Assembly (NCBI RefSeq): GCF_019649055.1
Contig: NW_026570224.1
Location: 1,240,001 to 1,304,000 of the forward strand
Length of the DNA: 64,000 nt
Direction of reading: 5' to 3'
Source of the DNA: Paramacrobiotus metropolitanus
Lineage: Eukaryota; Tardigrada; Eutardigrada; Parachela; Macrobiotidae
This document shows positions 1-64,000 of this stretch, one piece after another. The notes below the pieces were generated by a model. The model ran no database searches, was not told the DNA's origin, and worked only from the letters and a program-made list of their open reading frames with translations. Both the position numbers and the translations under genes were made by a program. Numbering within the stretch: position 1 is the first letter of the stretch; each line of letters opens with the position of its first letter.

Positions 1-396
1 TTAATCATCTTATTTATTGATTATTGCAGTACACTGTAATAATCTGTATTAGTTTCCTGATATTTTCGTTGTTTTTGGTACGGTATGTTGAGTTGTTCCT
101 GAATCATGCAGTGCCTGGAATACCACCTTAATATTTGTTAGCAGTTAGCACGGAAAGCATTTTCTGAAATCATGGTATAAATCAATTCACTTATTTTTTG
201 GCAGAATTTGGTTGACTCTTTTGGAGCGACCTATTTCTCTAATACTGCAACTGCACACATAGTTGCAGAATTGTTATCCCGTTGGTTGTCCGTGGATCGA
301 AAATTTGTAACGAATCGTCTAGAAATGCTTAATCACTTACTCTTCTAGTAATGCATGTGACTGATTTGCTGAAATGCAGAATTTATCATATTGCAG

Positions 397-1888
397 AGAT
401 GTTTTACATTTTATACAAAGCCAGAAGCTAAAACCAGCGGTCATTAAAGTTCCACTTCCTGTATCCAGCGGTAACTCTGCTACGCCGGCAAAAACGACTG
501 TGCCCTCTGGGAAGCCTGGACCGAAAGACTCCCGAGGGCGTATAAAATATTTTGACGTTCCCGTTCCTCACGATATTAAAGAATCTTCCACTGCTGTCGT
601 GAAGGGAAAGGTAAGAAGTCGGGAACAGTTGCGAAGCTGATTTTTGTTGGCATTATTCAAAATTAAGGCCACCGTTATTTTTCGTATTTTACTTTTCGGA
701 ATTATAGTGACATTAGAAATATTTGCCCCAAAAAGTATACAACGGATTTTCTTTTTATATGCAACGTATTTCGAATTTCTCTTGTGACGGATCGGCATCA
801 CGAAAGTAGTGACAATGTTTTGTTGCAGACAGCTGTCCCGCATGGTTATTTGTATGCAACTTGCAGAGTGGACGAAGCGCTGAAGTATTTTGCAGAAAAC
901 ACAAAAGATAAACAGCCTGTTACTTTAACTGACGTAATCGTACGGGCTGCGGCATCAGCTGCTCAGGTGAGCCACCCCGAAAGTGTTGTGTTTATGTACG
1001 TAGTTGCTGGAAGTAAGTACGTTTAATAAATGTGCGATAAGCTTCCTCAGCTCGACCTACCGGTAGTGGAAATTCTTGCGTAAATATGAAGCGACTACAT
1101 TGCAGTACAGCGAAAGATTTTTCTTTTGGGTGGTGTAAAGCTGAAGTCTGTTGCAATTACACGAAATATCTTCGTTTCAGAAAGCACTTTCACAATTGTA
1201 CTCAAAGGAAAAATATTTGGATCTGGGTGTGCAATCGTTCAGAAATGGAAAGTTCGAGACTCGCCTATTGAAGAAAGCCAACGCGCTAAGAATAAAAGAT
1301 ATTAGCAAGCAGCTAATGGTACGTGTGTGCTACATACGTAAACACCTGTTTATTTAAAGCTCTTATCTCATGATCGTGAAACGATGACTTAAAATTTCCT
1401 TGCACGGATCCTGCATAATGCGTTCAACGTAAAGGATTTTGTAGGAAAGTGGCCAAATGGATTCGACTAAAACAAGTCATCTTTCTCAAAGGTACAGAGT
1501 AGACACGCTAGGTGCTTAAAAGTTAATAGAACCGCTCCGATGCAGGTTGTGCCGTATAAGTACTTGCACTTTAACATCGGTGTTTTGTGTACACAGGGTG
1601 GTCAGTCTCGTTGGGAGTCGGTTAGACCAAATTACGGAAGTTCTGACCCCCGCGCAGACGTGGGTTCTGTCGGTCGGGGATGCACTAACTCGTATCGACG
1701 CACAAACTAAGGCGCCATCAAAAATCGTTACGCTGGCGTTCACTTACAACTCCGCTATAATTTCGGAATATGAAGCTTCGCAATTCCTTGATAACGTGAA
1801 AAATTCGGTCGAGAGACCGGTATTTATTTTGCTCGGTATAGGTGGTATGCGACCACAAATGGATAATAATGCAGTTGATACTTTGTGA
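397..1888 (+). CDS. PDHX: Pyruvate dehydrogenase protein X component (E3-binding protein), 3' part
   Basis: This is the structural E3-binding subunit of the mitochondrial pyruvate dehydrogenase complex. Coding exons I can phase are 397-610, 829-966, 1181-1318, 1445-1491 and 1597-1888. All have GT-AG borders and they join in one frame to a TGA at 1886-1888. The start (DVLHFIQSQKLKP) resembles the end of the E3-subunit-binding domain. It is followed by a Pro/Ser/Thr linker and an acyltransferase-like domain with TEVLTPAQTWVLSVGD, matching the family's 'FTAVINPPQACILAVG' block. The DHR..DG catalytic motif of true E2 acetyltransferases is replaced by TYNSAIISEYEASQFL, so this is PDHX-type rather than DLAT. 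The 5' exons (mitochondrial presequence, lipoyl domain) lie outside the window or were not recognised. The C-terminus carries an extra tail of about 15 residues. An AATAAA at 2272-2277 could end the transcript. Confidence 0.8.
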
Positions 1889-2414
1889 TACGTGGTTTGT
1901 GGGATTGCGATAGTTCTTGTTTATTGGCGTTATTCAACCAAGAGCCCATGATGTAACGTATTTATTTAATTGTGCAGTGAATTTATTTAGAAGTCTGAAA
2001 ATCTGTGAAGTGCATATTCTTTTGATGTCGCTGTTTGACTGTGTGGTGGTGCTGGTTAGTTGTATAAGTACTACCCGTAGTAACCGAAGCATACATGGAT
2101 TTACTGTGGTAGACTGGTAGTCAATAATGCTGGATGGAGAGGAAATGGTACACTTGATATAAGTACTTCTAGATATAACCTACGATAGTTCTTTAGTAAT
2201 CTAAGTGCTCGACGACACTCGATGATTATTAATGGTGAACCTTCAATTTTCAGTGTCAAATAACGATAAAAAATAAATGCGCATCCAAGAAATGTGCGTA
2301 CAAGTATGTAGAAAACTGAAATGGTGAGTGCTGCAGTGATAATTATTCTTTCAGAACAAGCTGCAGGCTTCAGTCACTGTAAATGATATTTTTTGAGAAT
2401 GTACAACATTTGAG
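1889..2414. other. Convergent spacer between PDHX and PIH1D1
   Basis: This is the stretch between two tail-to-tail stop codons. It holds an AATAAA (2272-2277) suited to the PDHX transcript, and otherwise no coding or structured signal that I can see. Both 3' UTRs must lie in or across it, so the transcripts may overlap. Confidence 0.5.
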
Positions 2415-4473
2415 TCACACTATTGGTAGACCAATGACAAGCATCTGCAAAGAAATAAGGAAATCCCGAGTGTACAAGTTTGGCTACTTACTTATTCACT
2501 TGTTAATGCTAGCACTTACTTTTGTGGAAAGCTTAAAGACTGCTGCTGCCTGTTGGGGTGCGATCTGCACGGGCAATCCAATTTCCAGCCTATAATTTTT
2601 TGGCTTTACTGAAGAAGAGGTCAGCAATATCCTGTCGTCGCCGACCGCTAGGCTAATCTGCTTTAAGTCATTCTGGAACAGAAATAAACAGAATATTAAT
2701 TAATCAACCACAGTCCATAAAAATTCACAAAGATCCTTCCTCTGTCCCTTCAGTAAGAATCCCTACCACGTTTCCCAAACTGATTTCGACTTTTAAATGC
2801 CGTGTTTTACATCCCTCAGGATCCATCCAAAGTTCTGAATAGGGTACTGAGTAATTGTTAGAGCCAGATTCCAGAGGAACCCTCGGTTGCGTCAATACGG
2901 AAACAGGGTGGCTAAAATTCGGCATAATCAGCAATTAGTAAATTACATCATATACATCGTTATCATTTGTTAGTTTGATACATACATACTCGTACATACA
3001 CATCGTATTCATGCTAACAGCGTTTAATATCACAAACACGTTACAAAAAATTAAAAAGCCGCTGAAGTGGGCCTCACTTTTGAATTTCTTGGACCAACTT
3101 TGGTTTGGTGCGCACTCGCTGTTCCACAATCTTACCAAAAAACCTTTTTCCTTTTAGCGTCACTGCGCCTAAAACCAAATGTTGGTAAGGTTATTTCCGG
3201 CATTCCGAACTGCAGTTCTTACTTCTGCGATCGATAGCTAGGCTGAATTTGTTTTCCAGTGCTTCCATTCCCACCGATATAAAAAAGTGGTAAAATAATT
3301 CGCTCTTCTCTATTTTTTGATAAAGGGATGGATGAACAACGATGTCATAAACACGGCAAGGCTCTCCGCCTAAGACAAAGCAAAGAAAAGTGTGTTTAGT
3401 TCACCGTCTTATTAAAGATTAAGTCGAAAAGAGAGAGAACTACTGTGGTCAACTTCATCGTGAGGATCACCGACACTCATGGGAATTCGCATCGACTCTG
3501 CTGACGACTGCAACCGCTCTGCAAGATCCGCTTCGGTCAAATCTTGATCTAGCGGCGGAACCTAAAAAATTTCACAGAAAAGTAAAACATAATTACGGTA
3601 CTACTGTACTAATATATCATATACTCTATGCAGTAGTCTATGATAGAACATGTTTGGTTTGTCCCTACTGATTACCGGGAAAGGAACAGTTTTTTTTTCC
3701 TGGATGTGCAAATCGTAATAACATCAGCATTTCAACTACCTTACTACCATACGAAATTATTTTAAATTTTATTTTGAAAGGCCGACAAAACCGTCGATCG
3801 GTAGATGGTACTATCCTGTGTCTGGTTTTAAAATCTTTGTGAACATACTAAATTCGCCTAAATTTCATTAATTTGTATATTAAAAATTAAAACGTAAACC
3901 AGGTATTCAGTGGCCGTCAACGCGCCGCACTCGACAACTACCTTAATACCATACGAAATAGTAAATGGTATTTCAAAGCCGAAAAAGAATGTAAGGTCCA
4001 TATAGCCTAAAGAGCATATTCGGTCGTACCTTCTCAGAAAAACACACGTTGATGAACACTTTCTTTCCATCCGTAGTCTTCATTTTAATGCACATCCCTG
4101 TAATTTGATGAAAATCAAGTCATGACACACTAATTCGCACCGATTCAGCCTCCATGTGCGGGTACACACCTGGCTCAGGAATCACGGTAACATATCCCTG
4201 CAGTTTGCTGTTGAGCTCGTCTATCTTCACGGGGTCGAAGGGCCACTCAATACATTCTCCGCAAACTCTTTAAATTCTTCTGCCTTGTTTTCCCTGGGTG
4301 CCCTTGCTGCGGACGGTACCTGCCAAAGCAAAAATTGCAGATATTGTACAAATTGTACAAAGCATGCGCATTAAAAAATCCATCCATACGCGAAACGAAG
4401 GGCTTCCAGAGAGGGAATCATAGCTCTTTGTTAACCGGTTTTCCAGCTCCAACAGGGTTTTGTTTGTGGCCAT
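2415..4473 (-). CDS. PIH1D1: PIH1 domain-containing protein (PIH1D1-like)
   Basis: PIH1D1 is the adaptor of the R2TP HSP90 co-chaperone complex, which helps assemble snoRNPs, PIKK kinases and RNA polymerases. Nine exons in transcript order: 4473-4390, 4319-4170, 4097-4030, 3561-3444, 3369-3223, 3168-3078, 2911-2767, 2672-2520 and 2444-2415, giving about 328 aa. The PIH1 core is clear: PGMCIKMKTTDGKKVFINVC, then VPPLDQDLTEADL, RIPMSVGDPHDEVD, GEPCRVYDIVVHPSLYQKI and LENKFSLAI. The C-terminal CS-like domain has LKVEISLGNV and ISLAVGDDRILL and ends MLVIGLPIV. All joins keep phase except inside exon 2, where FAENVLSGPSTP must shift frame to reach VKIDELNSKLQGYVTV, at a run of four G (plus strand 4231-4234). 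The gene is divergent from PLK4, 1.0 kb away. PIH1D2 is the main alternative name. Confidence 0.8.
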
Positions 4474-5499
4474 GATAATTATGATCAAGTACTATAATCC
4501 GTATAAATGCATAAGAGGTTTTGCACCAACGAATCTTGCTGAATTTGGAAGGACGGTTGTGTAAATGACGGACAGTAAGTCGCAAACATCCTCACCATCA
4601 GTCCTGACAGTCCTACTCACCAGTCAGCTGCTAATTCAAAAGAAAAAATTCAAAAGAGAAAATGAGTTTCTCTTTTGTTGTGGTTTGTGGCGTACCGAGA
4701 CGAGTGTAAGCATCTGTGAGTTGCTGAGCTCAGACTTCAGACTGCAGAACAAGGCAGTCAGACTCCGCCATTGACTTGGCACGAGTGCTTGGCACAGCCT
4801 TCATCGAAATGGCGGCTTTGCTCTGTCTGACTTCTGGAACTCAGCATTTATTACTTGGACCATCGACCGTTGGCCCGTTATCACTGTGTACGGTTACGAA
4901 AAAAGTTAAAACATTTTATTTTTTAAATTAGAAACTAAGAAAGTAAAAAGCATTGTTAATTTAGACAGATTTAAAGTTTTGAGTCCTTTCGACTTTTAGT
5001 TTCTTTGGGTTTGTATTTGCTCTAAACCAATTTTTCAGCAGACGTTTTTAGCTTTCCGTCAGTTTATTTTCGATGCAAATACTTAGATAGAGGTACTTAT
5101 TCATGATAAACTTATTTCAGTTTCTATCTCTACAGTGTTCAGTGTACAGTCAGATTTCTGATCTGGACAATTTTTAAGTGGACATTTTCATTTCTAACTT
5201 GAAAAGCGGAATTCTTGGGTTCGCTAGTTTATTATAAATTTTGTTTTATTGTAGATTGAACCATCGTTCTCGAGTTCGAGCAGCTGCTGGAGTTATATCT
5301 TGGTCCCTGAACCTTCGGAATTTTAGTTATAGACTTGCTGGACAGATTTATCAGAGATGAATTGGTCGTGAATCTTCCATTTTTTCGAAAGGAACTGGAG
5401 CGTTTTTCATTCTTCTTTACCATTTGGTATGGCTTACCGAACTTTTCCTCAAAAGGGAATCCTCATCTGCCTGTGTGCTGTATGCTCACTGAAGTAAGG
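4474..5499. promoter_or_regulatory. Divergent spacer between PIH1D1 and PLK4
   Basis: About 1 kb separates two start codons facing away from each other, so it should carry both promoters and 5' UTRs. It has no recognisable coding exon. I did not find a convincing TATA box or other named element. Confidence 0.4.
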
Positions 5500-8272
5500 A
5501 TGAATTTTCGTCAGCAAGACTTTGGCACATCGTTAGAGAGCTATTCTATCAGTCGTGAAATTGGCAAGGGTGGGTTTAGCCATGTATACGAAGCTGTGGC
5601 TGCAGTTAGACACCCGAACGGAATCTTCAAGAAGAAGGTTGCTGTCAAGTGTGTTGACCGGAGGTCCGCACAAAAGGATATCCTCACCCGCATCGACAAT
5701 GAGCGTAACATCCACATGGAGCTCAATCATCCGTCGATTGTCCAGATGCTCCAGTACTTTGATGACGGTAACTACTCGTACTTTGTTCTGGAGTACTGTG
5801 AGCAAGATCTGGCACATTTTCTGGATAAACGGCCTACCGACGAAAACACGGCCAGGCATATATTCCGGCAAGTTGTTAAGGGATTGATTTATCTTCACGA
5901 CAAAAACATCATACATCGTGATATCAAACCCGGAAATATTCTGCTGACCGCAAATCACGATGCAAAGATATGTGATTTTGGTTTGGCTACACGGTATTCA
6001 CGATCGGCGCCGGAACACACGACACTGTGTGGCACACCTGCGTTTATGGCACCGGAAGTGTTATCCAACTCGCACACAATTGATTCGGATAAGTGGAGCT
6101 TGGGCATTCTCCTTTACACGATGGTGGTGGGATGTCCACCAAAGCCACCCAGCAGTGCTCGCGGATATCGTGCGCAAGAACTGTCGTTTTCCGCTGTCAG
6201 CGCTGCAGCGGCTGATCTCATTACTTCGTTGCTGCAGTACGACGCGGAAAAGAGAATCTCGTTGGAAAAAGTCTTGTGTCATCCGTGGTTGGATGGCTCC
6301 AGTAGCCTCAGAAATTTTACCTCGCCGAACCGTTCAGCAGACAGCGGACATGGGTCTTTCAGTCGCCCAGCAGTTCGGCTTCGTCGTCGAAATCTCGATT
6401 GCCGTTATCGCATTCCAACCGGGTATTAGGGCCGATTGCTGAGAGCAGCACATCCGATTTTCAAGAGAAACCATCATCGCCAGATAGCAAACAGCTATCC
6501 AGAGATGCCGGTGCGCGTAATTCTGGAACCTCCAACCTGATTCAGCTTAATACTCAGTATCTGAAGCCTCAGCGTGTATTATCGACTGATAAAGTGGTGC
6601 GGAGCATTTTGGAAAGCGGAGAGGTCGTTCTTGAACTGGTGGAAGAGGAGAATTTTGCGAAATTTGTGAAAAAAGTGTTCCGGATAAGCGGAGATGGGAA
6701 TATTGTACGTTATGGATGTTGCCGTCATCTGTGGCATTGTGCTATAACAATTTACTGGTCATCGACATGTTATGTTGGTGTTTGTGTCATGTTTTAGATG
6801 TATGTGTACAAACCGACCAAGCGCACACCTTTGAAAATGGGCCCACCACAATTGCCAAAGAATCCGGAGACGGTTCTTTTCAGCAGTTTATGCAATCGAT
6901 ATGCAGCTGTCTATCAAATTGCCTACCAGTTTGTAGATCTCGTTAAATCCAAAACCGTTAAACATTGGATTGCCACTGACAAAGCTCGAAGCTGTTTAAT
7001 GCGGAACGATCCTCATCCCAACGTAGAATCTGAATTTTATGACGGTAGCTTACAATGTTTTTTTTTATTTCTGGGATAATTTCGTTATCAATTTACGTTT
7101 TTAGGTGTTAAAATTATACACAGCGTTAAATCCATTACGGTGAAACCGTCCAGTGACCCACACACAACAAGCTCACCTTTTCAACAGATGCGCCGCCCAG
7201 TGGCGAGTTCGATTCCTACTGGAAACACCATGTTTGGGTAAGTTTTTGTTGTTACCGGTGCATGCCGAGAGTTGTGTATTCTGTTGTACATGTTTCATGT
7301 TTACAGTGCAGACGGCGGCTTATTTTCCAAAATTCACAAGCTATCGATGGTGATTCGAGGTTTTCCGAGATAAAAGTTGTTGCATTCGGATATGGAAAGT
7401 ATGCAGTTTGTGAAATGCATCGTGACCCTAACATTCAGGTGGTACATATTTTGATTTGATTTTCCAGACTGAAAAGGCCGGAGTCAGATGTGCACAATTT
7501 GACAAGGCCTCCGGTGAATGCTGGCACTACCGGCAATGGTAATAATTCATGTGAGGAATCATCCAGGAATTTTCGGTCTCCGGTAAGCGAGCAAAAGTAA
7601 AACCAAATATGCCTGTTGGTAATGACATCAGCCTTTTGTTGATTCAGGTGCTTCCCCAGGATTTGCGCTTCGGATCCCATATTCTTAGCGATCTTAAGCC
7701 GTCTTCCTTGCCATCTCGACCGCCTTCGTCACCTGCATTAGGCTACAGAGACATGTCAGATGAGAGTTTGAAAAATGGAAAGAAGACTTTTCCTGACGGA
7801 ATGGTCGTATCCGGGATTAATACATCTGAATTCTGTTTCAAAACGGCGGATGGTCACACCGTTTAGTAAGTTTGTTTTCACAGACAAATGTGGGCTTCGT
7901 GGTAAAATTCATAACAGAACTTTCTAGTGATATGTCAACTACTAGGTTTTTATTATGCATACTTAAATTTTAATATCTTATATGGAAGTACTATCTTACA
8001 TACCATAAAAGCCGGTATTCCTTTTGAGGGTGAGAGGTGGACAGGTTTTCGGTGCATGTTTAATAATCCGCATTTCGAAAGTCTTTCGTTAACTGTTAAG
8101 CAGCTTCGTAGAGCCTCGGTGTCTGTCTGTTAATATTCCTACGTATTAAAACGCCTTAATAATTACGCATTTTGCTTTTTGTAGTTATCCAGTGACAAAG
8201 ATTCCGGAGTATTACAAGCCTTACATCGAACAAATCAACAGAATGCTTCAGGATAAAGTGAACTTCCTGTAA
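5500..8272 (+). CDS. PLK4: Serine/threonine kinase PLK4/SAK with frame breaks in exon 1
   Basis: PLK4 is the master kinase of centriole duplication. The start at 5500 gives MNFRQQDFGTSLESYSISRE, close to the usual short lead before the kinase; 5482 is an alternative ATG. Exons: 5500-6704, 6798-7044, 7105-7237, 7307-7349, 7407-7438, 7468-7582, 7648-7865 and 8185-8272. Kinase: G-loop GKGGFSHVY (22-30), K50, HRD 139-141, DFG 159-161, GTPAFMAPE. After the kinase come a Ser-rich linker (SADSGHGSF), the cryptic polo-box pair (SILESGEVVLELVEEENFAKF to EFYDGVKI) and a C-terminal polo box (FPDGMVVSGINTSEFCFKTA, then IPEYYKPYIEQINRML). Exon 1 is not open in one frame: single-base shifts are needed near 6142, 6186-6193 and 6358. 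Corrected length is about 693 aa. The downstream exons, including 32- and 43-nt micro-exons, keep phase exactly, which argues against a pseudogene. Confidence 0.85.
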
Positions 8273-9900
8273 AGCCGCAGTTAGATGACTGTAATTCGCA
8301 TCGTGGTTTTACCTATGTTAAGCCTGGAGATCTCCGCTCTCAGTTTGGAACGCAGTATTTTTTAAAGTGTCTTTTTTTGATTCATGTACACGGATTAGAT
8401 GCTTCCTTGTAACCGCTGCTGCTTTTCTATAAGCTTACTTTTCGTTAAGGTTCGACGATTGGTTCGGTTTCTTGTATTTATCTATTGTTACAGTGTTAGT
8501 GCTTCCCCGTTAGTTTTAGCATCAAGTTGTAAACCAGAACTCAGACTGGAGATTTAATTTTATTCAGCACTTTTCAGTGATTGATTGAAATTTCAACGAT
8601 GAAAATATCATTAAACAGAATCGAAAAGTGTTTGCTACTCCTGTTATCTTGGCTTACTCAAATCTTTTTCTAGTTTATCATATATTTGAGTTTCCGATGG
8701 GAGCGAGGCGAACTCAGCAAAAACGCACAAATGGACGTAACCTAAGACAAGCTGCTTGGTTCCGGTCTGCCAGTGAGTAGGAGTGTGCATCTTTTTGTAA
8801 CAGGATTGCACTACTGTAATTGCATGTTTGTAGTGTACAAGTACTTGCCAGTAACTCTAAAGTCTCTAATGACTTTGTTTCTGTTCCCTTTTTGTTTGTG
8901 TTGAAACAGGAATCAATGACTGTAAAGTTCAGGAGGCAGTAGCGTTTTTCAACTCATGAACTACGTTTCTCATTAAACTTAATTGCAACCTTACAGTACG
9001 TGCAGTACGAGGTGTGTTGTTAATTGTTATTGCACTGTGCCGTTTTGTTCATGTTTTTTTTCTATTATTAAGTTCCAGTGGTACAAGTACACTATTATTT
9101 ACTGTAATGAGTGTAACGCTATCATTCGATCTATTCTGTTACTAAGTTTTAATTTGATTCATTCTGTTTTCTGGATTGATTTGTAGCTCTGGTAATAATC
9201 TCGCTGGGATCAGTGCCGCGACGATCTTTGATCGTGAGTTTTCACTGCAGCTGTTATTACTGATTAGAAAATTATGCCTAGTGCCTAGTTTATTCCCAAA
9301 TGTGAATCGGTCTAGACTTTTCAGTAGAGACTTACAAAGCTGTACTGTACGTGACGGGAGCGAAACCCGTGAACGTACAGAAGCTGCTAGACTACAAGAA
9401 ATCTATCTTTCGAAATGCGTGTAATACAACCCTTCGAACTATTTTGTTTTTCTGAATTAGTAATTTGCTGAAGATGTTTAAGATAAAGCTGCTATTAAAA
9501 CTTTGGATTGATTTAATTACAACCTTGAATACCGGTTAAACTTAAAAGTACTGACGGCGCTACGGCAGTACTGTTAACTTGTTATCCGGAAGTCGATTCG
9601 TTTAGGAGGCGGTCACAAGTGCTACCACACACAGCACCATGGAATTGCGTGTACAATTCAAAATGTACTGTACGAGTATGCCGTCAAATCAACCAGTTTC
9701 AAATGATTGTGAACTTGTCTGATCGGATCAACCATCTCATCTTGTACGCCGTCCAAGTCAACTATGTTGTGCGCGTACATTTGTATCTCACTACGAGCTT
9801 CAAGGGAAAAAGGTCGAAAGACATCGCATTCTCGGTCTCGGACGGACTCCGTTAACCCCAATCCTGTATCCAACTGTGTTTAAGGTCTATTGTGTTGCAG

Positions 9901-10019
9901 TGCGTCCTACGTAACTGATAGCCTATCAGTTCCTGCTATCAGCATCTGGCGCCTGTCGTCTTGCTGCTCCTCCACGCATTACGCCAAAGTGACGGACAGC
10001 TTATCCCGACTCTCGAGAG
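9901..10019 (+). other. Possible internal noncoding or 5' UTR exon
   Basis: The segment is bounded by a good acceptor (tgtgttgcag) and a good donor (gagag|gtgagt). It is richer in GC than its surroundings and is open in one frame (reads ASYVTDSLSVPAIS...). It could be an upstream exon of the nuclear receptor gene or of an unannotated transcript. The evidence is splice signals only. Confidence 0.25.
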
Positions 10020-13000
10020 GTGAGTTTTGTCTGCGTTTGTTATTGCAGTGTAATCCGTGCGCCATGGATGCAGGCGATCGGGGAACCCTGTGGTAATTTG
10101 ACAGGGTTCTTCTTTCTGCAGTTGCAAACTTATGACTTAGGTTTTACTGCAGTATGTGTTATTGTGCAATTCGATCATCAATCTGACGCTGAAGCGCAAT
10201 GCAGGTGCAGACTGCAGTACATGTTGTTGTGCCACCTCACTCACTGCACCATGGCTTGGTTAATTTTACGTTCTTTTTATCGAATGAAGAAGGAAACGGC
10301 AGTGCTACTTGCTTAGTAACGGACGCTCGAGTGAACGAAATGAAGAAAGTTTTCTCTTTGGTGTAGTTGTGGCAAATGGTACTTTGTACTTTGTGATGAA
10401 ATGATCAATAGGCAGCGCGATAATTTAGATATGGGTCAATGATTCTGCTGGAAAGTTTTTTACGGCTGACAATAGTGCGTTTAAAAGCCGACGGTGAGGA
10501 CAGTGAGGAGGTTTGGTTGATCTATGCGCGGAGGTGGCATGGTCGTATAGCTCATAGACTCTTCTACGGATTGACAGGGATGCTGCTCATTTGAGCATAG
10601 CGTCATCAACGAGCCGACGACCTTGAGAAAATGTTATGAACAGACTTCGCTGTCGCACTGCACTCACTACTGTAAAGTGTAAACTGGTGTGCACTTGCAG
10701 CTTTTTATACGAGTACTAAACTACATGTAGCTAAATATTTATTAATAATGATAAGAAGTTACAGGATTTATTTTATTAGTTATGTGATGAAGCATCGATT
10801 CGCCTGACCTGTAGTACAGTAACGAAATCTACAGGAAGGTACGAAGTCGAAAATAATGAATCGTGGGCTATTTATTGAAAACAATTTAGTGGAAATGTGA
10901 ATATGTATTGTTGTTAGTCTGATGTAGTAGATGTTTATTACTAGTATGTAGTAGTACTTATTATTCATAATGATTGTGAGCCTGTCCGGACATATTTAAT
11001 ACTAAAAGAATCTTCAAATGTAAAAATGTGATGATAAAATTAAAACATTTTATTCGGTTCATTCCGAATTTTTTGCTTTGTTAAGATAAGGTTGAAACGC
11101 ATAAAATGATATTATGTAATGAATATGGTAAAGCCAAATGTGTATTTGTACGAATAGAAGTGTTTAATACTTGTATGGCGGTATCTGTAGGACTGTATGC
11201 GATTTTTTCGTTGAATCTATATCTCGATGTTAAAATATATACATAATACAATACGAGTAAGTATTGGATATAACACAAGTATACAACACAGTTGACTGCA
11301 ATAGAGATAATGCATAGTAAGTATCATGTGGTTTAATATGGTATTTTTTATAATTAACAATTGAAATTTTCGAATCCGTTCATGCAGCCGTGAGCCTGGA
11401 AACAGCACTTTTACTTACGGTACTCTTCGTACGAATAGTATATCGACCTTTCCCGTCATGTGTGCCACGTATCCGATCCGGACGCCGGACGGGATCGTGT
11501 ACGCTAGACATCTGTCTCTGCTGGCTGCTGGTCCCGCTTTGAAAGTGGAGAAGAGAGGTTAATGCTTTACCTGATTATGAATTCCAGCTCATTCGTAAAA
11601 TGGTAGCATGGAAGGAAATTTCGGACTGATGAACTCATAATTTACAATTAATTCTCGGTGCTTTAGAGCGTTGATAATTTGATATTCACGAAGGAAAAAA
11701 CTAAAAAATAAACATTAAAACTTAAAAGCTGCTGAAATAGAATTTAAAAATTTGAAGTCCAGGTTTTATTATTTTTATTATTTTTACTTAAGGTAACATA
11801 TAATTAATGAGAAACTATAACTTATTGTTAGGTTGTTTGGTTACTTATCTGGTTAAAATAATTTCGTTGTCCCAGCTTGTGCATTACAGTGCAATTTGGT
11901 ATTGGTCTCAAATTCCTAAAACGTCTTCTGCGTGTACGCGATATTTTCTGCTGAATTGTACTGTAGGTGTACAAAACAATGTTTGTTTCGCGATTACAGG
12001 CTTACAGCTGCATTTTTTTAGATACTTACATGGTTTTAAGTACGTATATATGTTTTTGAAAACAGTAAGAACTTGAGGATGAACTTGCTGATTAATTTTT
12101 ATTGGTCCTGAAATAGCGTGATATGATAATAAACCCAGAGTATTATCGGTCATTTTAACACTGGTATAAAGGCGCCGAAGAATGGAGATTTTTGAAATCT
12201 GAAAGTCTACAGACCACGTTTTACCAATCGGTCGCTACCTTGTGGGTTTTTTTTTTATTTTATTTTAATGAAAACTTATGTCGCTTCATAATGATAGGAA
12301 AACAGAAGGTTCTCTATAGAGTTTGTAGAATTAACGATCTGGCAGTGCCAAATCAGATGGGGAGACGTAATTGGAATTTGTGGTTTGTTATTATGAGCAT
12401 GTTCGCTTGCCCTGTAAGTGTGCGATATTAAAATCGCTGTGATTAACGTGATAAATCTGGTTTGTTAACGTTGGGTGTGGTTGTCACATTTGCGTTCTAG
12501 TACATACTGACGCTGTGCATATGCAGAGTGCATGGAGACTGGAGAGTAGAATAGTTTGCTTATTAATTATTAGAAATGTTCTAGAGAACGTTGTTTGTGG
12601 ATGGAAGTGGCTTTAAAACCAAAAACTAGCTGCATGTGGACGGGAAGATAAAAATATTTCCGGTGCGTTCAGAAGCCAATTACACAATGCGGAAAAAGAC
12701 CGCTGAACACCCAATACTTAAATTGTAAATAATACTGTACGTAGAGTTGTAGACGTACCGCTACCATAATAATATAGTGGACTCAGAACTTACAAACTCG
12801 AAAGTAGGCCCCCGACTGTAAAAGCTGTTGATGCTAATGGATTTAAAATAGAAACTAGGTCAACCAGCATATTTGTGTATTTTTCGTTCGTCCCCTTCGG
12901 ACGTGGTATCGATTGAAGGAAGGCCCAGTCGTCTCCGGCAACGACTGCGAGCCTGTGACTGGATGTCTCAGTCGGATTTTATTGGGTGCAAATCTGGAGC

Positions 13001-15200
13001 GATAAGATCTGCGGCTGCGTGGAACTATGGCGCGTTTTGTATTGTAATGATCTTCAAAACTTTCTTACTCTGGTTTTAGTGTATCAGTGAAATAGCTGAG
13101 TTATGCATACACGGACGTTTAATTGTTAAATTTGTTTTATTTTTGCGGTTACTGCTTGTGCAGGTGTGCTTAATCCAGTTTTAACTTACTGGACCCAATT
13201 TTAACTTACTGGAGAAACGTTGCTGGAGAACGTTTAGACATTTTAAGTACTTTACGGAAGCATTATTACTGGCACACAAACTGCAGCTGTTGACAATTAA
13301 AGTCCATTTAACAAAACTTTTAAAAATAATGTAACCAGCGTAGAAAATTTTCCAAGTGCATTCTTTAAAGGTTATAGTCGCCGTGTTGTTTGCATATGGT
13401 CTGAACGCTGGTACAATTATCGGCTGATATATGTAGCGTAATTACTGACGCTGGATGCTAAAGCATACGATCGTTCGGACTGGGTAGTGGGTAATAATCA
13501 CATGATATATTACATGTACAAGATGATGAGACGATCGCTACATGATTTTCATTTGATGTATAATTATTTTTCCTGTTGTCAGTTTTAGGGAAGACTCGTA
13601 ATATACGTATAAAGAATATCGCAAACTGCATCCATGCTTTGTGCTTGTTACAAAAACCGTCACTCAGAACACTAATTGTAAGGTTTGACTGAAACAATCT
13701 ACAAATAACGATGATTTATGACGAGGTGGTGTTGCGCAATACGCAGTTCACACGCTAGTTACTTTTGCTCTTCTGCTTAATTCTTGATCGGGTACTTCCA
13801 GATTTCGGAACAAAGCCAACTCTAGAAAGAAATGGGGTGCTGAATATGAGGATGTTGTAGAGGAACCGGCTGGACTCTGATCCTGAGGAGAAACACCTGA
13901 AACGAGAAGTAACTTGCAGTTCGCATTCGTCAGTGAATGATGTTTTCCTCGTTTTTTTGTTTTTAAGGTATGATCATCTTCTTTTTTGAAATTTTTAGAA
14001 TTGCTTTTGTTATGAGTAGTTTGGTTACGGAGACGGACCTTAAGTATAATCTTAAAGTAGTGAGTTCTTCGGCAGAATTCAGAGCGTGTAATGGTCGGTT
14101 TGTGAGTGCATGTGGTCGTTTGTAATTGTACATCTGTAAGCGTGGAGCAGTCGACGGGCTTTCTGTGAATGATTTACCTTGGTTGAAATCTTTGTTGTGT
14201 TGGCGCGGCTGCGAATTGTGTAATGTGAACATTCAAGGCAATCCGATCAAGCCCCTTGGTGCTTGCTGTTGAATTACTTCAGGGAATCTGAATTGGTCAG
14301 AGTTCTGATAGTGAATTACAGTGTATGTGAACTAAGTTTGTCTGAATTTGCTCTGCTTTTTTTCCACAAAAAGCATGTACTGTTTAAAATCAGAAAATGC
14401 CATGTTTCGCCCGAGAATTTTTCAACAGTGTGAAGTGCTGTTGTCACTGCAGTCTTCGATATGCATTGAAAACATCTACGCTTTTATATTTGTTATTTTG
14501 ATAATTCTGCATCCGCTGTGCGACGATATTCCTTAAACCACATTATTTAATAACAAGTTGCCAATGTTTTCTGAGAGGTTTTCACAATAAGCTAGCTACG
14601 GTAAGCGATCAATAAAGTGGAGGATCGTGTAATAGGCTATAAAATCTTTGTGGTACATTCGTCTTGATTTGAAAACCTGTCAGAAAATGGCGTAGTTTGC
14701 GCTTTGTATGGATTCTGGAAGCAGTATACCACCAGGTGTTTGAAATGCTTCGTGAACGGTGAACATGTGCAATCAGTTCTCTTGATTTATGGTTCCAACT
14801 CCGAGTGACTTACGAATTTTGTAAACTCTATATTGCGCTTGCAAAAGAATTGGGTGAACCTGTAGTGTTTCCATTGTTTTTGTCTGATTAATTTGAGCTC
14901 GTCTGCTCTGGATAGGCTTATCTTTGTTATGATTTACCGTTATTTATCACTTAACCTTCAGCATGTGAAATCATTAATGTGCACACCTGTACCAGTGGAA
15001 ACTGGGCTGAGGTTGCCGATTTTCGACAGGTTGTCTGACGCACGGAAAGTTATATAAAGTTATGTTTTTGACTATTTAAAATTTTCTTATTTCACGGAAC
15101 TTTTTCCGAAATGTTGTTAAGATGTGAACAATAAAAATTTTCTCCCGAGAAAGTTTGACAAGTGGCTGCTTAGAAAGTTAAGCAGTTATCTTAGGTATTT

Positions 15201-15410
15201 TCAAGAAGACCGGTACCAGTTGGTTGATCGATTGAGGCCAACAGAAAGTAAAATCTGTTGATAGGTTGGCTGCTGGTTATTGGCGGCCTTGTTTTGATCA
15301 TCAATTGTTTCTGGTGGGTCTTCGGACATGTCGACCTGATTTGCTATAGCTTGTTGTAGCTCGTTTAGATCGTTTGGGAATTTGGTGACTTCTTTGTCAT
15401 CCGATGACAT
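15201..15410 (-). CDS. Small acidic, Gln/Asn-rich hypothetical protein
   Basis: The reading frame encodes 69 aa starting MSSDDKEVTKFPNDLNELQQ. It is acidic in its first half and Gln/Asn/Thr-rich in its second (NKAANNQQPTYQQILLSVGL), with no hydrophobic segment. The amino-acid mix looks more protein-like than the other short frames in this gene-poor region. The ATG follows an AAC context. It may be a complete small protein or the first exon of a longer gene, since a GTACCG donor-like site lies just before its stop. I do not recognise a family. Confidence 0.3.
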   Translation of the reverse strand: MSSDDKEVTKFPNDLNELQQAIANQVDMSEDPPETIDDQNKAANNQQPTYQQILLSVGLNRSTNWYRSS

Positions 15411-16096
15411 GTTCTCGTTGCGAAGAAAACTCCTTAATACATTAGTTATATCGTAATATCTTGTCTTTTATGCCATTGAGTGCTGCATCGTGTCGTTGAC
15501 GAGTCTCTCTCGGCCCGGAAGAGTTCTACCACAACGGTAATATCACTAATGCATCATGTTTCTTGTATAATTCGCCGATCGGAATGCGATGAGGCTATAC
15601 GTTTTGGTGCAGTTAATAAGGAACTATTTGTGACGTCATCGCGGTGCATACTCGGTCGGCGACGGCGTGCATGAGCCAAGCGTGAGTTGCATAGATAGTC
15701 GAAACCTAAATTTTTGTGATTGGGAGATTTCATACGACAATTATACTGACTTGTGTCGTTGCAATATTTCAAATCAGAATTTGGGTTATATTCTATGGCA
15801 TAGAACATAATGTGACAAGCGCAATAGACCACCCATGCTTATTTGTTTGCTTCGAGTGGCTTTCGGTGGTTGTGTTTTTGCTTCGTGTTGTGCCTGTTTA
15901 TTGTGTTGGCGACTGTGACCGGCGAAAACTTTTTTACTTTCTTCTCCACACTAATGCATTCTTCCTGTATCATTGTTTTGCTTCTGTGTACTAATTCGAT
16001 AAGGATTGTTAGCTAAGTAGATGTGCTATTTTTTATCAAAACATTTATTTCTGGAAGGCCTTGATAGTCCTTGCGCTTAAGCTGGCTGTGGTACAA

Positions 16097-16142
16097 ATGG
16101 ACTATACAGATTCAGAACGGCAAATATTGGATGAATTTTTCT
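16097..16142 (+). other. Possible alternative first coding exon (MDYTDSERQILDEFF)
   Basis: An ATG in a good context (caaATGG) opens 15 codons of polar, protein-like sequence ending at a consensus donor (TTCT|gtaagt). It leaves one base of a codon. The acceptor tttccag at 19581 in the nuclear receptor exon supplies exactly the two bases needed and continues in its frame (GLNGVSQ). This would make an isoform with a different N-terminus. The phase match is suggestive but has a one-in-three chance of being accidental. Confidence 0.25.
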
Positions 16143-19100
16143 GTAAGTCTTTGATTACAGAGTTGAGATTTTGTGTTTTGTTTTAGTGCTGGATGTAAAA
16201 CAAATTTATCAGAAAGTGTTCAGCGGCCTGCTGGCTGCCAGTCTGCCATCCAGTCTGCCATAGGTTTTGACTACTACAAATAGTACCTACTAGTACTGTA
16301 TTTGTTGAGAACGAGTCAGTGTGAACGCTAATCAACTGTAACTGGGATTACAGTATTGTATAGTGTATTGTTATCTGGCTTATTTTTGTTGGGTTTGTGA
16401 TTTACCGTTACGGGGTATGCAGTATGGTATGCATATGCAGTATGATGGATCATGGACGTTACATTAATATTACGTTTTTGGTGGACAGCGGGCCGTAGAT
16501 ATGCGGTGTAGCCTCAGTGTAGGATATGAGAAAGCTTGATTACTGCATAATGCATATTGCATAACGTCTGCCATCTGGTGTTACCGTATGGCGTTTTATG
16601 GGTGGGCCTTGAAAAAGGTGGTACGAGTTTATGATAACCCAACCGCAGAAAGCGCGCGTTCCACTAGGGACACACCGTAGCCGGCGTAGCGTACTGTTTG
16701 TACTTCCGGCTTCCGCAGATTTTCGGGCATCGTCCCCCTCCGGTGTCCGTTGGACTCGTGTGAATTCTGATGCAATGAATGCAGCGTGGGCTGTGACTGG
16801 ACACATAACTTGCGCGTGCATTTCCGCACTTGCATGAACTTTACCAACGCTACGTGAGGCCCGGATGAACCGGCTTAATATTCAACTAATTCTCCTGCTT
16901 AACAAGTCAATAGCACCGCGATGGGTTTTGGCTTTCCATTGCTTAGAGAAAATAATTGTCAGGACAGTGGACAGCTGAGATAAGTTCATTTAACCTGGCA
17001 GCGTGCGCGGGGTTGAGCAAACCACTTGAACGGAAATCACGCTGATAGGGTATATGCAGTCGGTGTTCAAGGCGCAATGGTTCAGAGATGTAGTACCCGC
17101 GAGTCGCGATTGTACCGGGAGCCGCTGATGTGGGTACGCGGCATGATACGTCATTTGAAAATGAGCTGGGGCGATTGCTGTAAAAAAGCTTAGCTGCTCT
17201 CGAAATTTTTTTCCGCTGTTTGATAAGGATGACAGTGTTTATTTAGTAGAGAGAATAAATAATGTAAATTGTAAAGTTTTATACTTTTGCACTTAGAGGA
17301 ATGTTTTTACCCGAAAGGTTTCTAACTGTTTACTGTTGGGGTTAAATATTAATTAGAATTTTAGCAGCTCAAATACAGATTTTATGGGCTTGCAAACGAA
17401 GATTCTGAGAGCTTTTTTAATCAGATTCTGAGAGGTTTAACCTGTTATCCGCGTTTTAATTTTAGTTTCTATCAGCTGTTGTTTGTTTAAGTTTATGTTT
17501 CGAACTGCGCAACGCCTTAGGACTTCGACGAGAGAACAATCGGTGTTTAAATACAAACCGGTTTGGCTAGATTTCCAGCTAGATGTTTCCTTTTTTTAAA
17601 AATTATTCAGATGGTATCCTAATGTTCGGCCATCACTAGTAAGTAGTAATTTATCTACAGAATAGTGAGGCTTTAAAATGAACTGAGTCTTGTAATTCAG
17701 GAAAGTATTAAGGTCATCAAACGCATGGTATGGTGCCGGTGTCTAGCACTTCAGATAAGATAGTGTTGGGCCCAACAGTCATTCATTTTGGAAATTAATT
17801 AAGTTGACCAAAACTCGAACAATTAGTTCCCAAAACCTGAGCCACTGCAGCGTATGTATGCATAAGTTGCCATGTCGCGCAACAGTGCGTAACTGATTCA
17901 ACTGGTATTCGTCAAACTGCGGTATCCATCTGTAAGTAGCCATTTGGCTGATGCTGATTTAAATAAATTTAATTAGCAGCGACTTTGTTCTTAATTTGCT
18001 GTAATGTGAACACATTTCTAACTGCGAATTGAAATGCGGGTATCATGCAGGGGATGATATTAGGTAGATTAATCCGCGATGGAAGCACACGATGTAAATT
18101 ATAATGTGTGCTTTGCGGCACTTACCTTCACGGAATCTGTACGATCACCTCTTGACAAGATGAGGTCGTGTTTGTTATGTTAAGGAATTCGTCGATTCAG
18201 TTTTGACTGGTGTAATATGTTCTGCAAAGTGCATCAACCTACAAGTGGACTCGGTAATATTACCGCAGCTGTGACATAATAGTTTTGTTATTGTTCATAC
18301 ACAGGTTAATTTCGCAGTAATCCATCAAAAGCTATGGATTATTTTTTGTGCATACATGATACTGAACATATCGGTTAGATGAACTATCGCTCACGTATAA
18401 ATGTATACTTTTGATAAGAATTTCAGGTAATTGGGCCTATGTTTTGTATTGTGTACTCACGCAAATCAAATGTAGGAATTAAAAGATGCATTTTCGGCAG
18501 CGTTTAAAATACTAATAAATATATTATTTTAGTGAGTAATAAACCACTGAAAACAGTTTTTGTTGGCGGCAGTTAATTTTTCATAAATTTGACATCTGGG
18601 TGTGTAAAAGATGAATGCTAACCTTCAGCGATCATGATATGGAAGTGTGTTTTGCTGTCACATAGGCATGCAAGGAATCGTTACAAATGCAGTACTCGTA
18701 CTAAATATAAATAATTATTATATGATATAAACCTCAGATAAAGCTGTCAGCCCAGTTTCAGAATGTGCATTTACTTTTACCATGGTTTCTACTCTGTTTT
18801 TATGAAACGTTTGAACTTTCTACGCAAGTTCTGCGTGACAGCTCATGGATAGCTGTAATATATTGTACAGTACTGTAGTTGTTAATATTAATCTTTGGAG
18901 GATGAAAATGAAATTAATAAAGTGTATTTGACGGGGGCTGATAAATGTACGAGAACGCTTGGCAGTCATTTTATTACAAAATGGGAATATCATTAAGTTG
19001 CTTAGCCTTTTAGAAATTATACACTGGAAGTGATAATAATTATGTCGATTTCATCGAGAATTCGTACAGGATAAATTATTAACTTGGAGGTGGGCGATCT

Positions 19101-19523
19101 GATCTATCGTCTTTGCTAAAATATTTTAGGACTGCCATTTTTGTTGTAATATGCATATCTATATAAGTTCGTACAAACGCTTTGCTCCAATCGGTGACGT
19201 TATTTTGAACGTACGGTTGTGATTTGCCGCGGTACGAGACGGCTGACTACACATGCATACACACCACGAACACAGTGCAGTGTTGTTGGCCGCGATTTGA
19301 TAATAGACCACATTTTCCGCCCGCATATTGCACAATCTCCTACAAACTGGTGGCTAGCGCAGAGAAACGGCATTAACCTCGAGTGTCCTCAGTATCCGAT
19401 CTATTAGCGTGCAGGTCGTTGCCTAATATTACCTCGCACTCGAAACTCTTTTTCGGAGAATTGCTTTTTTGCGAAATAGTATTCTGATAGATGCAACTGT
19501 ATTGAAAACTACAAATTCGCGCG
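16143..19523. other. Noncoding region upstream of the nuclear receptor
   Basis: This 3.4-kb stretch has no supportable coding exon. It includes a more GC-rich, CpG-bearing patch around 16.60-16.86 kb and another around 19.2-19.4 kb, either of which might be promoter-proximal. An in-frame TGA lies 18 bases before the receptor's ATG, which fixes that start for the unspliced leader. Confidence 0.4.
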
Positions 19524-22500
19524 ATGTCATCGTGTCGCATGGTTGACATGCAGATGGGACTAAATTATCCTATGTTTCCAGGCGGTCTAAATGGTGTCAG
19601 CCAGTCTGGACTGCACGTGAACGGACTGGGTCCACCGGGTGGCACAGTGGTCAATACGGTCAACCAGACCATTCCTCAGATTCCTGATACCAGCAACATG
19701 TCGTATGGAGGGCTGACCTATCCGCCGGTCTGCTCCACATACTCGGTGGGGAATTTAACACAGTTCACCATGAATACTCCTTCCCAGTGCCTGGTGTGTG
19801 GGGATACGAAATCACTTGGTAAAAACTACGGCGGCTGGACGTGCACGGGCTGCAAGTCGTTTTTTCGTCGCTGCATCGAAAAGCAGACAGTCCCGCGGTG
19901 TAAGTACGGCGGACAATGCGAAATCGATCTGTTCATGAGGAGAAAATGCCCAGAGTGTCGGTTAAAAAAGTGTTTTCGTATTGGGATGCGGATGGATTTG
20001 GTCGCGCGGGATGATCCGAATACTCCGAAGAATCCCGATGAGGGAGAGAATGTTAAGCCACCTGATCATCGGTCCCCTGCCAGCTCGACATCCAGTCCGG
20101 CTCCCGCTGTGGTAACAACGGCTGGATCGGTGAGCTCGCCGGCCTCTGTGACGCACAGTGCATGTGACGCCAGTCTCGCCTCCCTACCGGAACATCCTCA
20201 CCAACAGACTATTAAAATTATCACGTATTACCAGGAGATATTTGATATACCCAGTACGGATGATATTCAAAAACTGACCAATTTTGCCTTCACGGGTGAT
20301 GTCCAGTTCGACAAACAACGGGGATTCGAGCATTTCGCCGAGCTTACCATACTAGCCGGTAAGTTGATATTGATTTATTGCTTATATTTTATTTGTAAGT
20401 TTTGTTGCTACTTGTAGGATTATGTGCATATATTAGCACAAGACGTTCTATATTTGCTGCCTAGTTATCCCAATACGAAAACACTTCTGTACTTTAGTTT
20501 TTAAACAGCTCATAGCATATCCATATTTTTTCTTTTTTTTTAGACTTCAGTTGGTTTTGTTATTTTTGATGTGAATTAGTTTTTTAACTTTTTCCCCCCT
20601 TACTCTTTGCGTTAGAAAAAGTATATTTAATTTATTTTCTTTGAACTGTAATGGATTTTCTTTTGATGTAATCGCTTGGTCTGGTTAATTATTATGGAAA
20701 CAGATTTGCATTGTTTAACATTTTTGGGTTGATATCGTCAATAAACGGACGATAAGTGATAGTGGAGTGGTTTGAGCAATTAGGAGATGTCAGTTAAGAT
20801 GGCACCCGTTCTGTTGCACGAGGACACTCAGAAGGGGAAAGTAGGTTGGCTAAATATTATACTATTTATATTTCTTAATTATGATACATCTCCGGCGCTC
20901 AAGTTAGAATGGAAGATGATCTAAAGTAAGCATAGGCGAGGACTAGCGGACTGTCGCTTCTGCGATGATTGACAGTTTTAAAACACAAGATCCGTGGTGA
21001 CTAATGACGTCACAGCGGAAGTTGAGCGCTACAACGGGACAGCGTTTCGGATTCAGCGATAATGTATGGAAATTGCTAATATTAATTACGAACTTTCACT
21101 GGGCGCTCCCATATTTGATAACGCATAGCAGGAGAGCGAGAGAGAAACAATTATGTTTTTATGGCGCAAATACTTGCTCATGGTCCGCCGCTTGTAATAT
21201 CACACCAATAGCGAGAAACTGGGTCAGTAGAGTTTAACATACAGGCCTAATGGAATGCTGGTATGTTTTCTTACGTAATGAACCTTTGGAGCGCGACGGT
21301 GGTTTTCGGTACTAGAGTGCGCGTAAATGGTTTCAGTGATTCGATAGACAAGTAAAGTATACCAATAATGTAGTATGTGGCTATTTGTAGCCTTAGACCA
21401 GCTCGTGCGCTGGTGCACATATTGGGTTTAGCTGTGTTGTACAATGTAGTTGAGAAATAAGTATAAGTATATCACTGAGAACCCTTACTGAAACAATGGA
21501 ATTTCGGCTAATTGTATGTAGGTTATAAGCGTTTTTGTGGTTGGTGCGTCTGTATTTGTGCGAGCGTGTGCGAAATCGGTCAGTGGAGGGTCTCTTGGTC
21601 CAATTACCAACTGGTTTGGCGAAGAACCGCGACAGTCTACTGTATCTATGAATCACATAATTATTTAAAATTAGCGGCTCATCATGTGAAAAAAATCTTC
21701 GTAAACGTTTTAAACGGAGTTTGAGTATGCTGTATATGTACTTTCCTAAACTACAGTCTACAGTATTATCTTAAGTTGTCAATAAAAAAAATAAATGAAT
21801 TGTTTTGAAAGTTTTTTTGGAATTGGATTAGATAATTTTTCATGCGATGTTTGAATTCTGAAGCGCTAATGCAAAAGAAGTGTCAACAGCTTCTAAACAT
21901 GAAACCTACTTTTGAAGAATTGTTTGAAAGCATTTATGTTCTAATAATCATTATTTCTACTGTCATGTAAAATCGATTTTTTTCGAAACTCGTGCATTAT
22001 AGTGGGCGTAGTCTCGGTGTGCCACAGTTGAAGAAGCAAAGTGAATGTTTATTGAGTGCCTTCCTGACCCAGAAACTGGGGCTTCGTTTGGGTCTTGTGC
22101 TGTGTAACCGTATATGTCGTTCATATATATATATGCTTTTGTTGACATAGTGAGCCGGGGGTGCTTGAATGCTGCAATATACCCATTACTGATTACTTAA
22201 CAATCAATTTGCTTCCCGTTTAAGGCAAACGTTGGCCTACTGAAGGTTTCTGTATACGAGATAAGGCACAAACGGGGTTATATTGTTGGACATGCCGCGA
22301 TAAGTGGTTTGACTAGTGAGAAAAATACCAGAAAATAGAACTGGATAACCTGATTTGCGTCAGCCGGGAAAAATCTATTGTGGTTTTTCTCTCCACTGGT
22401 GATGGCTTAATTCAGTGTGAAATATTTTCGAGTTTTTTGAAATTCCGCAAATAACGCACTAATAAACTGAAAGTTAACTTCGGTGCTATGTTGTGTAGTC

Positions 22501-24491
22501 ACTGCCCTATACGTTTCACAAAATTTGTTCTCATGTTTGAGATTATTGTTAACCTCTAACCATAAGGTCCGCAGCAGAAGTGCAGGACTAGATAATGTAG
22601 CGATAATCATCTGGTAGCTATAATTTGACCATCAGTTGAGCACCATCATTGAGCAACGATAATCTGACAGTCTCAACGAGCTCCAAGATGGTTTTCTCAG
22701 CTTTAGCGCTGAGATTAACGATTTCTGTATAACCAAAAAATGGATTTTGCTTACACTGCGTAGTGACAAATCTAGTGGCCTTAAACGCTAGGGTAGTGTT
22801 CTCTGATTATGCAAATTGTTTGTACAAACTTATCGTGTGGCCAGGTGGAATTTAATTTTTTTGCAGAATTTTGCAAATTGGTGTTTGCTTTTTGATTTCA
22901 GTACGTTTCAGGCACTATGACGGATATCGAATAGTGTTTTTTGCTCAGACGTGGCCTTGCCCAGGTGGAAGGCTTGTTTTTAAATTTGGGCATATGTATG
23001 TGTGTTAGGAAAGTGTTCTTTGGACCCGTTAGTTTTATTAACACTAGCACTAACCAGTAACCAATAAGATAATTTGATGCGAATTAAATTATGAATAATT
23101 CACATCGAAACTGTAGGAGGAAAGTGTGTATCGATTGTCATAATTACCTGCTGTTCATTGTTCCAGATGCGTCGTGATAATTTTGTTCAGAGAAAACCAA
23201 ATTTGCTTTTGTTGGTTGATGCACCTGCATATGTGCGCGTGTTTCATGTTGAAAGAAAAAGATGGTATTTTGAGAATGAGGGTATTCTTCTGCCGTTGCT
23301 CAATAACCCACCGAATTGGTAATGATGTTTAATGTCTACAGCGGCGCGCGAAGTTGGTATAGCGGAGTTTTTATGGAAAAGTGGTGTTCTATGGCTCGAA
23401 GCAAGTTCGTTGCCGGTCGACGCTGACCGCATTCTCGCCGGCATATTGTCGCGACCCAGCTGTGCGATGTAGTCGAAAGCTTGAACAGAAATTATTGAGA
23501 ACTTTTTGTGTTGGCTTATGTTTTGTGAACATGGTAATAAACGGATGCCCCGGTGATTTGTAAAAGAGGTTTTATTGTATTTGATCCATTTAGACTGCAC
23601 AGCGTAGACTCATGACGGAACACACAAGTGCTTTTGTTTAGTATGTAATATGTGTGACTGTATCCACGAACAACTGTTTTAAAATTTTGTCAACGAAAAG
23701 GTTTTTGTAGTTGTCAGTACAGTGAATTAAAGCGAAAACAGGGCCGATTTTACTGAATTATGATAAATATTGCTCCCGTTTGTAGTCTCTCTATCACGTA
23801 CAGTAAGAAGTGACAGGAAAATTGTATAGCTAACTTATTTTCGTAAACTGAAATGTCGTGAACTTCTAATATTCATTTCTTTCTGTGGGCACGAAATGTG
23901 AAATTTCGTTCTAAACTTTTAATGAAGATTTTATCTGTTATAGTGCAATTGGTTGTACGGTTCGCCAAACATTTACCGGGATTCGACACACTGGTCCTGA
24001 ATGATCAGCTGGTGCTGTTAAAGGAGAGCTCCGTGGAGGTTCTTCAGCTGCGCACGGCACGCCGCTACGACGTGTCCACCGACAGCATCCTTTTCTCTTC
24101 CAATCACGCCATTACAAGGGAATGTTATAAAAGCGTCATGATGTCTAATTGTGCACACAGTATCTACAATTTTTGCCGGCATGTCGTGAATCAGAAAGTG
24201 GACAATGTGGAATATGCACTGTTGACGGCGCTGGTAATCTTCTCACCGCGACCCGACCTGGAAAACCTGCCGGCCGTGCTGAAATGGCAGGAAATGTATT
24301 TGGATATTTTTCAAGATTACGTGAAGATGCGACGCAACAGCGAACCGAATGCATTGGCCAAATTGCTGATGATACTGACCAAATTAAGGTCACTGGGTTC
24401 GGATTTCAATGAGATGTTGTTCTCTTTGAAACTCGAAAATCGTAAATTGCCGCCGTTATTGGAAGAAATTTGGATTAGTAGACCGGTATAA
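19524..24491 (+). CDS. EcR-like: Ecdysone-receptor-like nuclear receptor with an altered P-box
   Basis: This is a ligand-regulated transcription factor of the NR1 group. Exons 19524-20358 and 23944-24491 join in phase (G|TG) to give 460 aa. The N-terminal region (1-88) is Gly/Pro/Thr-rich. The DNA-binding domain spans C89-C150 with all eight zinc cysteines, followed by GMRMDLV. The hinge (about 165-225) is Ser/Pro-rich. The ligand-binding domain matches EcR closely: LTILAVQLVVRFAKHLPGFD, TARRYDVSTDSILFSSN, KVDNVEYALLTALVIFS, AKLLMILTKLRSLG and LKLENRKLPPLLEEIW, the last being the end used for coactivator binding. The P-box reads CTGCKS, whereas EcR and most NR1 receptors have CEGCKG. The spacing between the second and third cysteines is one residue longer than in EcR as I recall it. 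The 3.6-kb intron shows no coding. An AATAAA at 25340-25345 may end the mRNA. Confidence 0.85.
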
Positions 24492-26280
24492 CGCTGGCGT
24501 TGATGTCCATAGTTTATCGTCGTTTTCACTACTACTTTCTTCTCATTTGGAACGAAACAACCCGGTTGATTGCACACTTTCGTTATGGATGGATTTTGTG
24601 AAAAGGGGGGATGCAGACGCATTTTTGGTAGAAAACGAGATATTCTACGCACCAGATGCTTTAATTGGGGGAAGGAAAATGTGTGTAATTATTTATATGG
24701 TTCGATTATTTAATCTGTTGTGGAACAGCGAACTCTCTCTTACTTTCTCACTTTTCCTGGACAAAGTTATGGACACACAGGGTGGAAGGATTTTGTAGGA
24801 GAATGCTGATCCGGTTGTATGCTTCCCCCGTTGGTTTTACCAAAGTATTCAAGATAAGCCCGAGACTGGATCCGGTTCGTCGTTGTATTCGGATCACATT
24901 ATAGACTGACTGTCTCCCGGGATACTACATTCTTCGTGTGTGCTACGCTGTCCGTGCCTGCCTTACAAAATGTACCTGTTTATTTAATGGAGCAACTACT
25001 GCCATGCACATGCGCCCGGCAAAGAATAGTATCATCTCATGACCGGTTTTTTTTAAAATTGTACATTCGAACGCTTTTAACTCTGGGTATAGCCGTTTTT
25101 AATCATTTGTACATTATGTTTTTGGATTTCTTTTTACCGGGTTCTGTGCATTTTTAATGGATTTTTATTTGCTTTTATGACAGCTTAAGCTTGTGTATGT
25201 TGCTGATATATGACTCTCTTTTTTTATTATTGGTATTTTATATGTTCCCGGTTTTCTCTTACTGATTAGCTCATGTTTCTTTTTGTTCTGTTCTTCCTTT
25301 TTAGACGAGAAGTCTGTATATTATTCCTTTCTTTTTTTAAATAAAGCACTGCAGTATTTGGTACGCACTGTATTTGCAGTATTTGATACGCACTGTAGAT
25401 GCTGTTGATCTGACTTCCCACAGGTGCAAAGCGAAAAACCAGGATAATATCTATAAACAAGAAACAGCTGCGGCTTCGGGTTCAGTTTGGAGTGAATTGT
25501 TACATTAGGAAAGTGCACCGCTGTTGGATGGCATCGAAAGACCGAAAAATGCGGGAAACCCAAATCTGGTTCCCGCAGAATTTCGCCAAACAGTTTATTG
25601 AGTTTAGTTGAATAAACCGTTTGCCGAGGGTGCTTAAAAACTTTAAAAAAAATTTCCCTTTTTTAATATTTTTATGTGTTCATTATGTAAATACAATTTT
25701 CAAAATTCATTTCCATGTGTTTAAAAGTACTACTTAACATCATTAATGCGTGACCGACGTAACCGACAGAAGTCCGTTTTCTTGAACATGGAGGACCCCT
25801 TCGCTTCGGTCAATAATAGCACTACTCTATAATTATAATACTACTCTCTATTAATAAGAATAAGCCTAATAAACGTCAATGATGTGACCTTTAAAGTTTA
25901 AACAAATGCTCCATCCATATTGGTCCAGTGCAGCTTACCTACTCCAATAAATAATCACGAAGCAGACTTTGGCTGTTGTTACAATGCTGTTGTGTAAAAA
26001 CTCCAGGCGTTATACATATTATATAGTACGAAGGATTTAGACGAAGATTTGTAAAACTACAATTCCTTGTCATAATTGTAAGATTAACTAATAAGTACGA
26101 TAATGAAGGTACGAAAGTTTGCATGTATGCATGCTTCAATCGAATAGTCAAATAATGGCAATTGCTTTTTTTTATTCATAAGAGTACAGCACATCGGGAA
26201 CCGATGATATTCACGTTCTTATATGCCGCAGCAATCTGCATAGACATTTTATATTAGGGAGTTTACAAGAGAACCTTATA
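24492..26280. other. Receptor 3' UTR and convergent spacer
   Basis: No coding signal was found. The stretch contains a candidate AATAAA (25340-25345) for the nuclear receptor, a 25-bp tandem duplication (25351-25400), and on the minus strand an AATAAA (plus TTTATT at 26171-26176) about 105 bp beyond the teashirt-like stop. Confidence 0.45.
25351..25400. repeat. 25-bp tandem duplication
   Basis: Two adjacent 25-bp copies begin GCAGTATTTGRTACGCACTG and differ at a few positions. They sit just after a possible polyadenylation signal. Confidence 0.85.
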
Positions 26281-27841
26281 TTAAATCCTTCCGCCGTCTA
26301 TACCAGTCGGTTTAAGCCGTGGTATCCCGATGTCCAAGAATTTTTTTAACGCAAACAAGGGATTAACAGTGTTGCTTAAACCCAGCACGGGAGTGGGCAT
26401 TGGGTACTTCGATTCCGCCGGATTCATTGACGATGATCCCGACGAGGACGACGAAAGTACGGTGCTCTCTTCCGTACGCTCCAAATGTGCGTTCCTAATA
26501 CTGTATTTAGTGGAGTTTACTTTACGGTCGGTGGTGACATCCTTACTGGAATCGCTCTTGTCACTGCTCGGCACGCTGCATTCTGGCGTAAGCGGATGTG
26601 ACCGTCTGTGGGAAGTGATGACTGGAGATCGGCCCACGTCGAATTTCTGGGAATATTTTAATATACGGCCACGTCGCCCGGATCCCGGATCGGCGTGACC
26701 AACGGGAAGGGACTGCTCGAATTTCTTCGGCTGGAAGGTCTTGATGCGCTGATCGGTGCGCAAGGGTTTAAACGCGGATGGACTGGTTATATCCGGTTTG
26801 TACTCCACACTTTTAACATGGACCGGCTTCGTATGTTTTGGATGCGGTTGGTCGGAGGGCGAAGAACGTCTGCATGGGAGCGGGACAATGGCGGTCGGCT
26901 CCGGGCTGGTCAGTTTCTCCACGGGTCGTCCGACGTCGTCGTGGTGGCCACTCTTTTTGATGTGCTTGGCCAGTTCGGTCAGACTGTTGTAGGATGCACC
27001 GCATTTCAGGCATTTTAGTATGGCGCGTTTTTGTTCAATGTCCTGCATCCAGATATCTTGACCTCGGACCATTTTCTTGGGGAATTTCGAAGCAACGATC
27101 CCGGTAGCGAAATATTCTTCCAGTTTGGCCGAGAGCTGCTGGAACGTTGCGGGAAGGGGTGGTGATGCAGTGGACATAGGGTGGCCATGGTGAGTGGAGC
27201 GCGAAAGATCCAATGCGGTGAATTCCGGATCGCCTTTCTTTTGTGCAATTTGTCCATCACGTGAAACAGAAGCAATATTCTACATAAAACATTCTAATGG
27301 TAATTATTTTTATCATATTATAACAGTACTCACAGCTCGTTTAAATACGCTGAAATCAGTTAACGTTCTGCTGTATGTACTCAGAATGCATTAGATGTAC
27401 CAAGTTATACTTACGGAAACTAAAATATCTGAACAACAAGAGAAGTGCTTTACACTTTACAACAATTTCTGTATCCTGTAATGTACATTATTATTTTGTT
27501 TCGAATTTTTGATACGCGGTAATATTTACGCTGCAAATTAAATTAATTTGATCCAAATGCGCCTCTTCAGCTGGCTACGTATCGCTGCATACGTACTTTG
27601 ACAACAAATGCACTGTGCGATTGCGATGTGCGTAAATCGAGCGGTTCCGTTTGGGTGAGACCGGGAAAAAGCACGTTCGGTGTAATTTTCGCTCGGAGGG
27701 GACTACCATTGATGTGTGCATGGCGCGAAACGTCAGGGAGATCCCGACTTCCGGTGTCGTTGGGTGAAATCTCTGCCGAATCGTTTTTCGATTTCAGTTT
27801 TTTCACGACGTGTTCCAGCTTGGACGCATCCTCGGTCGTTT
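26281..27841 (-). CDS. tsh-like: Teashirt-like zinc-finger protein, 3' exons
   Basis: Teashirt-family proteins are nuclear repressors that pattern the trunk. Two exons join in phase 0: 27841-27597 and 27279-26281 (333 codons including the stop). The signature is MVRGQDIWMQDIEQKRAILK followed by a C2H2 finger, CLKCGASYNSLTELAKHIKK..H. Teashirt fingers are preceded by the same 'RGQD-W...EQ.R.ILKC' block. Two CtBP-type motifs are present, EPLDLRT in the first exon and ALDLSRS in the second, which fits teashirt repression through CtBP. The rest is Ser/Pro/Lys-rich and ends with NPLFALKKFLDIGIPRLKP, like the conserved family tail. The first exon begins mid-frame with no usable ATG, so at least one 5' exon, probably with the other fingers, was not found upstream. 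Confidence 0.7.
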
Positions 27842-30800
27842 CTGCGATTAACCAAACAGAGTTACCGATGAACCGTTTTCAACGTGAATCTAGAGATAGA
27901 TATCAGTCCATATTCGACGCTTTGCTTCAGAAAAAAAATAATAGAACCTATTATTACTGGCGCATTCACAATTAGTAATCTATCTGCCAAATAATTTGTT
28001 TTTCATGTGGACGTTCTAACAAAAAATTACTATTATTAACACGAGGTAGTGGTTGGCTGAATTACGGTTTTGTGGAACGCGTCAGTCAGTAAACCAAATA
28101 CGGTAAGGTGGCAATGAATTTTTAAAAAATGAAAGATATTTAAATTTGGCTTTGCACTCATTGTACTGATGCCTGTGAGTTTAACAGAAGCATTCATTTT
28201 GGTAATTCTGTTTCTTGATTGCTTTTAGGTTAAGGGAATTTGCGGTCCACAAAATGTCTTTGGTGTTGTTAGTTTTCCTCGTATGAACACGAAGGAAGTC
28301 TGAAAGTCTTACCAAGTAATAGTATTTAATGTACCTAACGCAGTCTGCAGACTTTCTTGCTAACCTTGGAAAAATCATCTGTAGAGTCATTAATTTCTCT
28401 GTGCACCGTGTATGCATACAAAATTTTCACGGTTGCAGGTATATTCTGGTACAGGTTCTACGCAGTGGTACCCGGAAGTTATCTTCATGATCACTTTAAA
28501 AAAGATGGAAGTGTAGTACTATAGTACGATATAATCGTATACATAATATACAATTACATGAGCGGTGGGCCTTTCTCGTAGTACACGTTTAACATAGCGC
28601 ATGTACCGTACTAGTGCTCCGTATGTATTGCGTTTACGGAAGTAATTGAATGGGAGATCCTGCAGCGACATCATGGCATAAAATTTCGAACACAATCGAG
28701 AGCATCTTAGTGGATCTAAAAATTGTCTATCCCAGAGAATAAAATCAATGATATCATTCTGGCCGACAAAAGGAGCGAAACAGTTTCGTGTCATATAAAC
28801 GCAGCATAAGAACTGACATACGGGAAGTTTGTGGATCGATGACTGATGAAATGACATTTGTTGGACTGACAATTTGACACTGATGGATGATCAAGGAATT
28901 TCGCCACAGCATGATACTTTATAATATTATCTCCCAGATGAAAAAGTCTATCCGCATTCGCCCCTTTATACTTTCATCATTATTCACCATAACCGACTGC
29001 TGCTGTCGCACCGAAGCACTCTATCTGCATGCTGGCACAGTTGCCGGCTTGATTAACGAATTATGTAACGGTAGTACATGATCGCGTTAAAAATCACTTA
29101 TAAAATTATCCGTAACATACCTAGCAGTTCAAATGTGTTGCCTGCAAATGTAAGACGCAGATTAATTTACAGATTTCGGTGCACAATTAAATTAAAGGGA
29201 AACTAATGCAATATCTAATAAGTAAAATACCGTTCCAGGTCAAGTTTCGGCTAAAACTTTCCTGCTTTTTTCACGAACTAAAAATTTCATCTTGTAAGTA
29301 AGCAAAAATAATTCAGGAATTATTCTACAATAAACACGTGTATTATGAATCATTTTTAAACTTCCGATCGTGTGAAATACTGTTTGTGTTTGCATCCACA
29401 ATCTCGTCACAAAATAATAGGTTGTGATATTCCGTTCGCTCGCCATTTTGCCGGCTCGTGACTGTTAGTAGTTAACACATAACATTTCCTTCGTTTCAAT
29501 GAGCAGATGTTAAAGTCTTTTATTACTAATACGAGTATAATTGATAAAATAAGCTGTGAAACAAACATGACGCGCAAGAGATCAGGGCTTGTAAACAATG
29601 CGGTTGCGGAAGTAAAATACACAATCATTAAATTACTGAGGTGATACCGCCAATCGCATTATCATATATGCACATTATTAGTAACAGCATAGTACAAATT
29701 ATAATGGTATGACAACCGTTTTTGTTTTGTCCAAAAAGTAGAAATTCATCGCTTACCGTTCGACCACTTTGGCTGCAATTTACAATACTATCAAATACAC
29801 AAACTAGAGTACGAAATTATTTTTTCACAGTAATGTAATGCAAGTCGTTAACAGGTAATAGTGTAGTTAGTATATAGCGTATGATAATATAATTAATTAC
29901 ACTACTACAAAGGCACAAAACCTAAGTCTGAACGCGGGTATTTGTGCAATAATACCAAGTTACCAACCATGTTTTGGGCTGGCTCCGGAGTGCTTTCTTG
30001 GACACTCTTGCTTGCGTTTCCCCATGATAGCTTTACAACCACGCAACCATGTAACGGTCATTCAATATGGCGGAATGTTATGTGAACGATGACGGATGCG
30101 ACAAAACAATTTTTATACTCGTAAACGCGGCATTATGTCACAACTCAAAATATTAGATGATAGAAATATTTCAACTAAGACCATTCACCGAGTGGAATAA
30201 GGAGTAATTTATAAGAATAACTATCCGAAAAGTGCCGAAAGATTAAACACACGTTTCAAAAAATTGTATCTAGGGGGAAGCATATGCAATTACAGAGGCG
30301 ATGCAGAAATGCCATTGGCCCATTGCTCAAATTTTAAGCACATAATAATCGGATAATCCATAAAACCGCAGGACGTTATACGGAATTAATAATTTGGCTG
30401 ATTACGGAGAATGCAAAAGGGAAACAAGAAAAGCCTCATGAATTGTACAAGATAGTTGGTGCATAAAACATCATGTTCGAAGTGCACAGCCTAGAAGGCA
30501 CGGCCAAAACGCTGTTGTGTGTTTCATGTTCGGAAAATTGAACAGACCAAGCCTTATAGATGAATTGCTTGGCAATCCGGATTGGTGCTGCAGAAATTGA
30601 CATTTGACTGATTTGTGACACTTTATTTATCATGTGATGGTTGATTTATTAGACAATTTCAGGATCGCTGCCTGAAACGCATTTGTTGCAAAGCCTAGCC
30701 TGCGCGCGCCGATGGTAATGCACCGTGCCGCGCTTTTACGACGAAACAGTGTACCGGCATCAACATGTCATGCACAGCGACGTATCTGTGTTACATTATC

Positions 30801-32742
30801 TGCTGCTGGCGTTTGTTCCGATCGGAAGCCAGTTCGTAATTCGAAGTTTTCCGCTATCCGTCGGCTTATATGACTTCGTAGTGAACATCAAAATCAAATT
30901 GTACTGTCGAATACATCATCAGAATACAGTAATAAGGTGTACAAATCGCTTATTGTGCGATTTCTTCCTGTGTAACATGTTCAGGTTTCCACACTGCAAA
31001 AGGTTAATCGACCATACATCGGAAAATTTAATTACGAGTATTAAAAGTATCAGCTCAAGTACCATTAGTGCTACTATTGCATAGTGATACAATTTTCCTT
31101 GGATTCACGGTTGCTTTTTTCCGATGGCCAAGTAAAAAATGTACAATGCGATCCATGTTTCTTAGTTTGTAAATGTCTACATATAATTGATAGTTTTAAA
31201 GTTAGTACTTAATTTTAAACATTGTGTGACATTTATAATGCATTTAAATTTTATGGAAAATTTTTTATCTCAAAAATATCAGCACGTAAATACTTTAAAA
31301 ATTCGAAAAAGATATAGTAGTGGTGGATGGTGGTGGACAGTGCTTGCAAAAATGACCCAACTGGATTACTCTGTGGCAACTTCCGTTCGGCGGCACTGCA
31401 CAGTAATAATGCACGGCAGCTTTTTACAAATTTGATAAACTTCTTTACCCTTAGTCCTTACCAGTTTTTGCTTCTGTTTTTTATCAGATTCCCTTTGGTG
31501 TTTCATTTGAACTTGTTACTGGCTGCCGGCATAGGAGCAATGGCCATCCGATATGTACGTAGAAATTACGCAGTGCACCAGCAGTTATATAATATATCTA
31601 TATATACTTCTATAGAGTACGTGTACAGAGTAGCTTTTGAATTTTCCAGTTTCGTTTTTGGATCGTCTGGCTACAACATTAATATTAAATTAACAATACA
31701 GTACAGTATTGAGTACATAATCAGCTCACACCTTGGTTTTACAAGACTTAGGTAAATACTGTATCATAATTCATTCCAGGTAGTACAGCGTTTTTTCGGG
31801 TGAAGTATTTGTTACCTGCTTTTGTTGCATGAGATGTATCAAAAATGAAATCATAAAAAAATTGCTTAAAGGTTGCCTACTTGCTAAATAAAAGTTCGCA
31901 GTGCTTTTTTTGTACATTACTGTATTAACTGATTAATGTAATGCAAGTTGGGATTGCAACTCCCTTTTTGGAGGGGCTTAAGGGTGGGGGTCATTACTTC
32001 GGGAAAAATTGTTATTTCAAAAAAGGGAGATTGCAAAAAGACCCTTCAGTGGGATATTTATTTTGGGAGGGTTTCTAAATTGGGCGGGGTAAATCACTAA
32101 TACGATAGGATACGGTTTCTGAGGGCAGCTTCGATCATTTGCTTATAACCATAATGGAAATTAGATTTTCAGCTTTTCGCTATATTTTTTGTGTTTCGGG
32201 TGTACAGTGTACGGAAATCGAAGGAGTATTATTTAACTGCTACACAACGTGAATTTTCAAAACTAACGGAATGCGCATGCGCAGTTTGCACAACTGCGAC
32301 GCAGTTTTTGGCTAAAATAAAATTTGCTCACAAGTATTGCAAACGATAGCCCGTCGTGCATTCTACTGATGATTACTACAAAGTACTCGTATGAACTGTA
32401 AGAACTGCTGCCAAGCATAATTCAAATAGCTACAAAATCACTTTAAGATGTTGTGCATACAACACTTTAACATAATTTCTTACGCTTAAATACGAGTAAG
32501 AGGATGCATATAAAAATATCTTTACTTTGCTTGGGCTACAGAAAACGTAGTACGTAAAAATATACACTGTTCCTCAAAACCCAGTGCTGTCAGTAAGATA
32601 TTAAATGTTGCAATAATCACTTATGTACAATAAATACCAGAAAAAACCATGTGATTTTTGCGGCGCAAGAGCTCGAGTAAAGCAACCCGCCTGCGCGCTG
32701 CAGATGAATTTTAATTTGCGGTAGTGTTCCAGAAGCGGCATT
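27842..32742. other. Interval without a recognised gene
   Basis: Upstream exons of the teashirt-like gene should lie here or further right, but no C2H2 motif was visible. A 117-codon minus-strand frame (28519-28872) and a plus-strand frame (31327-31755) are open but match nothing I know. The interval also contains an imperfect inverted repeat with G-rich spacer (31954-32036). Confidence 0.4.
31954..32036. repeat. Imperfect inverted repeat with G-rich loop
   Basis: The left arm TTGCAACTCCCTTTTT (31954-31969) is complementary to AAAAAGGGAGATTGCAA ending at 32036, apart from one inserted base. The spacer contains GGAGGGG and GGGTGGGGG runs. It may be a short MITE-like remnant or a structured RNA. 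Confidence 0.6.
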
Positions 32743-35033
32743 TCAAACTGGTCCTTGAACTTGATTATTACGGTATTGTTGGTAATGGATGAACGCATCG
32801 GCGCTGTACAACCCGACGTTTAGAAATGCAATGATCTACAAGAGAATAAAAAGGACACTGACTAAAATAATAAACGAAATGGCTGTGCGCCCGGCAAACG
32901 GCGCGCATAGAATTTGGCTGTGCGCCCCGGTTGAATTTATTATAATTATGGTACAGGTCATTCAACTATTGAAATACGTAAATACTTAATTGTATAACTT
33001 TTTAGGTGGGACCAGATAGATGACAACTTTTCCCACCCGACCCCTTGCGAGATCTCAAACCAAAAACATTTATCATCCCTCAAAGGGCTCTAGTTGGACT
33101 TGAGGTTGCAAGGTCAGTACGCATCTGCATGCACGTACATACGGAGTGTAAATGCGCGTTTGAGCTAGGTCAGGAAGGGTACTGACACATTAGAAAATTT
33201 ACGAAGTACCACCTTTAAAAAACTGCGAAGGTTTTACGTAGAACCGTGCTACAGCATTAAGAAGGCAATTTGCATTAACAATAAAGAACTAGTTGCACCA
33301 AGAGGAATAAATCAATAGGCATAAGTAGAATAAAGGAATAAAACAATGGGAAACAATTAGAATAAGAACTTTCAAATCAACTTCTCAATCGTCATACGTA
33401 CACCAGCTGCTAAGTAGCGGTCATAAGTAGAGGACTTGTCGGAATTTTCTTTATTGTCACCTGCAATCAACAGACATCACATTTATAATTCCCAATTTCC
33501 CACAGTTCAACACAATTAGAATTTCACATTTTACTTGAATTATAAAATCGTTTTTTTACGAAAAACTATACTTTTAAGACGCTACCCAAGAGTGCAGTAA
33601 GGAAAATAATTCCGCGCAGTAAACCGCAGCGCAAGTATACGACAAACAACATACGAGTTAAGTCTCGTATTTCTAAGTTAAGGTAACACCAATTATATAT
33701 GCATATACAAAAACTGCATTTTAGCGAAGCCCAGTTTTACTTTTTATCCCACTTAAATGAGATTCCACACTCCACCACATGGATTTCGAAACTTTATTTT
33801 CTATTGCCTAGTTTTCTTACCTATAACTGTGCGTGCTACTTGGACGCTGGCAGCTATAGCATATAAAAGGGCTGCACCGGAAGCGTAGACAAATTCCTAA
33901 TAACAGAAGTAAAAGCGTATTGATTATACACGTAATTCACGTATAGAGGTCTCTCGGTGTTTCAGTAATGCAAATTTTACGTGCGGCAATATTCACTGCA
34001 TGTTTATGCAAACAAAAGACTCATTACTGAACTTTTGAAACATGCAAATGCAACTGCAAAATGCATTTACTGCGGTAATACTGTTGTCAGGTCGACTGCA
34101 CATTTCCACTATCCGTATTTTTGAAACGCTATGACATAGTGTCAAATATTGTATAGATGCACATACTTCCCATAGACAGACATAACATTGTTATATACTT
34201 CTATGTTTCTTTATGGAAATTATGTGCATTTATATATAATAATATGTATTTATAGCAAGATTATCCATATCTAATAATTAAAAAAATATGTGACAGCAGC
34301 TTATTATTAATAAAAGCGCAATCGTGGAAATTGCTGTTTGTTATACTTGAAGTACCATACTTTCATACAAATTTTTTTCATGGGCCGAGGATGTTTTGTA
34401 AGTATGAGACTGTGTTTCAGGCATAAATAATATTCATATACGGTAGCACCTAGCCGGGAAAGAACTACGACTGCATTAATTAGTTCCTGCAGACCGCTCA
34501 GTATGTGAGATCTTTTTATTGCTTTAATACTTGAAATTTCCAACTATACAGAGTAGCTCTGTCGATGTGGCGTTGGAATTAAAAACGAAACGAACTGTAC
34601 ACTGCGATCCTAGGCCTGCAATAGCATTATTATTACAAACCTACCACAAATGGCCACTGGACTCCTCCGGGAAGTGTGAATATTTTTGGCACTTTTGCGA
34701 AATGCAGGAACAATAGAGTAGTTGAAATAATAATGCACAAGATCACCACAAACAGGAAGAATTGATTCCCGGCAAAGTATGCTCTCTGGCATACAGCGCC
34801 GCATATAACACCAACCACCTACAAATGAAAAACATCAAAGTTTTCGTAGTAGTATTATACTGGCAAATTTTTCCTAGGTTCCAACGCACAATTTCCGCAA
34901 TTTTAAGACATCCTGGAATCGAAATACAGTAGCGTGAATCAACGCCCATCATTTTTCTAGTAGACTGAACGACGCTAGGATTAGAACGAGCCGGCGGAGG
35001 AACTGCTGAAGAACGTGCAGGCTTGATATCCAT
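32743..35033 (-). CDS. CMTM-like: CMTM-like MARVEL-domain membrane protein
   Basis: MARVEL proteins have four transmembrane helices and act in vesicle traffic and membrane apposition. Exons in order are 35033-34890, 34818-34645, 33896-33821, 33460-33402 and 32835-32743, all GT-AG and in phase, giving 181 aa. The cytosolic N-terminus is Pro/Ser/Arg-rich (MDIKPARSSAVPPPARSNPS). Helix 1 runs from GCLKIAEI into VVGVICGAVC. Helix 2 is FFLFVVILCIIISTTLLFLH. Helix 3 follows GGVQWPFV (EFVYASGAALLYAIAASVQV). Helix 4 is IIAFLNVGLYSADAF, with a short charged tail YQQYRNNQVQGPV. The small polar aromatic loop W-PF-E before helix 3 and the Asp in helix 4 fit the CMTM pattern. Exon 4 adds a polar insert (GDNKENSDKSSTYDR). 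Which CMTM paralogue it matches cannot be told. Confidence 0.8.
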
Positions 35034-35797
35034 CACACACACTGAAATCGAAATCTTATCCGTAAAAAAATATATAGCAAATCTCTTGTGATTTTGTGGT
35101 ATTTCCACTATTTCGACGTATTACTGCTGCCGGAAAAACTCAGCAAACATTAGCGCTATGTGATGCCTAAACTACCGATTTCGTCTACAACAGAAGAAAT
35201 AACTGCGCATACAATGCCTTTGACTATGTGCACAACCGAAGGCACTGACCGCAAGCCTGTACGGCAGTAGATGGTTTTCGTTAGTAAATTATTACGCATA
35301 GATTTCGACAATAGCGCTATGGTTTGTCACCGAGGGTGCGCGACAAACCGGTTTTACTGCTCATTCTGCTGCGTCCAAACTGCTCCGAGCTGGTTTTTTA
35401 AAAGGATAAACTTTTTACTTTGTAAGCTGTAAAAAAGTATATCCAGAATTCCATAGTCATCAAAATTAATTAGCAGTACGATCGAGTTAGCAAGACTGAC
35501 CATTCGATCGCAAGCGTTATGCATATGTACCTTTATGTCGGTGAGGACATTTGGATCGATGATGCGCCGATTCAGGTAACTAACTTGTAAGGTTAAGTTT
35601 AAATCTTCTTGGCGTTGCGCCGGCCAGTCAGAAACTAAAAAGAGTGGACTACGACGCAAACTTAATTAAATACGAGCATTCGAAATTATTTGTAGGTGCG
35701 TTGGAGGAAGTCACATACACAAATACAATAGTACAGGCGACAGTACTAGTACTGGAATTTGTGGCGCAGATAAGAGATACAGCTAGCTATTGTTATG

Positions 35798-35831
35798 GCT
35801 ATGAATTCGTAACTGCTATGAATTCGTAACT
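35798..35831. repeat. 17-bp tandem duplication
   Basis: Two perfect adjacent copies of GCTATGAATTCGTAACT. This looks like a recent duplication in noncoding DNA. Confidence 0.9.
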
Positions 35832-36485
35832 GCGTAGCTGTGAAATTCAAGCATAAATTACAAAAGCATACTTTAATGGCGAAAAAAAGTAACAATATCT
35901 ATATTCATCCACTAGACAACAATTAACTCGTAAATACAATACATATCCGACCAAAATAAGAAACGCGACATCGATCCTCCACGAAAGGTCAACTCGCTGT
36001 AAATATGATTCGAAAACGTTCTGTGTGAACCGTATAAGTTCGTAATTATATAAGCGTTGGCGCCGAGTACGTTGGATCGATGTAGTCCGTAGGAGTTTGC
36101 TGTACAGCGAACGTTGTGGTTGCCAGTCATTAGCATGCATCAATTTTTGTCGCACTCTGCTTTTGATATGCGGAATGAACACTGAGCGCACAGCAAATCA
36201 AACCTGCGCTGGATGGGTTTTTAAATGTTGTTATCTCGCGTTATTCTTATTTCAGTGAACTATATAGTTAGTAGTTACAGTTAGTACTGTAAAACAATTG
36301 GGTCAGAGGGACATGGCTCAACAACAGTCTAGTCAACATCATCCCAATTCGGCAATACCCAAGACGGCATTAATTATTTAATAGTTTAAAACAGTATATT
36401 CATCATTTGGAGCGGCGGTTACCTGCAAACATGAGTGACTCACACGAGTGACCGAACCGAGACGAACCGCCGACTACGTTCCAAG

Positions 36486-36511
36486 CATGGTCTGTGTATA
36501 CACAGACCATG
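36486..36511. repeat. Perfect 26-bp palindrome
   Basis: The segment reads the same on both strands: its first half is CATGGTCTGTGTA. It is flanked by two direct copies of a CCAAG(T/C)-type word. It could form a cruciform or be a dimeric binding site. Confidence 0.9.
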
Positions 36512-37521
36512 TTCCAAGTCTCATTCCAAGTCTCTCGTACTGCACACCGAGACTTCGATTTCCTTTATAAAGTACAATACTAACTAGCAGCCTACTACTG
36601 TACAGTATGAATACGATCCTCTCTAAAACTAATAATAATTGTTCCACTCTGACTTTGTCGATCTCCAACTTTTTGGTACCTTCGGTTTGATTTATTAGCA
36701 GTGATTTTCCGACATTCATTCCTGATAAACCATTATTTCCGCGTATAACTTGTGGTGTTAATATTGCGCCTGGTTTGTGATCGCGACGAGGCAGATCAAC
36801 GAATAACGCTTCCTGACGAGACGTACCCACTCTACGCTGTGCTTGTTAGTAAGTGACTAAGTCATTACAGTTTCCCGTTTATATTACTACAGTAGTACGG
36901 TATTAGTGGATTTCCTAGGGTCGTCGCCATTCCCCAATTCCATCACGACGCCCAGGAGCAGAAACGTTAAAAGCTGAAGACGTATGGTTCAAATTTCGTT
37001 GCGCAGTCGTAATAAGGTACGTGGGATGAGGGGCTTTTCGTACCACACCAATATGGTAGCCAGTTTCCATAGATGCTGCAAGCCTGCACTCTTACTGAAT
37101 GATAATTAATACGTTAGATGATTAGAAGCTTTCTGTTGCTCTGCTTTGAAATCCATAATCATGCGCAGACGTTTTATGCTTGGCCTTCGTATGCGTTATC
37201 CAGAAATCGGAATGCGGTGCCTAGTTTATACCACTTTAGAGCAGGAGCTACTGTACAGTGTACATACAGCCTGCGCAGTGCACAGCACAGGTATAAACAG
37301 TAGGTCCTTCTTGGAGTAACTAAGAGTTCAGTACGCCGTACGGTAACCCTGTGTTTGGTTGAATTACGCCAGTCAGGGCAGGGCGCATTGGTCATCCATT
37401 TCGTTCAGGGACTACATGCTGAATGCGGAAAAATTAATCCATGAAAGCGATAAGCTTTATACTCCGAGGTAAAAAATGTCCGACCTCTAGCACAGATAGA
37501 ATTCTAAGTTAATACGGTAGC

Positions 37522-37545
37522 AGTACCACGCTTTTGCGTGGTACT
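37522..37545. repeat. Perfect 10-bp hairpin with TTTT loop
   Basis: AGTACCACGC, then TTTT, then its exact complement. It resembles a terminator-like or small structured element, but no transcript is evident here. Confidence 0.8.
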
Positions 37546-39226
37546 ACAAAAAAACAATAAGTAATTTATTATGGTGCTCATGAATTTTACTTCCTGTTTT
37601 ACACGACAGTACATACAGTATGATTGCGGTAGCAGTCGGGGTGTCCTCGGCACCTCGTTGACACCATAAGCTAAAATGTTAGGGTTGAATTTTTGGGTTA
37701 AGTGATTGATGCTAGATTTTACTGTACTTGCTACTTTCCGATGGGTTCAGTGTTCATTTCTCAGTCTCCGTTCACGTTAATGCTGCAAAGATTGCAACAA
37801 CGTCCTTTTTCTTCTTGTTCTTTTTATTTTCCACTTCTATATGTGTACTTCGCGGTGGAGATACAATATTTTCTTGTGGCTCCATTTGAGACGTGCAGCT
37901 CGCACACACTGCTTGTTCATTCTTTACCTCGTTATTGGTGTCAGCCCTGATGTTTCGGCAGAACCGTACAAGTACAGATACTTCTACTGCCTTTACCATT
38001 AGTTGCATATCTATGCCAAAATTTCGCAAAAAATTTTGAATGGCAGTAGTCTGATAGATGGTCATAGCTGATGGCCTGGTGTACTATGTGCAGCTACAAT
38101 CTGAATCGTATCAAATCGTATTAGTGTTGTTTACTTATAATAATTGCTTTGCGATTTGGTTGGTTAGTTTCATTGAACCGCTTAAACAAGATTCTTTTGT
38201 CCGTCTTCTTTCCAGAAACCTTTGAAATGGTTCTCGACCTACCATTATTCTTGTGTAGACGACGGAAATTGAAAATTGACTGTTAGTTTGATCGTGCATT
38301 TTTTGCCGGATACAGAATGCACTAAAAAATGAAAAGTTAATTTTGCCTTGTAGCCATTTTTTTCGCAGTCGGTGTAGAAGTGCCCGAAACCCTTAAACTT
38401 TTTACTGTGTCCTGTAGCTGCCTGGTTCAGTTTTCTGGCTCTTGGTCAGTGAGTAGGCACTAGGCAGCTTACTAAATACTACTCGTATAGGCTTTCGCTA
38501 CACGTAGTGATTCACAATGACCGAACCGGTGACCACTCATTCGGGAACTATCGCGTGTTGTTGAATCACTCCGCGTTTATTTTTGGATCCCAAATTTCCG
38601 ATGGTCCGGACAGACATATTTTCCAGTAAATACACTAGCTGAATGAACCTTTCTCGGTTTCTCTTCGTGCATTGGGGTTTTCCGCAGTGGAATAATAACG
38701 GCAGAAGCCACTTGCATATGACACGCATGCGCTCAGAGATCATAATCTTCGAAATTTTGGTACAATGCCAAACTGTTTAATTTGTTTATTCCAAGCCGGT
38801 AAAGTTTAAAAGCTCTCCTAGCTGTTTACCGATGAATGTGTGAGTCCTTTAAGTTTAGATATACACCACGCCCACTCTGCCGGAAGTCGTATTTCGGCTG
38901 TCCATGCCAAAATTGTCGACTGGTTTTCATAAGTCGCGACAACAGTCTGCCTTACCCGAGATTACGTAAGAAAAGTCTGCTGTATGAATAAATGTGAAGA
39001 AGTGAAGATAAAGGCCGAATCATTTGTATGAACTGCCATTGCACGTTTTGGAATTTGCAGCGCATGCAGTTTTTTTGTGAATGTCTTGCCTTACAAGTTT
39101 CTGTCGCCGACAGTGAACAATATGAGTGTCAGTGTACATCGGAATACGACGACGTTGTTTTCAATTGCACTTTTAATAAGTTCTTGAAATATCCTGTTGT
39201 GTGATTACACAAAATTTTATCGTTGA

Positions 39227-39254
39227 TCGTCCTTAGGAATTCGTCCTTAGGAAT
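39227..39254. repeat. 14-bp tandem duplication
   Basis: Two perfect adjacent copies of TCGTCCTTAGGAAT, about 950 bp upstream of the OSGIN-like start codon. Confidence 0.9.
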
Positions 39255-40201
39255 AGGTACGTACTGTAGTAAGTATAGAAGTATCTTTGTTTGTTACGCA
39301 TTTGCCGGGTTCAGTTATATTGAAGGAATTCCCGGGAAAGGCAGCAGACATTTTTCATAGAGGGTTTCTACGCTCTTATGTCAACTTCTTAGAATTTTAT
39401 CAAATACCAGTGCCTTGTGTATGCCGTCTGCCGGCATCCCAGACATGCCGTGTGTGTGTGCGGCGAACTTATCGTACGGCGCTGTACAGTAGTTTACTTC
39501 CGAACAAAGTATTACTTTGTTCGGTGTTCATCATAGAACGAAAGATTGTGTTGTTAACCATTTTGGAACAGCGCAACAAGATATAAACTAACATCAAATG
39601 CCTAGCAATGACATGTCGCTGTTGATAAGGCTGTTATCGTTAAAACTTAAAAGGATTGCATGTATTCTCAAGGTCGGGTTGAGACGATAAGCGCACATGG
39701 GCCGTATTTAAACCGATCTAGCCCCTACTGCGTGGGAATATTTGAAGACAAACTATCGATTTTTGTATGCTGCGGTTGTTGCAGACGATTCACAACTGAC
39801 AATTCTAAACTTTTAGAATGACTGTTCAGTCTGGCCATTAGGTTGATTCAGCACAAACGTACTGTAAAGGAAGCACAGCGCTGTCACTGCACACAGTGCT
39901 GACGGGCGACAAGTACTGTACTATCGATTTTTCTTTCCCTTTCAGAACCTATGTGATATATAAGCGGCGCGCTTTTCAAAGACTTTCCACGGGAACCATT
40001 TCAGCTACAGCGAAACGCGTCATCGTCGGAGCATTTCGAATAGCTTTTCCCCTCTATTGACACCCATCTATTTTCTGGATAGAAACGATACTCGTATATA
40101 TCGTGAATATCCAGGGATAGGGAGAAATCTTCTGGTCAGGAAGTTCCTCGTGCAGTCAAAACTGGATTCGTTCAGAGGCAGCTGCTGTTTGAACTCTGCG
40201 A

Positions 40202-43200
40202 ATGAAGACATTTGTTGTTGCTCCTGCTGTTCACGGCCATGTTGTGCCTCCTGCAACATCCGCCGTACATTCCGAGACCACCGATGTTGCTGTTATCGGT
40301 AAAGGGCGCATTAACAGGCACGAAAATCAGTAGTTGACTGACGACTGTATTGTTTTTTTCCGGATTAGGTAATGGACCATCTGCGCTAACGCTGTCCTTT
40401 ATATTGAACGGAAATTGGCCATACTACAATGGAAGCCATCCGGATGAAATTATCCATGCCCGATTGAATTACTACAAGAACAAGTCTATCCTGGAAACGG
40501 TACGTGCAAGCAGCAACGTGACTGAAGATTATATATAACTGTACGTTTTACACTACAAAATTTGCAAGGTAGATCATATAGCGAACCTGCATTAGCAGCG
40601 GCTGTTTTGGAAGGAAATCGCAGAAAGAAAAATCAGATCGAAAAGTTCTGTAGAGGCACTGCAAAACGGCGGTAAACCGCAGTATTTCTGGTTTTTGGGC
40701 TTGATTTGGCAGAAATCATACGATTCATTTACAAGCAATACGAGCGGCTTTTTCAACTTTTTACATTAACTTGTTTTTAGCGTTTATCTGGTGAACAGTA
40801 ATTGATACTATTGAACTGTAATGTGTGATGTATGGTCGCTATATTTGGTGGCCCCATTATATGTTCATAAGTTGCCAAAATTTACGACGGAAACCGCAAC
40901 ATCATGGGCGAATTTTCTCGAAAGATATGAAAACGAGTTATCTTGTAGTGGCTTGTGCGTATCGGTGAAACGTAGCCAGACACTACAGACGATAAGCGGC
41001 ATCTTGTAACTTGTATTTTGTGAGTCAAGCAGCCCGTTTCGTGGTTTCCACATCGGAAGCAATTTCTGTTACCTTTGCACGAGTTAATTGAATTTTTACC
41101 GGAATTCAGTCATGCTCGTCACGTCTTGGAGAAGTGTAAATTAGCCCTGTATGACGTTGGTGGGTAATGATTTCCATTTCTTAAGGGATTCAGGTAATTC
41201 AGCGTTGGTGGATGCCTCCTGTACAGTGTACGACATGAATATTACTGGTGGGGAACTGCAGGATTATAAATTGGCTGCCCATTGATTGCCAATGACGTAT
41301 TGTGAAAAATGCGGTGCATGTTACACCTCAGAAAAATTTGGCAGAAGTGTTCTTTTCTAAGATATACTCGTATAATGATTTTCTGACAAGGTCTGGTTGT
41401 TCATAGTCAGCTAGCATTCTGTGGTGACATTCCACTGCCAAATCGTTAAGATGATCAATACACAAAATCAATAACCGCAATGCACACAGCGACAGTGGCG
41501 ATTATCTGCACAGCAGAAAAATTTTCATTTCTAATTGGTTTTATTATAGCGCCGGTGACGTGCGGAACGTCGCACTCATTGGTTTCATTAAAGGGGAGAG
41601 CTAAAAATACCCTTCTATCCAGCTTTGATTGGCAGTTTTCCACCGCCTTTTGCTATAGATTTGCAGGCGGGTAAATGGGGAATACTAATAGTGTTGATTA
41701 AGCATGGAAAAACACAAAATTACACCGATATACGCGGTTTTATAATTATGGATGTTCTGTTGAAACTCAAGGCGTTTGAATTGCTAATTACCCCGATGAG
41801 AATTAGGTGCACTATAAATCTGGTCAAGATTTCGTATTTAGAACTGTGAATTATTTACTCTGTTAATTAATGGATTGGCCAGAACATGTAAAGTATTGCC
41901 TTGCCTTTATGTCAGCGAAGTTCATAACATTTTATTGAAGAAACCGCTACGTAGTCCGTTATGGGAGAGCGGCTGCGACTTCTTATCTTGTAATAATATA
42001 GCCAATGGATAAAGTATGTTGTCCTGTTGTTCAGGATTTTGGTGAACTGTCTTCGGGCGTTTCCGGGCAGTCCCGCAATCTCGTGGCTAATCTCTTCGAC
42101 CAGCTCCTCCACCCGTCCACTGTGTATGGGGACGTAGACTTAACATCCTGTGTCTCCTGGAAACCTGTGGATTGCAAAGTTCCTCACCTCATTCTTGGAC
42201 CACATCCGCCTGGTGGCGCATGGCAAAAAATGCACGGTTCCAAGAAAGCGCTCAGTTTTAACAACTGGCTGGAACTGCCGGGTCTCCCTCTGGAAGAATG
42301 GGTGACTCGCAAGGGATGTTGCTTACGCCGGCGGTTTCCCGATAACTCCCGGCTACCCTTGGCGGTATGGAAGCACTATTACGAAGATTATCCACATGAA
42401 GTGGGACTGGAGGATAGTTTGCGGACCGGGTACTATGTGACTTCGGTACGGAATCTCGCCGCTCATGGAGACGCGGAAACCGGAGAGAATGTTACGGAGG
42501 ATGGTGAAAATTTACAATATCCTTGGGAGATTAAAGGAGAGCGCATTGGACCGGACGGCGAGCCGGAAGCATTCCTTATTCATGCCAAAAAAGTTGTTTT
42601 AGCTACTGGTGAGTTGGTACTGAAAAATGCAGCACAGAACATTCTTTCGTTGTTATAATAAAAGAGCATGGGCTGGGTGATTGGTTTGAGGCTGTGTGCT
42701 TTCAACACTGCAGTATTCGAGGGAGACTACTAGCGTGAAGTCTTTTTGTGTTTATTCATCCGCGATCAAACGAGGCGTTTAGTAGGTGGAAATTCTGGTG
42801 TATATTCTATTACGGAAAGGCTCGGTTGGGGATCGATTTTTGAATGGGTTCGCCTGTGTGACCTTGAAATAGGTTTACATTTAGACCGCGAGAACGACTG
42901 GTTCTTTTGTTATATTTCCGGCTTTTATGGTGTATGTGAATCCGACTGGACTTTAACTGCATGGAGAAACCATACCGTTTAAGCTTGAACGGTATGTTTT
43001 CCTGAAAGTGACTGAAAAGTCCGTTTCCATGCATTCCCTTTGGCAGAATGTCAGCACGGTTTAAATACACAAAGCATCTTTTAATCATACTTTTACCGCT
43101 TAGAATGTTGATAAAACCGGCCATATTTACGAACTTATTTATAAGAAACGGCGCCAGTAATTTGACTAGATCCTTGAGCGTCATATGATTTGTGTACTGC

Positions 43201-44330
43201 TTTATCGGTGGTGAAGAACTGTAGAGTTTAGCTTTCCGGTATAATTAGGTGAGTACAGCTTTGAAATGGCTGACATTGACAGTGAATACCTGCGAGATAC
43301 GCTGCCAATGGTTGTTTATTTTCACTTCCTACAATGCTGGCAGTGTGCCTCGGTGCGATGATAAGATGCGCGGAAAGATTGCTTACGATGGTAGTAATGC
43401 GTTCCTGTTGGTGCCGACACGACATATTTTAGTTCGAAGTTGTATTGTCATTGTGCATCGAAAGTTCCATAAAAATACTTATGTTAGCTGGTAGGGTTGT
43501 GATAGGTCCATTGCATATGACTGGATAAACCAGTGAAAGTGCTGAGGCATTCTTGCAAATAGACTATGACTGTAAAACATGTTTACTAATTGGATGATGT
43601 CATTGTAGGTACAGCCGAAAACCCCAAACAGCTGCACGTCATTGGTGAGCATCGCAGTTGGACAGGCCATACATACGATGACATGCACAACTTCATCGCG
43701 GACAATCTCCACTTGGACGAGCACGGAGAGAATACGAAGAAAGCCAAACGCTGCTGGTCCCGAGTCGTCATCGTGGGCAGCGGTCTCACCGCGGCGGATG
43801 CAGTTGTTGAAGCGCTAACAGCCGGCTGTCATGTCTACCACATATTCGACCCGAAGCATAGCATTCTATCCCAACTCAGTGAGCGCTTGTATCCCGATTA
43901 TGCGGCCATCTGGAAGCTGATGAACGGGGAAACCCGCGCGCAGTCCACGAATTTTACCGGTCACTACACGCCCTTTCCCTACGGTCAGGTGGAGAAGATT
44001 ACCAGTGAACATACCGTGTGCGTGGAGAGCCAACATGGGAAAAAGATCTGCCTGAACAAGATCGAGTTTGTGGCTGTTTTAGTGGGATCGTCACCACAAT
44101 TGTCCTATTTGAACAGTGACATCAGTCGCAAGCTGCCGATCAAAGCCGGGATGCCGTTGGACTCCAAGCGCAATCCGGTGGCGATTGATCAACTGACGCA
44201 CGAGAGCATTTACCAGCCGGGACTGTTTGCACTGGGGCCGTTGTGCGGGGATAACTACGTTAGGTTTATCCCGGGTGGCTGTGTGGCGGCGGCACGGAGT
44301 CTGATTGCTGACTTGACAAGGTGTCTGTGA
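40202..44330 (+). CDS. OSGIN: OSGIN-like FAD-dependent oxidoreductase
   Basis: OSGIN1/2 are flavin-monooxygenase-like proteins induced by oxidative stress. Exons 40202-40298, 40369-40499, 42035-42608 and 43609-44330 join in phase to give 507 aa. An N-terminal dinucleotide-binding motif, VAVIGNGPSALTLSFIL (about 30-46), is followed by NGNWPYYNG, typical of the family. Then come LSSGVSGQSRNLVANLFD, VPHLILGPHPPGGAW and LELPGLPLEEW. A second Rossmann motif, VVIVGSGLTAADAVVEAL, lies near residue 318, and the C-terminal block is GLFALGPLCGDNYVRFIPGG. The ATG is the first in frame before the FAD motif, leaving about 30 residues of leader. Intron 2 is 1.5 kb and intron 3 is 1.0 kb, neither with coding signal I trust. 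An AATAAA at 44647-44652 follows. OSGIN1 and OSGIN2 cannot be told apart here. Confidence 0.88.
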
Positions 44331-46507
44331 TTGATTGGTGTAACTTTCGTGTTGGAGAGATGAATCGAAAGGCTAAGTCAAAAGACAGGTGGACCGCACA
44401 GTTGTGGCTTTTTTGTATGAAAGCTGGGGGTATTTTTTGCGTGACGAAATTTTATGGGGTTTTTATTTTGTCTACGCTATTATTTATTCTTTAGTTTATT
44501 ACGTCGTTGACCTGCAAAATTGTTATGTGTTATACTCTGTATTTGAACTAATGACGCTGTACTCTGCTTGCTAGTGCTGTTGAAGCGAAGATCTGCTAAA
44601 ATTGTATCAAAGTTGAACATCTATTGAGTTGGGATTGACTGTTTGCAATAAAGGTTTACGAACCATCTAGTACCATTTATGCACTAGCATTCGTGAACAC
44701 TGAACAAAACAATATAAGTGTACAACATGTATTGTAGCACGGATTTAACACGCTACTTACATATTTCGGAAATCGGAATATATGAAAAAAACAAAGTTAT
44801 CGAACACATTATCGAGATACCGGCGCATCCAGCAAGAATACTGACTGAAACAGCTTCTCCACTAAGTAGGCAGATGAATAATCGCCAACCGGCCCCATTG
44901 CGCCTTACGAATACCTCTACGGAATACCGTGCTTTTGGACGGTTTACGGTTTTGACAAGCCCCATTTTTTTACACCCCATTTACTTGTTTCAAAGTTGAT
45001 TGTTATAAAATATATAGTGATAACTGGGACATCTTTTTTTATATATGTTATTATGTATACAGTAATATTTCCGCATTAAACCTTTGCACCCTTTTTTATA
45101 CCCGCATTTTTTCCATCAAAGATTGCAAGCGTTGCGAAGGACGCTAATTTATAAATCAACGGTTGCTCCGGTCACCGGTGAATCGTCTACAGGGACATCG
45201 GCGTGCCTCACGGATCTTCAAAAGCTGTTTCGCTTTCCAGTTGTCATACTCCTTGCACTTCTCAGCTTTTCGAAAGTTTGAAAATGAAATTTACCGGCAA
45301 TTTGAAGCTGTAATGATATGCTTATTGTATATCTTAATTTCTTAACCTACCGATTTCATAAAATATCACAGTAACCTTTTATAATACTGTTAGTAAATAA
45401 TTATAACTATAGATATTATAAGGCAAGGTTGTAACAAACTGTTACAACCTTGCCTCATAATGGTTATAATTATTTTATTTGAAATAGGAAAAAATTGCAA
45501 ATGGAGGTATGCGGACTCAAAGTGGACATTAATGATTTACATTTACAACGATCAATTAAAGTAAGCTTCGTATAAGTTATAACGTATTTATCGAATGCCA
45601 CTGAACGGTCGTGGCACCGGATTAGGCATGGCGCTTTTCTGCCTTATACCGGACTATAACTGGAGTGTCCTTAATAAATTACGGTTAGGTCCAGGTCCAA
45701 CTGCTTTGGTTTTCCTAGTTACAATAGTAACAATACTCGTATTTTCAGTTACGTATTGGCATTGCTATAGCATACTTACATAGTAGCTTATAATTTATAT
45801 GTAGCATACAGTATCCTTAAAGGTACTTCTCCTTTTTTCCAATCCATGCAGTGGGTTCATTGGGTTGTATGGGCAATCTCCAACTAGCAACGACCTCCCG
45901 GAAAAAATAATCCTATCCTAGCCTATTGCTACTGCATCAGTTTGTGACTTTAGATGGTTATGGGGAGTGGGACTGTGCGACGCGGCACCATATTTCATGA
46001 CGTCCTGACTCCTGACTTACAGGCGACAGCCGACAGGCTAGAGGGCACCGCCGCTAGACGGCATACTTTTAAAAGAAATTTCGCGTTATTTTTCTGGCTG
46101 GCCAGATTCTATGGCCTATTTGTATCCAGACTTGGATATTGGACAACCACAACCTACATAGCTGATATAAACTATTAATAACCTTGAATATTGCATCGTT
46201 TGACCCGTTTCCGGTCCTGGAAGACTAGACAATTAGGTTGTAACTTTGTAAAGCGTCTTCCGCTACACTGGAGGCCACCAACCCTGGCCTGTTCTACTTG
46301 CTACTGTGAGTATGCAAGTGGCTCAGCCCCAACGGTAAAAATAGCCGAAAATGTATCAAATGGGGCAGCCAGCGCTGGATGAAGTCGTTTTGTCTTTTGT
46401 GTATTATACTTGCGCGAGAGAATTACTCTTGCTTAATTGTTTAACATTTGTTCTTTTCTTTTATTTTGAACCATTTTATTATTTTGTTCTGAAAATTCGA
46501 ATGGAAG
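44331..46507. other. Spacer with OSGIN 3' UTR and PRRT-like 5' UTR
   Basis: It contains the AATAAA at 44647-44652 and an 81-bp near-palindromic element (45395-45475). The short open frames match nothing I know. A five-codon upstream frame overlaps the next gene's start. Confidence 0.45.
45395..45475. repeat. 81-bp hairpin element (MITE-like)
   Basis: The inner arms 45421-45436 and 45440-45455 are perfectly complementary over 16 bp with a 3-base loop. The outer arms 45395-45407 and 45463-45475 are perfectly complementary over 13 bp. Partially matching AT-rich sequence with a bulge joins them. This is typical of a tiny inverted-repeat element or a strong structured RNA. Confidence 0.85.
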
Positions 46508-46515
46508 ATGGATGA
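46501..46515 (+). promoter_or_regulatory. Five-codon upstream reading frame overlapping the PRRT-like start
   Basis: ATG GAA GAT GGA TGA begins 7 bases before the main ATG and ends inside it, out of frame. If the leader is read as shown, ribosomes starting here would terminate just past the main start, which could lower translation of the membrane protein. Confidence 0.5.
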
Positions 46516-47962
46516 TCTGGGGTTACCCGATATGAACGCCACAGTCTGGAACGTTACTGATCAGTTCAACAGCGAGCATGAAAGCACTGCAAGTGCAGCC
46601 AACAGTACAGCAAGCACTCCAGTGACTCCATCCCAAACAATGCTGCTGTCTGAGCCAACAACGGAATTAACACTGCTCACCTCCATCCCTCTGTTGTTAT
46701 CTTCCATATCGACATCGCTCACCTCATACCGTCAGGATGTTATACCCTCAACGGCAGTCCCTCTGCCATCCACATTGCACCATCCGTCCCTTCTCCAACC
46801 GAGTCCTGGCTGGGTGCAAGCCAAAGCTGCTTTCGGTTGGACGTGGGATCTGCATATTTACGCACTGGGTTCACTGTTCGCAGTCGTGGCACTGTACAGT
46901 TTCCTGTGCATTATACAACTATGCCGTATGAATAACACAAAAGGCGTGCGTTTGTATTTCTCTTTGCTGCATTTTTTAATATTTTTATTTGGCACCAGTC
47001 GCGCGGTGTTTCTTTTGCTGGATCCCTATAATCACAAAAACCTCCTGCCCCAAATGGTGGCGGCGGTGTTTCTGCATTTATCCTTCCCGTGCCTTACATC
47101 GGCATTCTGTATGGTCCTCGCAGCGCTGGTACGCACAACGAAGATGAAACTAATGAAGGCAGGGATTATGAATACGTACCTGTTGTTGGGGATTTTATTG
47201 GGAAATTTTGCCTTCGCTATTTCCGCGGAGATCGTGGTGGATGTCTTCCTCTCCACACAGAAAATTAACGCAGTGGCCGTGGCGTCCCAGACGTATTTTA
47301 TCGCGTGGAGTCTGGGACTGGGTTTAGGCTACCTGGTGATGTTTGGGCGGTTGGTCGATGCGGCGCGAGACGCTGACGGTCTGGTATTGACGGGTACACG
47401 GCGTGTGGCGGTAGCGGTGAAAATGATGCTGGCCATCGCGATGCTGCTGCTGTGTTTTGCCGGATTGCACGTCTACGGATTGATCCGGGTGTATGGATTT
47501 CTGAAGGATCTCAGCGACTTGGTTGATCCGTGGGAATGGTATGGCTTCCATGTGGGAACGCGTATAACCGAGCTGGTGCTGGCGGCGCTCTTGGCCTTTG
47601 TGGCCTCTTTGACAATCTGGACGAAAGCGGCGCGGCAGTATAATATCCCGCCGCCGCTGCCGCCCAGTCGCGTCGTGAAAGAAGAGGGTCAGGCCCGTGA
47701 GGGTCTGCTCAGTCCCGACGGCATGCGCCTGCAGTCCATCCGCAACCCGCCTCCGTCGCCTGGTATTGTGCCGAAGAATCGCAGGGATTTCCCGGTGACG
47801 TTTAATCCTGAGGGTGGGAAGGGTGATGATAGTGATTTCTTTCTTCCACAACGATTTGTGATGGCGAACAGGGCGCGGAGTGGGGTGGCACGGAAGGTGG
47901 ACAGTCATCTTCTGGAGACTAATCCCATACATAATGCAGATGAGTACGAGCGGTATGGATAA
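46508..47962 (+). CDS. PRRT-like: PRRT3/4-like seven-transmembrane protein
   Basis: This is a single-exon frame of 484 aa. The N-terminal 110 residues are Ser/Thr/Pro-rich with likely glycosylation sites (NAT, NVT, NST), suggesting an extracellular stalk. Next is the family-type WTWDLHIYALGSLFAVVALY and about seven hydrophobic helices (roughly 117-137, 149-171, 184-208, 223-247, 262-281, 303-325, 353-371). The motif SRAVFLLLDPY after helix 2 matches proline-rich transmembrane proteins 3 and 4. A basic, Pro-rich cytosolic tail follows (IPPPLPPSR, NPPPSPG). The molecular function of this family is poorly known. Codon use is GC-rich compared with the flanking DNA. An AATAAA at 48468-48473 may end the transcript. 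The absence of introns is unlike its neighbours and could reflect retroposition or intron loss. Confidence 0.75.
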   Translation: MDDLGLPDMNATVWNVTDQFNSEHESTASAANSTASTPVTPSQTMLLSEPTTELTLLTSIPLLLSSISTSLTSYRQDVIPSTAVPLPSTLHHPSLLQPSPGWVQAKAAFGWTWDLHIYALGSLFAVVALYSFLCIIQLCRMNNTKGVRLYFSLLHFLIFLFGTSRAVFLLLDPYNHKNLLPQMVAAVFLHLSFPCLTSAFCMVLAALVRTTKMKLMKAGIMNTYLLLGILLGNFAFAISAEIVVDVFLSTQKINAVAVASQTYFIAWSLGLGLGYLVMFGRLVDAARDADGLVLTGTRRVAVAVKMMLAIAMLLLCFAGLHVYGLIRVYGFLKDLSDLVDPWEWYGFHVGTRITELVLAALLAFVASLTIWTKAARQYNIPPPLPPSRVVKEEGQAREGLLSPDGMRLQSIRNPPPSPGIVPKNRRDFPVTFNPEGGKGDDSDFFLPQRFVMANRARSGVARKVDSHLLETNPIHNADEYERYG

Positions 47963-48861
47963 TGGAGAATGGCTTATGTGCGTTAAATTCCGATGCATTT
48001 ATTTTCTACTTACCTTGTTTTCTACTTTACCAATAATGTTGCTTAATTTGTATTTTTTGTTGTTTTCTAATGTCTCAATCTTTTGTTTATCGATATGTGA
48101 TAACTATCAACTTCTGATTGTTAACTACCGCGAAGCCTTTTAATTTTTAACTCTCCAATGCAAAGCTTTTGATTACTAACTTAATGTTTCCTACTTACTT
48201 ACGCCAGTGATGCAGTTTATGCGTCAGAATCCTGTCAAATCTTAATGTGTGCATATTTTTAGACATTAAACGATCACAGTTGTGTGCACATTTGCATCTG
48301 AAACCGTAATCCGTAGTCCGGACTCCTTAGCCCGGTTATTATACGCAGCACAATCAGACAATCTATGCAAGAATTTTTAACCGGCTCAATTGTTATGTGT
48401 CGGAAGTTGTCGCATCGGGATTATTGCTGATATGTAATTGTACTGCCATTATTCCACTTTTAGCTCCAATAAAGCGTTGCTGGTCGTATATAGATAGATA
48501 TATGTACCATAAGCTTTCTGCAAATAATTCAGTTGAAATACCAAGAGCAATGTAGCATTAACGGTGCCGACAATAATGTAGCGATTTGGTTGAGTTAGCT
48601 TCCGAACAGATTTGAAAGCTTTTGTGGCTCTTTGCAATGTGCAAATTCTGTAGTCACTGACAATGTGCAAGCAGTCTTAATCTGCAGTTGTACCATTCGT
48701 TTATCTGATGAAATACTGTATTCAAATTGAAAACGTGTTTGAAGTGCTCTCGTCTATCATCTACGGGAGCTCGAGCTGCCGAAAACGAACGAATTTTAAG
48801 TGATGTGATGTTTTTCGAATACGGTACACAGTCTCTACCCTACTATCTATAGTAGTACAAG

Positions 48862-48918
48862 CATAGAAAAGGAAAATACTGTGTACACAGTATTTTCACA
48901 GTATTTTCCTTTTCTATG
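48862..48918. repeat. Perfect hairpin with 22-bp arms
   Basis: Arms 48862-48883 and 48897-48918 are exactly complementary, with a 13-base loop. The left arm plus loop also contains a 24-bp perfect palindrome (48873-48896). The size recalls a small-RNA hairpin, although perfect pairing and context also fit a MITE remnant. Confidence 0.9.
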
Positions 48919-49473
48919 GTTCAAGATTACAAGTATGTGTACAGATATTCGCAGATACAGCATACACTGTACAGTGCGATGGTATAGCTTTATTACCTAA
49001 CAGAAAAATATTGAGCATATGGACTTTTGTAATTTCGCCATGCCAGCCGCCTGTGCCTTATCCTCTGAAAAAATATTTCTTTTGCAGGTTGTACAGTATT
49101 TTCATCAATATTGTATTGTATCTGTAAATTTTAATCGGTATTAGTATGTTGAGTAATACTAGTAATCAGCACTGTTGCGTGCAGAGTCCGCGAAAATAAA
49201 ACAATACAAAGACCTTAACAGCTAGCAATAATTTTGGATATTTTTACCGAATCGAAAAAATTCTAGTTACCGTAGTACTTACCATTACTGTAAGTAAATA
49301 CGCAATACTATTCAGCTTGCAGCTGACCAGAGACTGTATGCAATTTTCTACGCAACCTTGCAAGAAACGAAAGATTTTCAAAATTAACCAAATTTTCAAA
49401 TAGCCTTAAAACCCAAAGGTTTTCACATAAGGGTAAAACGTCTCCGTTAACGGAGTTTGGCTACTGTAGTTGC

Positions 49474-49493
49474 AATAATAATAATAATAATAA
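49474..49493. repeat. AAT microsatellite
   Basis: About six perfect AAT units run directly in the AARS upstream region. Confidence 0.9.
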
Positions 49494-49846
49494 AAATTAG
49501 TTTAATCTACATTTGTGACTTACATATGCCCCTAGTTTAATTTTTTTGAACATACAGGACCCGCGGAATAATAACGATATCGCTACCGCCTCGCAAAGCG
49601 GCTACCTTAATATGCCGCGTGCACCGGCTCGGTGCTGCAAGCGAAAACTGCAATGTCGTCAGCACCGTCATCGGTCGAAGCCCTGATTTTCAGATAGGCC
49701 CAATACGAACTTGAAATAGAAATTTGATTAGAATGCCCATGATGAAATAATTTTTCCTGATTTCTGTATTTAAGGAAGGTACAACCTGGTTTTGTCCAGT
49801 TTTTGGATAATTTTGATAGTAGTAAACAAATCACCCGAGGAACATA

Positions 49847-52800
49847 ATGCCGGAAATAAAGAACGCAAAAGACGTGCGCCAGGCCTTTGTGGACTTCTTC
49901 GTGGGGAAGGAGCACACATACTGGCACTCGTCCTCTGTGATTCCCCTCGACGATCCCACGTTGCTGTTCACGAATGCCGGCATGAATCAGGTACAGAAGA
50001 TAGAACGTTAGGGATGACCATAGCCTGCGTTCAGTCAACTCCTTGCTTACAGTTTAAACCGATTTTTCTGGGCACCGTCGCTCCCAACAGCGACATGTCC
50101 CGGCTGGTTCGTGCGGTGAACAGCCAGAAATGCATCCGCGCCGGCGGCAAACATAACGATCTGGACGATGTGGGCAAAGACGTCTATCATCATACGTTTT
50201 TTGAAATGTTGGGAACGTGGTCATTTGGAGATTATTTTAAGGTACGTGATGCGTGGCATTCGTTAATCGTTTGTGACGTTTTCAGGGAAATTTGCAGAGT
50301 TCTTGATCTGTTTTGCAGCAAGAAGCTTGTTCTTGGGCTTGGGAGTTCCTCACGGGTTATTTAGGATTGCCAAAAGACCGACTTTATGTAACGTATTTTG
50401 AAGGCAAAAAGGAACTGGGATTAGAGCCCGATAATGAATGTCGCGATATCTGGCTACAACTTGGGTAGGCAAACAAAATATGCCAAATTTTACCGCTGTT
50501 AAGTATAAACTTGTCGTTAGATTGTTTATCGTTAATAAGTATCGTTACTATTGTAGCATTTTTGGTACACTAGTATTAGCCCTTTTAATATTTATTAAAT
50601 TATTTTTTATTTCAATTTTTGAATTGAAAATTTTATTTGAATTTCATATTTTAATATTTTATAATATTTAATAATGTTTTGTTAATGCAGCTGTTTCGTT
50701 ATGATAAATCAGTCATACTGATACATAAGTCATTGTCAGTCTTGCTTCATTTTCTTGAACGATTCTTTACATTGATTCGCTTGTAGTTTGAATCCTTTGG
50801 ATGCATTACTAAATGCGCTCTCGATAGGTTGCCTGCAGATCGTGTGATCCCGTTCAGCATGAAGGAGAACTTTTGGGAAATGGGTGAAACTGGTCCGTGT
50901 GGTCCCTGTTCCGAAATTCACTTTGATAGGATTGGTAACCGGGATGCATCGCAGCTGGTTAACCGTGACGATCCCGATGTGTTGGAAATCTGGAATCTAG
51001 TCTTTATCCAATTCAACCGGTAAGGTTTCTATTGATACTGTAAACCCACATGGGCAGCTTGTGAGAACGAAGGGCTCAGTTGACAATCTTTTGCAGTGAG
51101 CCAGATGGTTCGCTATCGCCTTTGCCGAAAAAACATATCGATACTGGAATGGGTTTAGAGCGCTTGGTGTCTGTTATTCAGAACAAGAGGTCCAACTATG
51201 ACACGGATTTATTCATGCCGATCTTCAAAGCCATCGAAGCGGTACGAATATACAGTACCTCGGTTTTATTGAGCGAAATACTAGTGGCTTCCTTGTGCAG
51301 GTTATTTCATTACATCAAAACTGAATTAAAAAATTATTTCCAGGGTACTGGAACTCGTCCATACTCTGGAAAAGTTGGCGCCGAAGATACGGACAAGATA
51401 GATATGGCTTATCGCGTTGTCGGCGACCACATCCGCACTCTTGTTATTGCATTGTCAGACGGCGGTCGTCCGGATAACGTGGGTCGTGGGTAGGTAAAAC
51501 GATGAGTGTTCATGTCTTTTCTCTTTGTATAGCGCTTTAAATGACCCACAAATGATCTAAATGCAGTTGTCAGGAACTGTAGATCTGTAGATGGAATCTG
51601 ATTCATTCTGTAGTTATGTGCTTCGCCGTATACTGCGCCGCGCCATCCGTTATGCATCCGAAAAACTGAATGCCAAGCCAGGATTTTTGGGAAGCTTGGT
51701 GGAAACTGTCATCCAGCTCCTGGGTGATGCCTTCCCGGAAGTGCGCAAAGACCCTGCGATGGTTAAGTTAACAATCGACAATGAAGAGACACAATTTCTT
51801 CGCACACTCACACGCGGTCGACGCCTTTTGGAGCGCACCATCGGCCAGATGGGTGACGGTAAAGTCTTACCCGGTGACATTGCCTGGAAGCTGTATGATA
51901 CTTACGGCTTCCCAATTGATCTGACCCAGCTTATGGCTGAGGAGAAGGGTCTTTCTGTGGATATGTCCAGTTATGAGGAGGCGAAACAGAAAGCTGTTCT
52001 AGTCTCGCAAGCCCAGAGTGTCGTGGGCATTGCTAAATTGGATCTGGACGTACACGCTATTGGTGCGCTGAAGGACAAGGGTGTTCCGGTGACGGATGAG
52101 ACCCCGAAGTATGCGTATACATATAATAATGGCGTGCCGGCCCCGCAAGTGCGGTATCAGTTCTCGGAAGCCACCGCCACTGTGTTGGCCATCCGAGTGG
52201 AGAAGGGCTTTGTTGAGGAAATGCAGGGTGGAGAGTGTGGACTGATTTTGGATCGCAGTAATTTCTATGCAGAACAGGGTGGACAAATCTTCGACGAGGG
52301 GTTTATCGTTCGTTTGGGTGCTGACGGAAATGAGGTTAGACGCATTATTTTTAAAATTAATTTGAATGAAATTAGAAGGATTTTTCTATGATGTTCCATC
52401 TTTCGGGTCCGAATTTTCCATGTGGACACATTCTCCCTGAGTTAATACCATTACGTAGTCGCCTAAACCCTTGCTTGCATAATTCATGCTATGGAAGCCA
52501 CCGTTTTTTCTTAAATTTTTGCAGGATAACAGTACGGAATTTCAAGTGAGCAATGTCCAAGTGCGTGGCGGATATGTATTGCATACAGGAAAACTAGATG
52601 GAGTATTGAAAGTGGGCGACAAAGTCAAATTGTTTATTGATGAAGTAAGTTTTCGTTAAGGATTTTCATGAAATTCATGTCTTTTAATTATGAATATAAC
52701 GAATATTTCAAAGGAACGGAGAAAGCTGGTTATGAACAACCACACAGGGACGCACATTCTGAACTACGCTCTGCGAACCGTGCTGAGTGAAGATGCCGAT

Positions 52801-54007
52801 CAACGCGGCTCATTGGTAGCTCCGGACCGTTTGCGCTTTGATTTTGCTGCCAATGCTGCCATGACGGTACCACAGATTAAGAAAACAGAAGAGATCGCCC
52901 AAGATGTGATTGGAAAGAACCAGGAAGTCTTTGCCAAATTCGCTCCACTGGCACAAGCTAAAAGCGTGAAGGGACTTCGTGCCATTTTTGACGAGGTAGG
53001 CTTGTTTGTGTTACCTGCCTTGTAAAAACTTAATAATGCAAAACTAGTGATGTACCATCTTTCGGGTCCGAATCGCGTCTGTGGACATTTCTCACTGAAG
53101 TTCTTTGATTTAATATTTATATAGCTGATTGTATTCTGTTAGTTTTTGCTGACATTATGTTTTGTTGTTGCAGACGTATCCCGATCCAGTGCGCATTATC
53201 AGTGTTGGTGTACCGGTTGATGAATTGCTGGCCAATCCTGAAGCCGGTTACGGTTTTCAGACGTCTGTAGAATTTTGTGGTGGCACCCACCTGCAGCGCA
53301 GTGGCCATATTGGTGACTTTGTAATTGTCACCGAGGAGGCCATCGCCAAGGGCATCCGCCGTATTGTGGCTTTGACGGGACCGGAAGCGCAAAATGCTCT
53401 GCAACGTTCCAGCACCTACCGTGCTCGGGTAGACAAAATCCGTGGAGCCAAGAGCTCTCAATACGTTTACAGAACGTTATTAGGAGAATTGAATGCCGTT
53501 TTTGAGGAGTTGGCCCGTTCGACCATTCCAGTGTGGCAAAAAGATGAAATGCAGACGGAATTGACTAACATCAAAAAGGAGCTTGATAAGAAAGATAAAG
53601 AGTCGAAAGCAGAAAAGGCCCAGAAAGCTCTAGAACACGCTAAGGATTTGGTCGGAAAGGAACCGGATTCGAAGATCAGGGTATATCGTTTGGACCTGGA
53701 TAGCAATTCTAAGGCCTTGGATGCGGCTGCCAAGCAAATCCGAAGTGTGGCACCGGATGCCGCTATTATGGTCTTCAGTGCTGACGAGGATGAAGGAAAG
53801 CTGCTCGTTTTGTCGTCAGTAAGCGAGAAGGACGTGGCAAAGGGACTAAAGGCCAACGAATGGGTGCAGCAAATTAGTTCACTGATTGGTGGAAAAGGTG
53901 GAGGCAAGGAATTGTCCGCGCAGGCCACCGGAAGTAACGTGAAGGCTTTGAACCAGGCCATGGAAATGGCTAAGAAATTTGCTGAATTAAAACTGAATGG
54001 ATCTTGA
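49847..54007 (+). CDS. AARS1: Alanyl-tRNA synthetase (cytosolic type)
   Basis: The enzyme charges tRNA-Ala with alanine and edits mischarged Ser/Gly. Ten exons (49847-49990, 50053-50241, 50319-50464, 50828-51019, 51097-51241, 51344-51489, 51614-52334, 52525-52644, 52714-52995, 53174-54007) join in phase to give 972 aa, near the 968 of human AARS1. Class II core: [51 protein letters not shown] and the motif 3 region DTGMGLERL. The editing domain has HTGTH (H611, H615) and CGGTH (C730, H734), which supply its four zinc ligands. The C-terminal region has a Lys-rich coiled coil ([20 protein letters not shown]) and the C-Ala Gly-rich loop [15 protein letters not shown]. No mitochondrial presequence is visible. 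Introns 7 and 9 each carry a candidate box C/D snoRNA. An AATAAA lies at 54345-54350. Confidence 0.95.
52384..52445 (+). ncRNA. Candidate box C/D snoRNA, copy 1 (AARS intron 7)
   Basis: The C box is ATGATGT (52388-52394), a D'-like CCGA is at 52409-52412, and the D box is CTGA (52437-52440). The D box is 84 nt from the 3' splice site, within the usual spacing for intronic box C/D RNAs. The guide CCATCTTTCGGGT (52396-52408) is complementary to the conserved large-subunit rRNA segment GGACCCGAAAGATGG, as I remember it. The N+5 rule from the D'-like box points to the G of ACCCG, which I recall as yeast 25S Gm805 (guide snR39B). The element is short, and the terminal stem is weak. Confidence 0.6.
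53043..53104 (+). ncRNA. Candidate box C/D snoRNA, copy 2 (AARS intron 9)
   Basis: This is a paralogue of the intron-7 element. The C box is GTGATGT (53047-53053), the same guide CCATCTTTCGGGT lies at 53055-53067, the D'-like CCGA at 53068-53071, and the D box CTGA at 53095-53098. The D box is 75 nt from the 3' splice site. A short AACT/AGTT terminal stem is possible. The two copies match in the boxes, guide and the TGTGGACA block, but differ in the linker, which is how functional copies of a snoRNA diverge. Confidence 0.65.
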
Positions 54008-54664
54008 ATGAAATTGATTTTTTTTAAATACAATTTTGGGTTGTTAATACAAGTAACTGGAATTTTCTAGATTCGGCGTAACTCGTTGCTTGTCTTTTAC
54101 GAAAACAATTTTTTTTAATTTGCCAGACTTTTATGTTGCTTTGTTCGTGCTGGACCGCGCAATGTACTACTGTTCTCTCGCTGTACTCGGTGCACAATCT
54201 TTGGTTAGCACATTAAAACTACGGATGTTTGTCTACCTAAGCACCGGATTCTTTTTTTTTAAATCGAAAGGAAATCCATTGCCAAGGCAGAAGAATTTCG
54301 TGGTAAAACTTTTAGTCAGTCAGAGAAACCAGTTTATGCTGAGAAATAAAAGAACAGGAGGTAAGAACACAACTTACCAGGATTTCTAAGAACGCACCGA
54401 GTGGCAGCGGTTTCGCTTTAATATCAATATATACAGAACAAAGCATACCGAATTTGTTTTAACACCGATAAAATAAAATCTCTGAACGTAGGTAAGCAAA
54501 TTAATACGATCATGTAGGGAACCGATACTATCAGATTATCAACTCTCATCACTTCAAAGTCATACAACACAATCCGTTGAACAATGCATACACGTAAAAT
54601 AAACACAATTCACCCATCATTATTTGACTACATACGCTTTTCTAATCAATTTGCGATGCGACAG
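54008..54664. other. Convergent spacer between AARS and HERPUD
   Basis: It contains an AARS polyadenylation signal (AATAAA 54345-54350) and a minus-strand ATTAAA (plus 54415-54420) that could end HERPUD. No coding exon is supported. Confidence 0.5.
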
Positions 54665-56147
54665 CTACACACCATTGTTATCAGGCACAAGCGAAGCTAG
54701 CAATCCGGAAACGAAGTTGACACATCCACCCCAAAATCCTTGTGCCGGCTGATTAGGCGTCACATTGATTATACTCCGATCCGCATTGTTACCAGCCATG
54801 GCGGGGTCCACTGCGCCTTCAGCTGCACCCGGGACAGGTGGGGCTGCCGGCGGCTGCTGCTGTTGTTGCTGCCGGGTACGTTCACGCCAGCGGCGAAAAT
54901 CTCGCACCGTATTGAACAGCAGGACCAGAGCGAATATGGCAAAGGCGGAGAAGAAGCGTGCCGTCGATGAGTACAGAAAAATAATGAGAACAAAGAGCAG
55001 CACCCGCAGAGATATGTACATCCAGTCCAACACATCCCTGTGTCCGGGGGCATTAACTTCTTCAGCTCCTATTTCCTGGACAGCTGGTACATGGGCAACC
55101 TGTGCGCGGTGAATGCGGACAACAGCCACTGCTGGTGCCCGATTGGGCGGATGGGGTGCTGGGGCAGGGGTAACTTGTGCAGCGGCAGGACCTGGAAATT
55201 GGTAGGGAAATCCGAACGTATTGAAAGGCATTGGCATCATTCCAGGCATCGCTTGGCTGCAAAAAATACAACACATCACGTCAGCGTTACGCAATCTCAA
55301 ACAAGCTGGACTGTTCCCACTAACAGAGACCCATATACGTGTATTTATATTTAAGTCTTAAAAGAAAGATATTCGTACCGCATTCTTAAAAAAACTAAAT
55401 AGTACTTACTACCATAGCAGAGCATGGTATGCCCCAAATGCGCTCACAAATCACTGCGCTCACTTAACTGAATTTACCAGCACAAATTAACAAGGAATAT
55501 TTGTAGATGTCCAATTACCTCATGTGGTGCATGTAGCTTTGAATGTAATTCTGGTATTCTTGCACCATCTGATCATTATATCCGAATCCATACTGATATG
55601 GCGTCCACGCGGGTGGCACGTGCGACGAAGTATTGGCTGGGGCTTCTTGTGCGGGCTGCTGTACATGGCGCTGACGCAATCCGTCGGATTCAGTCACATC
55701 AGGGGCGGCATGCTGTGTGGGGGTTTCCTCTTGAGATCGCGAATGTACCAAATGCAAAACTGGTGGAAAACCTTTCGGGACCTTTAGAAAACAAAAACAA
55801 TATATTAGAAAATATCTGGCAGCAGCAGTACCTACAATCCTTCAACTAGCCAACTTACCGATTTAATGCAATCCTTCAGCAGATGATCATCGGTCAAAAT
55901 CCGTCCTCCAAAAATCAACTTTTGCGCTTCGGCTCTCTAAAATAGTCCACAGTCATACAATAAAAACAGGAAAATGCTACAAAATCGCTTCCCTGCATGC
56001 GAGTACTGCGCTTACTGGTTTTCTGGGCAATGTGTCTTCCAAGTGCTTTTTCAACTGTAATATAGTCCACGACGGCAATACACTGGTGGAGAAATCTTCT
56101 TTTCCTTCCCCAAACGGCACCTTTATAACAACCGGAACGTGCTCCAT
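54665..56147 (-). CDS. HERPUD: HERPUD-like ER ubiquitin-domain protein
   Basis: HERPUD proteins sit in the ER membrane and serve ER-associated degradation with the HRD1 ligase. Exons 56147-56016, 55936-55859, 55781-55519 and 55256-54665 join in phase to give 354 aa (human paralogues are about 390-410). The ubiquitin-like domain is near residues 5-70: VVIKVPFGEGKEDF, LQLKKHLEDTLPRKP, RAEAQKLIFGGRILTDDHLL. A Gln/Pro-rich linker has PYQYGFGYNDQMVQEYQNYI. Residues 236-275 form a hydrophobic hairpin, LDWMYISLRVLLFVLIIFLY followed by SSTARFF, matching the family's DW-Y...F.YSS. The cytosolic tail includes a polyglutamine run and ends LVPDNNGV. The start ATG is the one before EHVPVVIKV. It shares a divergent 1.3-kb promoter region with SRSF1. 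Confidence 0.9.
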
Positions 56148-57419
56148 GATTCCACCAATTAAATCAAAACGAATAGAAACGCAGGTGAGGGGCTCCAAAA
56201 CTCCCGTAGGCCGTGGCCTAGCTAAATTCCAGCGCGACTCACCAACCACAAACTCACACAACAATTACAGTAAACTGAGTAAAGACGCAAACTGAGACAC
56301 CCACGCTTCTCAAGTGATAAGTTACAAAGATTACAAAGGATTAAAAAAAAGCCGTAAAACTACAACAATCGTAAAATCACTTTTCACTACAGAAATTATT
56401 TTAGAATCTGGGTAGTACTCGTACTATTAGCGTTTCACACAAATCACGTAAAACACTAAACAGGGTAAAAACTTTCGTCCTTTCTGGGATCTCAAATCAG
56501 CGTGCCTTTCGAGCCAACTTTCACTTTGAGCGGAAATCGTACGCTGATTAGAAACAGGAATGGCAATAGCTAAGCGATAGAATGGAATCAATGGATCAGG
56601 TGGGCTTCATATGCAACCAATTGGGTAGCGGCACGTAAAGGAAAACCCCGCCCCTTTATTGGTTCCAAGATTGATGGGTGAAAATGTTCGTACGGACTAC
56701 GGAATGTCGTCATATGTGTTCGACGGGCCTCGGCTCGACTAAGGACCGGCTTGCCAGAATCGGTCTGAAACCGGGCTACACCACAAACACTTGTCGCGGC
56801 GTCGCGCGACATTTTCCAATTCCCGACGTGTTGCGGTGTTGAAATCAGCGTTCGTAAACCAGTTTCTCTTAAAATGAATGAAAAAGAAACTTGTCAATAT
56901 TAAATTTTAATTACTGTGCATTGGCCATTGGTGCAAACTGTAGAACCAGTTTCTTTTAAAAGCAGGAAGATAGTTCAAGATACCTTTTACGGTTTACCGG
57001 CTCTCTTACCGGTGTCCGGTACTGCAGCGAATTGCGCGGGTACAGAGATACGTAGTTTGAGCCGTATTGCTTATCCAGTTTATTCCCATACAAATGTAAG
57101 TATCGAGGCGGAACCCCATGATACACCTGTACAGCATACCTTATGATTGAGGTCCCTGCTCGAAAGTCAAGAGATTCAAATCATTCAAGCTGCATTTTCT
57201 CAGGAAAACGGGACGAAGCATTTCAGCAACGAATATCTGGCATTATTTCGGTCGATTTGAAATAGTGCACAATAGTTGTACATTTCGTATATTTTGAGAA
57301 AATAAAAATTGGCATTATATTTAGTTGGTTTTGAGCTTTAGTCGCTTGATACCTTCGGCGCTTTTCCGAAATCAGTGGTTTTCCTTTTATCCACGTTCCA
57401 GTCGTTCCTTCTAATCATC
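56148..57419. promoter_or_regulatory. Divergent promoter region of HERPUD and SRSF1
   Basis: This 1.3-kb region lies between two outward-facing start codons. It contains an ERSE-like site (56617-56635), an ATTGG box near 56660, and more CpG than surrounding DNA at 56.6-56.85 kb. A GGTGAGTCG donor-like site just upstream of the HERPUD start hints at a 5' UTR intron. No coding exon is supported. Confidence 0.5.
56617..56635 (+). promoter_or_regulatory. ERSE-like element upstream of HERPUD
   Basis: CCAAT, nine bases, then GCACG. The ER stress response element is CCAAT-N9-CCACG, so spacing is exact with one mismatch. It lies about 470 bp upstream of the HERPUD ATG. Mammalian HERPUD1 is known to be induced through ERSE and ERSE-II sites bound by NF-Y, ATF6 and XBP1. 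Confidence 0.4.
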
Positions 57420-59004
57420 ATGAGCCGTGGAGGTATTGGCACGCGAATTTTCGTTGGGAATCTGCCTCCTGATATCAGAGAAAGCGAGATCAAAGGTATG
57501 GTACTTTGGATCCATCCGTATTCCGTAGTAATGCCGTGGTTCTTGTACGGCTTGTTGCCAAACGGTGGTATCAGGCTGTTTCTTTTTGACGTCGTCGAGT
57601 GACTTACTACGTCCATTTCAATTTTCATTCCGTTCAAGAGCAGTGCTGTTATAGATGTATTCCGTAAATACGGAAAAATCGTGCAGATGGATCTGCGAAA
57701 CAAAAGTCAAACTGGACCTCCATTTGCCTTTGTGGACTTCGATGATTCTAGGTGACTACCACGCTGCTATTATTAATGTTTTGTATCAGTCACCAGTGGT
57801 CCAATTAGCAGCTTTGGTGTAGATGTTATTGTCTTTAGGAACGCTTACTCTTTAGGGAGCCTTTAGGGACGGTTCTTATATGCTCTGTTCTTTAGGGACG
57901 CCGATGACGCCGTCCGTGCTCGTGATGGCTACGAACTGGATGGATACAGGATCCGTGTGGAGTTTCCGCGGGCCTACAGGAATTCTGACGGTCGTTTTGT
58001 GAACTCCCGTGGCGGCGACCGGGACCGCCGGGGAGGGGATCGCAGGGGAGATAATTATCCATCCAGGAACACGTTTAACAGGCACTCAGGAAATTCCATG
58101 CGGCGTTCGAAGTACCGCGTGAATATTACAGGTGCAGTACTTTCCCCGTCTTTTGAATTTCTTGGAAATTTGTTATTTTTTGCATTTTATTTACAATCTT
58201 AATAGCGTGAAAGTCTTGCGTTACTGCGTCGAGATAGTTAGTTAATATAAGATTGCAAGCAGATATATTTATAATTTAAGGTGCGGCTCGTAAAACTTAG
58301 AATTTCAAAAATGGCAGAGGACAGCTAAATTAAAAGCGTTTTAGACGGAACTTGTTACAGACTGCGATATCACTGTAGTGAAGTCTTTGCAATAGCAGCT
58401 GAAGCCTGAGCATAAATTGCATCATGATGGTCATAATTGTTCCTATTTAAATGAAATGTCGTTTCGAATAGGTTTGCCGATTTCGGGAAGTTGGCAGGAC
58501 CTGAAAGACCACATGCGTGAAGCAGGCGACGTGTGTTTTGCTGACGTCAACAAGGATGGAACTGGAGTGGTTGAGTACATTCGCGAGGATGACATGAAGT
58601 ATGCAATAAAGAAGCTGGACGACAGCAAATTCCGATCCCACGAGGTACGTTATTGTAGTTAGTCCTTCAGAGGAATGCGGTTACTTACTTTGCTGTGCTA
58701 AGCACCTTAATCCGAACTTTCCCGTTTCTAGGGAGACACATCGTACATTCGAGTGAAAGCAGCTGAAGGCAATGATAGTCGTCGCTCGCGCTCCCGTTCG
58801 GGATCTCCTGCTGGACGCAGTCGTAGTCGCTCTCCAGTGGGACGCTCTAAACGCGACTCACCCAGAGATGAGCCGGGAAGCGACAGAGACAGCAAGCGTG
58901 TGAAGCGCGAAGCTTCGCGCTCTCGTAGTCGCTCTTCGCACTCGAAATCGCGTTCCCGTAGTAAGACACCAGCTTCGCGTAGCCCGTCGCAGGAGAAGGA
59001 ATGA
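57420..59004 (+). CDS. SRSF1: Serine/arginine-rich splicing factor 1 (SF2/ASF)
   Basis: SRSF1 binds exonic enhancers and promotes splice-site choice in the nucleus. Exons 57420-57495, 57655-57751, 57896-58131, 58472-58644 and 58732-59004 join in phase to give 284 aa. RRM1 (about 9-83) has RNP2 IFVGNL and RNP1 PFAFVDFD. An Arg/Gly linker follows ([15 protein letters not shown]). The second, pseudo-RRM has the hallmark SWQDLKDHM (143-151). The RS domain runs from about residue 210 to the end, with many RSRS dipeptides and the tail SPSQEKE. The start ATG gives [20 protein letters not shown]. Several acceptor-like CTTTAG sites precede exon 3. AATAAA signals at 59894-59903 would give a 0.9-kb 3' UTR. 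Confidence 0.95.
57832..57895 (+). promoter_or_regulatory. Ladder of four CTTTAG acceptor-like sites before SRSF1 exon 3
   Basis: CTTTAG or TTTAG followed by G(G/A)A occurs with AG at 57837-57838, 57854-57855, 57865-57866 and 57894-57895. Only the last keeps the SRSF1 frame. Using any of the first three brings an early stop: TAG after nine codons, TAG after thirteen codons, or a shifted frame ending at TGA within exon 3. Confidence 0.5.
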
Positions 59005-60696
59005 ACATGTATCACACAGTTTTTGGTCCGTATTCGTCTTGGCTGCTCTGTGTGAACAATGGTAATTGTTTAATCGAACCACATTATCTTCATTACGACT
59101 GAAGGCATTAATGGGAATTATGGCATTGTAGTTCATCGTTATTATGTCACCTAATGGTATTATGGTAGCACATTGCTTTTTATACCACTATGCATTTTTT
59201 GAATAGAATTCCATTGTTTTGTTTCAAGAAGCGTGTTTTCTGGAATGTTATTATTGTCAACATTATGTACATGTTAGCGATGTAATTACCCATTGCACTT
59301 ATTTTGCACTTGTGTTTCTCAGAGCTATGTGTTCTGTCTGGAGGACGGATCGTAAATTGGCTTCGAGTTCGATTTGACACAAAAACCATAGGATGAGCCT
59401 AACGAGTCGGGTTTTGCGAGCTAAGCATGGGGCCTGCAAGCCGTCTGATACGGATGGCGATCGGCATTATCTGGGCTTTCCCATGTGCAAGCAAGCGGTC
59501 GTCGTGGGGCACGAAACGTGGCATATGGTACTTTTGGTCGATAATTTGGGAGGACAATATCGTCGGAGAAAAATAGTTTGTTTGGGATTTGATGGGATGG
59601 GAACGATTATGTCGCTCGCTTGGAGGGGAAAGAAAGCGAAGCTTTGGCGTATCGCGTAGGGAACGTAATGCTGAACAAGTGCGCGTGCTGGAGCAGCAGC
59701 TGTGGGATGTTCCAGCGTTTGTAATTTTACTAACGATAACGATGTGACATACGCTTCTGCACGAGGGTTCCCAGCCAAAACTTGGTGAAACCCGTACTGT
59801 ATCACATGCTGTCCTTTGTCCAGGCTGTGATTCGCACATCGCGGTATTTATGATAAGTTGTGCAGTATTAATTTTTTTGATTTATGAAGGCAGAATAAAT
59901 AAAACTGGTACCTGTTAACAGTGTTGTCATCTCATGGCAGTGTGGATGCAGGTGCCACGGAGTCACAGACGTTGGACAGTGCAACATTTTATTTGAAAGT
60001 TGAACATGATTATTTCAAATTAATTAATATTAAGCGAACATTGGATTGGTTGGCTGTCGGTCCCGCAGTTCGCTGGATCAAAACATCTAATCCCCGGACT
60101 CGAATGGTGGGCAATGGGCATAAATGATAGTGGTGCAAATTGTCGACTACCGGCATCATTGTAATTGTACATAATTTTCCTTATATAGATATTTTGCATG
60201 ATAAACTTCCTTATGTACTTGTACTAACTAGTGTATAGTCGTTATGAATACAACAATCAGGAAAATCACTTGGGAGAGAATTAAAGCGACCTAATTGCAT
60301 TTGTATGGTTTTCTGCCTTTGTCAGCGAGATGACATCAAGACAATGATTGGGAATTTGGAAATAAAACACAACTTAAGAAATTTTAGAGTAACAAGTTCA
60401 TACGCTTACTGTACAGTTTATCGTACGTATTGTGCAAGCGCAGCGCAACCTCGACATACAAAAGAAACAATGCAATACTTCGGTAAAAATAAGTACAGAA
60501 ATGCAATTCAGCGTCAGGAAAACCTTAGAAATTCAAGAGAACTCGAAAAATGCAAGACATTGACCATACAACCAACATTGTAGATTGCCTTGGAAATCTC
60601 GGGTGTTTTGGCTGCAGCTGTCACGCGAATACGGAAAGCGCCCTGCATCCGGTCGCGGTCGTATATGGTCATCCAGATAAGAGGCATCCAACATTT
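59005..60696. other. SRSF1 3' UTR and convergent spacer
   Basis: The left part is the likely SRSF1 3' UTR up to AATAAA at 59894-59903. A GC-richer patch at 59.40-59.80 kb is open on both strands but matches no family I know. The right part should hold the 3' UTR of the minus-strand secreted-protein gene. Confidence 0.4.
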
Positions 60697-61830
60697 TCAC
60701 CGCAGCAAGCGTATCGCCAGAAACATTGTGCACATTATGGGCAAAACATATTGCAGCGATATACTGTTAGCTGCACTAACCCCAGCCAGAAACCAGTACG
60801 TTTGCGGATCGACGAAGGGATACTGTCCTATACCCAGTTTCTCATAGCCACCGCCGAATCCCGGAGGTCCAACTACGCCCACTTCCGGATTGAAGCTAAA
60901 TCCATTATAGGCGCCACCCGAACCGTACCGCGGCCCGTACATGCTGGGATTGTAATTGCTGTCAACCAGGAAAGTCTGGGTAGTTCCACAGTTAAAAAAA
61001 TTTAAAAAAAGTTATTACTGTATGAATACAGTTAAAAATGTTTTAAGTACTATATTTTCGAAGAGCTAATGTCACCACGCGCTTTTGTTACTTATCTTGA
61101 TGGCACACGCCACTGAGTACTTATTACATCAATGGTACAATGTAAGACTATTTCAGTCCATCGACAGATCGCCTATGAATTTCTCTGTATATCATAAGAA
61201 ATAAAAAACATAGCTATTGTTAAAAACAGAAAATACAAATCCTTTGCGCTTTGCGAAAGACTGCTTGCTTTCAAATTAATGTGATGTTGCATGATAAGCA
61301 CGACTATTCAGCGAGATATAGGCAAACATTTAAATTTTTTACTATAAAATAATAAATAATCGCCGGAATCGAAAGGCAATTCTCAAAACCGGATAATTGT
61401 AGTACAGTACTGGTACTTCAGTGTTCACGAATCTGTATACAGTTGGATGTCAGTTCCATTTAAACACATTAAATATACTACTATCTATATTTTGCGTTGG
61501 GTGCATCTGTGCGTACCTGCCCGGCATAGCATTTTGATATTGCGCATATCCAAGCTGTCCTGAAAAGTTCCCACATTTGGATTTTTTACGAAACATGCAT
61601 GGGTGCATTTCAAAATTTAGTTGGCTAGAATATAGATATAAATAAGTAAATAAATGCAGTCTTTAAGACTACCGGGTAGTACATATTGTACTAATTCCAA
61701 CAACTTATGAGTGTGCTAATATCTATATTGAAACTGGAAAAGGGCGAAATTTCGGGTTACCGTTAACGTTAGGAGAGCACAGGAACACGGTGAGCAGCAA
61801 TAATCCCAGTTTGCGCACAATTTCGTACAT
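60697..61830 (-). CDS. Small secreted glycine-rich protein
   Basis: Exons 61830-61761, 61559-61517 and 60958-60697 join in phase to give 124 aa. The first exon is a clean signal peptide, MYEIVRKLGLLLLTVFLCSP, with cleavage likely near NVNG. The mature part is Gly/Tyr/Asn/Pro-rich (QLGYAQYQNAMPG, MYGPRYGSGGAYNG, VGPPGFGGGYEKLGIG), the sort of low-complexity sequence found in cuticle or other extracellular-matrix proteins. The C-terminus is hydrophobic (SISLQYVLPIMCTMFLAIRL), so it may be membrane- or GPI-anchored. The 3' structure is uncertain, because another frame stays open over 60533-60733 and an extra intron could change the end. No family is recognised. Confidence 0.55.
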
Positions 61831-63511
61831 TTTCGTTGGCAGTAATGACTATAAAAATGACCGAAAGCGACAATAACAGCAATCAAATAATACTGGTTTT
61901 CAAGTCAGTGCTTGCAGTTCCGGTGTAAATATCAACAAAACTTGTCAAAGTCCAACACACGGTCCAGAGGAAATTTGTCAATACAAAATCTGGCTCAACC
62001 AAATGCAAAAGCCATTCAATTGCCGCATTCTGTTGTTAGTTAAACGTGATTGAATTAGAATTTGCAGACAACTGGAGCATTATACGTTGGATTTAACATA
62101 ATTCTAAATTATGTACATATGATCTTATATGTACAATAGTATGCATATCACACCCAGCGAAAACCATCGCACAGTTTGGTGACGATTATTCCAAATATAT
62201 AGGCGCGTGCATTAGAATGATATGAGTGTTAACTAGTTGGCACTAACTTTGAAGTAAACGACTAAATGCGATCTTCCACAGCTCAATATATTACGTAAAA
62301 CGAAGGCGCTGAACCAACTAATTTGTAGCAGCTCAGTTTTCCCACAATCGGTCCATGGAGTATAAATTATGCGAGGCTGAATTATGATGATATATATCTA
62401 ATAATCGGTAGCATAATGTGTAAAGACATTGTAATTCTGAAATGAATCGATTGCGTCGAGGTTTTCACACGGCTTCGGGATGTGGTTAAAACGAGGTCAA
62501 AATGAAAGTGTTTTCCATTTTATAAGTCTTCCTACAGGTGAGTCGCTGAGCTTCGCTAACGCGTGCAACGTGTTCAGTCATATTCCGGTTTGATGTGGAG
62601 TTTGTAGACCAAGTCTACAGAGTAGCACCTATAGCGATATTTGGCGCTTGGCGGCGCTCGACGTGGACAAGAGTCGACAGAAAAAACGAGGCGCTCGACG
62701 CAAAATCACAGCGGAACTATTAATTTTGGACTGTACCTGCTTCTACCGCAAATCCAAAGTAATAGAAAATGGTATACAGCGTTATGAAAGTGAAAACAAC
62801 ACTGGACGGTATACTTGTACATGTACGGTACAGACCGTAGATCTGATGCGATATTATAGGAAGTAGAAACTGAGCGTAAGCCGGCGACACGAACCAAACC
62901 GGTTTCACAGATGACCATAAACGAGTAATCACCACCACATGTAACTGTGAAATGTGCTTTCACATTGGTAAAGAAAACAATGAATTATTATTAATAATAA
63001 TAATTTATTTATTATTATTATTAATAAAGTAAGTATTATTTTTGTAAGCCTCAAGTTGCAGGACTGCCTGTATCAATTTATCAAACCAAAAAATCTACAT
63101 CTATCAAACCAAATCTACTTGTATTTAAGTGCTTTAAATTGAGTTTAAACTTTAAAGCCATGCTTTTGAGCACTGTATTCTGCACAAGCAGCACAACTTA
63201 TACGGACTACTCTAGATATTCCTGCACTAATTGTACATTTTAATACAAGCTGTACGTATTACAATTACTGATTTACCGTTAAATACAATTTGTAAGCATT
63301 GTCCATTAACGACGTAATAAATAAATAACGACAAGATTTCGCTATGCCAATTTTTATTCAAACTTGGAGAGTAAAGTCATCCGTGCTTTTACATCCATGC
63401 TTTTACAAGAGCTCAAACAATGATCACATTCATTCTAGAATAAAACAGTAAAAATTAACCGAAAGTTGTCACATAAAAGTTTATACCGGTGGCTGCGCAT
63501 TTCTGGCCGAC
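61831..63511. other. Noncoding spacer left of mS31
   Basis: It is AT-rich with no supportable gene. It contains an AT-only inverted-repeat stretch (62986-63027) and, on the minus strand, an AATAAA (plus TTTATT at 63353-63358) about 155 bp past the mS31 stop. Confidence 0.45.
62986..63027. repeat. TTA/TAA simple sequence with inverted symmetry
   Basis: Alternating runs of TTATTA and TAATAA form overlapping palindromes. It is low complexity and likely to be a microsatellite. Confidence 0.7.
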
Positions 63512-63786
63512 CTAACACTGTGTTTTGTTCTCTTTTACCGAAGCTACCGTTCCCATTTCTTGGCCCATCACATCGACAATAAGGTCCTGTTTTTTCATAA
63601 AATATTCTCGAAACCAGTCAACATGTTCTTCTTTCTCTCGTACGGTAAGGAAAGGATTTTTCGATAAGGCGTACACAGCGATATCCATAAACTGTCGGAT
63701 AGGACCCTTTTTGGGAAAACCAGCAAGCAGGTGGTGAAGAAATACATGTTCAGAGAAATCCACATTCTTCTCGTGATCAAGTACCC
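63512..63786 (-). CDS. MRPS31: Mitochondrial small-subunit ribosomal protein mS31, last exon
   Basis: This protein belongs to the mitochondrial ribosome small subunit. Only the last coding exon is inside the window. It follows a gatgcag acceptor and ends with a TGA-type stop at 63512. The block HVFLHHLLAGFPKKGPIRQF, then MDIAVYALSKNPFLTVREK and EEHVDWFREYFMKKQDLI, matches the conserved C-terminus of mS31 (human '..FPKEGPIRHFMELV..LSKNPYLSVKQK..H..WFR.YF'). A short tail of about 20 residues extends beyond it. The exon starts with two bases of a split codon, so upstream exons lie beyond 64000 or in the last 200 bases, where I saw none. Confidence 0.85.
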
Positions 63787-64000
63787 CTGCATCACAAAAC
63801 AAAAACATGATTTTCTCGTTTTACAATTATACATGTTATTTAAGAGCGGATCAGTTGCAGGAACTGACCCTTTCTAAAACACATTGTTTCTCACATCTCG
63901 CGCGTTAAACGATGTTAACACCTTATTGTTAGCTCAATTTCAGTTTCCAAAGCACAAACATACTGTTCAATTATTAATTATCATTGCCATCACTAAACAC
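63787..64000 (-). other. Intron of MRPS31 at the window edge
   Basis: Sequence upstream of the last mS31 exon, with no coding match. The next exon is presumably beyond the edge. Confidence 0.4.

Follow-up and report, generated by a model that had tools for sequence, protein, structure and literature searches.

Introns 7 and 9 of the Paramacrobiotus metropolitanus alanyl-tRNA synthetase gene carry a candidate pair of box C/D snoRNAs with guides complementary to one 28S rRNA site

Introns 7 and 9 of the alanyl-tRNA synthetase (AlaRS) gene contain twin sequence blocks which, judged from sequence, most probably give rise to two box C/D snoRNAs, paralogues that have diverged, both aimed at the 2'-O-methylation of one and the same G in 28S rRNA. 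The presence of the twin blocks, first noted in the original prediction, was confirmed here within a window of 64,000 nucleotides, the whole stretch of DNA that was analysed. Gene structure, boxes, conservation pattern and complementarity to the 28S rRNA of the same genome were computed directly. The reading of the blocks as paired intronic C/D snoRNA candidates is supported by the order and spacing of the boxes, by the pattern of conservation between the copies and by the complementarity to 28S rRNA.

It is well established that a single gene may carry snoRNAs in several of its introns and that snoRNAs occur as duplicated isoforms, and the AlaRS intron pair very probably represents new members of this known kind of gene. 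In the fruit fly, several snoRNAs are often found in different introns of one host, according to the accessible portion of PMC5932544. Similar snoRNA isoforms need not share a target site, as described in the available part of a 2026 preprint (PMC13228274), in which no named site could be mapped to the 28S G considered here. The search of open papers on tRNA synthetase or AlaRS hosts yielded no mention of AlaRS as a host of snoRNAs, and the word 'synthetase' was not found in the accessible portions of PMC5932544 and PMC4430873. A snoRNA of the Drosophila AlaRS gene may already be annotated. The pair adds two likely guide RNAs that lie beyond the reach of the Rfam models, with the guide of the site recurring in other Rfam families, and their common host is a gene of translation. 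Paired diverged copies within one gene can thus reveal snoRNAs that a covariance library misses.

Gene structure and shared elements of the two introns

The ten exons of the host gene join to an open frame, and the encoded protein matches the Pfam families tRNA-synt_2c (E 4.8e-215), tRNA_SAD and DHHA1. This ten-exon model bears out the earlier numbering of the two introns as 7 and 9. Among the nine AlaRS introns the motif RTGATGW is present in introns 7 and 9 only; intron 2 contains TGATG alone, at 50247. The features of the two copies, named A (intron 7) and B (intron 9), are listed in Table 1.

Table 1. Positions in the window of the host gene, the two introns and the predicted elements of copies A and B.
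Feature	Position	Strand	Remarks
Host gene AlaRS, 10 exons, 972 aa	49847..54007	+	open joined frame; stop codon 54005-54007; Pfam
Intron 7, hosts copy A	52335..52524	+	GT...AG ends, frame continues
Copy A, predicted snoRNA, ~63 nt	52383..52445	+	from box positions; putative ends ~5 nt outside C/D
Copy A, C box ATGATGT	52388..52394	+	
Copy A, guide CCATCTTTCGGGTC, 14 nt complementary to 28S	52396..52409	+	last C is first D' base
Copy A, D' box CCGA (consensus CUGA)	52409..52412	+	
Copy A, C' box TGTGGA, weak (consensus UGAUGA)	52421..52426	+	TGTGGACA 8/8 same in copy B
Copy A, D box CTGA	52437..52440	+	84 nt before 3' splice site
Intron 9, hosts copy B	52996..53173	+	GT...AG ends, frame continues
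Copy B, predicted snoRNA, ~62 nt	53042..53103	+	from box positions; putative ends
Copy B, C box GTGATGT	53047..53053	+	
Copy B, guide ACCATCTTTCGGGTC, 15 nt complementary to 28S	53054..53068	+	last C is first D' base
Copy B, D' box CCGA	53068..53071	+	
Copy B, C' box TGTGGA, weak	53080..53085	+	within TGTGGACA, 8/8 same in copy A
Copy B, D box CTGA	53095..53098	+	75 nt before 3' splice site

All elements named in the original prediction, namely the RTGATGT C boxes, the common guide, the CCGA D'-like box and the CTGA D box, were located in both introns, and the D-box distances of 75-84 nt given there agree with the measured ones. Both C boxes end in U, not in A as in the consensus RUGAUGA, and C and D boxes follow in order and at suitable spacing, with 53 nt from C-box start to D-box end in copy A and 52 nt in copy B. 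The C box lies 53 nt from the 5' splice site in the intron of copy A and 51 nt in that of copy B. The guide starts directly after the C box in copy B and one base later in copy A, and the spacer between C' and D measures 8 nt in copy A and 7 nt in copy B. The D' (CCGA) and C' (TGTGGA) boxes are non-consensus yet conserved in both copies. The last base of the guide before the C of D' is U in both, which is the commonest last guide base in yeast according to the available part of PMC5389607. Two more CTGA motifs are found in intron 9, at 53125 and 53149, out of register with copy A.

The block common to the two introns (52389-52428 and 53048-53087) shows 83% identity over 40 nt without gaps. A block of roughly 55 nt had been claimed; the span from C to D comes close to that length, and the ungapped block itself covers 40 nt. 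The longest exact match between introns 7 and 9 is the 19-nt CCATCTTTCGGGTCCGAAT, compared with a maximum of 12 nt in 1000 dinucleotide-shuffled pairs. When aligned locally with gaps, the two introns scored 227, the maximum in 2000 shuffles being 183. Since the longer intron 3 also reaches gapped scores of 191 with intron 9 and 168 with intron 7, we relied on exact matches as the stricter test.

In register, copies A and B are identical at 37 of 37 positions of the predicted elements (C-box core 6/6, guide with D' and AAT 19/19, C' 8/8, D 4/4). The spacer between D' and C' has 0/6 identical positions, the base between C box and guide 0/1, and the 40-nt flanks at most 16/40 upstream and 15/40 downstream in the five registers tried. 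This identity of the putatively functional C/D elements within diverged surroundings is the strongest single argument for a predicted snoRNA pair.

Pairing of the guides with 28S rRNA

The 28S sequence GTTGAGACCCGAAAGATGGTGAAC / CGTTGAGACCCGAAAGATGGTGAACTAT is shared by three rDNA copies of the same genome (L009, L010, L011), identified with Rfam LSU_rRNA_eukarya; 28S variants were judged from these three Rfam-confirmed copies, parts of the rDNA being N. Both guides were compared with the 28S rRNA of the species, as proposed with the original prediction, and both match it. Copy A forms 14 consecutive pairs (duplex -27.9 kcal/mol) and copy B 15 (duplex -29.6 kcal/mol), where a guide needs at least 10 nt of rRNA complementarity directly upstream of D or D'. 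The claimed complementarity to large-subunit rRNA stands for these 14 and 15 nt, while the exact 15-mer put forward for it, GGACCCGAAAGATGG, does not occur in the three 28S copies and in the genome was found at the two intron copies alone. It is missing from the 28S copies because they carry AGACCCGAAAGATGG (AGACCC) at this site, with A where the 15-mer has its first G. Copy A therefore pairs with 14 of those 15 nt, and copy B reaches 15 because its match runs one nucleotide further at the other end.

By the N+5 rule both copies select the G of ACCCG, five bases from D', so that the earlier assignment of the target to a G was borne out on the genome's own 28S rRNA. Counting from the 28S start called by Rfam, the three rDNA copies have this G, contained in GACCCGAAAG, at 1023, 1011 and 1019. 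Yeast snR39b, with 25S Gm805, is taken here to target this conserved stretch of 28S rRNA, as presumably does a Drosophila guide for the site corresponding to yeast Gm805. A search of the open literature for snR39b together with G805 found nothing, and the main text of PMC6182160 mentions neither 1522 and 1524 nor SNORD96.

The rRNA letters scanned, taken from parts of 28S, 5.8S and a short 18S end, comprise 1682 distinct 14-mers, for which about 0.8 antisense 14-mers are expected by chance on both strands of 64 kb, as calculated by hand. An unrelated antisense 14-nt rRNA match is in fact present in the window at 44659 on the minus strand. Within the conserved 40-nt block the expected number, also calculated by hand, is about 2e-4. 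A 14-nt antisense match is not rare in 64 kb, and the case therefore rests on the conserved pair and its box context. Such chance matches would allow the blocks to be a conserved intronic sequence that does not work as a snoRNA (for instance a splicing or antisense-rRNA element) or 28S debris present by chance, and neither folding nor terminal stems lend support to a snoRNA (see below). We consider this highly improbable, however, since the 28S match ends at the edges of the guide, the copies share C, C' and D boxes that lie beyond it, and both copies lie in the same intron context.

For the candidate snoRNAs, expression, processing, RNP assembly and methylation are what we infer. Two snoRNAs of about 62-63 nt would be released from the spliced AlaRS introns 7 and 9 through trimming of the debranched introns after splicing, and binding of SNU13, NOP56, NOP58 and fibrillarin to their C/D and C'/D' motifs would protect them. 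The guide on the D' side would pair over 14-15 nt with 28S rRNA, and the G located five bases from D', in GACCC(G)AAAGATGG, would receive the 2'-O-methyl group.

Folding and the D'/C' region

No terminal stem was detected in copy A, and that of copy B consists of 4 bp (AACU/AGUU) offset from the C box; neither copy has a terminal stem better than those of shuffles. Folding of the whole copies is also no better than that of shuffles (z -0.07 and -0.21). The difference in stems, along with the longer guide of copy B, could mean that only one copy is an active snoRNA and the other a relic of an intragenic duplication. This is unlikely in our estimate, as boxes and guide that stay the same throughout, next to a spacer and flanks that have diverged to the extent given above, would be unexpected for a relic. 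Two active copies remain the preferred reading.

The usual contact in the C'/D' kink-turn is U-U. Both copies appear to have swapped it for G-C, as judged from kink-turn geometry, and a continuous GUCC/GGAC stem overlapping the end of the guide might form. Such a stem could give methylation a second register or act as an on-off switch for the guide, and the double dose in AlaRS would then tie 28S modification to tRNA-synthetase transcription; we hold this extension of the model to be quite doubtful. According to the accessible portion of PMC6770171, either the terminal or the internal kink-turn has to be of consensus type; on this basis the length of 62-63 nt is unproblematic and the weak kink-turns are a real question.

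The non-consensus CCGA and the possible GUCC/GGAC stem may also shift the register, for instance onto the C preceding the G, or permit two sites, so that the guide would act on a different or an additional base. The 27-nt pieces around D'/C' of both copies, when folded alone, do form a GUCCG/UGGAC pairing, the unusual C'/D' motif is kept in both copies, and yeast U18 and snR48, which have unusual C'/D' motifs, direct two sites according to the available part of PMC5389607. The same part of that source states, however, that the site is mainly set by the 5' C of D', which is canonically placed here and points to the G; moreover, the GUCCG/UGGAC stem is no better than in shuffles and is missing from the folds of the whole copies. 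A shifted or second target is accordingly rated as improbable, and the G of ACCCG is retained as the predicted site of both guides.

Further copies and related Rfam families

A genome search with CCATCTTTCGGGTCCGAAT, allowing up to three mismatches, gave 21 places among the matches listed, compared with nine for the reversed control pattern. Six of them are accounted for by the two intron copies, the three rDNA copies (Rfam) and one 28S-like fragment on contig C7. In the other 15, judged on the matched letters alone, the 14-nt guide is kept in none. The intact 19-mer was found nowhere else in the genome sequence searched, and neither a third copy nor a match to ATCTTTCGGGNCTGA, the version with a canonical D box, was found there. 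Matches to the same guide from a search directed at archaea and viruses came from 19 genome-contig stretches, all bacterial by record title, and four viral ones, and were taken as chance.

The window was also scanned for more snoRNAs by way of antisense rRNA 12- to 15-mers. No ordered set of C box, guide and D box was seen by eye around 44659 (minus strand), 24697 (with 24826) or 31714. The pattern TGATGN{1,30}CTGA occurs 17 times in the window, which is no enrichment over the shuffle mean of 14.2, and no tRNA genes were found there.

Over the window, no Rfam family reached its gathering score. A permissive run on an 847-nt stretch gave four matches from three families, with one overlapping match of the same clan omitted, and all four fall below the gathering scores. 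SNORD96 (RF00055), which we take to be a vertebrate family, matched copy B non-significantly (23 bits, E 0.12, gathering score 43); copy A has no SNORD96 match in either the 847-nt stretch or the whole genome. In the Rfam consensus of this family the guide ACCAUCUUUCGGG adjoins D', as in copy B, and the D box aligns too. The C box of the model, however, was aligned to an upstream stretch and not to the GTGATGT of copy B, its D-side guide is not recognisable in the alignment, and the intron copies are shorter, with the guide straight after the C box.

Across the whole genome the SNORD96 model gave six matches at E up to 10, none over the cut-off, with copy B as the sixth (E 5.8), and the same loose search also found matches in 8 of 14 prokaryote control genomes. 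The SNORD96 model alone is therefore no evidence. The other genome matches were rejected as homologues: four of the six lie on contig C115, where the stretches read at three loci look like AT-rich repeats by eye, a judgement made on the match regions of L014 and L015 and, for L013, on a stretch lying some 145 nt beyond the match.

The Tetrahymena family TtnuCD19 (RF02295) matched copy A, again non-significantly (22.6 bits, E 4.4, gathering score 70). Its guide CCAUCUUUCGGG is followed by CUGA, and copy A aligns there, but in TtnuCD19 it is the 3'-terminal D box that the guide adjoins. The occurrence of the same guide in SNORD96 and TtnuCD19 suggests an old methylation site. SNORD121A (RF01191) matched both copies at 16.8 and 16.5 bits (E 5.6 and 6.5, gathering score 44); it has a different guide, while its UGAUGU C box and its UGUGGA C'-like segment align with both copies.

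28S copies and 28S-like sequences

The distance from the 28S start to the target G, the guanosine predicted for 2'-O-methylation by both candidate snoRNA copies, is 1023, 1011 and 1019 in the rDNA copies L009, L010 and L011, respectively, and thus the 5' part of 28S is variable in length between copies. A short 28S-like stretch, TTGAGACCCGAAAGATGGTGCACTACGC, was also found on contig C7 in locus L012, for which Rfam gave no rRNA call, and is possibly an rDNA fragment. The window itself holds a 14-nt match antisense to the 28S segment TACTAGATGGTTCG, which is about what chance would produce; no C or D boxes were recognised by eye in its vicinity.

Coordinates of the minor features
Feature	Location	Strand	Positions
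Antisense 28S match	window	minus	44659-44672
Short AT-rich tandem array, 13/26-nt unit	window, AlaRS intron 3		50602-50662
28S-like stretch	L012 (G000 C7, near 2013104)		~2100-2135

AT-rich repeats

Sequences that by eye resemble AT-rich repeats, with TGATGCTCTGA units, are present in three loci of contig C115 (L013, L014 and L015) and mimic C/D snoRNA models. These repeats outrank the candidate in the whole-genome SNORD96 search.
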